A stretch of 64,000 nt of DNA from Candidatus Dormiibacterota bacterium (lineage in GTDB: Bacteria > Chloroflexota > Dormibacteria > CF-121), in NCBI GenBank assembly GCA_035544955.1, contig DASZZN010000014.1, forward strand, positions 62,001 to 126,000, in the 5' to 3' direction. Position numbers and translations under genes: made by a program. This document shows, one piece after another, positions 1 through 64,000 of this stretch. Below the pieces are notes generated by a model that had not been told where the DNA came from, did not search any database, and was given only the letters and a program-made list of their open reading frames with translations. Position 1 is the stretch's first letter, and the number at the start of each line of letters is the position of its first letter.

Positions 1-41
1 CTCGAGCTAAGCCCCTCGCATCGGGCTACGATGGAACGCGC

Positions 42-461
42 ATGCCGCAGGACAGCGCCGTCTATCGGATCGGATTGATCGAAGCCATCATCCTGCTGCT
101 GCTGCTCGTCCTCACCTTTGGCGCGATCACCATCATGGCTCGCGAGCGGTGGCTCGCGCTCGGCGTGGCGGAAGCGCTGCTGGCGCGCCTGGCCGTGTCG
201 GCGGTGGTGGCCTCGATCGCGGTGACCGGGCTCAGCGGCGTGGTGCTCAACCTCGTCCAGGGCATCGCCCTCTCCGACCCGAACCTCGCGGTGTCCGCGG
301 CGCGCAATCAGGCGGTGGTGGGTATCACGCTGGCGCTGGCCCTGACGGCCGCGAGCATCCTCCGGATCGAGATGTATCATCGGCGGCTCGCCAACCCACC
401 CGTCCAGGAAGAGGACGCCGACTGGAAGGTCGAGCCACCCGACATCGCCGGCCGCCGCTAA
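42..461 (+). CDS. Small integral membrane protein, unknown function
   Basis: A 139-residue protein with three hydrophobic stretches (about residues 13-32, 45-72 and 90-108) and a hydrophilic acidic C-terminus. I recognise no family. The ATG has no clear Shine-Dalgarno. It stands alone on the plus strand, converging with the binding-protein gene that follows; a GC-rich hairpin lies between the two stops. The absence of a longer alternative frame and the clean membrane topology support it as a real gene, but its role cannot be inferred from its neighbours. Confidence 0.6.
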   Translation: MPQDSAVYRIGLIEAIILLLLLVLTFGAITIMARERWLALGVAEALLARLAVSAVVASIAVTGLSGVVLNLVQGIALSDPNLAVSAARNQAVVGITLALALTAASILRIEMYHRRLANPPVQEEDADWKVEPPDIAGRR

Positions 462-464
462 AGG

Positions 465-497
465 TCCCTCCCCCTCGGGGGGAGGGTAGGGTGGGGG
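465..497. repeat. GC hairpin repeat, copy 1
   Basis: CCCTCCCC (466-473) and GGGGAGGG (479-486) form an 8-bp stem, followed by TAGGGTGGGGG. The same arrangement recurs at 21639-21670, again just after a plus-strand stop codon. Here it sits between two convergent genes, so it may act as a bidirectional terminator, although there is no T-run. Confidence 0.6.
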
Positions 498-1412
498 CTA
501 CGAGCTGCTCGGGCTGGGCGTCACTACGATTTGCGAGGCCGGGATCTCTCCATCCAGCAGATTCCACCTGGTGAGGATCGTGCGATACGTCCCGTCCTTG
601 TAGATGGCCATCATGGCCTGCTGCATCGCCTTGAGGAGTTCGCCGTTCTTGGGATCGATCGCGATCCCCTCCGGATTCGTCTTGAACGGCGCGCCGGCCT
701 GCTCCAGCTGGTCGGGGGTCTGCTTGACGAAGTAGGCCGCCACTGGCGAATCATCGAGCGCGGCCTCCACCCCGTGCTGCTTGAGAATCAGCACCGCCTG
801 GAGGTCGGTCGGGTACACCTGTTTGCTGATCTTGCTGTCCTTGCATACGCCACCATTCGCCTCGTCGATGGAGGTCTCCTCCGGGCTCTGCACCTGGACG
901 GAGACTTTCTTGCCGCAGAGGTCACTCAGGCCGGTGATCGCCGAGGGGTTGCCCTTTCGCACCAGGATCGCCTGCCCGGCGCGGAAGTAGGCAACGAGGG
1001 CAACCTGCCGCTGGACATCGGGGGTGATCTGCAAGGCCGAGATGATGGCGTCGCCCTTCTTGGCCAGCAGGGCCGGGACGAGTTGCGGCGTATCGGTTGT
1101 CTGGATGGTGGCCGTCATCCCCATCCTGGCAGCGACGGCCTGCGCGATCTCGATGTCGAACCCGACCGCCTGTTGGGTGGAGGCATCGATCGATTCCTGC
1201 GGCGGGTAGGTGGTGTCCGAAAGAAACGTGATGGTGCCGGGCCGGACCAGGTTGGTCGGGGGCGTGATGGCGGGCGGCGTCGGACTGGCAATTGCCAGCG
1301 CCGTCGTCGAGGGCGACGCTTTGGCGACCCCAGGGCTGGGGAGACTGCAGGCACCGAGCGTCATGGCGAGGAATGCGCTCAGCGCGAGACGTCTCTGCAG
1401 CGCGGCCGTCAT
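498..1412 (-). CDS. Amino-acid ABC transporter substrate-binding lipoprotein
   Basis: A 304-residue periplasmic (or surface-anchored) binding protein of the family-3 solute-binding type, expected to capture a polar amino acid for an ABC importer. It begins with a lipoprotein signal: hydrophobic segment then the lipobox LGAC around residues 19-22. A Ser/Pro/Thr linker follows, then the two-lobe fold with the typical FDIEIAQAVAARMG segment and a FLSDTTYPP ligand-binding start. A GAGGAG ribosome site precedes the ATG. No permease or ATPase gene is adjacent, so the partner transporter is elsewhere. It is transcribed divergently from the histidine operon, which makes a histidine or glutamate ligand attractive, but the sequence does not prove this. 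Confidence 0.85.
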   Translation of the reverse strand: MTAALQRRLALSAFLAMTLGACSLPSPGVAKASPSTTALAIASPTPPAITPPTNLVRPGTITFLSDTTYPPQESIDASTQQAVGFDIEIAQAVAARMGMTATIQTTDTPQLVPALLAKKGDAIISALQITPDVQRQVALVAYFRAGQAILVRKGNPSAITGLSDLCGKKVSVQVQSPEETSIDEANGGVCKDSKISKQVYPTDLQAVLILKQHGVEAALDDSPVAAYFVKQTPDQLEQAGAPFKTNPEGIAIDPKNGELLKAMQQAMMAIYKDGTYRTILTRWNLLDGEIPASQIVVTPSPSSS

Positions 1413-1504
1413 CTCCCCGCTCCTCGCCCGAACGGGGTTATTGTCCTGGCCAAAATTAGCGACCCAATTCTACGACCGCCGTCCCCGCCCGGCGCATCAG
1501 CCTT

Positions 1505-3028
1505 ATGCTGAGCCCCTTGCCAGTCACACTCGACGGCCAGTCGCTGAGCCCTGCCGATGTGGTGGCGGTGGCTCGCCATGGCGAGCGTGTCAGCCTGGGG
1601 CCGCAGGCGAAGACCCGGCTCCAGCAAGCCCGACGGCTGGTCGATCGCCTGGTCGCCGAAGATCGGGTGGTTTACGGGCTGACCACGGGGGTGGGCGCGC
1701 TCAAGAACGTGCGCATCCCGCCGGCCGACAGCCGCCAGCTCCAGCGCAACCTGTTCATGAGCCACGCCGTCGGCGTCGGCCCGCCCCTACCCGAGGAGCT
1801 CGTCCGCGCTGGGATCCTGGTCCGGGTCAACCAGTTCTGCCAGGGGACCTCGGGGGTCAGCCCGGTGGTCGCCGAGCGGCTGGTGGATCTGCTGAACCAC
1901 GACATCTGTCCCTGGGTGCCGGAGAAGGGGTCGCTGGGGGCCAGCGGCGATCTCGCCCCCTCGGCGCACGTCGGCCTGGTGCTGATCGGGGCGGGAGACG
2001 TTCTATGGAAAGGCGAGCGGCGCAGTGGTGGCGAGGCGCTCCGCGCGGCCGGCCTCGAGCCCGTTGAGCTGCACGCCAAGGACGCGCTGAGCGTCCTCAA
2101 CGGCACCCACTTTATGACCGGAGCCGCCAGCCTGGTGCTGCACGATGCGCAGCGACTCCTCCTGACCGCCGACGTCGTGGCGGCGCTCAGTGTTGAGGCG
2201 CTGCGTGGTTCGCGCACCGCGTTCGATCCCCGCATCCACGCGGCGCGCCCACATCCCGGCCAGGTCGCGTCAGCCGCCCGCATCTTTGCCCTGACGGAAG
2301 GCAGTGGGATCGCCGAATCGCATGTCCTCTGCGACCGGGTTCAGGACGCCTACTCCTTGCGCTGCGCCGCCCAGGTGCACGGCGCCTGCCACGACGCGAT
2401 CGACTACCTGAGCCGAGTCCTTACGGTTGAGCTCAATGCCGGCACCGACAATCCGCTTGTCTTCGCCGACGACGAGGCCGTGCTCTCCGGAGGCAACTTC
2501 CACGGGGAGCCGCTGGCGCTCGCGCTCGACACCACCAACCTCGGCTTGAGCGAGATCGGCAGTATCTCCGAGCGGCGCCTGTTCCGGATGCTCACCGGGT
2601 TCCTCTCCGAGTTGCCCCCGTTCCTCACCCGCCACTCCGGCCTCGACTCAGGCTACATGCTGCTGCAGTACACCGCCGCCGCGCTGGCCACCGACAATCA
2701 ACTGCTCGCCACGCCGGCGAGCGTCCATTCCTTGCCGACGTCGGCCGACCAGGAAGACCACAACAGCATGGGCTGGCACAGTGCCCAGCGCGCGCGCCAG
2801 GTCGCGACCAACGTCGAGGCCATCCTCGGGCTCGAGGCGCTCGGCGCGGCGCAGGGCATCGACCTGCTGGCGCCCCTGAAACCCGGACGCCTGACGGGCG
2901 AGGCGCAGGCGGCGATCCGGGAGAAGGTGCCGACACTCGACCACGACCGCGTGCTCGAGCCCGAGATCCAGGCCGCCATCGGTCTGGTCCGCAGCGGCAA
3001 GCTGGCGGCAATCGCCAAAAGGGCATGA
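1505..3028 (+). CDS. hutH: Histidine ammonia-lyase
   Basis: Deaminates L-histidine to urocanate and ammonia, the first step of histidine degradation in the cytoplasm. The Ala-Ser-Gly triplet that cyclises into the MIO electrophile is seen at residues 146-148 in [11 protein letters not shown], and the catalytic Tyr region VYGLTTGVG is at residues 56-64. The length of 507 aa is normal for the family. The ATG at 1505 has no Shine-Dalgarno. The stop overlaps the hutU start (ATGA), so translation is coupled. It is the first gene of hutH-hutU-hutI-ftcD-fchA; no HutC-type repressor gene is in the window. Confidence 0.96.
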
Positions 3029-4674
3029 GCGTTTCCGCACCGATCCGCGCTGCGCGCGGCACCCTGTTGACTGCTCGCGGCTGGCAGCAGGAGGCGGCGC
3101 TGCGCATGCTGTGCAACAACCTGGACCCTGAGGTCGCCGAGCGCCCGGAAGACCTGGTCGTCTATGGCGGCACGGGCAAGGCGGCCCGCGACTGGCCGTC
3201 GTTCCACGCCATCGTCGCGGCCCTGCGCCGGCTCAAGGACGATGAGACGCTGCTTATCCAGTCCGGGAAAGCGGTGGGCATCTTTCGAACGCACGAGTAC
3301 GCCCCGCGCGTGCTCCTCGCGAACAGCCTGCTGGTGCCGCGTTGGGCCACGTGGGAGCATTTCTGGGAGCTCGAGCGTCTCGGCCTGATCATGTACGGGC
3401 AGATGACCGCCGGCAGCTGGATCTACATCGGCAGCCAGGGGATCCTCCAGGGAACGTACGAAACCTTTGGCGCGCTGGCGGCCAAGCGATTCGATGGCAC
3501 GCTCCGTGGACGAATCGTGTTGACCAGCGGGCTCGGCGGCATGGGCGGCGCGCAGCCGCTGGCCGTGACGATGCACGAGGGCATCGCGCTCTGTGTCGAG
3601 GTGGACGCGGCTCGAATCGAGCGCCGGCTGAAGACTCGCTACCTCGATAAGGCGACGGCGAAGCTCGATGAGGCCATCGCCTGGGCGGAAGAGGCCCGCC
3701 ACAAGAAGTCATCGACGTCGATCGGCGTGGTGGGCAATGCCGCCGAGGTCTACGCGGAGCTCCTGCGCCGAGGCTTCGAGCCCGATGTCGTCACCGACCA
3801 GACATCGGCCCATGACCCGTTGCGCGGCTATATCCCGGCGCCACTCAGCGTCGACGAAGCGGCCGATCTGCGAGCGCGCGATCCGCAGGAATATCTGGAG
3901 ATGGTGAAGCACTCGGTGCGCGAACACGTCGGGGCGATGCTCGGTTTCCAGCGCAAGGGCATCGAGACCTTCGATTACGGCAACAACCTGCGGGGTCTCG
4001 CGCTCGAGGCGGGCGTCACCAACGCCTTCGACATCCCCGGCTTCGTGCCGGCCTACATCCGCCCGCTGTTCTGCGAGGGAAAGGGCCCATTCCGCTGGGT
4101 GGCGTTGAGCGGCGACCCGGAAGACATCTATCGCACCGACCGCGCCGTCATGGAGGCGCTGCCGGACAACGAGCATCTGCACCGCTGGCTGCGGCTTGCC
4201 CGCGAGCGCGTCCAGTTCCAGGGCCTACCCGCCCGCATCTGCTGGCTCGGCTACGGCGAGCGCGCCAAGGTCGGCCTGCGCTTCAACGAGATGGTGAAGT
4301 CCGGCGAGGTTGGCGCACCGATCGTGATTGGCCGCGATCACCTCGACGCCGGCTCGGTGGCGTCGCCCTATCGCGAGACCGAGGCCATGCGCGACGGCAG
4401 CGATGCGATCGCGGACTGGCCGGTCCTCAACGCGCTGGTGAACACGGCCGCGGGCGCGAGCTGGGTTTCGGTGCACCACGGCGGCGGAGTGGGGATGGGC
4501 AACTCCATCCATGCGGGCATGGTGGTCGTCGCCGACGGGACGCCCGCGATGCGGGACCGCCTGGAGCGGGTGCTGACGACGGACCCAGGAATGGGCGTCA
4601 TCCGCCACGCGGACGCCGGCTACGAGACGGCGATCGACTTCGCCGCCGCCCACGGGATCGACCGGGCGACGTGA
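3025..4674 (+). CDS. hutU: Urocanate hydratase
   Basis: Adds water to urocanate to give 4-imidazolone-5-propionate, using tightly bound NAD+ as the electrophile. At 549 aa it has the full family length; the N-terminal segment with [20 protein letters not shown], the Gly-rich NAD-binding region ([12 protein letters not shown], about residues 166-177) and the catalytic-Cys segment [10 protein letters not shown] (about residues 404-413) are all present. The start overlaps the hutH stop by 4 nt. The next gene, hutI, begins 25 nt downstream. Confidence 0.96.
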
Positions 4675-4699
4675 TCGACGTGACACCCACGACGCGCCG

Positions 4700-5920
4700 T
4701 TGATCCGCGCCGACTTCGCCCTGCGGCACGCCGGCCAGCTGGCCACCATGGTGCCGGTCAAGGATGATCCGCTCGGCCGGATCATGGATGGCGCGCTGGC
4801 CGCGCGTGGCGGGCGCGTCGTCTGGATCGGCGAAGACCGCGACCTCGAGTCGCAGGTTGCCCTCGACGGTGACCTGCTCGACGCGGCCGGCGCCTGCGTC
4901 ATCCCTGGGTTGGTCGACGCCCACACGCATCCGGTGTTCGCCGGGTCGCGTGCCGATGAGTTTGCGGAGCGAGTCAGTGGCGTCCCCTACCAGGCGCAGC
5001 AATCGGGCGAGCGCGGGATCGCGCGAACGATCCGGGCGACGCGCGAGGCGCATGTCTCGACGCTGATCGAGCTGGCCGCGGCCCGGGCCAACCGGTTTCT
5101 CGCCAACGGCACCACCACGATCGAGGGCAAGACCGGCTACGGGCTCGATCTCGACAACGAGGCCAGGTCGCTCGAGGTCCTGCGGCAGGTCGGCGAGCAG
5201 ACGCGGTTACGGGTGGTGCCCACCTTTCTCGGAGCCCATGCCGTGCCGCCCGGCGTCGACCGCCGCGCCTACCTGCATTCGGTGATCGACGAAATGCTTC
5301 CCGCCTTCAAGCAATGGGCCGTCTTCTGCGACGCCTGGTGTGAGGCCACCGCGTTCACGCCAGCGGAGACCCGGGCCGTGCTCTCGCGCGCCAAGGCGCT
5401 CGGCTACGAGATTCGCATCCACGCGGCGCAGCTCGCGCCGGGTGAAGGACCGGACATCGCCGCCGAGCTGGGGGCGTGCAGTGCCGACCACCTCGAGTTC
5501 GCCACACCGGCGCAGATCAAGGCGCTGGCGCAGGCGGGCACCGTGGCCGTGCTCTGCCCAGGAGCCAACTTCACTACCCACGGACCACCTCCACCGATCA
5601 AGGCCATGCGCGAGGCGAAGTTGTCGATCGCGATCGCCTCGGATCTCAACCCCGGCACGAGCAACTCCGAAAGCCTGCCGCTGGCGATGGCGCTCGCTTG
5701 CGTCCAGTGGGGAATGACGCCACTGGAGGTGCTGACCGGCGCGACGGTGCATGCGGCGCACTCGCTGAAGCTGGACGGGCTCGCCGGCTGTTTGCGGCCA
5801 GGAAGTTTTGCGGACTGCGCCGTCGTCGACGTCGAAACCCCGGAAGCCATTCCCTACTATGTCGGCGTGAATCGCGTCATCCGGACGGTCGTGGGAGGTG
5901 CGGTCTGGGAGCCCTTGTAG
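4700..5920 (+). CDS. hutI: Imidazolonepropionase
   Basis: Metal-dependent amidohydrolase that opens imidazolone propionate to N-formimino-L-glutamate. The 406-aa protein carries the metal-binding VDAHTHPVFAG motif at about residues 72-82, a second His in IHAAQLAPGEGP and the metal-ligand region IASDLNPGT. The start is TTG at 4700, chosen because it places the usual N-terminus before the beta-strand IRADFALRHAG. The 3' end overlaps the start of the formiminotransferase. Confidence 0.95.
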   Translation: MIRADFALRHAGQLATMVPVKDDPLGRIMDGALAARGGRVVWIGEDRDLESQVALDGDLLDAAGACVIPGLVDAHTHPVFAGSRADEFAERVSGVPYQAQQSGERGIARTIRATREAHVSTLIELAAARANRFLANGTTTIEGKTGYGLDLDNEARSLEVLRQVGEQTRLRVVPTFLGAHAVPPGVDRRAYLHSVIDEMLPAFKQWAVFCDAWCEATAFTPAETRAVLSRAKALGYEIRIHAAQLAPGEGPDIAAELGACSADHLEFATPAQIKALAQAGTVAVLCPGANFTTHGPPPPIKAMREAKLSIAIASDLNPGTSNSESLPLAMALACVQWGMTPLEVLTGATVHAAHSLKLDGLAGCLRPGSFADCAVVDVETPEAIPYYVGVNRVIRTVVGGAVWEPL

Positions 5921-6804
5921 AGTGCGTCCCGAATTTTTCTGAGGGCCGGCGGCTCGATGTCATCACCGCGATCGCCGATGCGATCCGAGATGCGGGCGCC
6001 CGCGTGATCGACGTTCAGGCCGACGCCGCCCACAACCGGATGGTGGTCACCTTCGTGGCCGAGCCGTCGCTGGCGATTGACGCGGCGATGGCTGGCGCCA
6101 CCGTCGCGACGCAACGGATCGACCTGCGCCACCACCGCGGCGAGCATCCGCGAATGGGCGCGACCGACGTCGTCCCCTTCGTCCCGTTCGCCGACCTGCC
6201 GATGAGCCTGTGTGTCGACCTTGCGCACACGTTCGGGGCGCGCCTCTGGAAGGAGCTCCACGTCCCTGTCTACTACTACGGCGAAGCCGCACGGCGCGTC
6301 GAGCGCCGCGAGCTGGAGAAGGTCCGGCTCGGCGGCTTCGAGGACCTCGTCAGCCATATCAAGGACTTCGAGCGCGCGCCGGACGAGGGTCCCCTGGAAG
6401 TCCACCCGAGCGCCGGTGCGACCGCCGTGGGCGCGCGCATTCCGCTGATCGCCTACAACGTCAATCTCAAGACCGCGGACCTGCAGGTCGCTAAGGACAT
6501 TGCGAAAACGATTCGCGCCTCATCGGGTGGTTTGCCCAATGTCAAGGCGCTCGGCTTCGAGCTCGCCGACCGCGGCCTGGTTCAGGTGTCGATGAACCTG
6601 ACCGATTACCGCGTCACGAACATCTGGAAAGTCTTCACCGTCATTCGCGACGAGGCCCGGCGTCGCGGGGTCGAGGTCGAGGCATCGGAGATCGTTGGCA
6701 CCATTCCGCTGGACGCCGCGGTCGGCGTCATCAAGGAGGCGGTTATCGAGCCGGCGTTTCGCATGGACCAGATCCTCGAGAAGCGCGTGTGGGCCGCGGA
6801 ATGA
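5905..6804 (+). CDS. ftcD: Glutamate formiminotransferase (CTG start)
   Basis: Transfers the formimino group of N-formiminoglutamate to tetrahydrofolate, releasing glutamate. The family N-terminus LVECVPNFSEGR is intact at residues 4-15, but no ATG, GTG or TTG lies near it in frame. A CTG at 5905 is the best start: GGGAGG lies 6 nt upstream (5893-5898) and the resulting 299 aa is the normal length of a stand-alone transferase. It overlaps the end of hutI by 16 nt and its stop overlaps the cyclodeaminase ATG. In animals the two activities are fused; here they are separate coupled genes. Confidence 0.9.
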   Translation: MGALVECVPNFSEGRRLDVITAIADAIRDAGARVIDVQADAAHNRMVVTFVAEPSLAIDAAMAGATVATQRIDLRHHRGEHPRMGATDVVPFVPFADLPMSLCVDLAHTFGARLWKELHVPVYYYGEAARRVERRELEKVRLGGFEDLVSHIKDFERAPDEGPLEVHPSAGATAVGARIPLIAYNVNLKTADLQVAKDIAKTIRASSGGLPNVKALGFELADRGLVQVSMNLTDYRVTNIWKVFTVIRDEARRRGVEVEASEIVGTIPLDAAVGVIKEAVIEPAFRMDQILEKRVWAAE

Positions 6805-7364
6805 CCGCGGTCAAAGACCAAACGATTGGTGACTACCTGCGGGCGCTGGCATCGACGGCCGCCGTGCCCGGTGGCGGAAGCGCGGCGGCGTTGGCGGCCG
6901 CCATGGGTGCGGCGCTGGTGAGCATGGTGGCGAAGCTCAGCGCGAAGAAGGCGAAGGGGAACGAGGACCGGGTGCTCCTGGAGGGCCTCGTGCCAGAACT
7001 CGACCAGCTCTCCACGCGCTTGCTGCAGCTGAGCCAGGACGACGTCGACGCCTACCGTGCGGTGATCGATACGCGAAAATCGGGCGCGCAGGGCGACGCG
7101 TTGGCGCGCGCCTACGAGCGGGCCGCTGAGGTGCCATTAGCGTCCGCAACGGCAGCGGCGCGCGGCCTGGCACTGGTGCCCGAGGTCAGCAAGCGAGCGT
7201 GGGAAATGACGGCCTCGGACCTGGCGGTCGGCAGTGAGCTGTTGGAGACCGGCTTTGCCGGCGCGCTCGGGAACGTCGCCATCAACCTCCCCGAGCTGCG
7301 TGGCGAAGCCGCCGCTCGCATCGAGCGCGCCTACCTCGAGCTACGGACCCTGAAAGCGCAGTAA
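6801..7364 (+). CDS. fchA: Formiminotetrahydrofolate cyclodeaminase
   Basis: Converts 5-formimino-THF to 5,10-methenyl-THF and ammonia, completing salvage of the histidine one-carbon unit. It has 187 aa with the family's N-terminal PGGGSAAALAAAMGAALVSM segment (about residues 24-43) and an all-helical pattern. ATG at 6801 overlaps the previous stop (ATGA); an earlier in-frame GTG at 6789 is less likely because it would overlap the transferase further. The family also includes methenyl-THF cyclohydrolases, but the operon context favours the cyclodeaminase. Confidence 0.93.
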   Translation: MTAVKDQTIGDYLRALASTAAVPGGGSAAALAAAMGAALVSMVAKLSAKKAKGNEDRVLLEGLVPELDQLSTRLLQLSQDDVDAYRAVIDTRKSGAQGDALARAYERAAEVPLASATAAARGLALVPEVSKRAWEMTASDLAVGSELLETGFAGALGNVAINLPELRGEAAARIERAYLELRTLKAQ

Positions 7365-7388
7365 GCTGGCGCCAGGAATTTTTCGGGG

Positions 7389-7793
7389 GTGACGCATTTG
7401 GGCAATCGAGCGACGGTGCAAAGGGTGGCGTTTGTCTTCGGTGCCATTTACCTCGCGGTCGGCATCATTGGGTTCCTGCCGTTTTTAGGCGGCTCCGTGA
7501 CCATGACGAATAGCAAGCTCCTCGGACTTTTCAACATCAACCTGCTGCACAACCTGGTCCATGTCGTGATCGGCATCGCCGGGCTCGCCGCGGTCACCAG
7601 TCTCCCGAACTCAAGACGGTTCTGCCAGGTCGTCGGCGTGGTCCTGCTGCTGCTCGGGGTGCTCGGTGTCTTTGTCGCCAATCCGCTCGGACTCCTCTAC
7701 ATCGGTCAGCTCGACATCCCGCTCCACCTGGTGACCGGTGCGGTGCTCGCCTATTTCGGCTTCGCGGCACCTGTCTCGACCAGGAGCGCGTAG
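7389..7793 (+). CDS. DUF4383-type membrane protein
   Basis: A 134-aa protein with four membrane segments (about residues 13-33, 52-72, 82-99 and 106-126). The pattern AFVFGAIYLAVGIIGFLPF then NLLHNLVHVVIGIAG matches the DUF4383 family, common in Actinomycetota and Chloroflexota and functionally uncharacterised. The GTG at 7389 is preceded by a short G-run. It follows the histidine operon by 24 nt and may be read through with it, though no functional link is evident. Confidence 0.8.
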   Translation: MTHLGNRATVQRVAFVFGAIYLAVGIIGFLPFLGGSVTMTNSKLLGLFNINLLHNLVHVVIGIAGLAAVTSLPNSRRFCQVVGVVLLLLGVLGVFVANPLGLLYIGQLDIPLHLVTGAVLAYFGFAAPVSTRSA

Positions 7794-7822
7794 CGCCGAG
7801 TCGGGCCTATGAGGCCCCTGAA

Positions 7823-8356
7823 ATGACGCGATCAAATTTGCTTTCTGTCTTGGCCGAGATTCGAGAGAGGTTAGCGGCCGCAAGCCCGGCCCCTTGGACC
7901 GTAGAAACCGATTCGAACGGCGTCAAACACATACGGGTCGGCGCTGAACAAAGTAGCGCTCAACTCTCGGTGAAGCGAGACCAAGAGCCCGGCGACGACG
8001 CCGATGTGGAATTTATCGCTATGTCCCGTAACGTCTTGCCTCGCCTCGTCAGCGCCCTTGACGGAAAACAAAGGTCGGTGACCATTGAGGAATTGGACAT
8101 GATTGACGCTGTCGCGAACCGGGCTACCCCAGGTCCGTGGACAGCTTTCAATGAGGAAGTCCAACCAATCGGCGGGCCAAGCATGATATGGGTGGGCGGG
8201 GACGACGATCCCGACATGTACTTGTGGTTGGGTACCAAAATTGCTTCGCCTGGTGATGTCAACTTCGTGGCTCATGCTCGCGAGGATGTGCCTACTCTCG
8301 TGGAGGCGATTAGGGCTCGGCTCCATGGCACAAGCGAGCAGAACTTTCGGCAATAG
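7823..8356 (+). CDS. Hypothetical protein with internal duplication
   Basis: A 177-aa soluble, acidic protein made of two similar halves. Residues about 20-82 contain ASPAPWTVE followed by ADVEFIAMSRNVLPRLVSAL; residues about 102-168 contain ATPGPWTAF followed by GDVNFVAHAREDVPTLVEAI. The PGPW...DxxFIAHARxDVPxLV arrangement resembles small proteins often found on phages and mobile islands. Codon use is clearly less GC-biased than the neighbours (many A/T third positions), suggesting recent acquisition. Function unknown. Confidence 0.7.
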   Translation: MTRSNLLSVLAEIRERLAAASPAPWTVETDSNGVKHIRVGAEQSSAQLSVKRDQEPGDDADVEFIAMSRNVLPRLVSALDGKQRSVTIEELDMIDAVANRATPGPWTAFNEEVQPIGGPSMIWVGGDDDPDMYLWLGTKIASPGDVNFVAHAREDVPTLVEAIRARLHGTSEQNFRQ

Positions 8357-8427
8357 GTGCCTTCGCGTACTGGGCTGGGCTGCAAGCGGCCCCGCTTCCG
8401 CAGGGGTCCGTTAGGCGGTATCGCCGA

Positions 8428-8433
8428 TAAACT
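8428..8433 (+). promoter_or_regulatory. -10 box for leaderless start of the hydrolase
   Basis: TAAACT lies exactly 6 nt before the ATG at 8440 and no Shine-Dalgarno is present, as expected for a transcript that begins at the start codon. No convincing -35 box is seen. Confidence 0.45.
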
Positions 8434-8439
8434 CAAGTC

Positions 8440-9351
8440 ATGGCGGCGCAGTTTCCGTCCTTCGAGAGCCGAACGGTGACGATGGACGGGGTCAATATCC
8501 ACTACGTCTGTGGCGGCAGCGGCTCGCCGCTGGTGCTGATTCACGGCCTCGGCAGCTCAGCGGCGGTTGAGTTCTATTACAATCTCGAGCCGCTCGCGGC
8601 GCATCATCGGGTGCTTGCGATCGACCTGCCGGGCTTCGGCAAGTCCGACAAACCCATGCTCGAGTACACGATCGACCTCTTCGTCAAGGCGGTCCGAGAT
8701 CTGATGACGTCCGAAGGCCTCGAGCGGGCCGCCGTGATGGGCGTCTCGATGGGCGGGCGCGTCGCGTTGGGCCTGGCCCTCGATTCACCAGAGCTGGTCG
8801 AGCGACTCGTGCTGGTCGATGCGCTCGGGGTCGGTCCGCCGCGGCGCGTGCTCGCTTACCGCGTCTTGCTGACAAAGGGTCTTGGAGAGCTCACCCTCCG
8901 CGGAACGGCGCGGGCCTTGCGACGGATGAATCCGGCGACCATCCGCCGATTCTGGGGATGGTATCTGCGTCGGCCCGACCGGGTCGAGACCACCTGGAGC
9001 GATGAGCGGATCGCCAACCACGGCACGCTGCTGTCGACGCCGGAGTATCGCGCCGCCTACCTCTCAGCCCTCCGCTCGATCGCCGGGGTGACGCAGCTTC
9101 GGGGTGGCATTGGCGTCGAGGACCGGCTCTCCGAGCTGCGCATGCCGACGCTCCTGATCTGGGGCCGGCACGACCACATCTTTCCGGTGCGCCATGCCGA
9201 GGCGGCGAAAGACAAGCTTCCCCGCGGAAGGGTCGTTGTCTTCGATGACAGTGGACACACCCCGCAGATGGAAGAGCCAGACCGGTTCAACCGGCTCGTC
9301 CTCGACTTTCTCACCGAACCGGCCGACCGGTCGGGTGAGGGGGTCGCGTAG
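8440..9351 (+). CDS. Alpha/beta-fold hydrolase
   Basis: A 303-aa cytoplasmic hydrolase with a classic alpha/beta-hydrolase layout: oxyanion-hole region LIHGLGSS (about residues 30-37), nucleophile elbow GVSMGG (Ser near residue 105), acid in WGRHDHIFP, and catalytic His in DDSGHTPQMEEP near the C-terminus. A helical cap lies between the elbow and the acid. It resembles the haloalkane dehalogenase/C-C hydrolase branch, but the substrate cannot be assigned. It ends 12 nt before typA. Confidence 0.85.
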   Translation: MAAQFPSFESRTVTMDGVNIHYVCGGSGSPLVLIHGLGSSAAVEFYYNLEPLAAHHRVLAIDLPGFGKSDKPMLEYTIDLFVKAVRDLMTSEGLERAAVMGVSMGGRVALGLALDSPELVERLVLVDALGVGPPRRVLAYRVLLTKGLGELTLRGTARALRRMNPATIRRFWGWYLRRPDRVETTWSDERIANHGTLLSTPEYRAAYLSALRSIAGVTQLRGGIGVEDRLSELRMPTLLIWGRHDHIFPVRHAEAAKDKLPRGRVVVFDDSGHTPQMEEPDRFNRLVLDFLTEPADRSGEGVA

Positions 9352-9363
9352 GATGGTCCATCC

Positions 9364-11210
<1,847 letters not shown>

Positions 11211-11214
<4 letters not shown>

Positions 11215-11468
11215 GCGAGCGGGTGGCCCATCCGGGCGGCGTAGTAGGCGAGCACCCACTGGAAGAGCAAAACGAGGCCCCATATAAGTAGGATGGCGCC
11301 CGCCAGTCCCAGCGCCGCTGGCCAGAGCCGCTTCAGCCGGTAGCGGGCGAACTGGGGAAAAGTCGCCCAGAAGGCGGTGGATAGGAGGGCGTCCCGATGG
11401 GCCTGGCGAAGCGCGATTCGAAGCAGGACGATGCCGGCGAGGGAGAGCCACAACGCGAGGATCAGCAT
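11211..11468 (-). CDS. Small two-span membrane protein
   Basis: 85 aa with hydrophobic segments at about residues 2-20 and 50-73 separated by a basic stretch (YRLKRLWP). Its stop overlaps the typA stop by 3 nt in convergent orientation, and the frame is open across the whole gap between typA and nrdJ. No family is recognised. The good membrane topology supports it, but the size makes it uncertain. Confidence 0.5.
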
Positions 11469-11534
11469 CGGGCTGGTACGGGCATATGTTGTGGCCAGCG
11501 CTGTCTGAAAACCCTACCGGCTGTGGTAAACTGC

Positions 11535-11563
11535 TTGACAGGCTACATCCTACGGCATACGAT
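11535..11563 (+). promoter_or_regulatory. Sigma-70 promoter of nrdJ
   Basis: A perfect -35 TTGACA (11535-11540), a 17-bp spacer and -10 TACGAT (11558-11563). Transcription would begin near 11570 and leave a leader of about 55 nt before the nrdJ ATG. This is the best housekeeping promoter in the window. I see no clear NrdR box or cobalamin riboswitch in the leader. Confidence 0.7.
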
Positions 11564-11623
11564 GTGGGCCGCTCTCCACCCCATCCCACCCCATCTCATT
11601 CCCACCCTACGGAGGTTTCATCG

Positions 11624-14416
11624 ATGGCCCGATCGACCCAAAAAACGTCAACTGAGCGACCCAACGTGACTGCGGCGGCCCCCGCCAGCGCCTCGAAGCG
11701 CAACCGAAACGGCCTCTCCTGGAAGCGGTACTTCACCCGCCCGGGTGTGGCGCCGTTCGACGAGGTCCAGTGGGAAATACGCGAGGCGTCCATCACCAAC
11801 GAAAAGGGTGAGGTCGTCTTCGAGCAGCACGACGTGGAGATCCCGACGACCTGGTCGGCGACCGCCACCAACGTCGTCGTCTCGAAGTACTTCCGTGGGG
11901 TAATTGGCACGCCCGAACGCGAGCGCAGCGTCAAGCAGTTGATCGGCCGCGTGGTGCGCACCATCCATGGGTGGGCGAACAAGCAGGGATACTTCGCGAC
12001 GCCGGAGGCCGCGGAGATCTTCCGCGATGAACTGACCCATCTGTTGGTGCACCAGAAGGCCGCCTTCAACAGCCCGGTCTGGTTCAACGCCGGCATCGAG
12101 CAACGTCCTCAACTTTCGGCTTGCTTCATCAACAAAATCGAGGACCGGATGGAGTCGATTCTCACCTTGGCCAAGACCGAGGGGATGCTCTTCAAGTACG
12201 GCTCGGGCACCGGCACCAACCTCTCGCCACTTCGCTCCTCGCGTGAGCTGCTCGCGGGTGGCGGAACGGCATCCGGCCCTGTCTCCTTCATGAAGGGCTT
12301 CGACGCCTTCGCCGGCGTGATCAAGTCCGGCGGCAAGACACGACGGGCGGCCAAGATGGTCATCCTCAACGTCGACCATCCCGACATCGTCGAGTTCATC
12401 AACTGCAAGGTCGAGGAGGAGCGCAAGGCCTGGACCCTGATCGAAGGCGGCTACGACTCGTCCTTCAACGGCCCTGCCTACAGCTCGATCTTCTTCCAGA
12501 ACTCCAACAACAGCGTCCGGGTCAAGGATGACTTCATGAAGGCCGTGGAGGAGGACGCCGATTGGCACACCTTCGCCATCACGACCGGCCAGATCATGGA
12601 CACCTACAAGGCGCGTGACCTGATGCGGATGATGGCCGATGCGGCGTGGGCCTGCGGCGATCCCGGACTGCAGTACGACACGACGGTGAACCACTGGCAC
12701 ACCAGCCCGAACACGGACCGGATCAACGCCTCCAACCCCTGCTCGGAGTACATGTTCCTCGACAACACCTCGTGCAACCTCGCCTCCATCAACCTGATGA
12801 AGTTCCTCGACGAGCGCGGCGAGTTCGACGTCGAGTCCTATCGCGAAGCCTGCCGGGTGCTGATCACCGCCCAGGAGATCCTGGTCGACAACGCCAGCTA
12901 CCCGACCGAGGCGATCACCCAGAACAGCAGGGACTTCCGGCCGCTCGGCCTCGGCTACGCCAACCTGGGCGCCCTGCTGATGGCGTCAGGCTTGCCCTAC
13001 GACAGTGATGCCGGTCGCGACGTGGCAGCCGCCCTCACCGCGGTGATGACCGGCGAGGCGTATGCCCAGTCGGCTCGCATCGCGCAGAAGAAAGGCCCCT
13101 TCAACGGCTTCGCGGTCAACCGCGAGCCCATGCTGCGCGTCATGGACCAGCACCGGAGCTCGGTCGACCACATCAACCCGGCGCATGTGCCGCTGCCACT
13201 GCTGAGCGCGGCGCGGGATGCGTGGGACAAGGCCTGCCAGCTGGGCGACCTCTATGGCTACCGCAACGCCCAGGCGACCGTGATCGCGCCCACGGGCACG
13301 ATCGGATTCATGATGGATTGCGACACCACCGGCATCGAGCCCGACATCGCCCTGGTCAAGTACAAGAAGCTGGTCGGCGGCGGCATGCTCAAGATCGTCA
13401 ACCAGACCGTGCCGATCGCCCTGCGCCGGATCGGCTATCCCGAGGCCCAGGTGTCCGAGATCCTCCAGTACATCGACGAAAACGACACCATCGAGGGTGC
13501 CCCGCACCTTCGGCCGGACGACCTGGCGGTCTTCGACTGCGCCTTCAAGCCGGCCAAGGGCTCCCGCACGATCCACTACATGGGGCACGTCAAGATGATG
13601 GCGGCGGCGCAACCCTTCATCTCCGGCGCGATCTCCAAGACCGTCAACATGCCCGAGCAGGCGACGCCCGAGGACATCATGGAGGTCTACCTGGAGGGAT
13701 GGCGCATGGGCCTCAAGGCGATCGCCATCTATCGCGACGGCTCCAAGCGCTCCCAGCCGCTCAACACGGCGCTGGACGACAAGAAGAAGGCCCGAACGAT
13801 CGCCGCGATCGCCACGGAGGCCCCCAGCGAGCCGGCGCGTGCCGTACGCCGCAAGCTGCTGGACGAGCGCCGGGCGATCACCCACAAGTTCGACATCCAG
13901 GGCCACGAGGGCTACATCACGGTCGGCATCTACGAGGACGGCACGCCCGGCGAGATCTTCCTGGTGATGTCCAAGGAAGGCAGCACCATCTCCGGGCTGA
14001 TGGATGCCTTCGCGACCAGCATCTCGCTGGCGCTCCAGTACGGTGTCCCGCTGGAAGTGCTGGTGAAGAAGTTCGCACACACCCGGTTCGAGCCCTCGGG
14101 CTTCACGAAGAACCCCGAAATCCCGATCGCGAAGTCGATCACCGACTACATCTTCCGCTGGCTCGCCTCGAAGTTCCTGAGTGGCACGCAGCAAGAAGCG
14201 ATCGGCATCGTACGCCGCGAGCCGATCGTCGAGATCCAGGCGACCGTCCCGGCCCCAGCACCGATCAAGCCGGCAACGGTCGATTCGAGCCCGATCAAGA
14301 TCAGTTTCGTGGGCCAGGAGGATGCGCCGGCGTGCTCGGACTGCGGCTCGATCATGATTCGCAACGGGACATGCTACAAGTGCCTCAACTGCGGCGGCAC
14401 TTCGGGTTGCTCTTAG
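11624..14416 (+). CDS. nrdJ: Adenosylcobalamin-dependent ribonucleotide reductase
   Basis: Class II (B12-dependent) reductase making deoxyribonucleotides without oxygen or a separate radical subunit. The protein has 930 aa. The substrate-site segments NSPVWFNAG, FKYGSGTGTN, NPCSEYMFLDNTSCNLAS and ATVIAPTGTIGFMMD are intact, and the C-terminus carries a Cys-rich zinc-ribbon/redox tail (CSDCG...CYKCLNCGG). The ATG at 11624 is chosen over longer in-frame starts because GGAGG lies 8 nt upstream. The window also contains two B12-dependent mutase subunits, so the cell must make or import cobalamin. Confidence 0.96.
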   Translation: MARSTQKTSTERPNVTAAAPASASKRNRNGLSWKRYFTRPGVAPFDEVQWEIREASITNEKGEVVFEQHDVEIPTTWSATATNVVVSKYFRGVIGTPERERSVKQLIGRVVRTIHGWANKQGYFATPEAAEIFRDELTHLLVHQKAAFNSPVWFNAGIEQRPQLSACFINKIEDRMESILTLAKTEGMLFKYGSGTGTNLSPLRSSRELLAGGGTASGPVSFMKGFDAFAGVIKSGGKTRRAAKMVILNVDHPDIVEFINCKVEEERKAWTLIEGGYDSSFNGPAYSSIFFQNSNNSVRVKDDFMKAVEEDADWHTFAITTGQIMDTYKARDLMRMMADAAWACGDPGLQYDTTVNHWHTSPNTDRINASNPCSEYMFLDNTSCNLASINLMKFLDERGEFDVESYREACRVLITAQEILVDNASYPTEAITQNSRDFRPLGLGYANLGALLMASGLPYDSDAGRDVAAALTAVMTGEAYAQSARIAQKKGPFNGFAVNREPMLRVMDQHRSSVDHINPAHVPLPLLSAARDAWDKACQLGDLYGYRNAQATVIAPTGTIGFMMDCDTTGIEPDIALVKYKKLVGGGMLKIVNQTVPIALRRIGYPEAQVSEILQYIDENDTIEGAPHLRPDDLAVFDCAFKPAKGSRTIHYMGHVKMMAAAQPFISGAISKTVNMPEQATPEDIMEVYLEGWRMGLKAIAIYRDGSKRSQPLNTALDDKKKARTIAAIATEAPSEPARAVRRKLLDERRAITHKFDIQGHEGYITVGIYEDGTPGEIFLVMSKEGSTISGLMDAFATSISLALQYGVPLEVLVKKFAHTRFEPSGFTKNPEIPIAKSITDYIFRWLASKFLSGTQQEAIGIVRREPIVEIQATVPAPAPIKPATVDSSPIKISFVGQEDAPACSDCGSIMIRNGTCYKCLNCGGTSGCS

Positions 14417-14439
14417 CCAATAAAGAGGAGGAGACCCGC

Positions 14440-14610
14440 GTGGTCTCTTCCTCTCAACCCTCGATCACACTGCAAACGCATCCGTTGTGGTCGCATGAAG
14501 GTCCGCAATGTCCGTGCGGAGGCGCGACCGACTGGGATGGACGCAAATTTCGGTGTCGTGGGTGCGGTCTCTATTACGAAACCTGCTGTGATGGCGGTCG
14601 CTGTTCATGA
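14440..14610 (+). CDS. 56-aa zinc-ribbon protein
   Basis: A small protein starting at GTG 14440, 23 nt after nrdJ, with a strong AGGAGGAG ribosome site. It contains CPCGG, CRGCG and CDGGRC, eight cysteines in all, resembling a compact zinc ribbon or the Cys-rich tail of NrdJ itself. Co-transcription with nrdJ and the shared Cys pattern suggest a redox or metal accessory role, which is inference. Its last 26 codons are duplicated at 15039-15114. Confidence 0.65.
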   Translation: MVSSSQPSITLQTHPLWSHEGPQCPCGGATDWDGRKFRCRGCGLYYETCCDGGRCS

Positions 14611-15038
14611 TCGCGGAAAAATTCTGAAAATTTCTCTTCATTGACCCGCGCGGACCCGCACGCGGCCCGTTATTGCCGCCGCTCGCGAAAAAAATTGGGC
14701 CGAGAGTATGCAAAGCGGCTCAATTCATGCTATGGTCGCTCTACATGAGCGCTGAGCCGCGCTCTGATCGTCGCGTTGATCAGGGCGAGGACCTGAAGAA
14801 GGGCAACAGTCAAAGAACTCCGTCGGCCACATCGATGATCATCGACGCGTGGTCTCACGGATCCCGAGGGTTGATCGCGACACGCCGTCGCTCCTCTCGT
14901 TTTTCTCTCTCCACTTTGCTTCCGGTACCCGGCCTCGCCGGCGCCCGCGCGTCCACGGACCCCGTGGCGCTCACGCGCGTTTGGCGGCGGCGTCTAAGCG
15001 GCCGACCGGGAGAATCTTGCTAAGAAGGAGGTGAGCCC
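14535..15038 (+). repeat. Tandem duplication, unit 1
   Basis: The unit begins at the 13-mer GGATGGACGCAAA inside the zinc-ribbon gene and runs to the next copy of that 13-mer. It holds the gene's 3' end, a G+C-rich stretch, an extended -10 TGCTATGGT (14728-14736), a long non-coding body with strong hairpins (14832-14845, 14946-14979) and the ribosome site AAGGAGGTGA (15025-15034). Unit 2 is highly similar, 11 nt shorter, with the length difference confined to about 14640-14670. Confidence 0.85.
14728..15020 (+). ncRNA. Candidate structured RNA, copy 1
   Basis: From the extended -10 (TGCTATGGT) to the ribosome site the two copies match over almost 300 nt without an indel. A reading frame of about 97 codons is open in both, but 14 codon differences are non-synonymous and 4 synonymous, near the neutral expectation, so protein coding is not supported. 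Stems are kept while loops change: CCACG/CGTGG has loop GACCC here and TTACC in copy 2; TCGAT/ATCGA becomes TCGAT/GTCGA (a U-G pair). It could be an independent RNA or a long mRNA leader. Confidence 0.45.
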
Positions 15039-15114
15039 GGATGGCCGCAAATTCCGCTGTCGCGGCTGCGGCCTTTACTACGAAACCTGCGGCGACGATA
15101 GTCGCTGTCCATGA
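15031..15114 (+). pseudogene. Duplicated 3' fragment of the zinc-ribbon gene
   Basis: The frame reads SPDGRKFRCRGCGLYYETC and ends at the TGA at 15112-15114, repeating the C-terminus of the 56-aa zinc-ribbon protein without its N-terminal CPCGG part. A GTG at 15031 could start a 27-aa peptide, but it lies inside the ribosome site. The well-placed ATG at 15041 reads out of frame into a basic 65-aa chain. It is best explained as a by-product of the tandem duplication. Confidence 0.55.
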
Positions 15115-15531
15115 CCCTGGAAAAATTCTGAAAAATTCTCTTCGCTCACCGCGTGCGGCCCGTCATTGCCGCCGCTCGCGAAAAAAATTGGGCCGAGAGT
15201 ATGCAAAGCGGCTCGATTCATGCTATGGTCGCACTTAATGAGCGCCGAGTCGCGCTTTGATCGTCGCGTTGATCAGGGCGAGGACCTGAAGAAGGGCAAC
15301 ACTCAAAGAACTCCGCGGTCCAGGTCGATGGTTGTCGACGCATGGCCTCACGGATCCCGAGGGTCGATCGCGACGCGCCGTCGCTCCCCTCATTTCTCTC
15401 TCTCCACTTTGCTTCCGGTACCCGGCCTCGCCGGCGCCCGCGCGTCCACGTTACCCGTGGCGCTCACGCGCGTTTGGCGGCGGCGTCACAGCGGCCGACC
15501 GGGAGAATCTTGCTAAGAAGGAGGTGAGCCC
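15039..15531 (+). repeat. Tandem duplication, unit 2
   Basis: Second copy of the unit that starts at 14535, offset 493-504 nt. It begins at GGATGGCCGCAAA (15039-15051) and ends where the same 13-mer reappears at 15532-15544 as the start of the lysine-rich ORF. It includes a second extended -10 TGCTATGGT (15221-15229), the same hairpins (15325-15338, 15439-15472) and ribosome site (15518-15527). Confidence 0.85.
15221..15513 (+). ncRNA. Candidate structured RNA, copy 2
   Basis: The counterpart of the element at 14728-15020. The stem CGCGCGT-CCACG...CGTGG-CGCTC-ACGCGCG (15439-15472) is identical except for its loop, and the 42-nt block from GATCGTCGCG to GGGCAAC is unchanged. It directly precedes the ribosome site of the 21-aa lysine-rich ORF, so this copy at least may be its leader. 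Confidence 0.45.
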
Positions 15532-15533
15532 GG

Positions 15534-15599
15534 ATGGCCGCAAAGAAGAAAGCAGGCGGAAAGAAGAAAGCCGCGAAGAAGTCGTCGAAGAAGAAGTAG
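15534..15599 (+). CDS. 21-aa lysine-rich microprotein
   Basis: An ATG with a near-perfect ribosome site (AAGGAGGTGA, 15518-15527) starts a 21-residue peptide in which 12 residues are Lys (MAAKKKAGGKKK then AAKKSSKKK) and the rest are Ala, Gly or Ser. The composition recalls the C-terminal tails of bacterial histone-like proteins. A strong hairpin terminator follows 27 nt later. The peptide could bind nucleic acid; this is a guess from charge alone. The ribosome site plus terminator make translation plausible despite the size. Confidence 0.55.
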   Translation: MAAKKKAGGKKKAAKKSSKKK

Positions 15600-15625
15600 G
15601 TTAGCTTTTGAAGCTGACTTCAATA

Positions 15626-15651
15626 CAGCCGGTGCCTTCGGGCGCCGGCTG
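15626..15651 (+). terminator. Hairpin terminator with UUCG tetraloop
   Basis: CAGCCGGTGCC and GGCGCCGGCTG pair over 11 bp (one G-U) around a TTCG loop. Only a weak T-rich tail (TAGCATTTG) follows. It closes the 14.4-15.6 kb locus before the next gene. Confidence 0.7.
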
Positions 15652-15666
15652 TAGCATTTGTGGGCG

Positions 15667-16074
15667 ATGATCGATCTCGAGCGCGCCCGCCACTTCCTCA
15701 AGGTGCGTCACGACGGCATCCTGGCCACCATCAAGCGTGATGGCCGCCCCCAGCTCTCCAACATCTTGTATTTCATGGATGACGATGGCCGGGTGAAGGT
15801 CTCGGTCACCCAAACCCGCGCCAAGACGCACAACCTTCGTCGCGATCCACGGGCCAGCCTGCACGTCCAGGGCCGTGACCGCTACGAATACCTGGTGGCG
15901 GAGGGGACGGCGCAGTTTATCGAGGGCGACGAGCTCCCGGAGGCGCTCCGCCACTACTATCGCAAGGTCCGCGGCGAACACCCCGACTGGGCCGAATACG
16001 ACGCCGCCATGATCGCGGAGCAGCGCCTGCTGCTCTCCATCTCGGTCGAGCGCGCCTACGGCCAGCTGCGCTAG
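15667..16074 (+). CDS. PPOX-class (F420-type) oxidoreductase
   Basis: A 135-aa split-barrel flavin/deazaflavin protein of the pyridoxamine-5'-phosphate-oxidase superfamily. The pattern HDGILATIKRDGRPQLSNI (about residues 15-33), then KVSVTQTRAKTHNLRRDPR and EGTAQFIEG, is that of TIGR03618/F420-dependent members common in actinobacteria and Chloroflexota, which reduce various small molecules with F420H2. The ATG at 15667 is chosen over a TTG at 15658 because the alignment starts at IDLERARHFL. The substrate is unknown. It converges with the AsnC-domain gene, overlapping its stop. Confidence 0.82.
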   Translation: MIDLERARHFLKVRHDGILATIKRDGRPQLSNILYFMDDDGRVKVSVTQTRAKTHNLRRDPRASLHVQGRDRYEYLVAEGTAQFIEGDELPEALRHYYRKVRGEHPDWAEYDAAMIAEQRLLLSISVERAYGQLR

Positions 16075-16298
16075 CGGACGGCCAGACAGGTGACGGTCTT
16101 GAAGACTCCGTCGATCTTCTGGATTTTTTCCACGATCACCGATCCGATGCCGGCCACGTCGGGGGCCTCGACCGCGGCAATCACGTCGTATTCCCCGGTA
16201 ATGGCGTCGGCCAGCTCGATGCCCTTGACGCCCTGAAGAGACCTGGCCACCTCGATCGCCTTTCCCGCCGACGCGTTGATGAGCACATACGCCCGCAT
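16071..16298 (-). CDS. Stand-alone Lrp/AsnC ligand-binding domain
   Basis: 75 aa corresponding to only the RAM (effector-binding) domain of Lrp/AsnC regulators, with MRAYVLINASAGKA, a GVKGIELADAITGEYDVIA core and IQKIDGVFKTVTC at the end. The DNA-binding helix-turn-helix is absent, as in other stand-alone AsnC-domain proteins that bind amino acids as oligomers. GGAGGG precedes the ATG. It lies divergent to the threonine-degrading tdh-kbl genes, which suggests, without proving, an amino-acid-sensing role. Confidence 0.85.
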   Translation of the reverse strand: MRAYVLINASAGKAIEVARSLQGVKGIELADAITGEYDVIAAVEAPDVAGIGSVIVEKIQKIDGVFKTVTCLAVR

Positions 16299-16348
16299 AG
16301 CACCCTCCTGGACGAATTTGGACCTCAGAATACGGGTTTGGTCGCCGG

Positions 16349-16354
16349 TAAGAT
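16349..16354 (+). promoter_or_regulatory. -10 box for tdh
   Basis: TAAGAT lies 7 nt before the ATG at 16362, with no Shine-Dalgarno, consistent with a leaderless tdh transcript and favouring that ATG over those at 16353 or 16371. Confidence 0.4.
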
Positions 16355-16361
16355 GTCCATC

Positions 16362-17405
16362 ATGACGTCCATGACGGCAGTGGTGAAAGCCGCTGCCGGT
16401 CCGGGCGCCGAGATCGGCCAGGTCGAAATCCCCGAACCGAAGGGCCAGGACGTCTTGATCGAGGTCGCCGCCTCCTCCATTTGCGGAACCGATGTCCACA
16501 TCTTCGACTGGAACGAGTGGGCGCAACGCCATATCCACCCCCCGAGGGTCTTCGGTCACGAGATGTCCGGCCGCATCGTGGCCACCGGGCCCGAGGTCAA
16601 GAACCTGAAGCCGGGGACCTTTGTCGCGGCCGAGACACACGTGGTCGACCACACCTGCCGCCAGTGCCAGCGCGGGCTCTACCACCTGTGCGAGAACGTC
16701 CGGGTGCTCGGCGTCGATCGGGACGGGTCGTTCGCCCGCTACGTGTTACTGCCCGCGGAGAACTGCTGGCGCAACGCGCCGGGGCTGAGCCCGGAAGTCG
16801 CGGCACTTCAGGAACCGTTCGGGAATGCGGTGCACGCCGCCACCGTGGGTCCGCTGAAGGAGAACGCGGTTGCCATCTTCGGGCTCGGCCCAATCGGGCT
16901 CTGCGCCGTCGGGATCGCGCGGGCCGAGGGGGCGGCGGCGGTCTACGGCATCGAGCCGAACCCCTACCGGCGTGAGCTGGCGGAGCGGATGGGCGCCACC
17001 GCCGTCTTCGCTCCTTCCGCGACGACGGCGGAGGACGTCCGCAAAGCCAACGGCGGGGTCGGTGTCGACGTCGTGCTCGAGATGTCGGGTCACCCGGTGG
17101 CGGTCGAACAGGGGCTGCAGGTTCTCCACAACGGTGGATGGATCAGCTTGCTCGGCATCGGCGACCGGCCGGTCACACTCGATCTCAACGACCGCGTGAT
17201 CACCAAGAGCATCACGATTTACGGCATCTTCGGCCGGCGCATTTGGGAGACGTGGGAACGTACCTCGATGTATCTCAGTACCGGCAAGGTCGACGTGTCG
17301 CAGCTCATCACCCACCGCTACCCGCTCGACGACTTCCAGGAGGCGATGGCGCAAACGAAGAGCGGCCGGGCGGGCAAAGTCGTGCTGCTGCCCAATGGCG
17401 GCTAG
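16362..17405 (+). CDS. tdh: L-threonine 3-dehydrogenase
   Basis: Zinc-dependent medium-chain dehydrogenase that oxidises L-threonine to 2-amino-3-ketobutyrate with NAD+. It has about 347 aa: catalytic-zinc Cys in SICGTDVHIFDWNEW (around residue 40), GHEMSG, structural-zinc cysteines in HTCRQCQRGLYHLCEN, and the Rossmann motif GLGPIGL near residue 180. ATGs at 16353 and 16371 are alternatives. The next gene encodes the ligase that splits its unstable product, 9 nt downstream, which makes the threonine assignment firm. Confidence 0.93.
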   Translation: MTSMTAVVKAAAGPGAEIGQVEIPEPKGQDVLIEVAASSICGTDVHIFDWNEWAQRHIHPPRVFGHEMSGRIVATGPEVKNLKPGTFVAAETHVVDHTCRQCQRGLYHLCENVRVLGVDRDGSFARYVLLPAENCWRNAPGLSPEVAALQEPFGNAVHAATVGPLKENAVAIFGLGPIGLCAVGIARAEGAAAVYGIEPNPYRRELAERMGATAVFAPSATTAEDVRKANGGVGVDVVLEMSGHPVAVEQGLQVLHNGGWISLLGIGDRPVTLDLNDRVITKSITIYGIFGRRIWETWERTSMYLSTGKVDVSQLITHRYPLDDFQEAMAQTKSGRAGKVVLLPNGG

Positions 17406-17414
17406 GAGGACCAC

Positions 17415-18602
<1,188 letters not shown>

Positions 18603-18642
18603 CCTTCACCACGGAAGGTACATATATGGGTAGGTCAGCCGC

Positions 18643-19203
18643 GTGACCGAGCGTTCGGCGGCGGAGCTGCAAGACGAGGCGCGCCTGATCGAAGCCGCCA
18701 AGCAGGACCGCAAGGCGTTTGCCGTCCTGTACGACCGCTACTTCGATCAGATCTACTCGTACTGCTACTACCACTCCGGCCGGCGCGAGGAGGCGGAGGA
18801 CCTGGCGAGCGAGACGTTCCAGCGGGCGCTGGAAGGCCTCGAGAATTTCGAATGGCGAGGAATCCCATATTCAGCATGGCTCTACAAAGTCGCGTCAAAT
18901 TTGATGTCGAAGCGGCGGCGCCGGCCGCCCTGGATCGAGCTGCCCGACCCGATCGCGGGAAGCGGCGAGAACGATCCCGAGCGGCTCTGGCTGCGCCGGG
19001 AGCAGGGCGATGAGCTCCATAAGGCCGTGCAAAAGTTGCCCCTCGACCAGCGCGAGGCGGTCCTCCTCAAGTTCGAAGGCCGGCTCAAGAACAAGGAGAT
19101 TGGTGTGATCATGAGCCGCAGCGAGGGCGCCGTGAAACTGTTGCTCTTCCGCGCCGTCCATGGCCTGCGCCGCCGACTCAGCGAACAGGAGAAGAACCGA
19201 TGA
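18643..19203 (+). CDS. ECF-type RNA polymerase sigma factor
   Basis: A 186-aa sigma-70 family protein with region 2 (FAVLYDRYFDQIYSYCYYHS then EEAEDLASETFQRALEGL, about residues 25-70) and region 4 (LPLDQREAVLLKFEGRLKNKEIG, about residues 130-152, followed by the recognition helix SRSEGAVKLLLFRAV). Region 3 is missing, as in ECF sigmas. GTG start. The stop overlaps the ATG of a small single-span membrane protein, the usual position of an anti-sigma factor. Confidence 0.9.
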   Translation: MTERSAAELQDEARLIEAAKQDRKAFAVLYDRYFDQIYSYCYYHSGRREEAEDLASETFQRALEGLENFEWRGIPYSAWLYKVASNLMSKRRRRPPWIELPDPIAGSGENDPERLWLRREQGDELHKAVQKLPLDQREAVLLKFEGRLKNKEIGVIMSRSEGAVKLLLFRAVHGLRRRLSEQEKNR

Positions 19204-19580
19204 ATCCACGGCCGGAAGACGTCGACGCCCTGGCTCGCGCCATCGACCGGGTGGTCTTCGCCGAGACGGGGGGTACGCGCGCGACGGAGACGCAATCGGC
19301 ATCGCTGGCCCTCATCTCCTACCTCAACGACAGTTTCCCGCGCGTGGCGGTGGCCGGCGGTCGCCGCGAACGGCTGCAGCGCCGGCTGATCCGGGCGCTC
19401 GGCATTCCCAGCGAGCCCACGCCGAACGGCTGGGTCCGTCTCGAAGCGGAAATGAACCGCCGCCTGGGGAACCTCGATCCCCGATGGACGCCAGTGGTGG
19501 GAGGCGCCGCCCTGGTGATTCTCGGCGTCGTCGGCTTCGCCGTCTGGCGCCGGAAGCCGGCGATCGCGTCCCTTCGCTAA
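19200..19580 (+). CDS. Putative membrane partner (anti-sigma-like) of the ECF factor
   Basis: 126 aa with a soluble N-terminal part rich in Arg/Glu and one membrane segment at about residues 98-116 (VVGGAALVILGVVGFAVW). It overlaps the sigma gene by 4 nt (ATGA), so the two are made together. It lacks a recognisable zinc-binding anti-sigma motif (HxxxCxxC). Anti-sigma function is inferred only from position and topology. Confidence 0.6.
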   Translation: MNPRPEDVDALARAIDRVVFAETGGTRATETQSASLALISYLNDSFPRVAVAGGRRERLQRRLIRALGIPSEPTPNGWVRLEAEMNRRLGNLDPRWTPVVGGAALVILGVVGFAVWRRKPAIASLR

Positions 19581-19620
19581 AGCGAAACCCAGGGCAGCTT
19601 CCGCCGTTACATGCTCAGCC

Positions 19621-20580
19621 ATGCGCAGCTGGACGACCCGCGCCAACCAAGGGGCCACCCTTATGCTGCTCCTGCTGGTTCCAGCCGTTCTGGCCGGCAC
19701 CGAACTTCGGCCGGCAGCGCCGCAGCCCGCCGCGGCGATCGCGCCGGGCTTTGAGTCGGACAAATTGGACGACCTCAACGGCACGATCGCGGCCCGCACG
19801 GCAAAGCCGGCATCGGCGCCGCTCATCCTCGCCGAGCTGTCCCCGAAGAAAGCCCCGGTCCCCTCCGGGCCGGTGACCTATGTCCCCATCCTCTACTACC
19901 ACTACATCCGGATCAATCCGAATCCGCGCGACCGCGTCGGCTTCGGCCTGTCGACGCCGCCGGCGATGTTCCGGGCCCAGATGCAGTACCTCGCCGACCA
20001 TGGGTTCCACGTCATCTCGCTGCGCGATGCCGTGGTGGCCATCAAGAACCACAGCGGTCTCCCATCCCACCCGGTCGTTTTGACGTTCGATGATGGCTAC
20101 GCCGACTTCTTCACGGCGGCGGTTCCGGTCCTGCAGAGCCATGGCTTCACCGCGACGAGCTTCGTGGTCAGCGGCCGCATGGGATGGGGCGGATACATGA
20201 CGCCGAGCCAGGTGGTGGCCGCCGACAGCATGGGATTCACCATCGGTGCGCACACCGTCGACCACGTGGCGCTGGCGGCGCAGCCGCCGGCCCGGGCGAC
20301 CTGGGAGATGAAGCAGAGCAAGCTAACACTTGAGGGACTGCTCGGGCACCCGGTCGCCGACTTCGCCTATCCCTACGGGAGCTTCAACGCGTACGACGTG
20401 GCGCAGGCGAAGACCCTTGGCTTCGAGACCGCCGTTTCGACCATGTCCGGGTCGCTGCACTCGGCCGGCCAGCTGTTCCTCCTCCCCCGGATGCGCATTG
20501 GCGGCGGCCTGCCACTCAGCACATTCGCAACCGTCGTGGGCGGTCCGCCACCAACCGCGTCGGAGCTACGCGCGCTGTGA
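19621..20580 (+). CDS. Secreted polysaccharide deacetylase
   Basis: A 319-aa carbohydrate-esterase-4-type enzyme removing N-acetyl groups from an envelope polysaccharide. A signal peptide or anchor (about residues 10-26) is followed by a linker and the NodB-type domain: PILYYHYI, metal-binding Asp pair in TFDDGYADF (about residues 155-163) and the His pair in HTVDHVAL (about residues 209-216), then FAYPYG. It lies downstream of the sigma factor and upstream of galU, suggesting an envelope-polysaccharide neighbourhood. Confidence 0.9.
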   Translation: MRSWTTRANQGATLMLLLLVPAVLAGTELRPAAPQPAAAIAPGFESDKLDDLNGTIAARTAKPASAPLILAELSPKKAPVPSGPVTYVPILYYHYIRINPNPRDRVGFGLSTPPAMFRAQMQYLADHGFHVISLRDAVVAIKNHSGLPSHPVVLTFDDGYADFFTAAVPVLQSHGFTATSFVVSGRMGWGGYMTPSQVVAADSMGFTIGAHTVDHVALAAQPPARATWEMKQSKLTLEGLLGHPVADFAYPYGSFNAYDVAQAKTLGFETAVSTMSGSLHSAGQLFLLPRMRIGGGLPLSTFATVVGGPPPTASELRAL

Positions 20581-20744
20581 GTCGGGACGAGGAACTCTCC
20601 CCTAGGGAAGCGGCGCGTCTCCGAGCGCGCGAACGGAAGGCCCGGCCGCCGAAGATGGTGGTCGACAACGCGGGCGTCAAGCGGATCCAACTGGCGCTCC
20701 GTGATCGGTCGGCCACGAAGAAGACCAAAAAGCCCAACAAGTAA
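20577..20744 (+). CDS. Small basic protein, 55 aa
   Basis: A GTG overlapping the deacetylase stop (GTGA) starts a 55-codon frame ending at 20744. The product is rich in Arg and Lys (REAARLRARERKARPPK near residues 10-26 and SATKKTKKPNK at the C-terminus). The open frame fills the gap before galU and coupling is typical of this genome, but no family is recognised. A nucleic-acid-binding role is possible from charge only. Confidence 0.45.
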   Translation: MSRDEELSPREAARLRARERKARPPKMVVDNAGVKRIQLALRDRSATKKTKKPNK

Positions 20745-20747
20745 AGT
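20742..20747 (+). promoter_or_regulatory. -10 box for leaderless galU
   Basis: TAAAGT lies 6 nt before the GTG at 20754; no Shine-Dalgarno is present. Confidence 0.35.
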
Positions 20748-20753
20748 TAGGTC

Positions 20754-21632
20754 GTGACTCCGATACGCAAAGCCGTTTTTCCCGCCGCGGGGTTGGGCAC
20801 GCGCTTCCTGCCGGCGACCAAGGCGCAGCCCAAAGAGATGTTGCCGATCGTCGACAAACCGATCATTCAGTACGGCGTCGAGGAAGCGGTGGCCGCCGGC
20901 ATCGACCAGATCATCGTCGTCACAGGCAGGGACAAGCGCGCCATCGTCGATCACTTCGATATCTCCTTCGAGCTCGAGCACTACCTGAAGGATCGCGGCA
21001 AGACCCGCGAGCTGCAGCTGGTCCGCAAGATATCGGACATGGTCGACATCACCTACATTCATCAGAAAGAGCCATTGGGGCTCGGCCACGCGGTGCTGAT
21101 GGCGAAGGACGTCGTCGGCAATGAGCCGTTCGCCGTCTTCCTCGCCGACGACATCATCCGCGCGCAGACTCCAGCCATCAAACAGATGCTGGATGTCTAC
21201 GCGCAGCACGAGGTCTCCGTGCTGGCGCTCCAGCGGGTCGCCGACGACCAGGTCTCACGCTATGGGGTGGTCAAGGTCGCCAAAAGCGACGGCCGGATCC
21301 ACGAGGTCGTCGACATGGTGGAGAAGCCAGAGCCCGGGAAGGCTCCCTCGAACCTCGCGATCCTCGGCCGCTACGTGCTCAAGCCATCGATCTTCGGCAT
21401 CCTGGAGACCACCCATGAGGGGGTCGGCGGCGAAATCCAGCTCACCGATGCCCTGCGCGCCATGGCCCAGCAAGAGAAGATGCTGGGGCTTGAATTCGAG
21501 GGGACCTACCACGACGTCGGCACGGTCAGCGGCTTCCTGAAGACCTCGATCACCTTCGCCCTGGAACGCCCGGGGCTGCGAGACGAGCTGCTGCGCTACC
21601 TGGGGACCCTCGACGGGCTGAAGCCCTCCTAG
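20754..21632 (+). CDS. galU: UTP-glucose-1-phosphate uridylyltransferase
   Basis: Makes UDP-glucose from UTP and glucose-1-phosphate for cell-envelope glycans. The 292-aa protein has the nucleotide-binding GLGTRFLPATKAQPKEMLP (about residues 12-30), VDKPIIQYGVEEA, QKEPLGLGHAVL, FLADDII and VEKPEPGKAPSNLAILGRY. Length is normal. Placed after a deacetylase gene, consistent with surface polysaccharide work. Confidence 0.95.
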   Translation: MTPIRKAVFPAAGLGTRFLPATKAQPKEMLPIVDKPIIQYGVEEAVAAGIDQIIVVTGRDKRAIVDHFDISFELEHYLKDRGKTRELQLVRKISDMVDITYIHQKEPLGLGHAVLMAKDVVGNEPFAVFLADDIIRAQTPAIKQMLDVYAQHEVSVLALQRVADDQVSRYGVVKVAKSDGRIHEVVDMVEKPEPGKAPSNLAILGRYVLKPSIFGILETTHEGVGGEIQLTDALRAMAQQEKMLGLEFEGTYHDVGTVSGFLKTSITFALERPGLRDELLRYLGTLDGLKPS

Positions 21633-21638
21633 CCACAA

Positions 21639-21670
21639 TCCCTCCCCTTCGGGGGAGGGCAGGGTGGGGG
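21639..21670. repeat. GC hairpin repeat, copy 2
   Basis: CCCTCCCC (21640-21647), a TTCG loop and GGGGAGGG (21652-21659), then CAGGGTGGGGG. It matches the element at 465-497 in sequence and orientation and lies right after the galU stop, so it may serve as its terminator. Confidence 0.65.
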
Positions 21671-21716
21671 CCTTTGGCGTTGGCCAAACTCCTAGGAGAA
21701 CCGGCGCAAGCGGGCC

Positions 21717-21722
21717 TATAAT
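21717..21722 (+). promoter_or_regulatory. Consensus -10 box TATAAT
   Basis: A perfect TATAAT, 45 nt before the ATG of the 84-aa protein. No matching -35 box is visible at 16-18 nt. Confidence 0.4.
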
Positions 21723-21766
21723 GAGGGGTCTGTTGAATAGCTTCAGCTACGGTTTTGGGTCCAGAG

Positions 21767-22021
21767 ATGGCAGTTTCAGGGAGACGCAGATCCGACGAGG
21801 ACCGGGTCGTTCGGTATTTGAATACCGAGGGCGACTTCGAGGTCGAGGTGTCGCACACATTGAACAAGTGGTGCGTCACCGTCTTTCAGTTGCCCTCGAA
21901 GCAGGTCGTGGCCCAGGACTTTTTCCCCGAGCGCTGGAAGGCGCTGGCGCGGGCGCAGGACTTCGTGCGCATCCTTAACACGCGCAACAAACCCCAACCG
22001 GAGACGGACGAAGAGCCCTGA
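21767..22021 (+). CDS. Small conserved-looking protein, 84 aa
   Basis: An 84-aa soluble protein with a mixed alpha/beta pattern (RVVRYLNTEGDFEVEVSHTL then KWCVTVFQLPSKQVVAQDFF). A TTG at 21755 would add four residues. No family is recognised. It follows a perfect -10 box. The next frame starts at or just before its stop, so the two may be coupled. Confidence 0.5.
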   Translation: MAVSGRRRSDEDRVVRYLNTEGDFEVEVSHTLNKWCVTVFQLPSKQVVAQDFFPERWKALARAQDFVRILNTRNKPQPETDEEP

Positions 22022-22074
22022 TCCGTAACTCGTCGCGGGCCTTCTGGCTCCATGAATGGGGTGCGCTTGCCTTC

Positions 22075-22416
22075 GTGGTGACGGTCATCATTGGCCTGGT
22101 CGTGGTACCGGCCGCGCTGCTCCTCGCCGGCGGAAGCAAGGCGGCGTCGCCCACCAACCTGACCCTGCTGGCCCCGACGCCCGCTCCCAGCTTCTGCGTC
22201 GCAGCGGCGACGCCGACACCGTCCGGCTCGGCGAGTCCCAAGGCCAGCCCGACGCCGACTCCGACCCCCACCCCGTCGCCGACCCCGTCGGCGTCGGCCA
22301 GCCCGTCGGGCACCGCGATCGCCAGCGCGTCGGCGACGCCATGTCCATCGCCGTCCGCGACGGCGACGCCATCACCGTCGCCGAGCGGCACCGTGAAGCC
22401 CTCGGCCTCTCCCTAA
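22075..22416 (+). CDS. Exported Pro/Thr/Ser-rich protein
   Basis: An N-terminal hydrophobic segment (VTVIIGLVVVPAALLLAG) acts as a signal or anchor; the remaining 85 residues are low-complexity PTPTP/SAS repeats, as in surface stalks of high-GC bacteria. The frame stays open upstream to a CTG at 22018 that overlaps the previous stop, which would add an aromatic stretch (FWLHEWGALAF), so the true start is uncertain. Low-complexity DNA here also produces spurious frames on both strands. Confidence 0.45.
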   Translation: MVTVIIGLVVVPAALLLAGGSKAASPTNLTLLAPTPAPSFCVAAATPTPSGSASPKASPTPTPTPTPSPTPSASASPSGTAIASASATPCPSPSATATPSPSPSGTVKPSASP

Positions 22417-22439
22417 ACTTCGCACCAGAGGAGGGACGA

Positions 22440-23450
22440 ATGAAGGCGATCGTCTACGACAAGTACGGCTCGGCCGATGTTCTCGAGCTCAAGGAGGTTC
22501 CCAAGCCCGACGTCGAGGGGGACCAAGTCCTCGTCCGAGTTCGCGCCGCGTCCGCAAATCCCTACGACTGGCACTTCATGAGGGGCGTTCCGTACATCGC
22601 CCGACTGATGGCAACCGGAGTGCGCAAGCCGAAGCAGTCGCGGCTCGGAAGCGACGTGGCGGGGGAGGTCGAGGCGGTCGGCGACGCGGTGACCCGGTTC
22701 CGACCGGGCGACGAGGTCTTCGGTTTTGTCGGAGCCGGCGGCTTTGCCGAGTTCGTGTCGGCCCCGGAAAAACTCCTGGCGTTGAAGCCCGCCAACCTGA
22801 GCTTCGAGCAGGCGGCGACGGTCCCTCTCGCGGCAGTGACCGCGTTGCAAGGCCTTCGTGATGCCGGAGAGATCAAGTCGGGGCAGAAGGTCCTGATCGT
22901 CGGAGCGTCGGGAGGGGTCGGGACGTTCGCCGTGCAAATCGCGAAGTGGTACAGCGCGGATGTGGCTGGCGTGTGCAGTACGAGGAATCTGGAGATGGTC
23001 CGCTCGATCGGCGCCGACCGCGCCATCGACTACACCCGAGAGGACTTCACCAAGAGCGGTCAACAGTACGACCTGATCTTTCAGCTCGCGGGCACCGCCA
23101 CCCCATCGGCCTGCCGGCACGCCCTAACGCCGAAGGGCCGGCTCGTCCTCAGCAGCGGAGACTCCCCCGGTCGCGTCATCGGGCCGGTCGGCCGCATCAT
23201 CAAGGCTCTCCTGCTGTCGCCCTTCGTCGGCCAGACGCTACGTCCGTTCGTCGCGAAGTCAAGTAGCGATGACCTGGAGTTCCTTCGGGGAATCATCGAG
23301 GCCGGCAAGGTCACACCCGTCATCGACCGGACCTATCCGCTCAGCGAATCGGCCGAGGCCATCCGCTATCTCGAGACCGGGCATGCTCGAGGCAAGGTCG
23401 TCATCAGCGTGTCGCCTAACGGCCACGTCAAAGGGAGCGAGCCGGCGTAA
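22440..23450 (+). CDS. Zinc-free MDR NAD(P)H oxidoreductase
   Basis: 336 aa of the quinone-oxidoreductase-like medium-chain reductase family. It has an N-terminal GroES-like fold (MKAIVYDKYGSADVLEL), the GSDVAGEVEAVGDAVTRFRPGDEVFG segment and the nucleotide-binding motif GASGGVGTFAVQIAKW at about residues 157-172. The zinc-binding Cys/His set is absent. A GAGGAGGG ribosome site precedes the ATG. It likely reduces a quinone, enone or aldehyde; substrate unknown. Confidence 0.85.
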   Translation: MKAIVYDKYGSADVLELKEVPKPDVEGDQVLVRVRAASANPYDWHFMRGVPYIARLMATGVRKPKQSRLGSDVAGEVEAVGDAVTRFRPGDEVFGFVGAGGFAEFVSAPEKLLALKPANLSFEQAATVPLAAVTALQGLRDAGEIKSGQKVLIVGASGGVGTFAVQIAKWYSADVAGVCSTRNLEMVRSIGADRAIDYTREDFTKSGQQYDLIFQLAGTATPSACRHALTPKGRLVLSSGDSPGRVIGPVGRIIKALLLSPFVGQTLRPFVAKSSSDDLEFLRGIIEAGKVTPVIDRTYPLSESAEAIRYLETGHARGKVVISVSPNGHVKGSEPA

Positions 23451-23453
23451 GGC

Positions 23454-23975
23454 CTACGTGTCGCGGTCGGTGTCGTCCAAAACGATGGAGCCGTTGCGGG
23501 CCACGATCTGCGCGCGGCGGAGTTCGAGCTCGGCCATGACGCGGCTGTTGTCGAGGACCGCCAGCACGATGTTGTCGCGAAGGGCGAGCTCGCCGATCCG
23601 CACGCAGTCTTTCAAGAATGGGAAGACGAGTGGCCGCACCAGGTTTACGATGTACCGGGACTCCGTATCGGCATCATCGGGGCCATCCGTCAGGCTCTCG
23701 TCGCGGAACGCAAGGATGAACAGCTCGTCGTTGAGCGGAATCAGGTCGGTCCAGCTGTAGGCTTCGCCGGGGGCGTCCGGGATCAGGCTCCGCTTCTGCC
23801 GGAAGAGCTCCAGCCGGGATTGCAGGCGGCGCATCGGCCCTGACGGGCCTTCGATGAAGAAGGGGACGTCCTTGAGCGGCGCCTGGGACGGCTGGGCTGG
23901 GTAGCGGGTGGAGAAGCCAACGTCGGCCCGGCCGAGGAAAGGATTCGGCACCTTGATCACGAGCTCCTGAAGCAT
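23454..23975 (-). CDS. Hypothetical soluble protein
   Basis: 173 aa without signal peptide or membrane segment. Features visible are a beta-rich N-terminus (LVIKVPNPFLGRADVGF), a WTDLIPLNDELFILAFRDE segment and an acidic patch (DGPDDADTESR). An AAGGAG ribosome site precedes the ATG. It lies just downstream of polX on the same strand, 46 nt away, but nothing connects the two functionally. Unrecognised. Confidence 0.6.
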   Translation of the reverse strand: MLQELVIKVPNPFLGRADVGFSTRYPAQPSQAPLKDVPFFIEGPSGPMRRLQSRLELFRQKRSLIPDAPGEAYSWTDLIPLNDELFILAFRDESLTDGPDDADTESRYIVNLVRPLVFPFLKDCVRIGELALRDNIVLAVLDNSRVMAELELRRAQIVARNGSIVLDDTDRDT

Positions 23976-24021
23976 TCGCTCAAGTCTCCTTCTGCCCTTG
24001 ATTATACCGGCGCTATCACGT

Positions 24022-25725
24022 TCAACGGAAATTCGCGACGGCTCTTGCTGCTTTTTCCCGGCAATGCGCGAGTACGCCTTCCGCGTCCCTGGTATTCAGG
24101 ACGCGATCGGGTGTCAGGCCGGCCCTGCGCCCGATCGCACAGCCATAGCGGACGTAGTCGAATTCGGCGGGGTAGTGGGCGTCGTTGTCGATCGCCAGCA
24201 GCGCCCCCGCCTCCCGGGCTATGCGAGCCCAGCTGTCGTTGAGATCGAGGCGAAACGGACTGCTGTTGATTTCCAGGGCTGTCCCGGTCTTGACGGCTTC
24301 CGCGATCACCGCCTCCACGTCGAGGCTGGTTTCACCGCGGCGGTCGAGACGTCGCGAGGTTGGGTGGGCGAAAACGTCCACGTGCGGCGATCGTAGCGCG
24401 CTGAGGACCCGTTGTGTGATGACATCTTTGGGCTGGTCGAGCGCGGTATGGACCGACGCGACCACAACGTCGAGGGAGGCCAGGGTCTGGTCGGGAAGGT
24501 CGAGGCTGCCATCGGGCAGGATGTCGACCTCGGCCCCGTTCAAGACCCGCGCCAGGCCAGGTCGGGCGTTGACGGTCGCGATCTCCGCGGCCCGTGCTCG
24601 AAAGCGCTCAGGCGTGAGGCCCTGGGCGATCTGCAAGGACTGGGTGTGGTCGGTCAACACGATATAGGCGTAACCGCGCTCCTTCGCGGCTCGGGCCATC
24701 TCGGCGATCTCATTGCGCCCGTCGCTCCAGTTGCTGTGGGTGTGCAGGTCGCCGCGCAGGTCCTTCTGCTGTACCAGCGTCGGCAGCTGACCCTTGGCCG
24801 CCAGTTCGATCTCGCCCCCTCCCTCTCGCAGTTCGGGCGGGATCCAGGCGCAGCCGACTGCGGCGTAGACCTCCTCTTCCGTTGCGCCGGCGATGACCTT
24901 GCCCGTCCGTTCAGCGCGGGATCGCAGCTGCTCAATGTGAGCCTGCGACCCGGTGAAGGTAACCCAGGCAGCTCCGAAGGTGTCCGGCTTGACCGCGCGC
25001 AGGTCGACCTTCATGCCGGAGCGCACCCGGATGCTGGTCGTGGTACCGTCCCGCGCGATCACCTCGTTCACCTGCGGCAATCGGGCGAACTCACCGCCCA
25101 TCGCCTCGGGGTGGTCGCTCGCGACCAGCAGGTCGAGGTCGCCGACCGTTTCGCTGGCACGTCGTGCGCTGCCCGCGATCTCGGCCCTTGTCACGCCCGG
25201 CAGGGCGCGCAGCGTGATGAGGAGGGAGTCGGCCAGGATCCAGGCTTCGGGGAAGAAGATGCGGCCCTCCGTCCGCTTGAGCATGGCGATGCCCTTGAGG
25301 ATGTTTTCTTCGGTCTTCGCCTTGATGCCTCGCACCGCGAGCAGCCGGTGGGTGCGGGCGGCGTCCTCCAGGGCGTCGAGGCTGAGAATCCCCAGCGCGT
25401 CATAGATGTCTTTGGCGGTGCGAGGGCCCAGGCCAGGAACCCGAGTCAGCTCCAGCAGCGCCGGGGGCACCTCGGCCTCGAGCCGCGTCAGGAATTCCAG
25501 CTTGCCGGTGGTGACGTACTCCACGATCTTTTTCTCGATCGCCTCGCCGATGCCGGGGACGTCCTTAAGCCGGCCCTCCTTGATCATGTCCTCGACTTCG
25601 GTGGTGAGGTTGTCGACCTGGCGGACGGCTTCCCGGTAGGCGCGGATCTTGAAGAAGTTCTCGCCTCGAATCTCGAGCAGGTCTGCGACCCGGTTGAGCA
25701 TTGCCGCGACGTCCGCATTCCGCAC
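24022..25725 (-). CDS. polX: Family X DNA polymerase with PHP domain
   Basis: Bacterial PolX, a gap-filling repair polymerase fused to a PHP phosphoesterase with 3'-5' exonuclease activity. The 567-aa protein begins with the 8-kDa helical domain (FKIRAYREAVRQVD), a helix-hairpin-helix (VPGIGEAIEKKI), the nucleotidyltransferase core with GSARRASETVGDLDLLV (about residues 184-200) and ends with PHP motifs DLHTHSNWSDG (about residues 329-339), LTDHTQSL and DNDAH. GTG start with a -10-like TAGGTT 6 nt upstream; only 19 nt separate it from the divergent CoA-transferase. Confidence 0.94.
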   Translation of the reverse strand: MRNADVAAMLNRVADLLEIRGENFFKIRAYREAVRQVDNLTTEVEDMIKEGRLKDVPGIGEAIEKKIVEYVTTGKLEFLTRLEAEVPPALLELTRVPGLGPRTAKDIYDALGILSLDALEDAARTHRLLAVRGIKAKTEENILKGIAMLKRTEGRIFFPEAWILADSLLITLRALPGVTRAEIAGSARRASETVGDLDLLVASDHPEAMGGEFARLPQVNEVIARDGTTTSIRVRSGMKVDLRAVKPDTFGAAWVTFTGSQAHIEQLRSRAERTGKVIAGATEEEVYAAVGCAWIPPELREGGGEIELAAKGQLPTLVQQKDLRGDLHTHSNWSDGRNEIAEMARAAKERGYAYIVLTDHTQSLQIAQGLTPERFRARAAEIATVNARPGLARVLNGAEVDILPDGSLDLPDQTLASLDVVVASVHTALDQPKDVITQRVLSALRSPHVDVFAHPTSRRLDRRGETSLDVEAVIAEAVKTGTALEINSSPFRLDLNDSWARIAREAGALLAIDNDAHYPAEFDYVRYGCAIGRRAGLTPDRVLNTRDAEGVLAHCREKAARAVANFR

Positions 25726-25730
25726 GTCAG

Positions 25731-25737
25731 TAACCTA
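25731..25737. promoter_or_regulatory. Shared bidirectional -10 (TAACCTA)
   Basis: Read on plus it gives TAACCT, 8 nt before the ATG at 25745; read on minus it gives TAGGTT, 6 nt before the GTG at 25725. A single near-palindromic -10 could therefore drive both divergent genes as leaderless transcripts. Confidence 0.45.
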
Positions 25738-25744
25738 GCAGGCG

Positions 25745-26656
25745 ATGCTGCTCGATGGCATTGGCGTTCTCGATCTCTCCCGGCTGCTGCCGGGCGCCTA
25801 CTGCACGCAGTTGCTGCAGGGGCAGGGCGCGCAGGTGACAAAGATCGAGCCACCAACCGGCGACCCTATCCGGGCGCTCCCAGGCGGCGACGCCTACTTC
25901 GACGCACTGCACCGCGGCCAGCGTCTGCTCACGCTCGACCTGCGGACCGAGGAGGGTCGCGACGCGCTCCGGCGGCATGTCGTCGACGCCGACGTCCTGG
26001 TCGAAGGTTTCCGCCCGGGCGTGATGGAACGGATGCACCTTGGCTACGCGGCACTGGCGGCCATCAATCCCAAGCTGGTCTACTGTGCGATCACGGGCTA
26101 CGGATCGGGCGGACCGATGTCCGGTCGCGCCGGCCACGACCTCAACTACCTGGCACGCAGCGGAGCCCTTTCCCTGATGCCGCTCCGCGACGGCACCCCG
26201 GCCATCCCCGGCCTTCAGGTGGCCGACCTGGCCGGCGGGCTCGAGGCCGCGTTTTCCATCGCCACCGCGCTCTTTGCTCGGACGCGGACCGGAAATGGCA
26301 GCCGGGTGGAGATCTCGATGACGGACCTGATGCGGAGCTGGACCGCCTTACCGCGGGCGGCTCGGCGCGCGGGCCTCCCCGGCCTCCCGCTCACCGGCGA
26401 ATTGCCCTGCTACCACGTCTACGCGGTGGCCGACGGATTCCTGACCGTCGCGGCGCTCGAGTCCGACTTCTGGGCGGCCTTCTGCCGTGCGATCGAGCGA
26501 CAGGACTTGAGCGACCGCCAGTTCGATCCGGCAGCGATCGAGGCGGTCCAGGCGACCCTCCGCCCCGCGACGCGCGCCGAATGGATGGCTCGCTTTGGTG
26601 ACCAGGATGTGTGCGTCGAACCTGCCCTTCGGCTCGAGGAGTCGGAGGCGGACTGA
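25745..26656 (+). CDS. CaiB/BaiF-type CoA-transferase or racemase
   Basis: 303 aa of the family III CoA-transferase fold. It has LLDGIGVLDLSRLLPGAYCT at the N-terminus, EPPTGDPIR, a catalytic Asp in GHDLNYLARSG (about residues 128-138) and VADLAGGLEAAFSIATAL. The shortness and the GHDLNYLA motif are closer to alpha-methylacyl-CoA racemase than to transferases of about 400 aa. Racemisation of 2-methylacyl-CoA would suit the branched-chain acyl-CoA catabolism elsewhere in the window; this remains inference. Confidence 0.85.
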   Translation: MLLDGIGVLDLSRLLPGAYCTQLLQGQGAQVTKIEPPTGDPIRALPGGDAYFDALHRGQRLLTLDLRTEEGRDALRRHVVDADVLVEGFRPGVMERMHLGYAALAAINPKLVYCAITGYGSGGPMSGRAGHDLNYLARSGALSLMPLRDGTPAIPGLQVADLAGGLEAAFSIATALFARTRTGNGSRVEISMTDLMRSWTALPRAARRAGLPGLPLTGELPCYHVYAVADGFLTVAALESDFWAAFCRAIERQDLSDRQFDPAAIEAVQATLRPATRAEWMARFGDQDVCVEPALRLEESEAD

Positions 26657-26694
26657 GGCGGTCCGTTAACGACCGCCCCAGCCCGAGCCGTCAG

Positions 26695-27777
26695 TTAATC
26701 GTCTTCGCCGACGCTGGTGATTGTTCCGAAGAGTCCGTGCTGCTCCTCGCCGATACCGGCGGCGAAGTACAGCGTGTTGGTGGGCGCGAGCGCGCCGCCG
26801 CCGGTGCTGCCGTTGCCGAAGCGGATGCCCCAGAGACCGTCGATCTGGATCGGTGCGCCGGCTTCATTCCGGAGCGTTCCGATCAGCCGGCCTGAGCGCG
26901 GGCTGTAGGCGTTGATATGCCCGTCGCCGAAGTTGCCGACCAGCAACGCCTCGCTGAACGGCCCGAAGTTCTCCGGTGCCAGGGCGAGGCCCCATGGCGA
27001 GTTCAGGGCGCCCTGCCGGATCAGCCGGCGCAGCAGGTGGCCGTTCAGGTCGAACACGTTCACGAAGCCGTTGCCAGGGCCGGAGAGGTCGTCGTGCTTG
27101 TCCGGCTTCTGCTTGGCGTAGGTGACATACAGCCGGCCGCCCAGCTCCTGGATATTGAAGGGGGCAAAGCCTGCCGGGATCCGCTTGTCCGTGAACGACC
27201 CGCTCACGGTGACGAGTTTGTAGTTCGCGTCGAACACCTCGATCGTCCCGAACCGGAAGTTGGTCGCGTAGATGTGGTTGCCGGAAATCGCCAGGCCCTT
27301 GTACACGGCGCCCAGCCCCACGGTCGAGCGGTCGCGCCGGACGATGCCCTTGTGCAAGTCGATAGCCGGGTTCCAGCCGACGATGGTGCCGTCCTCGGTG
27401 GCGAACAGGAAGCGATCACCCTTGAAGTTCGCCGAGGGGTTGAAGACCGTCCCGGTCGGGGCTCCGCCGTCCGCCCCGCTGGGCTGCGGGATCTTGACGA
27501 CGAGCGGCACGGGCGTTCCCGCGCCGTTGTAGAGCGTTGCCACACCGGCGTTGTTGTCCGAGACCCACATCGGGCTCGTCGGGCTGGCCGAGACTCCCCA
27601 TGGGTTGACCAGGTTGGGATCAACGGTCGCCGCCATTCCCGGGAGGTCGGACACGAGATTGGTCTGGTGATAGGCGCCTTCGGCTCTATCCCCGGCGTTG
27701 GCCGCGACGCCTGGTATGGCGATCGACAGCCCGGTCGCCAGGCTGAGCGCGGCGGTCAGCAGTCTCCGTGCGTGCAT
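26695..27777 (-). CDS. Secreted TIGR03118-like beta-propeller protein
   Basis: 360 aa with a signal peptide (LLTAALSLATGLSIAIPGVAANA) and a repeat-rich beta structure. The NLVSDLPGMAATVDPNLVNPWGVS segment right after the signal and the NTLYFAAGIGEEQHGLFG ending match the TIGR03118 family of extracellular proteins, whose role is unknown. An AAGGAGGA site precedes the ATG. It lies divergent to another exported protein. Confidence 0.85.
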   Translation of the reverse strand: MHARRLLTAALSLATGLSIAIPGVAANAGDRAEGAYHQTNLVSDLPGMAATVDPNLVNPWGVSASPTSPMWVSDNNAGVATLYNGAGTPVPLVVKIPQPSGADGGAPTGTVFNPSANFKGDRFLFATEDGTIVGWNPAIDLHKGIVRRDRSTVGLGAVYKGLAISGNHIYATNFRFGTIEVFDANYKLVTVSGSFTDKRIPAGFAPFNIQELGGRLYVTYAKQKPDKHDDLSGPGNGFVNVFDLNGHLLRRLIRQGALNSPWGLALAPENFGPFSEALLVGNFGDGHINAYSPRSGRLIGTLRNEAGAPIQIDGLWGIRFGNGSTGGGALAPTNTLYFAAGIGEEQHGLFGTITSVGEDD

Positions 27778-27884
27778 GGGCGAGTCCTCCTTGCTAGTCC
27801 CCGTTTGGCGGGCGTTTAAGCCTTCTTAGACTGTTACGGAAGGCGTTACGGCCGGCCCCTTTCGGTCGAATTTTTACGGACTTC

Positions 27885-27912
27885 TTGCCCCACTCTCACC
27901 GACTTCTAATAT
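27885..27912 (+). promoter_or_regulatory. Promoter of the exported protein at 27964
   Basis: TTGCCC (27885-27890), a 16-bp spacer and TAATAT (27907-27912), followed by a leader of about 45 nt with an AAGGAGAGG ribosome site. Confidence 0.55.
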
Positions 27913-27963
27913 GGCTTGGGCACCATAGAGGGGCGTCAAACCCCTAGGAAGGAGAGGTCACGT

Positions 27964-28707
27964 ATGAAGCTGAATCGTTGGGTCGTGCTGCCGGCGGCCG
28001 GCCTGGCTGCCGTGATCATCGGCGTCGCCGCCGTTGAAGCCGCGCCGTCCCCGTCTGCGTCGCCAAACGCCTCGAAGAACTACGCCCAGACCTTTGTCGA
28101 CAAGCTGGCCGCGATCCTGCACCTGACGCCAACTCAGACACAGGATGCGCTCAAGCAAGCCCAGCTGCAGACCGTCGACCAGATGCTGGCCGACGGCCAG
28201 ATCACCAAGCAGCAGGCGGATGCGATGAAGGCCCGCATCAATGCCGGTCAGGGGCTCGGAGCGGTTGGTGGCTTTGGCCGCCGCGGCGGCGGGTTCAAGG
28301 CTGATCGGACCCTGATGAACAGTCTCATGACCGCCGAGCTCAACGCGGCCGCGTCGGCGCTGCACATGAGCCCGACCGACCTCCAGAACGCGCTCCGCTC
28401 CGGGAAGTCGCTGAGCGCGCTGGAGGCACAACAGAAGGTCAGCGACAGCGCGGTCAAGGCGGCGATGAAGAACGCGGCCAAGGGCGTCCTCGACAATGCT
28501 GTCAAGGCCGGGACGCTCACGCAGCCGCAGGCCGATGCGATCCTCTCGAAAGTCGGTTCGGGACTACCGGGACTGAAGTCCCGGGCCCAGAAGCCAGAGC
28601 AGGAGGACGAGACCGCACCGGGCGGTTCGGCGCCGAGCACGCCAACACCGACACCGACGCCGAGCCAGTCGCAATCGCCCGCGGTTTACTACTCGGGAAC
28701 GATCTAG
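27964..28707 (+). CDS. Exported alpha-helical protein with PT-rich tail
   Basis: 247 aa. A signal peptide (about residues 5-26) is followed by helical repeats of the type LAAILHLTPTQTQDALKQAQ ... TKQQADAMKARI, repeated as ALHMSPTDLQNALRSGKSL ... LTQPQADAILSKV, and a C-terminal PTPTPTPTPSQSQSP tail. The helical repeats resemble a family of uncharacterised secreted proteins in high-GC Gram-positives and Chloroflexota. A strong AAGGAGAGG site supports the ATG at 27964. Extracellular or wall-associated; function unknown. Confidence 0.75.
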   Translation: MKLNRWVVLPAAGLAAVIIGVAAVEAAPSPSASPNASKNYAQTFVDKLAAILHLTPTQTQDALKQAQLQTVDQMLADGQITKQQADAMKARINAGQGLGAVGGFGRRGGGFKADRTLMNSLMTAELNAAASALHMSPTDLQNALRSGKSLSALEAQQKVSDSAVKAAMKNAAKGVLDNAVKAGTLTQPQADAILSKVGSGLPGLKSRAQKPEQEDETAPGGSAPSTPTPTPTPSQSQSPAVYYSGTI

Positions 28708-28709
28708 CG

Positions 28710-28771
28710 CAACGACTTCGCCACGAGGCGGGCACCAGCCGGCGACGGTCTGGTTGCCCGCTTCGTCGTTG
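28710..28771 (+). terminator. Long hairpin after the exported protein
   Basis: Outer stem CAACGAC (28710-28716) with GTCGTTG (28765-28771), inner stem GCGGGCA/TGCCCGC and CCAG/CTGG with one bulge. It starts 3 nt after the stop codon. There is no T-run, so it may be a Rho-type or processing structure. Confidence 0.5.
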
Positions 28772-28805
28772 TAGGGTTGCGCGCCTAAGCTGGATCTCGG
28801 GAGGA

Positions 28806-29240
28806 GTGGCTTATCGCGAGCCACTGACTGTGAACTGGCTCCAATTCTTCGTGGCCGCGCTGGAGTTGCCGCCGGATCCCAGGGAGCGTCACTTCTGGGG
28901 TCGGCTGGCGGTGCTGCAGCTGATCTATTCTCTCGCCGGCCTGGTGTTCGGGCTGGCCTGCATCGTGGGTGGCATCCTGCTCTTCTTCCACGGCGTGGCC
29001 GGCTCGAGCAGCTGGGTTGGCGAATTCATCGGCGTCCAGAGCAAGCTCTCGGATGCCGCGCCAGGCACGGTGCTGTTCGTGGTCGGCCTGGCGGTCGTGT
29101 GGCTGACGCGCTTCACCGTCCGCGTCAAGCAGCCGATCGACATCGAACTCCGAGCCCGGGTCGAGGCCGCTGAACAGCTCCAGCACGAGCGGCAGGAGCA
29201 CGAGCGGCGCGAGCATGAGCGGCGCCGGAAGGCCGGCTGA
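28806..29240 (+). CDS. Two-span membrane protein with charged coiled tail
   Basis: 144 aa with membrane segments at about residues 37-61 and 86-102 and a highly charged helical C-terminus (HERQEHERREHERRRK). The GTG at 28806 has GGGAGG too close upstream; a GTG at 28830 is an alternative. It converges with coaE, leaving 2 nt between stops. No family recognised. Confidence 0.6.
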   Translation: MAYREPLTVNWLQFFVAALELPPDPRERHFWGRLAVLQLIYSLAGLVFGLACIVGGILLFFHGVAGSSSWVGEFIGVQSKLSDAAPGTVLFVVGLAVVWLTRFTVRVKQPIDIELRARVEAAEQLQHERQEHERREHERRRKAG

Positions 29241-29242
29241 TC

Positions 29243-29839
29243 CTACGTCGGGCGGGCGTACCGCCGGTAGATCGCCTCGACCTGGCGCTGGGTGCTCTCT
29301 CGACTGCCGCTGTTATCGATCACAACATCGGCCTGGGCCCCCTTCTCATCGAGCGGCATCTGGGCGGCGATCCGCTGGCGAGCTTCATCCTCGGTGAGCC
29401 TGTCCCGCTCGAGAAGGCGGCGCAGCTGCGTCTCGGGATCGACCCATACGACGATCACTGCCTCGACGGTGCGGGTCCGGTCGTTCTCGTAGAGCAGCGG
29501 GATGTCGGCGATCAGGACACCCGGTCGTGAGGCGCGTGCCGAAATTTCAGCGGCCATTCGTTCCTGGATGCGGGGGTGCGTAATGGCGTTGAGCCTGCCG
29601 CGGGCGACCGGGTCCGCAAAGATGATCCGGGCGAGCTTGCCGCGGTCGAGACGCCCGTCCGGCAAGAGAATGTCCCGGCCGAAGGCCGTCGCGATTTCCT
29701 CGAGCGCGGGTTGTCCCGGTTCGACGACGTCCCGAGCCAGGTGATCGGCATCGATCACGTCGGCCCCGAGTCGGGCGAACATCGACGCCACCATCGACTT
29801 GCCGGAACCGATCCCCCCGGTAAGGCCCAGGACTTTCAT
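29243..29839 (-). CDS. coaE: Dephospho-CoA kinase
   Basis: Last step of CoA synthesis: ATP-dependent phosphorylation of dephospho-CoA. 198 aa with the P-loop GLTGGIGSGKS (about residues 5-15), the DADHLARDVVEPG segment (about residues 30-42), the ITHPRI motif and ADIPLLYEN. Its ATG is only 21 nt from the divergent Fe-S oxidoreductase start. CoA supply fits the many acyl-CoA enzymes nearby but is a universal function. Confidence 0.96.
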   Translation of the reverse strand: MKVLGLTGGIGSGKSMVASMFARLGADVIDADHLARDVVEPGQPALEEIATAFGRDILLPDGRLDRGKLARIIFADPVARGRLNAITHPRIQERMAAEISARASRPGVLIADIPLLYENDRTRTVEAVIVVWVDPETQLRRLLERDRLTEDEARQRIAAQMPLDEKGAQADVVIDNSGSRESTQRQVEAIYRRYARPT

Positions 29840-29860
29840 GAGACCGTACGATTACCAGAG

Positions 29861-31864
29861 ATGGCGCTGATCAAGTCGATCGCCGTGCTGGCCGTCTTGC
29901 TCGCCGCGATCGCCTATTTCTCCATCCGGGCGCGCCAACTCTATCGAATCTTGCGCCTGGGTCCCACCGAGAACCGCCTTGACCGTGTCCCCGAGCGCAT
30001 TCGCGGTGTGCTGAGCTACGTCGGCCTTCACACTCGAATGTTCCGTAACCTCTACTCGGGCACGCTTCACCTTTTCATTTTTTACGGGTTCGTCGTGCTC
30101 CTCACGGCCATTGTCCAGGCCTTCGGCGAGGGCGTCTTCCCGGGCTTCAGCCTGGCGGTGATCGGCGGGACGACCTGGATCGCCTTCCTGCAGGACGTGT
30201 TCGCCGTCCTGGTGCTGGTGGGCGTGTTGATGGCGCTGGTGAACCGCCTGATCATCCGGCCGCGCCAGTTCCACGAGAGCAACGAGATCGACGCCCTGAT
30301 CATCCTCGGGCTGATCGCCACCATCATGGTCGGGATGCTGGGCCAGAACTCGGCCCGCGTCGCGCAGGGCGGCGACCCGTCGGCTTCCTGGCGTCCGGTG
30401 TCCTCGCTGATCGCGCGCGCCTTCGAAAGCTTCGGCTGGCAGGGCAGCGCGGCGATTCCGGCGCACGAGGTCTTCTACTGGATGCACGTCCTCGCGGTGC
30501 TGGCCTTCCTGGTCTACATCCCGAGCTCGAAGCACCTGCACATCATCGTCGCCATCCCCAACGTGTTCTTCCGCAAGCTGCCGCCCAAGGCGGGCGCGGC
30601 GCTCGCACCGATCGATCTCGAGCACGCCGAGCACTACGGCGTCAGCGCGGTCACGCAGTGGTCGTGGAAGAACCTGCTGGATCTCTACTCCTGCACGGAG
30701 TGCGGCCGCTGCCAGGAGCAATGTCCGGCCTTCCTCACCGGCAAGCCGCTCAACCCCAAGATGATCATCGTCGATGCCCGGGAGAACCTTTTCAAGACCG
30801 TCCGGGACGCGCCGCCCGAGCAACGTCGCGCGCCCCAACAGACGCAGAAACTAATCGGCGAGGCGATCAAGGAGGACGAGATCTGGTCCTGCGTGGCGTG
30901 CGGTGCCTGCCAGCAGGAATGTCCGGTGTTGATCGAGCACGTGCCCAAGATCATCGACATGCGCCGGAGTCTCGTGCTGGAGGAGAGCAAATTTCCCAAG
31001 GAGGCGCAGGGCGCCCTGCGCAGCATCGAGACCCAGGGCAACCCGTACGGCCTGCCGCGCGCCCAGCGCTCCGACTGGGCGCAGGGCCTCGGCGTCAAGA
31101 CCATCGACGAAAAGCCGGACGCGGAGTTTCTGTACTTTGTTGGCTGCGCCGCGTCCTACGACGAGGCCAACCGGGCGGTGGCGCGAGCCTTCGTCGGCTT
31201 ATTGCAAAAGGCCGGCGTCGACTTTGCCATCCTTGGCCAGCGCGAGACCTGCAACGGCGACCCGGCGCGGCGCATCGGCAACGAGTACCTCTACCAGACC
31301 CAGGCGCAGCAGAACATCGAGGCGATGAACGCCGTCAAGGTGAGGAAAGTGATCGCTACCTGTCCGCACTGCTTCAACACCATCAAGAACGAGTTCCCCC
31401 AGTTCGGCGGCAGCTACGAAGTCGTCCATCACACCCAGTTGCTGGCCAGCCTGATCAAAGACGGCCGGCTCAAGCCCAGCAAGGCGATCGACGGGAAGTT
31501 CACTTACCACGACTCCTGCTACCTCGGGCGCTGGAATGACATCTACGACCCGCCCCGCGCGGTCGTCGAATCGATCCCGGGCGCCGAGCTCGTCGAGATC
31601 GAACGCCATCACAAGCGTGGCTTCTGCTGTGGCGCCGGCGGTGGCCGGATGTGGATGGAGGAGAAGATCGGCAAGCGCATCAACCACGAGCGCGTCGAGC
31701 AGACGCTGCGGACCCAAGCCCCGCGCGTGGCGACGGCCTGTCCGTTCTGCCTGACGATGTTCCGTGACGGGATTTCCGCGAAGAGCGCGCAGGCGCAGCT
31801 CCAGGTGCAGGATCTCGCCCAATATTTGGCCGACGCGATGGACGGGGTAATCCCGAAGGCCTGA
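29861..31864 (+). CDS. Membrane-bound Fe-S oxidoreductase (HdrD-like)
   Basis: 667 aa. The N-terminal third has about five membrane segments of the NarI/haem-b type with His-containing helices; then two 4Fe-4S binding motifs (CTECGRCQEQCP near residue 285 and CVACGACQQECP near residue 350); then two CCG domains (FVGCAASYDEAN, DSCYLGRWNDIYDPPR and FCCGAGGGRMWME). This architecture matches heterodisulfide-reductase-related proteins that pass electrons between quinone and an acyl-CoA/ETF or thiol partner. The window has several acyl-CoA dehydrogenases, so an ETF-linked role is possible. TACGAT precedes the ATG by 8 nt. Confidence 0.87.
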   Translation: MALIKSIAVLAVLLAAIAYFSIRARQLYRILRLGPTENRLDRVPERIRGVLSYVGLHTRMFRNLYSGTLHLFIFYGFVVLLTAIVQAFGEGVFPGFSLAVIGGTTWIAFLQDVFAVLVLVGVLMALVNRLIIRPRQFHESNEIDALIILGLIATIMVGMLGQNSARVAQGGDPSASWRPVSSLIARAFESFGWQGSAAIPAHEVFYWMHVLAVLAFLVYIPSSKHLHIIVAIPNVFFRKLPPKAGAALAPIDLEHAEHYGVSAVTQWSWKNLLDLYSCTECGRCQEQCPAFLTGKPLNPKMIIVDARENLFKTVRDAPPEQRRAPQQTQKLIGEAIKEDEIWSCVACGACQQECPVLIEHVPKIIDMRRSLVLEESKFPKEAQGALRSIETQGNPYGLPRAQRSDWAQGLGVKTIDEKPDAEFLYFVGCAASYDEANRAVARAFVGLLQKAGVDFAILGQRETCNGDPARRIGNEYLYQTQAQQNIEAMNAVKVRKVIATCPHCFNTIKNEFPQFGGSYEVVHHTQLLASLIKDGRLKPSKAIDGKFTYHDSCYLGRWNDIYDPPRAVVESIPGAELVEIERHHKRGFCCGAGGGRMWMEEKIGKRINHERVEQTLRTQAPRVATACPFCLTMFRDGISAKSAQAQLQVQDLAQYLADAMDGVIPKA

Positions 31865-31877
31865 GGGTCCAAGCGCT

Positions 31878-33350
31878 CTGCTGGCCAAGCAGCACCCCCG
31901 CCCTGCAGCTGCGCTTCTCTTTGGAGGTGCAGCGTTAGGCGTCATTGCCCTTCACCTTGCAACCAATGGCACGCTGGGCTTCCATACCGATGAGCTTTAC
32001 TACCTCGATTGCGGTCGCCATCCGGCGTTTGGCTACGTTGACTTCCCGCCCGTCGTCCCACTCCTCGCGCGGCTAGAGACCGGACTCCTCGGCGTCACTC
32101 CCTGGGCCCTCCGCCTGCTCCCGTCGCTGCTGGGCGGTTTTCTCGTTGCCCTCTCCGGCGCCTATGTCCGCCGGCTGGGCGGTTCGCTGCGGCTCCAGGG
32201 TCTGGCGCTGCTGACGGCGATTGCGGCGCCTTACCTGCTCGGTTCGAACTGGGTCTTCCAGACCGTGACCTTCGATCAGGTGACATGGATGGTCGCCCTC
32301 TACTGGTTTCTCTGCCTCGTTCTCGACCGGCGGCCTCGGTACTGGATCTATCTGGGCATCACGCTCGGGATCGGGCTCGAGGTGAAGTACACGGTCGTTG
32401 GTCTCATCCTCGGCATCGCCATCGCGATCCTTCTGACTCCCTCGTTGCGGATGCAGCTGCGATCGAAATACCCCTGGATCGCGGCCGCGAGCGCGCTCCT
32501 CATCTTGGCCCCAAATCTCGTCTGGCAGGTCGTCGAGGGCTTCCCCTCGCTCACCTACATCACCAACCATGGAGGGAGCGGCGGCGGCCCCGTCATTTAC
32601 CTCATCGAGATCGCCGTGTACTTCTTCTTTCTTCTTCCTTTATGGCTCGCTGGCATGATTTCGTTGTTCCGCAGTCGGCTGCTGCGTCCAATCGGAATTG
32701 CCTGTGCCGTTCCGCTGCTCCTTTTCCTCTTCGTCGGGAAGTCCTACTACGCGGCCGGGACGGTTCCGATCGCGGTGGCGCAAGGACTGATGGCGGTCTC
32801 CCACATCAGGCGGCCACGGCTTCGCTCCGGCCTCGAGATCGCTGTCGTCGTGGCGAGCCTGCTCGAATTCGCCACGTTCTTTCAGCTCGTAGTCCCGGTC
32901 ACGCCGCCAGATCGGCTTCACGCCGCCGGTCTCGATTCCAAGAACCCGGTCTTTGCCGACAGCGTGGGGTGGGCCGACATCGCGAACCAGGTGACCAAGA
33001 TCTATCGCGATCTCCCTGCATCCGAGCGCAGCAACACGGTCATCATCTCGGCCTACTACGGCGTTCCGGGAGCGCTCCAGATCTATGGCGATCCCAAGGT
33101 CCTTCCCCCCGTCGTCAGTCCACAGCTCAGTGACTTCTACTGGCTACCGAACAACCTCACGGCCATTGACGCGCTCATGGTGGATTACCAACCGTCCGAC
33201 GTGGGGTGGATGTGTACGTCACCAACGCTCATCGCACACCTCACCGTGCCGTACAACGTCAAGGGTCTGGAGCAAGGCGCACCGGTTACCTTCTGCCATC
33301 TCAAGGCTCCCGTCCCAAAGATCTGGCGACAGCTTCGCAACTTCTCTTGA
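31878..33350 (+). CDS. Family-39-type membrane glycosyltransferase (CTG start)
   Basis: About 490 aa, a multi-spanning enzyme using a polyprenyl-linked sugar donor. The catalytic-loop Asp-Glu pair is in GFHTDELYYLDCGRHP, followed by GYVDFPPVVPLLARL, features diagnostic of the N-terminus of this family. That part lies upstream of the first GTG (32265), and no ATG/GTG/TTG exists between an in-frame stop near 31848 and 32265. A CTG at 31878 with GAGGG (31863-31867) 10 nt upstream gives full family length. CTG at 31881 is equally possible. It begins 13 nt after the Fe-S gene. Confidence 0.82.
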   Translation: MLAKQHPRPAAALLFGGAALGVIALHLATNGTLGFHTDELYYLDCGRHPAFGYVDFPPVVPLLARLETGLLGVTPWALRLLPSLLGGFLVALSGAYVRRLGGSLRLQGLALLTAIAAPYLLGSNWVFQTVTFDQVTWMVALYWFLCLVLDRRPRYWIYLGITLGIGLEVKYTVVGLILGIAIAILLTPSLRMQLRSKYPWIAAASALLILAPNLVWQVVEGFPSLTYITNHGGSGGGPVIYLIEIAVYFFFLLPLWLAGMISLFRSRLLRPIGIACAVPLLLFLFVGKSYYAAGTVPIAVAQGLMAVSHIRRPRLRSGLEIAVVVASLLEFATFFQLVVPVTPPDRLHAAGLDSKNPVFADSVGWADIANQVTKIYRDLPASERSNTVIISAYYGVPGALQIYGDPKVLPPVVSPQLSDFYWLPNNLTAIDALMVDYQPSDVGWMCTSPTLIAHLTVPYNVKGLEQGAPVTFCHLKAPVPKIWRQLRNFS

Positions 33351-33354
33351 TCGA

Positions 33355-33383
33355 TTGACTTCGGTTGCTGAGTGCGGTACTGT
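33355..33383 (+). promoter_or_regulatory. Promoter of the ABC exporter leader
   Basis: TTGACT (33355-33360), 17-bp spacer, TACTGT (33378-33383). The start point would be near 33390, leaving a leader of about 180 nt that holds hairpins and an intrinsic terminator. Confidence 0.55.
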
Positions 33384-33392
33384 ACGGAGGCT

Positions 33393-33467
33393 ATGAGGCA
33401 CCGCTATCTCACAGGCACCCCCACGACCTTCAGGGGCGGAGCCTGCCCACGGGCCTCACAGTATTGA
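33393..33467 (+). CDS. Possible 24-aa leader peptide
   Basis: ATG at 33393, near the predicted transcription start, opens a 24-codon frame (MRHRYLTGTPTTFRGGACPR, then ASQY) ending at TGA 33465-33467. It spans both strands of the first hairpin and the strand that can pair with the terminator, so ribosome movement could control read-through. GGAGG lies too close to act as a normal ribosome site; leaderless initiation is more likely. Evidence is positional only. Confidence 0.35.
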   Translation: MRHRYLTGTPTTFRGGACPRASQY

Positions 33468-33534
33468 AAGCCAAGTAATTTAGATCCCGACTCGAGCGCT
33501 TTCGACCGTGCGGCCCAGAGGCCCACGGTTTTTT
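33394..33534 (+). promoter_or_regulatory. Attenuator/riboswitch-like leader
   Basis: P1 pairs TGAGGC (33394-33399) with GCCTCA (33453-33458) and encloses AGGC/GCCT (33413-33416, 33441-33444) and CCCC/GGGG. The P1 3' strand GGGCCTC (33451-33457) is also fully complementary to GAGGCCC (33518-33524) inside the terminator. Forming P1 frees the terminator; losing P1 allows an antiterminator. No known riboswitch class was recognised. Confidence 0.55.
33505..33534 (+). terminator. Intrinsic terminator within the leader
   Basis: ACCGTG-C-GGCC, loop CAGA, GGCC-CACGGT, followed by TTTTTT and a further T-rich stretch. It lies 35 nt before the ABC ATPase ATG, so it must be bypassed for expression. Confidence 0.75.
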
Positions 33535-33568
33535 GTTGTTTATCGCAATTCATCGAGGAGTTGAGATC

Positions 33569-34414
33569 ATGGCGATCCACAAAAGCGAATTGAATACGGC
33601 GGCGGTCGAGGTCGAGGGCATCTCGAAGCGCTTCGGCGAGGCCAGCCGTCCGCATCGGCTGATGCCATGGCGCAAGGCGAAAAAGCCGAAGCTGGCGCTC
33701 GACAATGTGTCCTTGCATGTTCCGGCCGGCCGGATCACAGGCATCCTGGGCGCCAACGGAAGCGGGAAGTCGACGCTGATCCGGATCCTGGCCACGCTGC
33801 TCACCCCCGATGAGGGGACTGCGTCAGTCTTCGGTTACGACGTGGTGTCGCAGCCGGACGCCGTGCGCCGCCACATCAACCGTGTCTCGGTCGAGGCCTC
33901 CTTCTTCAAGGAGATGAGCCCCTGGGAGAACATGCTCTACGCCGCGCGCCTCTACGGCAGCGGCGGCGAGGGCACGCGGGCCCGGGTGGAGGCGATGTTG
34001 GAGCGGCTCGGACTGCCGCTCGACACACTCGACAAGCCGATGAAGCAGCTCTCGCGTGGCCAGCAGCAGAAGGTCGCCATTGCGCGCAGCTTCCTGACAA
34101 CTCCGTCGCTGCTGCTGATGGACGAGCCGACCACCGGGCTGGATCCTCGGTCCAAGCGTGAGGTCCAGGAACTGGTGCGATCGATCCGGCGGGATCGCGC
34201 GGCCACCGTCCTGCTCTGTACTCACGACCTGCAGGAAGCGGAGGTGCTCTGCGACCGCGTCGTCGTCATCGACCAGGGCCGGGTGCTGGCGGACGGCACC
34301 CCCGCCGAGCTGATTCGCATGCATGCCGGCAAGGCCGACGGCAGCCTGGAGGATGCCTTCATGGCGCTGACCGGCAAGCGGCTCGAGGAAGACGAAGAGG
34401 AGAAGGAAGAATGA
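33569..34414 (+). CDS. ABC exporter ATP-binding protein
   Basis: 281 aa ATPase of an ABC-2-type exporter. Walker A GANGSGKST (about residues 64-72), ABC signature LSRGQQQKVAIARS (about residues 161-174), Walker B LLLMDEPTTGLD and the switch His in CTHDLQEAE. An acidic tail (EEDEEEKEE) ends the protein. The ATG at 33569 has a GAGGAG site. It overlaps the permease gene by 4 nt. Its leader carries a conditional terminator, suggesting induction by a signal such as a drug or metabolite. Confidence 0.93.
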   Translation: MAIHKSELNTAAVEVEGISKRFGEASRPHRLMPWRKAKKPKLALDNVSLHVPAGRITGILGANGSGKSTLIRILATLLTPDEGTASVFGYDVVSQPDAVRRHINRVSVEASFFKEMSPWENMLYAARLYGSGGEGTRARVEAMLERLGLPLDTLDKPMKQLSRGQQQKVAIARSFLTTPSLLLMDEPTTGLDPRSKREVQELVRSIRRDRAATVLLCTHDLQEAEVLCDRVVVIDQGRVLADGTPAELIRMHAGKADGSLEDAFMALTGKRLEEDEEEKEE

Positions 34415-35247
34415 CCGGAAATGCGCTTCGCTGGGAGCTCAACGCGTTCGTCGGCTTTATCGAGAGGCAGAAGAACCTCTACCGCCGCTACTGGGCGTGG
34501 GAGGCGGTTTGGCTGCTCTACAACCTGGTCAGTGTGCTCAGCATCGGCTACCTCGCGGCGGGGCTGTCGACGCTTGGTCTGGAGCAGGGGCAGGCGAACC
34601 TGCATCAGACGCAGCTCTACCTGCTGGTGGGGGCGCTGCTCTGGACCTACCTTTCGCTCGTGTTCTTCGAAATCTCCTTCGCCATTACCTGGGAACGGTG
34701 GGAGGGAACGATCGAGTACACGTTCATGGCACCGATCAAGCGGCTGACCCACCTGCTGGGTGTCTCCGCCGCCTCGCTGCTCTACGGGATGGCCCGGACG
34801 GCGGTGATCGGCGTCGCGCTGCTCTTTCTGTTCAAGATCGACCTGTCGCATGCCAACTGGCTGACGGCGCTAGCGATCTGCGCGGCCGCGACGCTGCCGC
34901 TGCTGGGCCTGGGGATCTTCACCTCGATCCTGCCGCTCCTGTCGCCGGAGAAGGGCGAGCAGATGGCGTTTGCGGTCCAGGGCGTACTGCTGCTCATCTC
35001 CGGCGTCTACTACCCGATCACGGTGCTACCGGTGCCCCTGCGTCTGGGGGGCCTCCTCTCGCCGCTGACCTACACGCTGGACGGGGTCCGCGAGTCGCTG
35101 CTCCACGGGCTCTCGCTGGCCGGGGCGCTGCCCGACATCGGCATCTTGGTGCTGATGGGCGTCATCCTGGTTCCCTCCTCCGTTTTCTTCTTCCGGCGAG
35201 CGGAGATCCGCGCCAAACGGCTGGGGCTGTTGAAGCGAAGCGGCTAA
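34411..35247 (+). CDS. ABC-2-type exporter permease
   Basis: 278 aa with six predicted membrane segments and the ABC-2 layout: an extended N-terminal amphipathic part (RRYWAWEAVWLLYNLVS), FEISFAITWERWEGTIEYTF before the coupling region, and the GVYYPITVLPVPLRLGGLLSPLTYTLDGVR segment near the end, typical of drug/lipid exporters. Partner of the preceding ATPase. Substrate unknown; homologous systems export antibiotics, lipids or polysaccharides. Confidence 0.9.
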   Translation: MTGNALRWELNAFVGFIERQKNLYRRYWAWEAVWLLYNLVSVLSIGYLAAGLSTLGLEQGQANLHQTQLYLLVGALLWTYLSLVFFEISFAITWERWEGTIEYTFMAPIKRLTHLLGVSAASLLYGMARTAVIGVALLFLFKIDLSHANWLTALAICAAATLPLLGLGIFTSILPLLSPEKGEQMAFAVQGVLLLISGVYYPITVLPVPLRLGGLLSPLTYTLDGVRESLLHGLSLAGALPDIGILVLMGVILVPSSVFFFRRAEIRAKRLGLLKRSG

Positions 35248-35274
35248 CCCTATTCCTGCGATCATTCGATTGCG

Positions 35275-36525
35275 GTGAAGGGGCTAGCCGTCTGGCTTGG
35301 AGCGCAACAACGGCGGAATCTCGCGATCACCCTCGCCCTTGCCCTCGCGCCGGCGCTCGTTATCGGGCTCATCGCCTTCCAGCTGCTGCGGCCACTGCCC
35401 GACATCGCGGCGACAACGTTCCTTCCCGCGACAAGCCGCCTCGGCGCGGTCCCGCCACCGCTGCCGTGGCCGACGACCGGTAGCGCCGCCGTGGCGGTGA
35501 CTGGGCTCGGCACGATTGGCACCCATGGTCCGCAAACTTCACTCCCGCTAGCAAGCACGGCCAAGGTCATGACCGCCCTGGTTGTCCTGGCAGATCGTCC
35601 GCTGAGACTCACAGAGCAAGGCCCAACGGTCCCGGTCAGCGCTGCCGACGTTGCGACCTATGTGGCTGAGAAGAATCAGGGACAGTCCGTTTTTCCCGTC
35701 GCCGCCGGGGAAAAGCTCAGCGAATACCAGGCCTTACAGGCCTTGCTTGTCCCGTCTGGCAACAACATCGCCGAGCTTCTCGCCGCTTGGGACGCCGGCT
35801 CGGTCGGAGCGTTTGTCGACAAGATGAACGCACGGGCGGCCACCCTCCAGCTGCTCCACACACATTACGTGGATGCGAGTGGCCTTTCTCCACAGTCCGT
35901 TGGCACACCAGAGGAACTGATCGCGCTCGCCGAAGCGGCGCTGCAAGACCCCGTGTTCGCCGAGATCGTGGCCCAGCCGGAGGCGACCCTGCCCGTCGCG
36001 GGTCGCGTTTTCAACGTCGATGCCGTGGTCGGACAGGACGGTATTGTCGGGGTCAAGACAGGCTCGAGCGGGGCGGCGGGCGCGTGCTTCGTCTTTGCCG
36101 CCGATGTCCGAGCGGATGGTCAGCCGGCGCGGCTATTCGGTGCCATCTTGGGACTGCCCACGCTCGATGACGCCTTTACATCGGCGACGAGCCTGGTGCA
36201 GGCTGTCGGCTCCGCTCTTCATTATCGGTCGGTTCTTTCGACAAATCAGGTGATCGCCGAATACGCGGCGCCCTGGGGCGACTCCGCCACTGTGTTCGCC
36301 GAACAGGACGTGAATTGGATCGCCTACGACGGCATGGTGCTCCGCCAGCGCACCGACATAATCAGGGTCAGAGCTCCATTGCCTTCGGGTTCTCGCGTTG
36401 GAACCTTGACGCTCGAGCTTGGCGAGCAGCGAACCCAACTTCCGCTCAAGACGACCGAACCCATCTTCCAGCCAGACTCCGTCTGGCGTCTCACCCGGGT
36501 CCGACTCGATCGACTGTTCCAGTAG
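35275..36525 (+). CDS. D-alanyl-D-alanine carboxypeptidase (S11-type)
   Basis: 416-aa penicillin-binding-protein-type enzyme that trims peptidoglycan stem peptides. After an N-terminal membrane anchor (about residues 17-40), it shows the active-site SxxK as STAKVMTALVVL (about residues 99-110), SGN in VPSGNNIAELL and KTG in GVKTGSSGAAG. GTG start. The TIGxHGPQTSLPLASTAK region fits family S11. It follows the ABC exporter by 27 nt and may be co-transcribed. Confidence 0.9.
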   Translation: MKGLAVWLGAQQRRNLAITLALALAPALVIGLIAFQLLRPLPDIAATTFLPATSRLGAVPPPLPWPTTGSAAVAVTGLGTIGTHGPQTSLPLASTAKVMTALVVLADRPLRLTEQGPTVPVSAADVATYVAEKNQGQSVFPVAAGEKLSEYQALQALLVPSGNNIAELLAAWDAGSVGAFVDKMNARAATLQLLHTHYVDASGLSPQSVGTPEELIALAEAALQDPVFAEIVAQPEATLPVAGRVFNVDAVVGQDGIVGVKTGSSGAAGACFVFAADVRADGQPARLFGAILGLPTLDDAFTSATSLVQAVGSALHYRSVLSTNQVIAEYAAPWGDSATVFAEQDVNWIAYDGMVLRQRTDIIRVRAPLPSGSRVGTLTLELGEQRTQLPLKTTEPIFQPDSVWRLTRVRLDRLFQ

Positions 36526-36544
36526 ACCTGCGATGCTTATCGGC

Positions 36545-37006
36545 ATGTCAAAAATCTATACGCCCGTACTGCACCCCCGGATCGAAGCGCGCAAAAAGCA
36601 ACGACCCGTCAAAGTCAGCGACCTCATGGCGAAAGGCGCGGCCGGCCCGATCACGCGCTTCAACACCTGGTTGGCGGTCAAGGTGACCAACGGCGTCGGC
36701 ACAATGTGGTGCGCCTACGCTTTCGCGGCGCTGGCGCTCATCTCGCTGCCCGCCGCGATAGCGTCGGGGAACCCAGTCCTCATCGTCTCCTGGATAAGCC
36801 AGACATTTCTGCAGCTAGTGCTGCTGAGCATCATCATCGTCGGCCAGAACGTGCTCGCCGCCGCCAGCGACAAACGGGCCGAGGCCACCTTTGAGGATGC
36901 CGACGCGGTGCTGCACACCGCGTTGCAGATCCAGGACCATCTCGTGGCACAGGATGCCGAGATCGAGAAGATCCTCGCCCACCTCAGGCGCTTGAAGGCA
37001 ACCTGA
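36545..37006 (+). CDS. Small two-span membrane protein
   Basis: 153 aa with a basic N-terminus, two membrane segments (about residues 57-77 and 83-103, separated by a short loop SGNPVLIV) and a charged C-terminal helix (DADAVLHTALQIQDHLVAQD). The pattern GVGTMWCAYAF...ISLPAAI...WISQTFLQLVLLSIIIVGQN is shared with uncharacterised DUF1003-like proteins of actinobacteria. An ATG at 36533 would add four residues. Function unknown. Confidence 0.7.
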   Translation: MSKIYTPVLHPRIEARKKQRPVKVSDLMAKGAAGPITRFNTWLAVKVTNGVGTMWCAYAFAALALISLPAAIASGNPVLIVSWISQTFLQLVLLSIIIVGQNVLAAASDKRAEATFEDADAVLHTALQIQDHLVAQDAEIEKILAHLRRLKAT

Positions 37007-37072
37007 CGTGGCCTGATTCCCTAGGAGGCCGGCTGCCGCACACTTCGTCCGGGCGCCACGTTTCCCTCGGTG

Positions 37073-38773
37073 ATGGCTTCCCTGCCGGAGCCGAATCCGA
37101 GTCTGGCCATTCAGGCGCTCCGGTTGGATGGCATTCCGACCTTCGTCGCTCCCTCGGGACCCATGCCACTCCGGGCCTGCCTGATCTTCCGCATCGGAAT
37201 GGCCGACGAGAGCCTGAGCCGACATGGCATCACGCACCTGGTCGAGCACCTCGCCCTGGAGGGTCTGGGCGAACAACCCTATAAGTACAACGGGATGGTC
37301 GACGGCCTGTTCACCCGCTTCTACGTGGCTGGCCGCGCGGGTGAGATCGTCGAGTTCATGGAGCGGGTCGTCAGCAGGCTCGCCGACCTTCCGCGTGAAC
37401 GACTGGTTGCTGAAGCCGGCGTGCTCCGAACCGAGGCCACACGTGGGCCGACCGGCTGGCTGCAAGCGATGCTCAATTATCGATACGGCTCCAGTGGGTG
37501 GGGCCTCGCCGGGCTCGATCAATTCGGGCTCTGCAGCCCAGATCCCGAAGAGATTCAGGAGTGGGCACGGACGCGGTTCACGGCCGAGAACGCCGCCTTG
37601 TGGGTCAATGGCCCGCTGCCCGCCGACTTGCGCATCGGCCTTCCTTCGGGCTCACGGATTCTTGGGAAAGGCTTGCCGGCGGCCGCGGTCCGCTTGCCGG
37701 CATCGGTGGCCCAATCAGCGGCCGGCGTCGGAGTATCGATGACCGGCGAGCGATCGACCGCATTGGGGATCATGGCACAGGTCGCTCGACGGCGGGCCCA
37801 CACACAACTGCGCGAGGGTGGCGTCAGTTATTCCGTGCAGTTGTCCTATCAGCCCCTCGACAAGGATTGGGCTCATTTCGCACTCTGGGCCGACGCACTC
37901 CCGGAGAACGTCGACCGGGTCGGCATCGAACTGCTCAAGATTCTGGACGGGCTGGCGGAAACCGGACCCCGGCAGGAGGAACTCGACCGCAGCCTGGATG
38001 AATTCGAGCGCTCGGAGGACGAGGCGGAGTCGGTCCTTCAATGGCTGGACAGCTCGGCCTCCAACGAGCTACTTGGCTCGCCGCTCTATACGCCAGCCCG
38101 CTTGAAGGCGGAGAATCGAGCGCTCACCCCTGAGGCTGGCCGCCAGGCGATGGCCCAGGCCATGCAAACGCTGCTGGTGATGGCGCCGTCGGAATTCAAG
38201 CTCTCACCCGCACGCTTTACGCCAGTTCCGATCTGGAGCAGTGAACGCCTGACAGGTGTGACGGTTGGCCTGCGACTCGGCCTCAGCACTGTCGGACGAG
38301 ACATGCGGTTGAGCGTCGGGGATGAGGGTGTCACCCTTGCCATGGATGCAAGCCGCCAGGTCACCGTTTGGTTTGATCACTGCGCGGCGATGTTGCAATG
38401 GACCGATGGAAGCCGGACTCTCCACGGCAACGATGGCTTCCGGCTTCACATCTGCCCCCGGGACTGGCACGACGGCGAGCAACTGGTTCGCTGGATCGAC
38501 CGCCACGTCCCAAAAGAGAAACTCGTGACAATGGGCAAGCGACCGAGCCCGGATCCTGAGGTCCTGGTTCGTGAGCCTGTTTACAAATTCGCGACCGATT
38601 ACTTCGCGGCCGCCACGGCGGGCATCTGGGTCCTGGTCGGGCTGGGAGGCTACCTTTGGCCCACCACGGAGCCCGGGGCGCATGCCCTCACGATTTCGCT
38701 CGGCGTCTGGGGACTCTACCTCACGTACCGGCTCTATTCCCGCCTGTCAGCGGCCCGTGTCCGTCGCGTCTAG
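37073..38773 (+). CDS. M16-like zinc protease with C-terminal membrane anchor
   Basis: 566 aa. The inverted zinc motif HxxEH appears as HLVEHLALEG at about residues 59-68, with the third ligand expected in VLRTEATRGPTG about 65 residues later. The second M16 half is present but short and diverged. Two hydrophobic segments (about residues 516-536 and 540-558) end the protein, an unusual membrane tether for this family. A GTG at 37070 is an alternative start. Substrate unknown. Confidence 0.75.
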   Translation: MASLPEPNPSLAIQALRLDGIPTFVAPSGPMPLRACLIFRIGMADESLSRHGITHLVEHLALEGLGEQPYKYNGMVDGLFTRFYVAGRAGEIVEFMERVVSRLADLPRERLVAEAGVLRTEATRGPTGWLQAMLNYRYGSSGWGLAGLDQFGLCSPDPEEIQEWARTRFTAENAALWVNGPLPADLRIGLPSGSRILGKGLPAAAVRLPASVAQSAAGVGVSMTGERSTALGIMAQVARRRAHTQLREGGVSYSVQLSYQPLDKDWAHFALWADALPENVDRVGIELLKILDGLAETGPRQEELDRSLDEFERSEDEAESVLQWLDSSASNELLGSPLYTPARLKAENRALTPEAGRQAMAQAMQTLLVMAPSEFKLSPARFTPVPIWSSERLTGVTVGLRLGLSTVGRDMRLSVGDEGVTLAMDASRQVTVWFDHCAAMLQWTDGSRTLHGNDGFRLHICPRDWHDGEQLVRWIDRHVPKEKLVTMGKRPSPDPEVLVREPVYKFATDYFAAATAGIWVLVGLGGYLWPTTEPGAHALTISLGVWGLYLTYRLYSRLSAARVRRV

Positions 38774-39414
38774 TAGATGAAGCCCAGGACGCCACGCATC
38801 GAGGTCACCGTTCGGTAGTCGACGCGGTTCCAGCCACCACCCGGAACGCCCCACCAGTTCATCTCCGAGACCACGAATGAGCCGTCGGGGTTGACCGACT
38901 CGACATAGCCCACGTGGCCCTGCGGCGACGTGCCGCTGATGCCCATCACCATGACGGCGCCGGCCCGCGGTGTGGGTCCCTCGACGAAGCCGAACGCCCG
39001 TGCGTTCCACCACCACTCGTAGCCATTTCCCCGCCAGGGGATGGTGCGCTTGTGCGCCACCCACCAGGTGCAATAGCCATAGCTAAAGCCATTGCCGCCA
39101 CCCGAGACGGGACGCACCGCCGGTGCTTGGTGGGCGCTCCCCATTGGCCGCGCGGCCAGCGGCGCCCGCTGCTGGGTCGTGACGACTTGGGTTGCCTCCG
39201 GTGTGGCGAGGACATAGATCATGACGGCCGCGCGAGCCTGGTGCGGCCTGGGTAGGTCCATCTGTTCGATGGGCGTCGAAAGCGGGACCAACGTGGCGGC
39301 GGCGGCGGCCGTGATCGGCCGTTGCGGCAGGGACGCCAGCGCGCCGAAGCCAAATGCGAAGATCGCTCCTCCCCCGACCGTTAGACGCAAGGTCACACCA
39401 ACGGTGCGATTCAC
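38770..39414 (-). CDS. Secreted CHAP-domain peptidoglycan hydrolase
   Basis: 214 aa. A signal/anchor segment (about residues 8-28) precedes a linker and a CHAP amidase/endopeptidase domain with the catalytic Cys in SYGYCTWWVA (about residue 115), His in PQGHVGYVESV and the SEMNWWG segment. GTG start with AGGAGG 7 nt upstream, itself inside a hairpin. The leader of about 105 nt and a good promoter suggest tight regulation of a potentially lytic enzyme. Confidence 0.88.
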   Translation of the reverse strand: MNRTVGVTLRLTVGGGAIFAFGFGALASLPQRPITAAAAATLVPLSTPIEQMDLPRPHQARAAVMIYVLATPEATQVVTTQQRAPLAARPMGSAHQAPAVRPVSGGGNGFSYGYCTWWVAHKRTIPWRGNGYEWWWNARAFGFVEGPTPRAGAVMVMGISGTSPQGHVGYVESVNPDGSFVVSEMNWWGVPGGGWNRVDYRTVTSMRGVLGFIY

Positions 39415-39416
39415 GG

Positions 39417-39440
39417 TCCAACCTCCTTCCCTCAGTTGGA
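39417..39440 (-). promoter_or_regulatory. Hairpin covering the CHAP ribosome site
   Basis: On the minus strand TCCAAC pairs with GTTGGA, enclosing GGAAGGAGG and ending 3 nt before the GTG start. Upstream CTCCCTC could alternatively pair with GAGGG and GGAG. The structure would limit translation. Confidence 0.45.
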
Positions 39441-39525
39441 TCAGATGCGCCGCCTACGCCTGGCCGTAGAGGACGCCGAGTAAAGAGAGGGAGTCGGACC
39501 GTTACGTAACTAGCCGTGGCAAACC

Positions 39526-39553
39526 TTACTACAAAGGGTCCATGACTTGTCAA
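39526..39553 (-). promoter_or_regulatory. Promoter of the CHAP gene
   Basis: On the minus strand: TTGACA, 16-bp spacer, TAGTAA. The start would be near 39519, giving a leader of about 105 nt. Confidence 0.55.
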
Positions 39554-39576
39554 GCTGGCCAGGAAATCACGCGGCT

Positions 39577-39582
39577 TAGAAT
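39577..39582 (+). promoter_or_regulatory. -10 box for the propionyl-CoA operon
   Basis: TAGAAT lies 7 nt before the epimerase ATG at 39590, with no Shine-Dalgarno, predicting a leaderless operon transcript. Confidence 0.45.
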
Positions 39583-39589
39583 CAACGCC

Positions 39590-40006
39590 ATGCTGAGCCG
39601 GATCGACCATGTCGGGATCGCCGTCCGTGATCTCGACGAGGCGATTCGGATCTACGAGCGCCGCCTGGGATTACGCTCGACGGGACGCGAGCGGCTCGAG
39701 CGCGAGGGCATCGAGGTCGCGATGATCCCGATCGGGGAGAGCCGGATCGAGCTGATCATGCCGCTCAATCCGGACTCGAGTGTGGAAAAGTTCCTTCAGA
39801 ATCGGGGCGAAGCCGTTCACCACGTCGCCTACGCAACCGACGATGTCGGGGCTTCCCTCGAGCAGGCGGCCAGCGGCGGCGCCCAGCTGCTCGATGCCGA
39901 GGCGCGGCCGGGGGCCCACGGCACCCGGATCGGGTTCGTCCATCCGAAGAGCGTCTGCGGAGTTCTGACCGAGTTCGTGGAAGCGGATGGCCAGACCGGC
40001 ACCTAA
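39590..40006 (+). CDS. mce: Methylmalonyl-CoA epimerase
   Basis: Interconverts (S)- and (R)-methylmalonyl-CoA. The 138-aa protein of the glyoxalase/VOC fold has metal ligands in [12 protein letters not shown] (about residues 5-16), [18 protein letters not shown] and the C-terminal LTEFVE. The ATG at 39590 gives the normal length. First gene of the mce-mcmA-pccB-sucC-sucD operon; the mutase ATG overlaps its last 20 nt. Confidence 0.94.
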
Positions 40007-41588
40007 GCCCGCCTCCGAACAACCGTCCGAGCCCGTTACCGACAGCGGCCTGCCGCTCAAGCCGGTCTACCAGGCGGCCGACGCCGGGCCGGAGGCACCG
40101 CCGCCGGGGCAGTACCCCTTCACCCGTGGCATCTATCCCGAGATGTATCGCCGCCGCCCCTGGACGATTCGCCAGTACGCCGGCTTCGGGAGCGCCGCCG
40201 AGACCAACCGCCGCTTCCGCTATCTGCTCGAGCAAGGCCAGACCGGGCTCTCGGTCGCCTTCGATCTGCCGACGCAGATCGGCCATGATGCCGACGCGCC
40301 GATGGCGAGGGGCGAGGTCGGCAAGGTCGGTGTGTCGATCTCCTCGCTCAAGGACATGGAAACGCTGCTCGACGGGATCCCGCTGGACAAAGTCAGCACC
40401 TCGATGACGATCAATGCCCCGGCCGCGATCCTGTTGCTTCTCTACGAGCTCGTCGCCGAGCAGCAGGGCATGCCGGGCAACCGGCTGAACGGCACCGTCC
40501 AGAACGACATCCTCAAGGAGTACGCCGCCCGAGGCACCTACGTCTTTCCGCCGCGTCCGTCGATGCGTCTCACCACAGACCTCTTCGCCTATTGCAAGGA
40601 GCGGCTCCCCAACTGGAACACGATCTCGATCTCCGGCTATCACTTGCGCGAGGCGGGCGCGACGGCGGTCCAGGAGCTTGGGTTCACCATGGCGCATGCG
40701 GTCGCCTACGTCGACGCGGCCCGGGCCGCGGGGCTGGCGGTCGTGGACTTTGCGCCGCGCCTCTCCTTCTTCTTCGCCGTCTTCTCCGATTTCTTCGAAG
40801 AAGTGGCGAAGTTCCGGGCCGCCCGCCGGCTGTGGGCGCGCCTGATGAAGGAGCGGTACGGCGTCAACGACGCGCGGGCGCAGACGCTCCGCTTCCACAC
40901 CCAGACGGGGGGCAGCACGCTGACGGCGCAGCAGCCGCACAACAACATCGTTCGGGTGGCGCTGCAGGCGATGAGCGCGGTGCTGGGCGGCACGCAGAGT
41001 CTGCATGCCAACTCATTCGACGAGGCGCTGGGGCTCCCGTCGGAGATGGCCGCGACCCTCTCGGTGCGGACCCAGCAGATCATCGCCCACGAGACCAACG
41101 TCGCGAGTGTCGCGGACCCGATGGGCGGCAGTTACCTCGTGGAGGCGCTCACCCGCGAACTGGATGCTGGGGCGATGGCCCTGATCGCCGAGGTCGACCG
41201 CCGCGGCGGCGCGATTGCGGCGATCGAGACCGGGTTCACCCAGGACGCCATCCAGGAAAGCGCCTACCGGTTTCAGCAGGCCGTCGAAACCGGGCGCCGC
41301 GTGGTGGTCGGCGTCAACCGCTTCCAGGGCGACGACGAGGTGGTGGAGATCGTCAAAATCAGCCCTCAGCACGAGCGCGAGCAGATCGCGGCGCTGACGC
41401 GGCTGCGCGCGGAGCGCGATGCCAGAAAGGTCGATTCATGCCTCCAGGAGGTACGCCGGGCGGCGGAGGGTACACAGAACCTGTTGCCGCCGATGCGGGA
41501 AGCGTTTCGAGCCTATGCCACCATAGGAGAGGTGTGCGGAGTGCTGCGCGACGTGTTCGGTGAGTACCGGCCGGGGTCGCGCAGCTAA
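39987..41588 (+). CDS. mcmA: Methylmalonyl-CoA mutase large subunit (1)
   Basis: 533-aa catalytic TIM-barrel subunit that isomerises (R)-methylmalonyl-CoA to succinyl-CoA with adenosylcobalamin. The CoA/substrate residues typical of true MCM are kept: Tyr in TRGIYPEMY, Arg in PPRPSMRL and the catalytic His in [11 protein letters not shown]. The C-terminal cobalamin-binding domain (DxHxxG) is absent, so a separate small subunit is needed; none is in the window. A second paralogue lies at 62296. Epimerase and carboxyltransferase neighbours support methylmalonyl-CoA as substrate. Confidence 0.93.
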
Positions 41589-41591
41589 GTT

Positions 41592-43172
41592 ATGGCCACG
41601 CGAGCTCCAAAGGACGCCACGCCCTCACCCTCCGAGCGCCAGATCAACGTCCTTCGCAAGCGGAAATATGACGCCATGCATCGCGGCGGCGACCCGGATG
41701 ATAAGCAGCACCCGAAAGGGAAGCTGACCGCCCGCGAGCGAATCGAGCTGCTGGTCGACCCGGGGACGTTCACCGAGCTCGACGCCTTCGCCGTCCATCG
41801 CACCGAAGCCTTCGGAATGGGGGAGAAGAAGATCGCCGGCGACGGCGTCGTCACCGGCTACGGGGCGGTCGACGGCCGGGAGCTGTTCATCTTCTCGCAC
41901 GACGCGAGCGTCTTCGGTGGCTCGCTGGGCGAGGTGTTCGCCGAAAAGGTCTGCAAGGTCATGGACCTCGCCGTCCGCGCCGGCCGGCCCTGCGTCGGCA
42001 TCAACGACTCTGGCGGTGCGCGCATCCAGGAAGGGGTCGTCAGCCTGGCCGGCTATGCGGACATCTTCCTCCGCAACGTCCAGTCGTCCGGCGTGGTGCC
42101 GCAGATCTCGGTGATTGCCGGACCCTGCACCGGGGGCGCCGTCTACTCGCCCGCGATCACGGATTTCGTCTTCATGGTCGAGCACCTTGGCTACATGTTC
42201 ATCACCGGGCCCGAAGTGGTCCGGGTGACGACCGGCGAGACGGTCGGCTTCGACGAGCTTGGTGGCGCCGAGGTTCACAACATCAAGAGTGGGGTCGCGC
42301 ACTTCCTGGACGAGTCCGAGAACGAGGCCTTCAGCAGCGTCCGCCGGCTGCTCTCTTACCTGCCGGGAAGCAATCGCGAGCGGCCGCCCGCCACGACGCC
42401 GGCGGATGATCCGCAGCGGCGTGACCGGATGCTGCAGTCGCTCATTCCGGAAAACCCGAATCAGCCCTATGACATGAAGGCGGCGATCACGGCGGTGGTT
42501 GATCAGGGCAGCTTCATGGAGGTCCAGGAGCACTTTGCCCAGAACCTCGTGATCGGCTTTGCGCGGCTCGATGGGGAAGTGGTCGGGATCGTCGGCAACC
42601 AGCCGCGCATCCTCGCCGGCGCGCTCGACATCAATGCCTCCGTCAAGGGCGCGCGCTTCGTCCGCTTCTGCGACGCCTTCAACACCCCGCTCGTCACCTT
42701 CGTCGACGTGCCGGGCTTCCTCCCGGGAACGGCCCAGGAGTACAACGGCATCATTCGGCATGGCGCCAAGCTGCTCTACGCCTTTGCCGAGGCGACGGTG
42801 CCGAAGCTCACCGTGATCACCCGCAAGGCCTATGGCGGCGCCTACGACGTCATGTCGTCGAAGCACATCGGCGGCGATTTCAACTACGCCTGGCCGGCGG
42901 CGGAGATCGCGGTGATGGGACCCCAGGCCGCGGTCAACATCATCTTCAAGCGGGAGATCGCGGCCGCCAAGGATCCGGCAAAGAAGGCAGAGCAGCTGGT
43001 CGACGACTACAAGGAAAAGTTCGCCAACCCCTACATCGCCGCCGAGCGCGGCTTCCTCGATGACGTCATCGAGCCCCAGGACACGCGACCCACATTGATC
43101 CGGTCACTCCACCTGCTCAAGGACAAGCAGGTGGAGCGGCCGCACCGCCGTCACGGAAACATCCCGCTATGA
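41592..43172 (+). CDS. pccB: Propionyl-CoA carboxylase carboxyltransferase subunit
   Basis: 526-aa beta subunit that carboxylates propionyl-CoA from carboxybiotin to methylmalonyl-CoA. The two crotonase-like halves are seen with oxyanion segments [10 protein letters not shown] (about residues 140-149) and [14 protein letters not shown]. The Asp in [15 protein letters not shown] corresponds to the residue favouring propionyl- over acetyl-CoA in Streptomyces PccB. Biotin carboxylase and biotin carrier genes are not in the window. Starts 3 nt after the mutase and overlaps sucC. Confidence 0.92.
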
Positions 43173-44302
43173 AATTCCTCGAGTACCAGGTAAAGGAGCG
43201 TTTCCGGGCCGCCGGGGTTCCCGTGCCCGACGGTCGCGTGGTCCGCACCGCTGACGAGGCGGCGCTCGCCGCTGGCGCGCTCGGCCCGATCGCCGTCAAG
43301 GCGCAGGTCCCCGTCGGGGGACGCGGAAAGGCGGGAGGGATCAAGCTCGCCAGCACACCGGCCGACGCCAAGCGCGTCGCCGGCGAGATCCTGGGCATGA
43401 CGATCAAGGGCTACATCGTCAAGGAGGTCTTGTGCGAGACCGCACAGGAGATCACCCGCGAGCTCTACCTGGGACTGACGCTCGATCGCGATGCCCGCAA
43501 GCCGGTGCTGATTCTCAGCGCCCAGGGTGGCATGGAGATCGAAGAGGTGGCCGAGACCCATCCCGAGGCGATCGCCAAGCTCCATCCGGACCCGTGGCGG
43601 GGGCCATTACCGTTTGAGGTACGCGACCTCATCTTTCGGGCCGGGCTCGGTCCGCTGCAGGCCCAGCTAACGCCGCTGGTCGTGAAGCTGTACGCGCTGG
43701 CCCGGACCTATGACGCGCTCACAATCGAAATCAACCCGCTGGCGCTCACGCGCGATGGAGGCCTGGTGGCGGCAGATGGCAAGCTCGAGATCGACGAGAA
43801 TGCGATGTTCCGTCACAAAGACCTGCACGGGGCCGATGACACTGAGGAGGATCCGCTGGAAGCCGAGGCCAAACGGCGCAAGCTCACCTACGTGCGTCTC
43901 GACGGCTCCATTGGCGTCATCGGCAACGGCGCCGGGCTGGTGATGAACACGCTCGACCTGGTGCAGCGCGAAGGCGGCCGGGCCGCCAACTTCCTCGACA
44001 TCGGGGGCGGGGCGAAGGCCGAGGTGGTGCACAGCGCGCTGGAATTGCTGGCGAGCGACCCCCAGGTCAAAGGCATCCTGATCAACATCTTCGGTGGCAT
44101 CACCCGCGGCGACGAGGTGGCCCACGGCATCATCGATGCCACGCGCGATCTCCGCCTCACCTTGCCGCTCGTTGTGCGCATGACCGGCACGCGCGAAGAG
44201 GAAGGCCGCCGCCTCCTCGAGGAGGCGGGCATTACGCCGGCGGTCAGTGCGACGGCCGCCGCCCGGAGGATCGTCGAGCTGTCGAGGGGGTCCGCGGCAT
44301 GA
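43169..44302 (+). CDS. sucC: Succinyl-CoA ligase beta subunit
   Basis: ATP-grasp subunit of succinyl-CoA synthetase. 377 aa with the nucleotide-binding region [17 protein letters not shown] (about residues 47-63), the [12 protein letters not shown] metal/nucleotide loop and the C-terminal [16 protein letters not shown] overlaps the pccB stop (ATGA) and its stop overlaps sucD the same way. In this operon it turns succinyl-CoA from the mutase into succinate with formation of ATP or GTP. Confidence 0.94.
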
Positions 44303-45195
44303 GCATTCTCCTCACGCGCGAGAGCCGCGTCATCGTGCAGGGCCTGACCGGTCGCGAAGGCAGCTTTCATACCGAGCAGATGAAGGCATACGGGACCAAT
44401 GTCGTCGCTGGTGTGAGCCCGGGCAAGGGTGGGACCACGCATCTCGGCATCCCGGTGTTTGATACCGTCGCGGAGGCCAAGCTCGAGACCGGGGCCGACG
44501 TCACCGGCATCTTCGTGCCGGCACCCTTCGCGGCAGACGCCATCATGGAGGCCGCCGCTGCCGGCGTCGGGCTGATCGTCTGCATTACGGAGGGCATTCC
44601 GCTCTATGACATGGTCCGCGCGCGCGCCTTTGTGGCAGATGCCGGCGTGAAGCTCATAGGACCGAACTGCCCCGGACTGGCAACGTCCGGTGAGGCGAAG
44701 GTCGGCATCATCCCCAACCACATCACCAGCGTGGGATCCGTCGGCATCGTCTCACGCAGCGGAACGCTGACCTATGAAGTCATCCAGGGGCTGAGCCAGG
44801 CGGGCGTGGGGCAGACCACCTCGGTGGGGATTGGCGGCGATCCAATCCTCGGACTCTCCTTCACCGAGGTGCTGCGGCTCTTCAAGGATGATCCCGCAAC
44901 GCGCGCCGTCGTGGTGATCGGCGAGATCGGCGGCAGCGATGAGGAGGCCGCGGCCGAGCAAGTGATCGGCCAGGGTTTCGGAAAACCGGTCATCGGCTTC
45001 ATCAGCGGGCGCACCGCTCCACCAGGAAAGCGCATGGGTCACGCCGGCGCCATCATCTCCGGAAACACCGGCACCGCGGCCTCGAAGCTGCAGGCCTTGA
45101 AGCGGGCGGGTGCGCAGGTGTGCGACACCATTGAGGAGGTGGTGGCGGCCGCCGGGGCCGCCGTGGGCCAACCGTCAAGCGCCGCGCACCGCTAA
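44299..45195 (+). CDS. sucD: Succinyl-CoA ligase alpha subunit
   Basis: 298-aa CoA-binding, phospho-His subunit. It shows [18 protein letters not shown] at the N-terminus, [13 protein letters not shown], the LIGPNCPG segment (about residues 117-124), SRSGTLTYE and the phosphorylated His in GHAGAIISG (about residue 248). Last gene of the propionyl-CoA operon. Confidence 0.95.
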
Positions 45196-45284
45196 GCCGC
45201 CGGCGGCGAAACGGGCCTCAACCGGCGGCCCGTGCTCCGCGCCGCCGCCGTTTTCGCCGCTTACGCCGGGCGGGCCTCCTGCTA

Positions 45285-46658
45285 ATGCTCGTCGTGGTCG
45301 TCCTCACTGTGATCGCCTACCTCCCGGCGGGCAGCATGACGGCGTCCGTCCCCCCGCCGCGCTACGGCGATGGATCGCAAGTCTGGCTACGGACGGCCAA
45401 TGGACAGATCGTCGATGGCCTCGGGCGCAAGGTGTTGCTGCGCGGTTTCAACGACGACGCGCTGGTTTCCTATCCAAACGATCCGCCCGCGCCCCTGGAC
45501 GAGATGGATGCGACGTTGATGGCGCAGGCGGGCTTCGACGTCGTCCGCCTCGGGATCGACTGGTCGCGGCTCGAGCCGGACCGCGGCCGCATCAACCAGG
45601 CCTATCTCGATCGGGTCGCCGGCGCGGTGGCCATGCTGAACCGGCACGGCCTCTGGGTCATCCTCGATATGCATTTTCGCCTTGGATGGAGCCCACGCTT
45701 CGGCTACTCCGGCGCGCCGGCATGGGCGACGATCGGCATTCCCAACTGGAATCCGTTGCATCAATCCTGGAGCCCGGCGCTCTCGCCCGCCGCTTTTACG
45801 TCCGACACCTATTTCTGGCTGACGTCCGATTGGAAAAGGGACTTCTACATGACCTGGCAGGCGGTCGCGGCCCGCTTCAGGGACAACGCCGGGGTCGCCG
45901 GGTACGACATCTTCAATGAGGCGCACCCGCTGCCCATCCCGCCTCGCATCTTCGAGAAGTCCTATCTCTGGCCGATGTTCAAGGAGGCGATCGAGGCGAT
46001 CGGTACCGTCGACTCGAACCACCTCTTCTTCGTCGAGGGCATCCTGCTGCTCTCGCTGAACACGGTGGTCGTCCACCTCAAGGCGCCGAATGTCGTGTAT
46101 GGCACCCACGTCTACGAGGGCTCCCTCGTCCCGCCCCAGTGGAACGGCGACCCTAGCTATCTCCGCCAGCGGTTTCAGCAGCGCGTCAGGGAAGCGGCTC
46201 AGGTGCCCGCGCCCCTTTGGGTCGGTGAGATCGGCTACGACCTGGGCGCGACGGGGGCGACCTCCTATGCGGACGCGGCCCTCGATGAAGCCGACGACCT
46301 CGGGATCGGCTGGGCCTGGTGGCAGTGGCGCGAGAGCCGGTGGTGGGGCATGGTGGACCGGGCCGGCCAGCTCGTGAACACCGAGGTGCTGCGCCACCTC
46401 GCCCGCCCCTACATGATCGCCGCGCCGACGGGCGTTCATGCCGGCCGCGGCGATGGTCTACGCGGGACGCTCACGATCCGGGTGGACGCGGGGCACGCGG
46501 ATCAGCCCGTCGCGATCGGGTGGTCGGCGCTCACGCTGACGGGACCGATCGTCGGCGGCACCTGCGTCAATAGTTCCCATTGGGACGCGACAACGGGGAG
46601 GTTGACGCTTCAACTCGAAGCAGGTGTGGGATGTCAGGTAACGCTGCGGACCGCATAG
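45285..46658 (+). CDS. Secreted GH5-family glycosidase
   Basis: 457 aa. A hydrophobic N-terminal segment is followed by a GH5 (endoglycoceramidase/cellulase-like) barrel with LRGFNDDALVSYP, acid/base Glu in GYDIFNEAHPL (about residue 209) and nucleophile Glu in LWVGEIGYD (about residue 314), then a C-terminal beta-sandwich. The frame continues upstream of the ATG with an Arg-rich stretch (RAPRRRRFRRLRRAG) that would suit a signal n-region, so a non-ATG start is possible. Substrate likely a beta-glucan or glycolipid. Confidence 0.82.
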   Translation: MLVVVVLTVIAYLPAGSMTASVPPPRYGDGSQVWLRTANGQIVDGLGRKVLLRGFNDDALVSYPNDPPAPLDEMDATLMAQAGFDVVRLGIDWSRLEPDRGRINQAYLDRVAGAVAMLNRHGLWVILDMHFRLGWSPRFGYSGAPAWATIGIPNWNPLHQSWSPALSPAAFTSDTYFWLTSDWKRDFYMTWQAVAARFRDNAGVAGYDIFNEAHPLPIPPRIFEKSYLWPMFKEAIEAIGTVDSNHLFFVEGILLLSLNTVVVHLKAPNVVYGTHVYEGSLVPPQWNGDPSYLRQRFQQRVREAAQVPAPLWVGEIGYDLGATGATSYADAALDEADDLGIGWAWWQWRESRWWGMVDRAGQLVNTEVLRHLARPYMIAAPTGVHAGRGDGLRGTLTIRVDAGHADQPVAIGWSALTLTGPIVGGTCVNSSHWDATTGRLTLQLEAGVGCQVTLRTA

Positions 46659-46782
46659 CGCACGCGCCGGTCTGGGTTCGGTACGGCCTGATTCGTGGAT
46701 TCATTGCCTTTGCGTCGACCCTTGCCGCCAACCTGGCGATCACGCTACTCCGGCCGGCCGACCTCTGCCGTGCGGGGCCGGG
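46631..46782 (+). pseudogene. Truncated N-terminus of a small membrane protein
   Basis: ATG at 46631, inside the end of the GH5 gene, opens a frame with a good membrane start (VWVRYGLIRGFIAFASTLAA, then NLAITLLRPADLC). After about 45 codons it becomes Arg/Pro/His-rich and runs antisense into the SGNH hydrolase. It looks like a gene whose 3' part was lost. Low confidence. Confidence 0.3.
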
Positions 46783-46802
46783 CCCGCATTCTCATCGCCC
46801 TC

Positions 46803-47423
46803 TCATCCCCGTACGGACGTCCATGTCGGACCCACCACCTCCCAGAGGTGGTCAGCAAAGGCCCGATGCTGCGCCGGACCTGGATGAAGGCCGTCGCCGG
46901 CGAGCCAGCCATCGCCGCGGTTGGTTTCCCGGCTGATCGCGCTGATGTCCGCGTACTGGAAACCGCGAGAGGCGGCTTCTGAACGGGCGATGTCGTTGAT
47001 GGCATCGATTCGCGCCCGCAGGTGACTGGGCGTGCCGAAGGGCGCTGCGCCTGGAAGCGGCGAGAAGTCCGGGACGGAGACAGCCATAACTCGTGCTGAG
47101 CGCAATCCAAGGCTCTTGACGGTTTCATAGATCTGCGTCAACCTCGCGCGGTAGGTCGCATCGTCAGATCCCTGCACGACGTCGTTGGCCCCGATCAGAA
47201 TGCTGACGAGCTCCGGTGCTGACCTCCGCGCGACCGGCAACTCTTCACGGATCAGATCGGTCGTGGTGTATCCATTGACCCCGAGATTGATGAGTACGAC
47301 GTCGATGCTCAGCAGCTGCCTCAGGCGCCCGGCCAGCAGGCTCGGGAAGTTCTGCGCCTCATGCTCGAGCCCCGTCCCGATTGTGTAGCTATCGCCGAGT
47401 GCCAGGTATCGGATAGATTCCAC
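46803..47423 (-). CDS. SGNH/GDSL-family hydrolase
   Basis: 206-aa esterase/lipase. Block I ALGDSYTIGTG with nucleophile Ser12, block II Gly in NLGVNGYTTTD, block III Asn in LIGANDVVQG and block V Asp/His in GDGLHPGPAQH are all present. No signal peptide, so probably cytoplasmic. GTG start only 6 nt from the divergent MFS ATG; TAACAT lies 6 nt upstream on the minus strand, overlapping the MFS start codon. Confidence 0.88.
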   Translation of the reverse strand: MESIRYLALGDSYTIGTGLEHEAQNFPSLLAGRLRQLLSIDVVLINLGVNGYTTTDLIREELPVARRSAPELVSILIGANDVVQGSDDATYRARLTQIYETVKSLGLRSARVMAVSVPDFSPLPGAAPFGTPSHLRARIDAINDIARSEAASRGFQYADISAISRETNRGDGWLAGDGLHPGPAQHRAFADHLWEVVGPTWTSVRG

Positions 47424-47435
47424 AAGGCGATGTTA
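47414..47435. promoter_or_regulatory. Overlapping divergent -10 boxes
   Basis: Plus: TAGATT (47414-47419), 10 nt before the MFS ATG. Minus: TAACAT (complement of 47430-47435), 6 nt before the SGNH GTG. Each box lies inside the other gene's coding sequence. Confidence 0.4.
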
Positions 47436-48665
47436 GGACCCGTGCCTGGATCGGTCGAGCCCTCGTATGCCGCGTTGCTCCGGGTGCCGGGCTTCGCTCG
47501 CGTGGTGCTGGGGACGCTCCTGGCACGTCTCGGCGGGCAGATGTGGGAGATCGTTCTGGTGCTGTTCGTCCTGCAGCGGTATCAATCGCCGAGCCTGGCG
47601 GGCCTGACCGTTCTGCTCGCGATCGTTCCGGGGCTTGCGTTGAGTCCAATTGCCGGCGCGCTGCTCGACCGCCAGGGACGCCTTCGGCTGATGATCCTCG
47701 ACTACGCGGTGACGGCCGTTCTCATGGCCACGATCGTCGTCCTGTCGCTCGGGCACCGGCTGCCGCCGCCGCTGCTGCTGATCATCGTGTCCGTGCTTGG
47801 CGTGAGCAACATCCTGAGCATCACCGGCGCTCGCTCGCTCTTTCCACTCATGCTGCCGCGAGCGCTCTGGGACCGCGCGAATGGGCTCGATACCAGCATG
47901 TATTCACTCACGGCGGTCATCGGTCCGGCGATCGCGGGCGTCGTCGTAGCGCGGTTCGGTCCAGAGGCCGCGTTGCTCGCGACCGCGAGCGTGGCGGCGA
48001 TCGCGTCGGTCTCGCTGATCGGCGTCCACGAACCGATCGCCCGCACGGAGTCCGGGGGATCGTTGATTGGCGACGCATGGGCGGCGCTCCTCTACGTCGT
48101 TCGCCACCGCAGCCTGCGCGGCCTCGCGATCGCCTTGTTCATCTGCAACCTCGGATACGGCGTCGTCCCGGTCGGCATCCCCGTTCTCGTGCTGCGGCAG
48201 CTGCACGGCAACGCTGCGAACGTGGGGCAGGTGTTCGCGGTCTTCGGCCTAGCCGGCCTGGTAGCGGGCTTACTGATCGGCCGCATCAGCACCGAGGGAC
48301 GCGAGCGACGGCTGATCGCCGCGTGCATGGCGATCCAGGTACCCGCGCTGGCGGTGCTGGCGTTCGCGACCTCGTTGCCCGTGGTGTTCGCCGTCGCCGT
48401 CGTCGAGGGCGTGGCCGGATCGGTCATCAACGTCGGGATCTTCGCGCTTCGTCAGCGGCGCACGGACCCTGCCTGGTTCGGCCGCGCCTTTGCTGTATCG
48501 ATGAGCCTCAACTTTGCAGGGATCCCGATCGGATCCGCGCTCTCCGGCCCGTTGCTCGAGCACTCGATCGCCCTGCCCCTGCTGCTCGGCGCTGCCATCA
48601 ACGTCGTCGCGGTGGCTGCCGCCCTTACGCTTATCCCGGCGCGACAGCCGGCCGAAGCCCGGTAA
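47430..48665 (+). CDS. Major facilitator superfamily transporter
   Basis: 411 aa with twelve predicted membrane helices and the MFS loop motif GALLDRQGRLRLM between helices 2 and 3. It resembles the MFS_3/enterobactin-exporter-like group of effluxers. The ATG at 47430 gives the normal N-terminus. Substrate unknown. Its last 35 nt overlap the end of hemL in convergent orientation. Confidence 0.85.
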   Translation: MLGPVPGSVEPSYAALLRVPGFARVVLGTLLARLGGQMWEIVLVLFVLQRYQSPSLAGLTVLLAIVPGLALSPIAGALLDRQGRLRLMILDYAVTAVLMATIVVLSLGHRLPPPLLLIIVSVLGVSNILSITGARSLFPLMLPRALWDRANGLDTSMYSLTAVIGPAIAGVVVARFGPEAALLATASVAAIASVSLIGVHEPIARTESGGSLIGDAWAALLYVVRHRSLRGLAIALFICNLGYGVVPVGIPVLVLRQLHGNAANVGQVFAVFGLAGLVAGLLIGRISTEGRERRLIAACMAIQVPALAVLAFATSLPVVFAVAVVEGVAGSVINVGIFALRQRRTDPAWFGRAFAVSMSLNFAGIPIGSALSGPLLEHSIALPLLLGAAINVVAVAAALTLIPARQPAEAR

Positions 48666-49926
48666 AGGACTCGCCCAGCACGCTCAGCAGGAAGGCGAGA
48701 GCTTCCTCGTCGTGCGCCGTCGAGACAAAGGACGCTTCGAACTGTGCGGGCGGAATCAAGACCCCTTTCTTCAGGAGACGCTGGAACCAGCTGGCAAAAA
48801 ACGCCGTGTCGGCCTGCTTGGCCCCGGCGTAGTCGCGAACGGCCTGGTCGGTGAAGAAGGGTGTCAGCATCGACCCCACTCGGTTGACGGTTAGCGAGAT
48901 CCCGGCTGCGGCCGCAGACGACTGCAGCCCGGCGGCGACGCGAGCTCCCGCGCCCTCCAACCGCCGGTAGGCGTGGTCGTCGAGTGCGTCCAGCGTGGCA
49001 AGCCCGGCCACCACGGCGAGCGGATTGCCGGAGAGCGTCCCGGCCTGGTAGACGGGCCCGGCCGGTGCGACCTGGTCCATGACCTCCCGGCGGCCGCCGT
49101 AGGCGCCGATGGGAAGACCACCGCCAAGGACCTTTCCCAGGCAGGTCAGATCCGGTGTCACGCCGTACAGTTCCTGCGCGCCACCCCGGGCGACGCGAAA
49201 TCCCGTGATGACCTCATCGAAGATCAGCAGGCTGCCATCGTTCGTGGTGAGCTTTCGCAATCCTGCAAGAAAGCCTGGCGACGGTGGCACGACGCCCATA
49301 TTGCCCGCAACCGGTTCGACGATGATCGCCGCAACCTGGCCTGGCCAGCGGTTCATGGCCGCCTCGACCTCATCGAGCGCGTTGTAGCTGACGACCAGGG
49401 TGTCCCCCGCGGCTCCGGGCGTGATCCCCGGCGTGCCGGGGATACCGAGCGTGGCGACGCCCGAGCCCGCCTCGACCAGCAACGCATCGGCGTGCCCGTG
49501 GTACCCGCCGGCAAACTTGATCAGCTTGGACCGGCGCGTCACCGCGCGCGCGAGCCGGACGGCGGACATCGCCGCCTCGGTCCCCGAATTGACCAGTCGC
49601 AGCATCTCGATGGCCGGCATCCGCTCCGATACCGCCGCTGCCAAACGTACCTCGCCCTCGGTCGGGGCGCCGAACGTCCAGCCACGCTCGAGCTGGGCGC
49701 GCAGCGCCTCGAGGACGGCGGTCGGCCGGTGGCCAAGGATGAGTGGTCCCCAGGAGCAGACGAGGTCCAGGTAGCGATGGCCGTCGACATCAAAAATCCA
49801 CGGGCCCTGGCCGCGGGCGATGAACGGTGGGTTGCCCCCGACGGCGCGATAGGCGCGCACCGGGCTGTTGACGCCGCCCGGGATCAGGCGCTGTGCCTCC
49901 TCGAAGAGCGCGGCCGACCGATCGAT
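48631..49926 (-). CDS. hemL: Glutamate-1-semialdehyde 2,1-aminomutase (non-canonical start)
   Basis: PLP enzyme that moves the amino group of glutamate-1-semialdehyde to give 5-aminolevulinate for haem and corrinoids. Seen: NSGTEAAMSAVRLARA, GGYHGHADALLVEAGSG, FDEVITGFRV and the Lys in CLGKVLGGGLPIGAYGG. The conserved N-terminus (ALFEEAQRLIPGGVNSP) lies upstream of the first GTG (49860); the frame is open but holds no ATG/GTG/TTG before hemA. I place the start provisionally at the ATC at 49926; the exact codon is unknown. It follows hemA immediately. Confidence 0.88.
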   Translation of the reverse strand: MDRSAALFEEAQRLIPGGVNSPVRAYRAVGGNPPFIARGQGPWIFDVDGHRYLDLVCSWGPLILGHRPTAVLEALRAQLERGWTFGAPTEGEVRLAAAVSERMPAIEMLRLVNSGTEAAMSAVRLARAVTRRSKLIKFAGGYHGHADALLVEAGSGVATLGIPGTPGITPGAAGDTLVVSYNALDEVEAAMNRWPGQVAAIIVEPVAGNMGVVPPSPGFLAGLRKLTTNDGSLLIFDEVITGFRVARGGAQELYGVTPDLTCLGKVLGGGLPIGAYGGRREVMDQVAPAGPVYQAGTLSGNPLAVVAGLATLDALDDHAYRRLEGAGARVAAGLQSSAAAAGISLTVNRVGSMLTPFFTDQAVRDYAGAKQADTAFFASWFQRLLKKGVLIPPAQFEASFVSTAHDEEALAFLLSVLGESFTGLRPAVAPG

Positions 49927-49928
49927 GC

Positions 49929-51194
49929 CTACGATGGGTTCCGGTCGAGCTCGAAGGCGTCGTTGATGACGGCGGCTTCCAGGGTCGGGTCGGGGCTCTC
50001 GCGGAGCGCGCGGATTGGGCCGTGGAGAAACTTGGCGGTCAGGGCATCGGCGAGGTCGCGCATGGCCTCGCGCGTCTCCACCTCGCTCGCCGGGACCCGC
50101 GCCAGATGACGCTCGAGCACACCATCGCGCAAGCGCTCCACGCGACTCACCAGCGCTTGCACCGTCGGCGCCGACTCGCGAGCATCCAGGGCCTGCCCCG
50201 TCGCTCGCACCTCTTCCGCAACGATCTCCTCGGCGGCGGGAACGAAGGCCTCGCGTGCTTCGCGGTTGGTCTCGGCGACGCGTTGAAGGTCATCGATGTT
50301 CAGGAGGTGGACACCGGCAACGCCGGCAGCGTCGGGATCGACATCGCGCGGGACCGCCATGTCGACGATCAGCAGCGGGCGGCCGCCACGACGCTCCTGG
50401 AACGTCGTGACCCGGCCGGCGTCGAGCAGATGGTGCGGGGCGCTGCTCGACGAGACGATGATGTCGACCGAGCCGATGATCTCTTCGATCCCATCGAACG
50501 GAACCGCCGCCGCGCCGCCAGTCTGTGCGACCTCGTCGGCACGTTCGAATCGCCTCGAGGCGAGATAGACGCTGCCGATCCGTTGGTTGCGCAAGAGGCG
50601 CAACGTCACTTCGCTCATCTCGCCGGCGCCGAGCAGCAGCACATTCCGGCCGGCGAGGCCGCCAAGGACGTCCTGCGTCGCCGCCACTGCGGCATGGCCC
50701 ACCGATACCGGCCGCCGCCCAAGCCCCGTTTCGTGGCGGATGCGCTTGGCGGCCCGCAGCGCGCCTCGGATGATGATCTCCAGCTGGGCGTCGAGCGCAC
50801 CGGCCTGCCGGGCCAGCGACAGCGCCCGCTTGAGCTGTCCGAGCACCTGCGCCTCGCCGATCATCAGCGAGTCGAGACCGCCGGCCACCCGGAACAGGTG
50901 ATCCATCGCATCGTCGCCCGTGAGCCGATACGCGTAGCGCTGCCAGGCCTCGAAGGGCAGCTGGTGCGGCCACAGGCCAAACGACTCGAAGAGCCGATCC
51001 GGAGTGTCGTTGGCAGAGGCGATCGCGTAGAGCTCGGTCCGGTTGCAGGTTGATAGCAGAACGCCGCTCTCGATCAGATCGTGATCGATGAGACGGCGAA
51101 CGCACTCGCCGACCCCGGTCTCAGGAATGAAGACCTGCTCCCGGACGTCGAGCGGTGCTGACTTATGACTCAGGCCAAGAACGACAAACTTCAC
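49929..51194 (-). CDS. hemA: Glutamyl-tRNA reductase
   Basis: Reduces glutamyl-tRNA to glutamate-1-semialdehyde with NADPH, the first step of C5 haem synthesis. The 421-aa protein has LGLSHKSAPLDVRE, the catalytic Cys in LSTCNRTELY (about residue 49), GGLDSLMIGEAQVLGQ, and the NADPH motif LLGAGEMSEV. The GTG at 51194 gives family-typical VKFVVLGLSHK; a GTG three codons upstream is possible. The next gene in the path, hemL, abuts it. Confidence 0.95.
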   Translation of the reverse strand: MKFVVLGLSHKSAPLDVREQVFIPETGVGECVRRLIDHDLIESGVLLSTCNRTELYAIASANDTPDRLFESFGLWPHQLPFEAWQRYAYRLTGDDAMDHLFRVAGGLDSLMIGEAQVLGQLKRALSLARQAGALDAQLEIIIRGALRAAKRIRHETGLGRRPVSVGHAAVAATQDVLGGLAGRNVLLLGAGEMSEVTLRLLRNQRIGSVYLASRRFERADEVAQTGGAAAVPFDGIEEIIGSVDIIVSSSSAPHHLLDAGRVTTFQERRGGRPLLIVDMAVPRDVDPDAAGVAGVHLLNIDDLQRVAETNREAREAFVPAAEEIVAEEVRATGQALDARESAPTVQALVSRVERLRDGVLERHLARVPASEVETREAMRDLADALTAKFLHGPIRALRESPDPTLEAAVINDAFELDRNPS

Positions 51195-51231
51195 GGGACC
51201 CACGCCTAATGGTACGTGCAGGGGCCGTCGC

Positions 51232-52785
51232 TCAGACCGGGAAGACGCCGTGCTTGCGCTCCACCCGCGGGCGCTGGCTGGTCGCATAGGCGGCGAAGCG
51301 ATCGACGAGCTCGGTCCGGAGCTCCGTGGGCGCCACGACCGCGTCGACGATCAGGTCCGACGCCAGCCGGTAGAGGTCGATGTCCTCTCGATACTCTTCC
51401 TGGAGCTTCTGAACGTACGCCGGGCGCTCGGCCTCCGGCAGCTCCTGGATCTTGTTGTAGAAGACGGCGTTGACGGCGGCGCTCGGGCCCATCACGCCGA
51501 TCATCGCCGTCGGCAATGCCAGCGTCGCGTTCGGCTCGTACGCCGGACCGGCCATGGCATAGAGGCCGGCGCCGTACGCCTTGCGCACGATCACAGAGAT
51601 CTTCGGGACAGTGGCCTCCGCCACCGCGGCGATCATCTTGGCGCCGTGGCGGATGATCCCCTGCCGCTCGACGACGGTGCCGATCATGAAACCTGGTACG
51701 TCGGCGAGAAAGAGCAGCGGGATGTTGAAGGCGTCGCACAGCCAGATGAAGCGTGCCGCCTTGTCGGCGGAGTCGACGAAGAGGATCCCGCCCTTTTGCA
51801 TCGACTGGTTGGCGACCACGCCGACCACCCGCCCATCGATGCGCGCCAACCCACAGATGATCTCCTTTGCATAGAGCTTCTTGATCTCGAAGAAGCTGCC
51901 CGCGTCGATCACCCCGTCGATCAGCTGCTGCATGTTGAAGGCGCGCCCCTCGTCCTCGGGTACGAGGGTGTCCAGTGGCACCGGCGGCCTGGCCTCGGCC
52001 GAGGGGGCCGGACGAGGCGTCTCCGTCCAGTTCTGTGGGAAATAGGAGAGGTAGCGCCGTCCCGCCTCGATCGCCTCTTCGTCGGAGGCAACCAGGGTGT
52101 CGCCGACGCCGCTGACGGTCGAGTGCATTCGGGCCCCGCCCATCTCCTCGAGCGTCACCTTCTCGCCGATCACCATCTCCGCCATCCGCGGGGACCCGAG
52201 GTACATGCTGGCGTTGCCCTCGACCATGATCGTGATGTCGCAAAAGGCGGGGATGTAGGCACCGCCCGCGGCCGAGGGGCCGAAGAGCAGGCAGATCTGC
52301 GGCACCACGCCGGACAGTCGCACTTCCTGGTGGAAGATGCGACCCGCGTGCCGCCGCCCTGGGAACATCTGCACCTGGTCGGTGATCCGCGCTCCGGCTG
52401 AGTCCACCAGGTAGAAGATCGGGACGCGCAGCCGTTCGGCAGTCTCCTGGATGCGAATGATCTTCTCCACCGTGCGCGGTCCCCAGGATCCGGCCTTGAC
52501 CGTCGGGTCGTTGGCCATCACGCACACCGTCCGCCCCTCGATCCGGCCGATGACCGTCACGACGCCATCGGCGCCGTAGCCGGGTTCCTCGCTGTGGGCG
52601 AGCAGTCCGTCCTCGATCAGAAAATCGGGGTCGAGCAGCAACTCGAGCCGGCGTCGAACTGGCAGCTTGTGCTCCTGCCGCAGTTTTTCCGCATACTTCG
52701 CCGACCCACCGGCCCGCGCCGTCTCGGATCGAACCTTGAGCTGGTCCTTGGCGTCCTGCTTCGCCGTCGGATCCGGCGCGCTCAT
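51232..52785 (-). CDS. Acyl-CoA carboxylase carboxyltransferase subunit
   Basis: 517-aa carboxyltransferase with two crotonase-like halves: VDSAGARITDQVQMFPGRRH (about residues 127-146), GPSAAGGAYIPAFCD and ADVPGFMIGTVVERQGIIRHG. The RKAYGAGLYAMAGPAYEP segment lacks the Asp of the propionyl-specific subunit at 41592, so the substrate differs. Position between HMG-CoA lyase and a LiuC-like hydratase favours 3-methylcrotonyl-CoA (leucine pathway). No biotin subunit is nearby. Its ATG overlaps the end of the lyase gene. Confidence 0.85.
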   Translation of the reverse strand: MSAPDPTAKQDAKDQLKVRSETARAGGSAKYAEKLRQEHKLPVRRRLELLLDPDFLIEDGLLAHSEEPGYGADGVVTVIGRIEGRTVCVMANDPTVKAGSWGPRTVEKIIRIQETAERLRVPIFYLVDSAGARITDQVQMFPGRRHAGRIFHQEVRLSGVVPQICLLFGPSAAGGAYIPAFCDITIMVEGNASMYLGSPRMAEMVIGEKVTLEEMGGARMHSTVSGVGDTLVASDEEAIEAGRRYLSYFPQNWTETPRPAPSAEARPPVPLDTLVPEDEGRAFNMQQLIDGVIDAGSFFEIKKLYAKEIICGLARIDGRVVGVVANQSMQKGGILFVDSADKAARFIWLCDAFNIPLLFLADVPGFMIGTVVERQGIIRHGAKMIAAVAEATVPKISVIVRKAYGAGLYAMAGPAYEPNATLALPTAMIGVMGPSAAVNAVFYNKIQELPEAERPAYVQKLQEEYREDIDLYRLASDLIVDAVVAPTELRTELVDRFAAYATSQRPRVERKHGVFPV

Positions 52786-53696
52786 GCCGAGACGCTTCCC
52801 GTTTCCGGCGGTGCCAGGGCGTGGATCCTGCCGGGCATCGGGGCGCCGAGGGTGCGCTCGAGTCCGCGGGACACCACAATGAGCCGGCTGACATCGACCC
52901 CGGTCGCGATGCCCATCGCCTCGAGCATCGCGAGGGCATCTTCGCTGCAGAGGTTGCCGGCCGCGCCGGGGGCGAAGGGGCTGCCGCCGATGCCGCCGAC
53001 CGAACCTTCGAAGAGGTTGACGCCGGTTTCCAGCGCCGAGAGCAGGTTGGCCAGCGCGGTGCCGCGGGTGTCGTGGAAATGCGCGCCCCAGCGAATCGCG
53101 GGCAGCCGCTCCTTCAACGTCTGGAAGAGCGCCTCGACCTGCGCTGGGTTGGCGACGCCGATGGTATCGGCCAGCGCGATCTCCTCGATGCCGGCATCGG
53201 CCAGTGCCGCCGCGACCTCGGCCACCCGTTCCGGCGGAACCGCCCCTTCATAGGGACAACCGAACGCCACGCTGAGGCTCGCGTCGACCACGATCCGGTC
53301 GCGCCGTGCCTCAGCGGCGATCGACTGGATCTCCTGGAGCGTCTCCTCGACGGAGCAATTCAGGTTGTGCTGGTTGTAGCCGTCGGTCGCCGCCACCGTG
53401 ACCGCGACGTTTCGAACGCCCGAACCCCGGGCCCGGTCGAGGCCGCGGCGATTCGGAACGAGTACGCGCAGCTGATCGATCCGATCCTGCAGCGCCTCGA
53501 GCACGGCCTCGGCATCGGCGAGCTGGGGCACCCATTTGGGGTGCACCATGGAGGTGGCCTCGACGCGTCGAAATCCGCAATCGAGCAGGCTCGCCACGAG
53601 GCCCACTTTTGCCGGGGTGGCCAGCGTCCGTGGCCAGCTCTGCAACCCGTCGCGGGGTCCGACTTCCACCCAGTCGACCCGCAGGGCCGCGCTCAT
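52782..53696 (-). CDS. Hydroxymethylglutaryl-CoA lyase-like enzyme
   Basis: 304-aa TIM-barrel lyase of the HMGL/DRE family that splits HMG-CoA to acetoacetate and acetyl-CoA. Metal/substrate motif VEVGPRDGLQS (about residues 10-20), LVPNRRGLDRA, CSVEETLQ, ADTIGVANP and HFHDTRGTALAN are present. The signature loop reads GGIGGSPFAPGAAGN, with Ser where the catalytic Cys (GGCP) is expected. Overlaps both neighbours by 4 nt. Gene symbol withheld because of the substitution. Confidence 0.83.
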   Translation of the reverse strand: MSAALRVDWVEVGPRDGLQSWPRTLATPAKVGLVASLLDCGFRRVEATSMVHPKWVPQLADAEAVLEALQDRIDQLRVLVPNRRGLDRARGSGVRNVAVTVAATDGYNQHNLNCSVEETLQEIQSIAAEARRDRIVVDASLSVAFGCPYEGAVPPERVAEVAAALADAGIEEIALADTIGVANPAQVEALFQTLKERLPAIRWGAHFHDTRGTALANLLSALETGVNLFEGSVGGIGGSPFAPGAAGNLCSEDALAMLEAMGIATGVDVSRLIVVSRGLERTLGAPMPGRIHALAPPETGSVSA

Positions 53697-54472
53697 TTGC
53701 CGGTGAACCGCGGCTCTCGCTTTTCGAAGAAGGCGGTGACACCTTCCTTCAGGTCATCGCTCAAGCCGAGCAGGGCGAGCTGGTCCTGCAGGTAGGCAAT
53801 CGCCGACGGGAAGCTCATGTCCTGCATGCGGTAGAAGGCCTCGAGGCCGAGCCGCATGGCGATGGGGCTCTTTTTCGCGAGTTCGCCGGCGAGCGTGTCG
53901 ACCTCGGCGTCGAGCTGCGCCGGCGGCACGTGCCGGTTGATGAGACCGATGCGGGCTGCCTCAGCGGCGTCGATGCGCTTGCCCGTCAGCATCAATTCCA
54001 TCCCGGCTTTGCGCGGCACGTTGCGAAAGACGATCGCCATGATCATCATCGGGAAGACGCCGACGTTCACTTCGGGCATGCCGAATTGGGCGTCGCTGGC
54101 GGCGATGGCGAGGTCGCAGGCGGCTACGAGACCGAAACCGCCGGCGAGCGCGTGGCCGTTGACGCGGGCAATCGTTGGCTTGCCCAACTCCGTCATCGCG
54201 AGGAAGAGATCGGCGAGCTGACGGCGCTGGAAATAACGGTCCAGCTCGGGTTGCTCACTGCGAAAGCTGTTCAGGTCGGCACCGGCGCAGAAGACCTTGC
54301 CCGCCCCCGTGATCACGATGACCCGGATTTGCCCGTCGCCCTTGGCCTGCTCGAGCGCCGCGCCGAGTTCGGCCACCGTTTCCGTGCTCAAAGCGTTGCG
54401 ATTGTCGGGACGGTTGATCGTGATCGTGGCGACCGCGTCGCGCCGCCCGTAGAGGAGGTTCTTGAACTCCAC
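53693..54472 (-). CDS. Enoyl-CoA hydratase/isomerase (LiuC-like)
   Basis: 259-aa crotonase-fold enzyme. The oxyanion hole AGADLNSF and NGHALAGGFGLVAACDLAIA are clear. Of the two crotonase glutamates, the one in FGMPEVNVGVFP remains, while the equivalent of Glu144 is replaced (GLVAACD), as also in methylglutaconyl-CoA hydratases of the Liu pathway. GTG start with TATACT 6 nt upstream and no ribosome site. First gene of the minus-strand operon leading to hemA-hemL. Confidence 0.85.
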   Translation of the reverse strand: MEFKNLLYGRRDAVATITINRPDNRNALSTETVAELGAALEQAKGDGQIRVIVITGAGKVFCAGADLNSFRSEQPELDRYFQRRQLADLFLAMTELGKPTIARVNGHALAGGFGLVAACDLAIAASDAQFGMPEVNVGVFPMMIMAIVFRNVPRKAGMELMLTGKRIDAAEAARIGLINRHVPPAQLDAEVDTLAGELAKKSPIAMRLGLEAFYRMQDMSFPSAIAYLQDQLALLGLSDDLKEGVTAFFEKREPRFTGK

Positions 54473-54478
54473 CGGCCA

Positions 54479-54484
54479 AGTATA
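54479..54484 (-). promoter_or_regulatory. -10 box TATACT for the leucine/haem operon
   Basis: On the minus strand TATACT lies exactly 6 nt before the GTG at 54472, a typical leaderless arrangement. No -35 is evident. Confidence 0.5.
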
Positions 54485-54518
54485 TGGGGCGTCATTTCGC
54501 GCTCCGTCACGGCGCTTC

Positions 54519-54524
54519 TAGAAT
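54519..54524 (+). promoter_or_regulatory. -10 box TAGAAT for the thiolase operon
   Basis: TAGAAT lies 6 nt before the GTG at 54531, with no ribosome site: leaderless start of the beta-oxidation operon. Confidence 0.45.
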
Positions 54525-54530
54525 GCAGTC

Positions 54531-55739
54531 GTGGAGGACGTCGTCCTGGTCGCGGCGGCCCGCACGCCGTTCGGCAAGCTGGGCGGTGGCCTCTCGACGT
54601 TGACGGCGCCCGAGCTCGGCGCCTCCGTCATCAAGGAAGTCCTCAACCGCGCCCACGTCGACGGCGCCGACGTCGACCAGGTCATCATGGGCACGGTCAT
54701 CACCGCCGGCATGGGCCAGATTCCGGCGCGGCAGGCCGCCATCCAGGCGGGGCTGCCGACGAGCGTCCCAGCGCTGACCGTCAACAAGGTCTGCGCGTCA
54801 TCGCTCAAGGCCGTCAACCTGGCGGCGCTGCTGATCCGCAACGGTGATGCCGACGCCGTCGTTGCCGGTGGGATGGAAAGCATGAGCCAGGCGCCCTACC
54901 TGCTGGAGAAGGCGCGCTTCGGCTATCGCCTTGGGGACGGCGCGCTGGTTGACAGCATGGTGCGCGACGGCCTGATCGATCCGGCCAACGGCTGCCACAT
55001 GGCGGTCGAGGGCAGCAATGTCGCGAAGGAGTTCGAGGTTTCGCGCGAACGGCAGGACGAGTATGCCTACGACAGCCAGCAGCGCTACGCAAGGGCCCTC
55101 AAAGCCGGCTCCTTCAAGGGGGAACTCATCCCGATCGCCGTGGCGAGTCCAAAGGGCACGACAACCGTGGCGGCCGATGAGCAGCCACGACCGGATACCA
55201 CGCTCGCGGGCCTGGCGCGGCTCAAGCCGGTGTTTACGGAGGACGGGACGATCACCGCCGGGAATGCCCCGGGGGTCAATGACGGCGCCACCGCCATCCT
55301 GCTGATGAGTGCTGCGGAGGCGAAGCGCCGGAACCTGCCGCCGCTGGCCCAGTGGCTCGCCTACGGCGAGTCCGCGGCCGATACGCCCTACCTCGCGACC
55401 GTGCCGGCGTCGTCCATCCATGCGGCGCTAAAGAAGCTCGGCTTGCGCGTCGGCGACATGAGCCTCTTCGAGATCAACGAGGCCTTTGCCGCGGTGGCGT
55501 GTACCGCCATGGACCTGCTCGGGATCGATGAGCAGCGGGTCAACGTCGATGGCGGTGCGCTCGCGATCGGCCATCCCATCGGCGCTTCCGGCGCGCGCAT
55601 CCTGATGCACCTGGTCTATGCGCTGCGCCAGCGGGGCGGCGGTTACGGCGCGGCCGGCATCTGCTCGGGGATGGCCCAAGGCGAGGCCACCATCGTCCGC
55701 GTGAACTCCGGCCCGCCGGCCGACGCGAGCGGCGCGTAG
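54531..55739 (+). CDS. Acetyl-CoA C-acetyltransferase (thiolase)
   Basis: 402-aa thiolase joining or splitting acetoacetyl-CoA/3-ketoacyl-CoA. Nucleophilic Cys in NKVCASSLKAVN (about residue 89), His in NEAFAAVA, GHPIGASGARI, and the second Cys in GICSGMAQGEA near the end are present. Length fits type II biosynthetic/degradative thiolases. First gene of a four-gene beta-oxidation operon and able to process acetoacetyl units from the divergent HMG-CoA lyase pathway. Confidence 0.94.
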   Translation: MEDVVLVAAARTPFGKLGGGLSTLTAPELGASVIKEVLNRAHVDGADVDQVIMGTVITAGMGQIPARQAAIQAGLPTSVPALTVNKVCASSLKAVNLAALLIRNGDADAVVAGGMESMSQAPYLLEKARFGYRLGDGALVDSMVRDGLIDPANGCHMAVEGSNVAKEFEVSRERQDEYAYDSQQRYARALKAGSFKGELIPIAVASPKGTTTVAADEQPRPDTTLAGLARLKPVFTEDGTITAGNAPGVNDGATAILLMSAAEAKRRNLPPLAQWLAYGESAADTPYLATVPASSIHAALKKLGLRVGDMSLFEINEAFAAVACTAMDLLGIDEQRVNVDGGALAIGHPIGASGARILMHLVYALRQRGGGYGAAGICSGMAQGEATIVRVNSGPPADASGA

Positions 55740-55767
55740 TGCCATGCGAGCGTTTGAGGCGTAACTA

Positions 55768-56910
55768 ATGGATCTGTCCCTCAGCCCTGAACAGGAGGAG
55801 ATCCGCAAGCTGGCTCGGGATTTCGCCGAGCGCGAGGTCAAGCCGCGCGCCGAGGCGATCGACCACAATAGCGAGTTCCCGCGGGACCTGGTCGACAAGG
55901 CCGCCAAGCTCGGCCTGCTCGGCATCCTGGTCCCCGACGCGTATGGTGGTGCCGGGCTCGACCACCTGTCCTTCGCGATCTTCGTCGAGGAAGTCGCGCG
56001 CTTCTGCGCCAGCACGGCGGTGATCCTCGACGTTCACACCTCGGTCGGCACCGAGCCCATCGTCCTCTTCGGTTCGGAGGAGCAGAAGGGGCGTTGGTTG
56101 CCCGACCTGGCGCAGGGGAGGAAGCTCGCGGCCTTCGCGCTGACGGAGCCCGAAGCCGGCTCCGATGCCGCGCATCTCAAGACGACGGCGGTCCTTAGCG
56201 ACCGCGGCTACCTCCTGAACGGCACCAAGATTTTCATCACCAACGCCGGCGAAGCGGGACTGTACGTCGTCATGGCGTCGACAAAGCCGGGGTCCGGCGC
56301 GGAGGGCATCACCGCGTTCCTGGTGGGCGGCGACAATCCGGGCCTGAAGGTCGGACCAAAGTTCAAGAAGATGGGCCTGAACGGCTCGGCCATCGCGGAG
56401 GTGTACCTGGAGAACTGCGTCGTCGAGGACGCTGATCGCCTCGGTGATGAAGGCCAGGGCTTCCGCATCGCGATGCGGGCACTCGACAGCGGAAGGATCG
56501 GCATCAGCGCCCAGGCGGTCGGGCTCGCCCAGGGCGCCCTCGACGACGCCGTCGCCTACGCGAAGGAACGCAAACAATTCGGCAAACCGATCGCGGAGCT
56601 GCAGGCGATCCAGAACAAGCTGGCCGACATCGCCGTGAAGATCCGGGCGGCTCGCTGGATGACCTGGAAGGCGGCGGCGCTGTGCGATGCCGGCCTGCCG
56701 TTCACCAAAGAGGCGTCGATGGCCAAGCTTTTTGCCACCGATGCGGCGATGGACATCACGCTCGATGCCCTGCAGGTGTTCGGCGGATATGGCTACCTCG
56801 AGGAATATCCGATGGCGCGACGGGTTCGCGACGCCAAGGCCTGCCAGATCTACGAGGGGACCAACCAGGTACAGCGCATCGTCATCGCCCGCGAGCTGGA
56901 GCGCGCCTGA
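55768..56910 (+). CDS. Acyl-CoA dehydrogenase (short/branched chain type) 1
   Basis: 380-aa FAD enzyme introducing the alpha-beta double bond in acyl-CoA, passing electrons to ETF. It contains AFALTEPEAGSDAAHLKTTA (FAD/substrate loop, about residues 115-134), GTKIFITNAGEA, YAKERKQFGKPIAELQAIQ, and the catalytic-base Glu in QIYEGTNQVQRIVIAREL near the C-terminus. Resembles butyryl/isobutyryl-CoA dehydrogenases. TGATG overlap with the next dehydrogenase. Confidence 0.92.
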   Translation: MDLSLSPEQEEIRKLARDFAEREVKPRAEAIDHNSEFPRDLVDKAAKLGLLGILVPDAYGGAGLDHLSFAIFVEEVARFCASTAVILDVHTSVGTEPIVLFGSEEQKGRWLPDLAQGRKLAAFALTEPEAGSDAAHLKTTAVLSDRGYLLNGTKIFITNAGEAGLYVVMASTKPGSGAEGITAFLVGGDNPGLKVGPKFKKMGLNGSAIAEVYLENCVVEDADRLGDEGQGFRIAMRALDSGRIGISAQAVGLAQGALDDAVAYAKERKQFGKPIAELQAIQNKLADIAVKIRAARWMTWKAAALCDAGLPFTKEASMAKLFATDAAMDITLDALQVFGGYGYLEEYPMARRVRDAKACQIYEGTNQVQRIVIARELERA

Positions 56911-58064
56911 TGGACTTCGCACTCAGCGATGAGCAGCTCCAGATCCGCGAGATGGTCCACGACATCTGCCTGGAGCGGGTCGAACCGCGCGCGGCTCAGA
57001 TCGACGAGTCTGGCGAGTTCCCCTGGGACATCAAGGAGCTGTTCGCGAAGCACGATATCCTTGCCATCCCCTTCTCAGCCGAGTACGGGGGCGTCAGCGG
57101 GAGTGCCCTGACGCTGATCGTGGCGGTCGAGGAGATCGCCAAGTTCTGTGCCACGTCCTCCCTGATCCTCAGCGTCCAGTCGCTCGGCAGTCTGCCGATC
57201 TCGCTGGCCGGGACCGAGGAACAGAAGAAGAAATACCTGCCGCCCCTCGCCCGTGGCGAAAAACTGGCGTCGTACGCATTGACTGAATCCGGTTCCGGCT
57301 CAGACGCCGGAGGCATGCGGACGCGAGCAACCCGGCGTGGCGACACCTACGTGATCAACGGTTCGAAGACATTCATCACCGGCGGCAGTGTCGCGGACAC
57401 CCTCGTGGTCTTCGCCAGGACGGATCAAAACGGCGAAGGGGTGGCGCGCAACATTTCGGCGTTCATCGTGGAGAAGGACATGCCGGGGTTCAAGGTGGGC
57501 AAGCTGGAGAAGAAACTCGGCATCCGCGGATCGCCTACGGCGCAGCTCTTTTTCGAAGACCTGGCTGTGCCGGCGGCCAACCGGCTCGGGAACGAAGGAG
57601 AAGGCTTCACGCTCGCCATGCGCGTCCTCGACCACTCCCGTCCCGGGATCGCGGCGCAGGCCCTGGGCATCGCGGAAGGTGCCTTCGACCTGGCCCGCCG
57701 TTACGCCCGCGACCGGCGCCAGTTCGACAAGCCGATCAACCAGTTCCAGGGTATCCAGTTCATGCTGGCCGATATGGCCACCCAGATCGAGGCCGCTCGC
57801 GCCCTGACCTACGGCTCGGCTGAGGCGCTCGACCGTCACCTGCCCGGCATCAGCCTCAGCTCGTCGATGGCAAAGCTGTTCGCCTCGGACACCGCGATGC
57901 GCGTGACCACCGACGCGGTGCAGATCCTGGGCGGCTACGGCTATCTCCGAGACTTCCCGGCGGAGCGCATGATGCGCGATGCGAAGATCACGCAGATTTA
58001 CGAGGGGACCAACGAGATCCAGCGATTGGTGATTGCCCGTGAAGTGCTAAAGGAGAAGGCGTGA
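56910..58064 (+). CDS. Acyl-CoA dehydrogenase (short/branched chain type) 2
   Basis: 384-aa paralogue of the preceding dehydrogenase: [53 protein letters not shown], and the catalytic Glu in [19 protein letters not shown]. Starts at the ATG overlapping the previous stop. Two adjacent but diverged copies suggest different chain-length or branched substrates, such as isovaleryl-CoA for one and butyryl-CoA for the other; sequence alone does not decide. Confidence 0.92.
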
Positions 58065-58936
58065 CGATCAAACAGCTCTACGTTGCGGGCGCCGGCCTGA
58101 TGGGGGCGGGGATCGCCCAGACCGCGATCAGCCATGGCCTGGACGTGACGATTCGCGAGGTCGATGACACCCTCGTCAACCGCGGTGTCGAGAACATCAA
58201 GAAGCGGCTCGAGAGTCTCGTCCAGAAAGGTAAGCTCGATGCCGCCGCGCGCGATGCGGCGCTGGGTCGCCTGCACCCGACCACGTCCCTCGAGGCGGCG
58301 GGCCGCGCCGACTTCGTGATCGAGGCGATCACCGAGAACTTCGACGCGAAACGCGAGCTGTTCAAACGTCTCGACGGCATCTGCCGGCGGGAAGCGATCC
58401 TCGCCAGCAACACGTCGTCGATCCCCGTCACCCGGATGGCAGCGGTCACCAAGCGGCCCGATCGCTTCATCGGCATGCATTTCTTCAACCCGGTGCCGGT
58501 GATGCCGCTGGTGGAGCTCACCCGCGGCCGCGATACCTCCGATACGACACTGGCCGCGACGCTCGAGCTCTCGAAGGCGATGGGCAAGACTCCGATCACC
58601 TCGCTCGACTACCCCGGCTTCATCGTCAACCGCATGCTGGTGCCGTTCATCAACGAGGCGATCCGGGCGCTGATGGAGGGGCTGGGCACGCGGGAGGACA
58701 TCGACCAGGGCGCCCGGCTCGGCCTGCACCACCCCATGGGCCCGCTGGAGCTGGCCGACTTCGTCGGCCTCGACACCCACCTCTACATCTGCGGCGTTCT
58801 TTACGAGGGGCTTCACGATCCACGATTCGCAGCGCCGCCCCTGCTCCGCCAGCTGGTCGATGCCGGTCACTTCGGGCGAAAGACGGGTCGCGGGTTCTAT
58901 CGCTACGGCCCCGACGGCAGCCGCGTTCCTGATTAA
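58061..58936 (+). CDS. 3-hydroxyacyl-CoA dehydrogenase
   Basis: 291-aa 3-hydroxybutyryl-CoA-dehydrogenase-type enzyme. NAD(P)-binding GAGLMGAGIAQTA (about residues 9-21), VIEAITENFDAKRELF, SNTSSIPVTRMA, the catalytic His in MHFFNPVPVMPLVEL and GFIVNRMLVPFINEA are present. GTG start overlaps the previous stop. With the thiolase and dehydrogenases it covers most of a beta-oxidation cycle; the hydratase is the divergent gene at 53693 or elsewhere. Confidence 0.93.
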   Translation: MTIKQLYVAGAGLMGAGIAQTAISHGLDVTIREVDDTLVNRGVENIKKRLESLVQKGKLDAAARDAALGRLHPTTSLEAAGRADFVIEAITENFDAKRELFKRLDGICRREAILASNTSSIPVTRMAAVTKRPDRFIGMHFFNPVPVMPLVELTRGRDTSDTTLAATLELSKAMGKTPITSLDYPGFIVNRMLVPFINEAIRALMEGLGTREDIDQGARLGLHHPMGPLELADFVGLDTHLYICGVLYEGLHDPRFAAPPLLRQLVDAGHFGRKTGRGFYRYGPDGSRVPD

Positions 58937-58942
58937 GCGGGA

Positions 58943-59824
58943 TTAAGCCTTACGACGAACCGGCTGGCTTCCAGCTGAAAGGGCGGACGGCTTGCGACGG
59001 ACAATCGACAGCGCAAGCAGCCCGAGCGCGAGCAGGAACGATGCCGCTGCCAGGATGGTAGCCGCGAGGGAGATCACGGCCCAGATCGCGCCGCTCTTCG
59101 ACGCGATCTCGCTCATCGGGGTACCGCCCGTGACGAGGTGCAGCGTCACAAACGAGTACCAGACGATGAAAGTTGCCACCGCGATCAAGATGGCACCCGT
59201 GCGACGCACCCGAGCAATCCATAAGCCGCCGAGTAGCCAGAGCGAAGCCGTCACGGCGGCGGCGAAGGCGCCGTCCTCGGGGTTCGCCATCCCGAAATCC
59301 GCCCGATGGACGCCATCCGTCGCCTGCAGAATCACGAGCGCTGCCCCGAGAAACGCCGCCAGCAGCAGCGGTAGGGTCTCCAGTCTCGCGTTCCGGCCGC
59401 GCGAGTTGGTCCAGGACACGGCGGCGCTGACCACGACTACGGCGCAGGCCGGCACGAGTGCCATGGCGACCGTCGCTACCGGCAGACCTTCGTGCTTGAC
59501 AAAGGTGCCGAGCGCGCCGGCGGCGGAGACGAAGTGGGTGGATGCGACCAACGAGACTTCAACGAAGGCGATCGCGGCGGCGCCGAAGATCCCGAAGCGC
59601 AAGCCGCTGAACGCCAGAATGATGCAAACCAACCAGATCGCTCCTACGATCAGCGCGACGACCGTATGGACTCCGTTGATCTGGCCGCTGTGCAGTTCGT
59701 GGAGCAGCAAGAACGCGCCGAGAGCGACGGCCAGGAGTCCGGACGCCATCGAGAGAACTCGAGCCGGTAGCAGGAACGGGCCTTGCGCTCGTCGAACCGC
59801 CCGCCTCGCCTGCATCCACAACAT
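58943..59824 (-). CDS. Multi-spanning membrane protein, unknown
   Basis: 293 aa with about seven to eight hydrophobic helices and a basic C-terminus. No transport or enzymatic motif is recognised. It converges with the hydroxyacyl-CoA dehydrogenase (6 nt between stops) and is divergent to the LCP gene, so it stands alone. Confidence 0.65.
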   Translation of the reverse strand: MLWMQARRAVRRAQGPFLLPARVLSMASGLLAVALGAFLLLHELHSGQINGVHTVVALIVGAIWLVCIILAFSGLRFGIFGAAAIAFVEVSLVASTHFVSAAGALGTFVKHEGLPVATVAMALVPACAVVVVSAAVSWTNSRGRNARLETLPLLLAAFLGAALVILQATDGVHRADFGMANPEDGAFAAAVTASLWLLGGLWIARVRRTGAILIAVATFIVWYSFVTLHLVTGGTPMSEIASKSGAIWAVISLAATILAAASFLLALGLLALSIVRRKPSALSAGSQPVRRKA

Positions 59825-59878
59825 TTCACGGATGAACCGGATTCGTCCTAGCCCGATTCGCTAGACTTTCTGCGCACT

Positions 59879-61300
59879 TTGGTAAGGCAACCGCGCCGGC
59901 GGCGCGCATCTGAAGCGCTCGGCCGAGACCGCGTGTGGCAATATGCCCGCGCCGCAGTGGCTGTCATCGTCGGGCTGGCTCTTCTGCTTTCGGGGCTCGC
60001 CGTCTTTCGTGTCTGGTCGGCCATTCACGCGATCTCGCCCCGCGCCCAGCCACAAGACCTGATCGCGCTGGTTCAGGCAAAGAGCGACGAGCCGGGATCC
60101 GTGGGTTGGAAGATCAAGCACGACGAGCGCATCAACGTTCTCTTCCTCGGCTACGGCGGGCCAGGCCACGACGGGCCGTACCTGACCGACTCGGTCATGC
60201 TGCTGTCGATCCGTCCGGCGACGCGCGAGGCGATCATGATTTCGGTGCCGCGCGACCTGTGGGTGAAGATCCCGGCACTGCCAGGGAATGGGTTCATGAT
60301 GGGCAAGCTCAATAGCGCCTACGCCATCGGAACCGATCACAACAACTACCCCAACGTCCGTGGCGAGTGGAAAACCAGCACGGGTGGTGGCGACCTGGCG
60401 GCGGCCACGGTCTCGCAGGTGACCGGCCAGCCGATCGATTACTGGGTCGGCGTGGACTTCAAGGCGTTTCGCGATGTCGTCAACGCGCTGGGCGGCGTCC
60501 GCGTCAATGTCCCGACGACGCTCGACGACCCCTACTTCCCGGCCGGCGAGTCGACCGGGATTATGCGGGTCCACTTCGATGCCGGATGGCAGCAGTTCGA
60601 CGGCGAGCGGGCGCTCGAGTATGCGCGCTCGCGGGAAACGACATCGGACTTCGACCGGTCGCGCCGCCAGCAGCTGGTCATGCTAGCCGTCCGTCAGCGC
60701 GTCTTCTCCTTGAACGCGATCCCGCGGATGCTGTCGTTACTGGGCGCGCTGCAGGACAACGTCCGGACGAACCTGCGCCCCGGCGACATGCAGCAACTCG
60801 CCGACCTCGCCGGAAAGATCAAGGACCAGGACATCAGGCGCGTCGCGATCGATACGTCGAATCTGGTGCGAAGCGGCACCAGTAGCAACGGCCAGTACAT
60901 CCTCGAGCCGCTCGACCCGACCTACGGCGCCCTGCATCGCTACCTCGCGATGGCGCTTCCGGACCGGTCGGCGCTGGCGAAGCAGGTGCCCTTCCAGGTG
61001 CAGGACGGGAGCCGCCGCTACTGGCTGCCCTACGGCATCGGGACGCCGGCCAGCATCATGACGTCCCTCCTGCAGGCGCAGGGGTGGGAGGCGAGCGTCG
61101 CCCCACCCGCCGCGCAGCGCGTCACCCAGACCGAGATCCTTGACGGTTCCGGCGGCGGCGCGGCGGCCATGGTCACCTGGCTCCAGGAATACTTCGGTGC
61201 CGTGGTGACGACTGTCCCAGCGCCCGCCAGCGGGCCGAGTGTCACGGTCGTCCTCGGCTCCGATTTCACCCTGAAAACCTTCCCCGCGCCCCTCAGATGA
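59879..61300 (+). CDS. LCP-family cell-wall ligase with LytR_C domain
   Basis: 473-aa LytR-CpsA-Psr protein that attaches secondary wall polymers to peptidoglycan outside the membrane. A basic N-terminus and one membrane helix (about residues 27-48) lead to the LCP domain: NVLFLGYGGPGHDGPYLTDS, the phosphate-binding SVPRDLWVKIP (about residues 122-132), GKLNSAY, ALGGVRVNVP and EYARSRETTSDFDRSRRQQ. The last 90 residues form a LytR_C domain. TTG start; TAGACT 11 nt upstream. Confidence 0.9.
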   Translation: MVRQPRRRRASEALGRDRVWQYARAAVAVIVGLALLLSGLAVFRVWSAIHAISPRAQPQDLIALVQAKSDEPGSVGWKIKHDERINVLFLGYGGPGHDGPYLTDSVMLLSIRPATREAIMISVPRDLWVKIPALPGNGFMMGKLNSAYAIGTDHNNYPNVRGEWKTSTGGGDLAAATVSQVTGQPIDYWVGVDFKAFRDVVNALGGVRVNVPTTLDDPYFPAGESTGIMRVHFDAGWQQFDGERALEYARSRETTSDFDRSRRQQLVMLAVRQRVFSLNAIPRMLSLLGALQDNVRTNLRPGDMQQLADLAGKIKDQDIRRVAIDTSNLVRSGTSSNGQYILEPLDPTYGALHRYLAMALPDRSALAKQVPFQVQDGSRRYWLPYGIGTPASIMTSLLQAQGWEASVAPPAAQRVTQTEILDGSGGGAAAMVTWLQEYFGAVVTTVPAPASGPSVTVVLGSDFTLKTFPAPLR

Positions 61301-61348
61301 GCGCGCTCCGGCGTGGAAAAGCGCGCGGTTAGCGATAATCGAATCGAG

Positions 61349-62296
61349 ATGAGTTTGGCCGGCGCCTTGCTTTCCGGTGATATCCGGGCGCTGGCGCGGG
61401 CGATCAGCCTGGCCGAAGATCGGGACCCGCAGGCGAGCCAGCTCGTCGCCGAATTGCAGTCCCACACCGGGAACGCCTACCTGGTCGGGCTGACCGGCGC
61501 TCCGGGGACCGGGAAGAGCACCCTGGCCGACGCGCTGGTCAAGGTAATTCGCGACCGGCAGCAAACCGTGGGCGTGATCGCGGTCGACCCCAGCAGCCCC
61601 TTTACCGGCGGCGCCGTCCTCGGCGACCGCATCCGGATGGGGCGCCACACGCTCGACAAGGGGGTCTTCATCCGCAGCATGGGCGCCCGAGGCCACCTGG
61701 GCGGGCTGGCGGCGGCCACCCGCGAGGCGATCCACCTGCTCGACGCGTACGGCCGCGACGTGATCCTGGTGGAGACCGTGGGGGTCGGCCAATCGGAGCT
61801 CGAGATCTCGACGATCTGCGACACCGTGGTCCTGGTGTTGATGCCGGAGTCGGGCGACGCAGTGCAGAGCATCAAGGCCGGCATCCTGGAGATCGCCGAC
61901 GTTTTTGTCATCAACAAGTCAGACCTGGGCGGCGCGGAGAAGACGCGTCGCCTGATCCAGGAGGCAATCGGGCTCGGCCCCAAACAGGCGTGGCGCCCCC
62001 CGATCGTGCTGGCGTCGGCCGCCAAGGAGGAAGGGATCGAGCCGGTCTGGGATGCGGTCCTCGCGCACCGGGCCTACCTATCGGAGAGCGGGACCTTGGC
62101 CTCACGGCGCCAGCAGCGTCTCAAGCAGGAAGTCATGGCACTGGTCGCCGACCGCGCTCGCGAGGACGCCCGGCGCGTGCTGGAGGGCGACACGGCCGTG
62201 GGCCGGCGCGTGCGCGAGAATCGGAATGGGAAACTAAACCCGTACGCCCTCGCCGAGGAGGTCCTCGAGCAGCGGGCACCGCAAGGAGGCAGCTGA
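61349..62296 (+). CDS. meaB: MeaB-type GTPase chaperone of methylmalonyl-CoA mutase
   Basis: 315-aa G3E-family GTPase that guards cofactor loading of the B12-dependent mutase. P-loop [10 protein letters not shown] (about residues 45-54), [41 protein letters not shown] and NKSDLGG are intact. The ATG at 61349 starts at the family N-terminus; a GTG at 61313 is possible. Its last base overlaps the ATG of the second mutase, confirming the partnership. Confidence 0.94.
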
Positions 62297-63948
62297 TGGC
62301 ACTTCGCCGCAAGACGGCCTACGAGGAATGGGCCGCCCGCTACCGGGGCGGCAAACCGGCGCCGAAGGATAGCGCCGAGACGATGTCGGGCCTGCCGTTG
62401 CAGCCCCTCTACACCCCCGACGACATGGAGGGTTGGAACTACGACGAGAAGCTCGGCTATCCGGGTGAGTTCCCTTACACGCGGGGTGTCTATCCCTCGA
62501 TGTATCGCGGGCAGCCGTGGACCATCAGGCAGTTCGCCGGTTACGGCACGGCGCAGGAGACGAACCGCCGCTATAAGTTCCTGCTCGCGCAGGGCCAAGC
62601 GGGCCTCTCGGTGGCGTTCGACATGCCCACCCTGATGGGATACGACTCCGACGACCCGCTCGGCGAAGGCGAGGTCGGCCATTGCGGCGTGGCGATTGAC
62701 TCCCTGGAGGACATGGAAACCCTCTTCGAGGACATCCGCCTGGACCAGATCACCACCTCGATGACGATCAACTCGCCGGCGGCGATCCTCTACGCGATGT
62801 ACATCGCCGTCGCCGAGAAGGAGGGAGTCTCGCCGGCGAAGTTGGGAGGCACCCTGCAGAACGACATCCTCAAGGAGTACATCGCCCAGAAGGAGTACAT
62901 CTTCCCGCCGGAACCGTCGATGCGGCTGGTGGTCGACACCATCGTCTTCGCGGCGCGCGAGATGCCCCGCTGGAACGCCGTGTCCATCTCCGGTTACCAC
63001 ATTCGCGAGGCCGGCTCCACCGCTACCCAGGAGCTCGCCTTCACGCTGGCGGACGGCATGGCCTACGTCGAAGCCTCGATCAAGGCCGGCCTGAAGGTCG
63101 ACGAGTTCGCGCCGCGGCTCTCTTTCTTCTTCGACTCGCACATCGATTTCTTCGAGGAGATCGCCAAGTTCCGCGCAGCTCGCCGGCTGTGGGCGAAGAT
63201 CATGCGCGACAAGTACGGCGCGCGCGATCCCAAGTCCTGGATGCTGCGCTTCCACACGCAGACGGCCGGCGTGTCACTGACGCGCCAGCAGGTGGAGAAC
63301 AACGTGACACGGACGGCCTACGAGGCGATGGCGGCCGTACTGGGTGGGACCAACTCGCTGCACACCAACTCGATGGACGAAGTCCTCTCCTTGCCGACCG
63401 AGCGCGCGGCGCAGATCGCGCTGCGCACGCAGCAGGTGCTCGCCCATGAGACCGGGGTCGCCAACACCATCGACCCGCTGGGCGGCTCCTATTTCATCGA
63501 GCAGCTCACCGACGAGATGGAGCGCGGCGCGCAGCGCTACTTCGACGAGATCGATGCGCTGGGCGGCGTCCTGCGCTGCATCGAGAACGGGTTCTTCCAG
63601 CGGGAGATCGCCGATGCCGCTTTCGAGTTCGAACGCAAGCTCGAGGCCAACGAACGGATCATCGTGGGCGTGAACGCCTACAAGGACGGCGAAAGCGGCG
63701 ATGTCCCCACCCTGCGCATCGGTCCCGAGACCGAGCAGGGTCAGGTGCGCCGGCTCAAGGCGTTGCGGGCGCGGCGCGACAACACCAGCGTCTTAAATCG
63801 CCTCGAGGAGTTGAAGACCGCCGCTCGCGGCAACGACAACCTCATGCCGCCCTTGCTGGCGTGTGTCAAGGCGTATGCAACGGAGGGCGAGATCATGGCC
63901 GCGCTGAAGGAGGTCTTCGGCGTCTACCGCGAGCCGATCCTCTTCTAG
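62296..63948 (+). CDS. Methylmalonyl-CoA mutase large subunit (2)
   Basis: 550-aa paralogue of the mutase at 39987, with a longer N-terminus. The Tyr in TRGVYPSMY, Arg in PPEPSMRL and His in [11 protein letters not shown] are kept, as in true methylmalonyl-CoA mutases and unlike isobutyryl- or hydroxyisobutyryl-CoA mutases. No cobalamin-binding domain. A GGAGG site precedes the ATG, which overlaps meaB. Which copy is the main MCM, and whether one acts on a related acyl-CoA, is open. Confidence 0.9.
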
Positions 63949-64000
63949 ATGATCAAGCTGCGCTTTTCCCTCTTGGGACGGATCATTGCGGGACTGGCGG
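63949..64000 (+). CDS. Start of a membrane protein, cut by the window edge
   Basis: ATG directly after the mutase stop opens a frame beginning MIKLRFSLLGRIIAGLA, a basic then hydrophobic N-terminus typical of a sensor kinase or other membrane protein. Only 17 codons are visible, so no identity can be given. Confidence 0.4.
   Translation, partial: MIKLRFSLLGRIIAGLA

Follow-up and report, generated by a model that had tools for sequence, protein, structure and literature searches.

The region upstream of a gene for a 21-amino acid lysine-rich peptide is probably the 5' leader RNA of that gene; this leader has been doubled by tandem duplication and is a putative element of control in cis. The features on which the argument turns are given here in positions of the window, i.e. 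the whole 64,000-nucleotide stretch of DNA that was analysed.

11486-14416: nrdJ (name from Pfam)
14440-14610, plus strand: small Cys-rich ORF of 56 aa with GTG start, after nrdJ; a related stretch is present in single-copy relatives
14535-15038, plus strand: copy 1 of the unit (W1), with the end of the Cys-rich ORF, promoter region, leader, Shine-Dalgarno sequence and ATG; lysine-rich ORF lost
15039-15536, plus strand: copy 2 (W2), with a headless Cys-rich stretch, promoter region, leader, and Shine-Dalgarno sequence and ATG of the lysine-rich ORF
15041-15238, plus strand: chimeric 65-aa ORF arising from the duplication junction and opened by the copy 1 start codon
15224-15229 (copy 2) and 14731-14736 (copy 1), plus strand: TATGGT, candidate -10 element
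15253-15280 (copy 2) and 14760-14787 (copy 1), plus strand: 5' hairpin of 10 bp, loop variable in sequence and length
15325-15338 (copy 2) and 14832-14845 (copy 1), plus strand: TCGAT hairpin, not conserved as a structure
15412-15505 (copy 2, from folding and alignment) and 14919-15012 (copy 1), plus strand: core nested fold, P1-P6
15439-15472 (copy 2) and 14946-14979 (copy 1), plus strand: CGCGCGT/CCACG hairpin, the tip of the core (P5 and P6)
15518-15527 (copy 2) and 15025-15034 (copy 1), plus strand: Shine-Dalgarno sequence AAGGAGGTGA
15534-15599, plus strand: lysine-rich mini-ORF, 21 aa, MAAKKKAGGKKKAAKKSSKKK, also found behind the leader in relatives
15626-15651, plus strand: hairpin CAGCCGGTGCC-TTCG-GGCGCCGGCTG after the mini-ORF, with a weak T run
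15658-16074: PNPOx-like gene (name from Pfam)

The unit of about 500 bp comprises a promoter region, a leader of about 300 nt, a Shine-Dalgarno sequence and the start codon of the lysine-rich ORF, which is retained behind copy 2 only. The copies are 88% identical in an alignment of 517 columns. In same-genus relatives nrdJ is followed by the small Cys-rich stretch, then by the leader, the lysine-rich mini-ORF and the PNPOx-like gene. The unit is present once at each of the 12 same-genus loci spanning this region (L010-L019, L021, L022), and also once in L024-L026, which represent three further genera of the same family, f1. No third copy was found in the genome itself. Judged by these genomes, the tandem duplication is lineage-specific. 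The 13 bp GGATGGCCGCAAA at the copy junction (15039-15051) occur a second time where the mini-ORF starts (15532-15544), which makes a microhomology event likely; copy 1 has accordingly lost the mini-ORF. Assembly chimerism was considered as the origin of the duplication; the 13 shared bases at the join and the fact that both flanks are nearest to L010 and L012 speak against it. The distance between W1 and W2 (89% identity) equals that between separate species, more than a simple recent duplication would explain, and in a tree computed without L020 and L023 (both cut by contig ends) and without L024-L026 the two were not resolved as sisters. The unit begins with the 3' part of the Cys-rich ORF, which is located near nrdJ in relatives as well and is perhaps a detached zinc-binding tail; the corresponding stretch in copy 2 has no start codon of its own and is changed at sites fixed in relatives. 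The chimeric 65-aa ORF is basic and lies behind the strong Shine-Dalgarno sequence of copy 1.

The leader is conserved across the family, and its 3' half contains a fold of about 95 nt, in which P1 (15412-15419 paired with 15498-15505) encloses the nested helices P2 to P6 and whose 3' end lies 12 nt ahead of the invariant Shine-Dalgarno sequence. Across 18 sequences from four genera this core is near-invariant: 99.3% of cells are paired and 27 of the 34 pairs show no variation at all, in a structure drawn partly from the same sequences; P5 is invariant in 18/18 and P6 is paired in 97.8% of cells. Variable columns make up 7/68 in stems as compared to 37/66 in unpaired positions. On the plus strand, the consensus energy of the core is below that of all 200 column-shuffled alignments (z -4.08). 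An earlier note on this DNA, which compared the two copies only, had proposed that stems are conserved while loops diverge, and for the core this is borne out: the five sites at which W1 and W2 differ within the 134-nt core stretch (15403-15536) all lie outside its 68 stem positions (chance 0.027 given five), the 5' part has 22 differences in 195 positions (5/134 versus 22/195, Fisher p 0.014), and in the CGCGCGT/CCACG hairpin the loop alone differs (GACCC versus TTACC). Secondary structure is thus conserved ahead of a single ORF, as expected for a structured cis-regulatory leader RNA.

Could the hairpins be chance products of a GC-rich duplication in which nothing is selected? Folding energies of the single sequences are indeed ordinary in the window (z -1.35 and -1.58 for the cores, -0.73 for the whole leader) and the TCGAT hairpin is not conserved; however, a core that hardly changes between four genera and the fold statistics at the alignment level leave this explanation hardly any probability. 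The earlier note had named a lack of significant covariation as the result that would count against structure, and literally this is what we see in the f1 core (0/34 pairs), but its stems hardly vary, so that a covariation test has no power there. Stem changes in f1 keep the pair in nine cases and break it in five, where 6.5 of the 14 would be expected to keep it (alignment A2 without L023, alignment A3 without L020 and L023-L026); this ratio shows no clear excess and neither proves nor refutes structure in f1.

Conservation could instead act on the DNA, with the inverted repeats serving as protein-binding palindromes of an operator, a nucleoid or a recombination site. In line with this, the invariance of the core extends to its unpaired positions, and the minus strand too folds better than shuffled alignments (below 198 of 200, z -2.72). 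The plus strand folds more clearly however, the core stands directly before the Shine-Dalgarno sequence of the mini-ORF in f1 relatives, and the leaders of a second family of the class, f3, which occupy the same place, show compensatory changes, all of which makes a DNA site an unlikely explanation. The core model R1 matches 17/18 genomes of family f1, the stretch in the 18th (G005) being cut by a contig end, and among 400 genomes of the phylum its eight matches are all f1. Two weak matches outside f1 among 110 genomes of the class (G034, E 0.005; G078, E 0.04) were taken as chance. Named records carrying the core motif are soil Chloroflexi bins in 16/16 stretches; the class may be Limnocylindria.

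On the 5' side of the leader, TATGGT is invariant in 14/14 genus sequences, which were themselves chosen by TATGGT, and it lies 193-198 nt from the core in 15/15 matched copies; a sigma-70 scan found no promoter site. Among 14 sequences, the 5' hairpin (CGCTCTGATC/GATCAGGGCG, of which copy 2 carries a wobble variant) is paired in 140/140 cells and shows three wobble-type changes; its variable loop accommodates the insertions of 3 nt seen in L018, L021 and L022. The consensus fold of the entire 5' half of the leader is weaker than that of the core (z -1.76; 8/200 shuffles as low). The TCGAT hairpin was rejected as a conserved structure: only 80% of its cells are paired in 15 genus sequences, both copies included, 326/500 shuffled partners do as well, two pairs are broken in 5/15 sequences and 11 of its 14 columns vary. 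Both hairpin pairs had been located and spelled correctly in the earlier note, and the differences between the copies in the TCGAT hairpin are as it described them.

The same note had concluded that selection acts on RNA structure and not on protein, citing 14 nonsynonymous and 4 synonymous codon changes in the overlapping open frame. Our recount for the 116-codon ORF gives 17 to 4 between W1 and W2, with pN/pS at 0.96 when counted from the ATG and at 1.14 when the longer frame is used. A protein would be expected to keep its frame and to vary most freely at third positions; instead, the frame is shifted in 2/14 genus sequences (L015 and L019), pN/pS averages 0.86 over nine equal-length sequences, and in codons 1-30 the second position is the most variable (variable columns at first, second and third positions 11, 15 and 10 of 30). 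By these measures the overlapping ORF does not look protein-coding. They also bear on the alternative that an upstream ORF (start 15238, 92 aa) is translated, possibly leaderless, and coupled to the mini-ORF. Its ATG after TATGGT is retained in 14/14 genus sequences, three relatives carry frame-keeping 3-nt insertions, and in most sequences its stop lies at the Shine-Dalgarno sequence, but these insertions fall within the 5' hairpin loop, and together with the frameshifts, pN/pS and codon positions this renders such an ORF very improbable. Taken together, the near-invariant core, its fold statistics and the lack of a coding signal uphold a constraint on RNA rather than protein for the core, whereas the failure of the TCGAT hairpin, paired at the level of shuffled partners, denies it to the second hairpin.

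In contrast to the overlapping ORF, the lysine-rich mini-ORF does look protein-coding in the sequence comparisons. Apart from L019, where the ORF is shortened in frame, all genus sequences with a whole ORF encode the identical peptide, and changes in the other three genera are, by eye, mostly at third positions. The hairpin downstream (15626-15651) is present in 18/18 f1 sequences when searched for with a pattern that already assumes its shape; a terminator scan did not report it. Neither the duplication nor the mini-ORF nor its loss behind copy 1 had figured in the earlier note.

But what does copy 1 do, with its core intact and its ORF lost? One answer would be that leader and ORF are mainly a small RNA (a dual-function RNA or a peptide-RNA particle) rather than a cis-regulator, and that copy 1 survives as an ORF-less RNA. 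The core stems, unaltered in both copies, agree with this. Copy 1 is changed, however, at six leader positions that are uniform in all scored genus sequences (14740, 14743, 14744, 14824, 14872, 14895), three of which surround the presumed transcript start, as well as at two loop sites that are almost fixed (14959, 14960). These changes suggest relaxed selection outside the core and argue against the small RNA, to which we assign a low probability. Copy 2 has two changes at positions fixed in the genus (15250, 15257).

We return to the leader as a probable regulator in cis. Its structure and position are established by the comparisons above; from these we infer a transcript that would start just after TATGGT and in which the core fold would act in cis on the mini-ORF, controlling how well it is translated or how stable it is. 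A likely mode is that, as long as the core stays folded, the Shine-Dalgarno sequence would be paired with a pyrimidine tract next to the core; a ligand, for which the basic peptide is a possible candidate, may shift the balance. The tract before the core is predicted to bind the Shine-Dalgarno sequence more stably than the mean of its own shuffles in 17/18 sequences, a complementarity that fails in L026 and that any pyrimidine tract would give.

Genes of this kind have leaders outside f1 as well. The pattern of Shine-Dalgarno sequence, start and lysine codons is present in 49/110 genomes of the class, all of families f1 and f3, and in 23/301 genomes of the phylum, 19 of them f1 or f3. The f3 leaders (29 of 30 returned loci in alignment A5, L104 being f1 and excluded, and further paralogous matches left out) are conserved among themselves. 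Their consensus fold has a z of -4.5, and 7/32 pairs show compensatory changes on both sides, a number reached by 0/500 shuffles and by slid partners to at most 4, for helices chosen on the same alignment. A long-range helix is predicted between GGACCCGA in the internal loop of a 5' hairpin and UCGGGUCC just before the Shine-Dalgarno sequence, across other helices; a predicted ACCGCC/Shine-Dalgarno pairing is retained in most f3 leaders, and an arm of several tens of bases is missing from 7/29. That structured leaders precede the same kind of gene in both families supports the leader reading in f1. A common sequence of f1 and f3 leaders was sought, and profile matches did not extend beyond the ORF and the stretch immediately upstream of the Shine-Dalgarno sequence; elsewhere the leaders of the two families bear no resemblance to each other. 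It is at best a tentative idea that both descend from one ancestral regulatory RNA, a previously undescribed leader class for a lysine-rich mini-protein, in which the long-range helix just before the Shine-Dalgarno sequence would sense the basic peptide, or its binding partner, and switch translation. With their covarying helices and predicted long-range pairing, the f3 leaders (L075-L103) are a candidate RNA family of their own. The minus strand of L036 (1501-1788) carries a tandem pair of lysine-rich mini-ORFs about 240 nt from each other, and in L038 (1201-1650), from an f3 genome, the mini-ORF is preceded by yet another leader sequence.

The locus offers a candidate regulatory RNA together with a tiny basic protein from uncultured soil Chloroflexi. 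Genes of this kind have leaders of two different builds, and here a natural duplication has separated leader from gene. It also illustrates that a comparison of two copies can be right on one hairpin and wrong on the next. No match to Rfam 15 (4227 families) was obtained at the gathering threshold in the whole window or in six f3 loci, and the relaxed threshold returned sX6 only, at 13.9 bits against 40. A description of such a leader was not found in the literature searched, which covered few subscription journals and consisted mostly of listings and the beginnings of abstracts. In autoregulation by ribosomal-protein leaders, a basic and possibly RNA-binding product is likewise encoded directly after a structured leader; here, the product is a 21-aa lysine-rich peptide instead of a ribosomal protein, and its RNA binding is putative. 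Chloroflexi-1 RNA, which a table in PMC2864571 lists from Chloroflexus aggregans as Rfam RF01698, is a candidate structured RNA from the same phylum, but differs in that our locus has no Rfam match. The Downstream-peptide RNA differs in its peptide and its host, which here are lysine-rich and Chloroflexi, and in the missing Rfam match, which covers that family if it is in the library; like the present leader, however, it is described in PMC2864571 as a structured RNA located in the 5' UTR that precedes a short ORF.

Follow-up and report, generated by a model that had tools for sequence, protein, structure and literature searches.

A conserved bacterial gene for a 21-residue lysine-rich peptide that may act as a free histone H1-like tail

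Introduction

Can an open reading frame of 21 codons, about half of them for lysine, be a gene in its own right, and what would such a peptide do in the cell? The question is raised by a locus in the window, i.e. the whole 64-kb stretch of DNA that was analyzed, whose lysine-rich frame we refer to as polyK. Annotation pipelines commonly drop ORFs as short as this one, and a conserved polycation gene of such a size would thereby escape notice. In the literature searched, whose coverage was limited and is not proof of absence, we found no report of free polylysine genes.

Results and Discussion

Organization of the locus

The features of the locus and its surroundings are as follows (evidence in brackets).

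11486..14416, + strand: class II B12-dependent ribonucleotide reductase, upstream, context only (PF02867, 1.4e-144; PF08471, 4e-20)
14535..15047, + strand: leader duplicate with Shine-Dalgarno (SD) sequence and ATG (direct repeats 91% and 80% identical, spacing 493/504)
15190..15238, + strand: presumed promoter region with an A-tract just upstream and an extended -10-like TGCTATGGT (sequence, partial conservation in the genus)
15239..15409, + strand: 5' portion of the leader, with little conservation beyond the genus (pairwise identity)
15410..15506, + strand: leader hairpin, nearly invariant, a long imperfect stem of 34 pairs (alignment, covariance model)
15518-15527, + strand: SD AAGGAGGTGA (read from the sequence)
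15534..15599, + strand: polyK gene, 21 aa, MAAKKKAGGKKKAAKKSSKKK (sequence, alignment, ORF scan)
15624..15653, + strand: GC hairpin 3' of polyK with a TTCG cap, terminator-like, weak U-tract (sequence, homologs)
15667..16074, + strand: next gene, pyridoxamine-phosphate-oxidase-like (PNPOx-like, PF01243), context only (Pfam E = 4.5e-14)

An earlier note on this DNA had described a 21-codon frame with an SD and a well-spaced ATG, and the locus agrees: six bases separate the SD from the ATG (15534-15536), and the stop ends at 15599. The same note counted 12 lysines; the peptide contains 11, and otherwise consists of Ala, Gly and Ser only. Among all ORFs of 15-45 aa in the window, polyK alone reaches 30% Lys, and an SD precedes it; the reversed window, taken as a control, yielded one ORF with at least 40% Lys, without an SD. 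The combination of SD and ATG occurs twice in the window with zero mismatches, owing to a second copy of leader and start at 15025-15043.

The hairpin behind the gene has arms of 13 nt with 92% complementarity around the 4-nt loop. Since the T-tract that follows (GCATTTGTGG) is weak, the hairpin is missing from the list of a simple terminator scan. Of the UUCG-capped terminator proposed earlier, the capped hairpin is thus present, while transcription termination at this site is likely rather than certain. The PNPOx-like gene starts 13 nt past the hairpin, and positions 15653-15667 offer neither a clear SD nor room for a promoter, which suggests that in this family it is expressed by read-through or as a leaderless transcript. 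A small cysteine-rich frame also lies upstream of polyK.

As previously proposed, the leader is structured (z = -2.5). No consensus sigma-70 promoter was matched in a scan of the locus, so that the promoter at 15190..15238 is a presumed one, from which transcription would start near 15235. A search of the leader against Rfam 15 gave nothing at the gathering threshold and one match at chance level (13.9 bits, E 0.58). A possible upstream ORF within the leader (MSAESR...), which would begin at an ATG near 15239 and stop shortly ahead of the SD, was rejected because the 5' part of the leader is poorly conserved and contains indels in other genera.

The leader is present in two tandem copies (14535-15047 and 15039-15538), whose two duplication borders join at similar sequence, GATGGcCGCAAA. 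The first copy does not lead into polyK; it enters a spurious 65-aa frame (MAANSAVAA...) in a truncated zinc-ribbon-like gene. The duplication is therefore lineage-specific, and among the genomes compared it is unique to that of the window. A dispersed element was rejected as an explanation: the whole genome holds just the two tandem copies.

Conservation in the family of the window

The analysis covers 110 genomes of the class, grouped into four families with the working labels f1 (18 genomes), f2 (32), f3 (42) and f4 (18). All 18 f1 genomes, i.e. the window's own and 17 close relatives, contain an intact polyK; the relatives include 'Chloroflexi bacterium' MAGs from soil. The same peptide is encoded in 13 of 17 f1 sequences, and of the ten coding sites that vary, eight are third positions with synonymous changes (binomial p = 0.0034 for an expectation of one third). 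Within the genus the start codon is ATG; three other genera use GTG, which a 1-nt deletion in the spacer has shifted; the stop is always TAG or TAA; and the sole indel is an in-frame deletion of 3 nt in one genome. Identity within the family is concentrated in islands, namely the leader hairpin (0.91), the SD, the ORF (0.94) and the terminator hairpin (0.89), separated by spacers at 0.67. Judged by these substitutions, the polyK ORF is under purifying selection with constraint at the amino-acid level, and polyK is a real protein-coding gene, probably a well expressed one.

The 97-nt leader hairpin spans four genera with an identity of 0.96 in the genus, and its pairs are retained in the 18 sequences except a few, the changes falling into loops or producing G-U pairs; mean pairwise identity of the 5' part of the leader (15239..15409) is 0.83 in the genus and 0.68 in the family. 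The hairpin probably controls the level of polyK. Its near-invariance in f1 would also suit a non-coding RNA with an incidental ORF. We regard this explanation as extremely unlikely, given the third-position bias of the substitutions, the in-frame deletion and the switch between ATG and GTG, and given that the model of the f1 leader misses the leaders of f3, in which ORF and SD persist.

Distribution in the class

A search pattern that combines an SD with a start codon and Lys codons matched in 44 of the 110 genomes, its reversed version in none of them (0 of 110). With further searches, the polyK unit was located in 30 of the 42 f3 genomes; in total, about 45 relatives carry polyK. The f3 peptides are 21-27 aa long (MMAKKKAAKKPAKKAAKKSSKKK and variants); each has a strong SD upstream and a GC hairpin downstream, behind which T-rich runs occur. 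Several f3 genomes possess second copies, either elsewhere or in tandem. Their leaders are long as well, about 215-285 nt from a TTGACGT box, and the covariance model of the leader hairpin, which matches at f1 loci only, found no f3 counterpart and hence no homology between the leaders of the two families. The f3 loci lie between alpha/beta-hydrolase genes and a RecA-like/Y-polymerase pair. Because neighbors and leader differ from those in f1, it is the coding unit that is conserved and not the leader RNA. Homology of the f1 and f3 copies is likely rather than proven, since the composition is of low complexity.

This distribution bears on two proposals of the earlier note. A self-contained tiny gene is what the coding-type substitutions, the retained starts and stops, and the SD and hairpin at every copy describe. 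Broken frames beneath a conserved upstream RNA, which had been named as grounds for abandoning that idea, were encountered in none of about 50 copies; the reverse was seen, the ORF being kept where the leaders of f1 and f3 differ.

The runs of Lys codons directly followed by a terminator hairpin, together with the short distance to the next gene in f1, also recall a transcription attenuator with a lysine-rich leader peptide. The downstream gene in f1 is PNPOx-like and not one of lysine metabolism, however, and at no fewer than six f3 loci, in varying contexts, polyK is followed by a gene of opposite orientation (immediately 3' of some copies, one that we take to be glycine-oxidase-like). Co-directional genes for the cognate amino acid are not found downstream at these loci, and the peptide itself is constrained; a lysine attenuator is therefore ruled out by context, and we give this idea next to no weight.

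In 12 of the 42 f3 genomes, polyK was not found by patterns, DNA search and inspection of five syntenic sites, at which the gene is absent in the polyK-negative genera; nor was the nucleoid protein HU found in these 12. Relaxed patterns retrieved no further members from f2 and f4. Outside the class, the pattern occurs in one of about 345 sampled genomes of the phylum, and in one of 60 genomes of the Chloroflexota class to which that genome belongs. This look-alike (L199, 1051-1092, - strand) encodes 13 aa, MAAKKKAAKKKKK, with an SD and a strong hairpin followed by T7.

Relation to HU and ribosomal protein bS20

Canonical HU (PF00216) was found in 28 of 32 f2 genomes and in all 18 f4 genomes (46 of 50), all of them without polyK, and in only one of 18 f1 and one of 42 f3 genomes (2 of 60). 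PolyK occurs mostly in genomes where canonical HU was not found (Fisher p = 9e-15, a value that ignores phylogeny); the complementarity, numerically strong, comes from few clades and may reflect just one or two events at the level of clades. Assembly gaps do not explain the absence of HU, because the same search recovered ribosomal protein bS20 from 103 of the 110 genomes. The HU matches in G015 and G063 sit on contigs of 5.5 and 4 kb and are of a sequence type that, to our eye, looks foreign. Most f1 genomes carry a divergent, f1-specific HU-like protein that scores about 35 bits to PF00216 (L147, 489-974, + strand). The 12 f3 genomes with neither gene imply that polyK is not an obligatory substitute for HU.

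In this class, bS20 bears long C-terminal tails rich in Lys, Ala and Pro, in genomes with and without polyK alike (L213, L214, L238 and others; the motif used located bS20 in only 17 of 40 loci). The idea that polyK is a detached bS20 tail was rejected on this ground. The same tails make an RNA target for polyK possible, and the main rival to our interpretation is a ribosome- or RNA-associated polycation, similar in size to bTHX or eL41, that binds rRNA or mRNA and not DNA. Size, charge and the strong SD agree with it. We consider it unlikely, since polyK is absent from f2, f4 and 12 of 42 f3 genomes, whereas near-universality is expected of small ribosomal proteins; length (13-27 aa) and repeat number vary, and some genomes have two copies; the bS20 tails occur irrespective of polyK; and polyK has none of the Arg-rich or aromatic residues that are typical of bTHX and eL41.

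Likeness to known systems and proposed function

None of four polyK peptides matched a Pfam family at E values up to 10, and none scored above the cut-off for the H1-like nucleoprotein HC2 (PF07382); with 21 residues and no Pfam match, the peptide also falls outside HU/IHF (PF00216), a fold of about 90 aa. What it shares with known proteins is composition, as the earlier comparison to a free histone-like tail anticipated. With KKAAKK in f1, KAAKKPAKKAAKK in f3 and about 50% Lys, it corresponds to the KAAKK/PAKK motifs of HupB and H1 tails (PMC5676037), and the Lys-rich tail of HupB is required for nucleoid association (PMC5676037; PMC11229371). The actinobacterial HU tails (HupB, HupS) have KAAK/PAKK motifs, KK doublets and a disordered polycation in common with polyK, which we likewise assume from its composition to be disordered. 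In HupB and HupS, however, the tail belongs to a protein with an HU fold, while polyK would be a free product of 21-27 aa with no HU domain: attachment to a DNA-binding domain was found nowhere, every copy having its own SD, start and stop. AlgP and chlamydial HC2 share the low-complexity Lys/Ala/Pro composition, but are at least 150 aa long and contain other domains. Protamines, bTHX and eL41 are, like polyK, very short, highly basic products of independent genes, for which we claim no homology; unlike polyK, they are Arg-rich or structured.

Based on the HupB-tail-like composition and motifs, and on KPAA peptides of AlgP that bind DNA in vitro (PMC9239181), we favor a free polycation that binds nucleic acid. 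The proposed transcription unit consists of a long leader, a near-perfect SD, the tiny ORF and a hairpin terminator, and would yield a disordered polycation of 21-27 residues working like a detached C-terminal tail of the histone H1/HupB type. Such a peptide would act on nucleic acid irrespective of its sequence, neutralizing and bridging it; the most likely substrate is the chromosome, in lineages for which no canonical HU was found. We put the probability of this reading, a real gene for a free H1/HupB-tail-like polycation acting on nucleic acid and most likely on the chromosome, at roughly 55%. The gene, its conservation, its architecture and its distribution complementary to that of HU are shown by the comparisons above; composition and distribution suggest the function, and expression, a DNA target in preference to RNA or polyphosphate, and a functional link to the absence of HU are inferred. 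More tentative, and in our opinion doubtful, is the further step that in two families this 'chromatin tail' takes over part of the packing role of HU, which is missing in f3 and highly diverged in f1.

Two other roles have to be weighed against a chromosomal one. AlgP, whose H1-like Lys-rich tail associates with polyphosphate granules and has been proposed to interact with polyphosphate (PMC9239181), offers a precedent for a peptide that would bind polyphosphate, RNA condensates or storage granules in the manner of the AlgP/PhaF KPAA tails, e.g. as a counter-ion during starvation or desiccation; polyK has no granule-binding domain, and we hold this role to be rather improbable. A translated peptide serving export, signaling, antimicrobial action or as a proteolysis tag seems very improbable, as polyK lacks a signal sequence as well as the hydrophobic residues that an amphipathic or membrane-active peptide would need.

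If polyK does bind the chromosome, a DNA-binding domain is dispensable for the action of an H1-like tail, and this may explain how a whole bacterial family manages without detectable HU. Its mode of action would probably be of a known kind, that of an H1-like tail; the novelty lies in a free-standing, conserved and duplicated microprotein gene, of which we found no report in the literature searched. Should the 'chromatin tail' interpretation be true, bacteria would possess a protamine-like minimal nucleoid protein that annotation has overlooked owing to its size. Given chromosome binding, a cheap synthetic peptide would be enough to put the question of what the minimal nucleoid protein is to a direct test.

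Other basic proteins of the class

The HU tails of two f2 genomes (G018 and G020) match polyK DNA, the tail in G020 being AKKTAAKKSAKKTARR. A separate f1 protein of 151 aa gives a weak HC2 match (E 6e-5), below the cut-off. The genome of the window and its relatives encode an H1-like protein of 150-166 aa with STAKR repeats, a weak HC2 match and a conserved C-terminus, SERIKIGERPPEQTWPGGG (L160, G000:C34:146737-147204; L152-L156), which has its own SD and a terminator-like hairpin.

Follow-up and report, generated by a model that had tools for sequence, protein, structure and literature searches.

A candidate ribosome-mediated transcription attenuator upstream of a DrrAB-related ABC exporter in the Chloroflexota

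The trp attenuator of Escherichia coli carries a regulatory codon run in its leader. Its alternative 1:2, 2:3 and 3:4 pairings are set by the position of the ribosome (PMC4191407), and the leader described here has the same three-way arrangement; it differs in that a regulatory codon run is absent and the controlled gene encodes an exporter. In the bmrB-bmrCD system of Bacillus subtilis, ribosome-targeting antibiotics slow translation of the leader and read-through increases (PMC4191407). The likeness to our locus is close, as the bmrB leader ORF overlaps the predicted anti-antiterminator, antiterminator and terminator and lies upstream of a multidrug ABC exporter; however, bmrB has 53 codons with the terminator inside it, whereas here the ORF has 20–25 codons and the terminator lies past the stop codon (PMC4191407). 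The present leader is likened to bmrB by architecture, from sequence alone. The streptococcal mef(E)/mel (msrD) system (PMC4335068, PMC10314930) also has a leader peptide and attenuates the transcription of a gene for a drug transporter or an ABC-F protein; the signal there is a ribosome-bound macrolide, whereas peptide conservation in our leaders is weak.

The leader lies in the window, the 64,000-nucleotide stretch of DNA analysed here, which is part of a 3.67-Mb genome in 52 contigs (G000). Close relatives of that genome in the public record are soil 'Chloroflexi bacterium' metagenome-assembled genomes. The 218 bases between the end of the upstream gene (33350) and the ATG of the exporter ATPase gene (33569) contain a promoter, a 24-codon ORF and an intrinsic terminator. 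The features, in window coordinates, are as follows.

Ending at 33350, + strand: glycosyltransferase-like gene upstream, on the same strand as the exporter
33355–33383, + strand: predicted sigma-70 type promoter, read from the sequence
33355–33360, + strand: −35 hexamer TTGACT, followed by a 17-nt spacer
33378–33383, + strand: −10 hexamer TACTGT
33390–33399, + strand: strand 1, GCTATGAGGC, which includes the leader start codon; putative anti-antiterminator with strand 2
33393–33467, + strand: leader ORF of 24 codons, MRHRYLTGTPTTFRGGACPRASQY, from ATG at 33393 to stop TGA at 33465–33467
33451–33459, + strand: strand 2, GGGCCTCAC, close to the ORF end, with strand 1 or strand 3 as partner
33466–33503, + strand: small hairpin, GAAAGC (33466–33471) with GCTTTC (33498–33503), in the predicted fold, nested in the antiterminator
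33505–33534, + strand: intrinsic terminator ACCGTGCGGCC-CAGA-GGCCCACGGT followed by six Ts, from sequence and folds
33508–33516, + strand: strand 3, GTGCGGCCC, in the terminator 5' arm; putative antiterminator with strand 2
33556–33560, + strand: Shine-Dalgarno sequence AGGAG of the ATPase gene, read from the sequence
33569–34414, + strand: DrrA-like ABC exporter ATPase, 281 aa (PF00005; TIGR01188 below the model cut-off)
34411–35247, + strand: DrrB-like ABC-2 permease, 278 aa (PF01061), overlapping the ATPase stop codon

The promoter and the terminator with its six Ts are found where the initial annotation had placed them. The promoter scores below threshold in a simple consensus scan, yet both hexamers are conserved throughout the genus, where the sequence 5' of them gives no alignment; from the promoter spacing, the transcript would start near 33390. 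The terminator (ACCGTG-C-GGCC-CAGA-GGCC-CACGGT at 33505–33529, with Ts at 33529–33534) stands between the promoter and the first structural gene, as expected of an attenuator, an arrangement that is retained in relatives; the terminator itself is kept in all 13 members of the window's family (f1).

At the DNA level, a search recovered the leader from another 10 genomes of the genus, as well as from two other genera of the family, and a class-wide permease search returned orthologues about 59–62% identical in two more families (f2 and f3). Of 46 complete upstream regions in front of the orthologous exporter in these three families of the class, 45 contain the same leader (13/13 in f1, 8/9 in f2 and 24/24 in f3, L089 with its frame break included). 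The exception, L094 (f2), has a promoter-like stretch and an ORF preceded by a Shine-Dalgarno sequence and no U-run terminator, and control there may act at the level of translation. The window's ORF would be nearly leaderless, with a 5' UTR of about 3 nt if transcription starts at 33390, as against an additional 5' hairpin and Shine-Dalgarno sequence before the ORF in most f3 leaders and in L013 (with predicted transcript starts), which suggests that the ORF start was kept when the 5' end was replaced entirely.

By profile scores the exporter is related to the DrrAB type and is not a member of it by the curated models (TIGR01188, 241.8 bits against a cut-off of 312.45; TIGR01247, 43.1 bits against 223.05). 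BmrCD is an ABC exporter of another type. The longest ORF for the ATPase (33533–34414) begins with TTG at 33533, in the T-rich terminator tail, and the conserved start is the ATG at 33569. A comparison of the permease with solved structures gave no match at E 0.01. An S11 peptidase gene 3' of the permease was considered as a clue to the substrate and set aside because its position is not shared by relatives. In several f3 genomes (L069, L071, L074, L075 and L076) an MraZ-like ORF was seen, by eye only, 3' of the permease; the MraZ gene is usually the first of the division and cell-wall cluster.

The initial annotation had described a 24-codon ORF near the predicted transcript start that covers the switching strand, and its start, stop and phase prove to be conserved in all three families. 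Across 44 leaders the ORF has 20–25 codons (60–75 nt without the stop), every length being a multiple of three, and divisibility by three holds in 44 of 45 leaders; the stop is TGA in 42 of the 44 and TAG in 2, and a GGAG-type Shine-Dalgarno sequence is present in most f2 and f3 leaders, that is, in most that have a 5' UTR. L089 shows a 1-nt frame break near the ORF end, from either an assembly error or a real loss, which extends its ORF to 27 codons. Aligned bases within the ORF agree in codon phase in 100% (f1), 100% (f2) and 92% (f3) of pairs, figures somewhat favoured by the choice of ORFs for openness; the safer evidence is the contrast with the spacer and terminator downstream, where agreement is 81% (f1, calculated without the terminator ends of L005–L007, which the T-run rule removed), 40% (f2) and 65% (f3). 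By eye, the shortfall within the f3 ORFs is due at least in part to L106 and L108, where a compensated +1/−1 change places the middle of the peptide in another frame and keeps start and stop, so that start-to-stop translation seems to outweigh the peptide.

Third codon positions are not enriched in substitutions in f1 and f3, and only slightly in f2, and BLOSUM scoring prefers frame 0 in f1 and f2 only; frame 0 is the worst frame in f3, where neither the codon-position nor the BLOSUM test found amino-acid constraint. These comparisons give little sign of selection on the amino acids of the leader peptide, a result that is easier to reconcile with translation sensing in general than with a riboswitch or a specific arrest peptide. 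Together, the conserved phase and the unconcentrated substitutions suggest that what is kept is less the product than the passage of a ribosome between a fixed start and a fixed stop, and from the conserved frame, start and Shine-Dalgarno sequence we infer that the leader ORF is translated.

Three mutually exclusive pairings fall within 33355–33534. The initial annotation had paired GGGCCTC (33451–33457) with GAGGCCC (33518–33524) as antiterminator; the first of these is indeed the switching strand at the ORF end, but its main partner is GTGCGGCCC, as GAGGCCC spans the terminator loop and 3' arm and is less conserved. Strand 2 pairs in the terminator 5' arm with GTGNGGNNN, and its end lies 2 nt (f2 and part of f3) or 5 nt (the window's genus and the rest of f3) before the stop. 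Over the 44 loci, 348 of 396 pairs (88%) of the 2:3 pairing are standard in register, a value somewhat favoured by the choice of offset for each subgroup by inspection, against 34–49% when the arms are slid by 1–3 positions. When the arms were permuted among distinct rows, a procedure that ignores shared ancestry, 0 of 5000 permutations did as well; inside a single family the permutation was not significant (493/5000) because the arms are nearly constant. Covariation appears between families, with G-C (f1) against A-U (f3) at one position and G-C against C-G at another.

The ORF end can alternatively pair with the start-codon or Shine-Dalgarno region, which is the 1:2 pairing; its core in the window is the P1 stem of the initial annotation, TGAGGC (33394–33399) with GCCTCA (33453–33458), present as described. 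The leaders' own combinations of these strands have a mean of −15.8 kcal/mol against −13.0 kcal/mol for permuted ones, with 0 of 5000 permutations as good, also within families. Strand 1 varies in sequence among subgroups and the pairing persists, with clear examples in L102 (TTTGATGTGCGGT with ACCGCACATTGA) and L113 (GGCTCGG with CCGAGCC). The antiterminator thus excludes the terminator and the anti-antiterminator excludes the antiterminator, as in known attenuators, and both pairings are conserved in relatives, the lack of which the initial annotation had named as grounds for rejecting its proposal. The GAAAGC/GCTTTC stem is absent from some relatives (L004, L009). Taken alone, the fold of the window is mildly unusual (z = −1.98), and GC-rich shuffles likewise pair frequently, so that single loci carry little weight; the signal beyond chance is that both alternative pairings, and with them the frame, start and stop of the ORF, are retained in dozens of relatives.

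We folded the RNA of the 44 loci up to strand 3 with the 5' part masked to the front edge of a ribosome. In nearly all of them 2:3 has a probability close to 1 as long as the ORF end is exposed, and close to 0 once it is masked; for the window the drop comes 60–66 nt from the start codon. As the front edge of a ribosome lies about 15 nt ahead of its P site, a ribosome that has gone no further than about codon 16 would leave the switch on. With no ribosome, and before strand 3 emerges, the probability of the 1:2 pairing averages 0.92 (f1), 0.74 (f2) and 0.99 (f3); in the complete leader, the fold of minimum energy contains 1:2 and the terminator together. At equilibrium, the ribosome-free leader RNA of the window has 2:3 at 0.96 once strand 3 has emerged, so termination there without translation would depend on the order of folding or on the terminator in its complete form.

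We therefore favour, at a probability of roughly 0.85, a ribosome-mediated transcription attenuator of the trp/bmrB type upstream of the exporter. RNA polymerase would transcribe a leader with a short ORF ahead of the exporter genes, in which strand 2 alternates between strand 1 and strand 3, and strands 3:4 form the terminator. If the leader is untranslated, 1:2 would form first and leave 3:4 free to form, and transcription would end; if translation runs to the leader stop, strand 2 would lie under the ribosome, 3:4 would form and transcription would again end. A ribosome stalled within the ORF (in the window, at or before about codon 16) would leave strand 2 free to pair with strand 3, and the exporter would be transcribed. 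Stalling as the trigger of read-through agrees with the masked folding. The natural inducers may be compounds that slow translation, antibiotics among them, and are perhaps removed by the exporter. The initial annotation's idea of translation-sensing attenuation, as known for resistance transporters, is thus supported by the conserved ORF and by its end being the switching strand.

The same switch could be operated by a specific nascent chain, for example FRGGAC at codons 13–18, that arrests the ribosome in response to a given compound. Family f1 retains FRGGAC or a close variant of it, GG[AV]C...AH or GE[AV]R...AH recurs in f3, and the last stall site that frees strand 2, about codon 16, falls within the FRGGAC motif. 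However, this motif overlaps the RNA pairing, and the codon-position and BLOSUM results, together with the out-of-frame middles of L106 and L108, make an arrest peptide unlikely.

Direct binding of a small molecule by the leader, with the ORF incidental, would account for the strong nucleotide-level conservation of AGGGGCGGAGCCTGCC within the ORF, third codon positions included, and for the compact hairpin found there in the window. Yet the conserved stretch is not the same between families, and start, stop, phase and Shine-Dalgarno sites survive many length changes. The Rfam search that the initial annotation had proposed matched no family, either at the gathering score or with E values allowed up to 10, and no covariance model assigns the leader to a described riboswitch family; the two sub-threshold matches were a miRNA family and an archaeal snoRNA family. 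With an ORF in every leader of this type, the unrecognised riboswitch that had been offered as the other possibility is quite improbable. An amino-acid starvation attenuator, as in the trp or his operons, would have the identical three-way architecture, but there is no single-codon run and no codon at the stall position common to all families, and what is controlled is an exporter rather than an operon for biosynthesis or uptake, so we regard it as very improbable. Nor is it credible that the terminator simply serves the upstream gene (same strand, end at 33350) beside a chance ORF, as a conserved promoter separates that gene from the terminator, the same leader occurs under different upstream contexts in other families, and pairings and frame are retained despite sequence change.

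A bmrB/trp-type attenuator, new for this lineage, is well supported by the architecture; a narrow search of the open-access literature found no report of exporter attenuation via leader translation in the Chloroflexota. With such a conserved switch, the exporter probably responds to a block in translation, a hint that it has a part in the defence against soil antibiotics. The leader could be a ready-made reporter for finding the compound, and the leaders provide a clean natural series: sequence and peptide vary across them, but the three pairings and the frame do not. In the window's own genome, a pattern for further GG-A-C-type ORFs matched 47 times, the reversed-pattern control 32 times, and four such regions on inspection lacked the attenuator architecture.

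Outside the class, we searched 400 genomes of the phylum, 178 of which had a permease match at E 1e-40; 20 upstream regions were taken and 14 had an ATPase match and sufficient upstream sequence. A scan found an intrinsic terminator in 9 of the 14, and six of them also have a plausible leader ORF (L119, L123, L130, L134, L135 and L136), with strong 1:2 and 2:3 pairing in L130. Look-alike leaders in other classes of the Chloroflexota are plausible on this survey. We suggest, tentatively and with some doubt, that such attenuators are phylum-wide, with the start-codon region as anti-antiterminator strand, general translation sensing, a drifting peptide and one exporter as the sole target found. 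Two of the leaders from other classes, L119 and L130, have two tandem terminators before the ATPase gene. In two actinobacterial genomes, one of them from the Gaiellaceae, the mini-ORF MTLFFG* is conserved between a TTGACA box and an ATPase gene whose product is 51–53% identical (L032:1-209 and L033:2700-3000), perhaps another type of leader attached to a related exporter.
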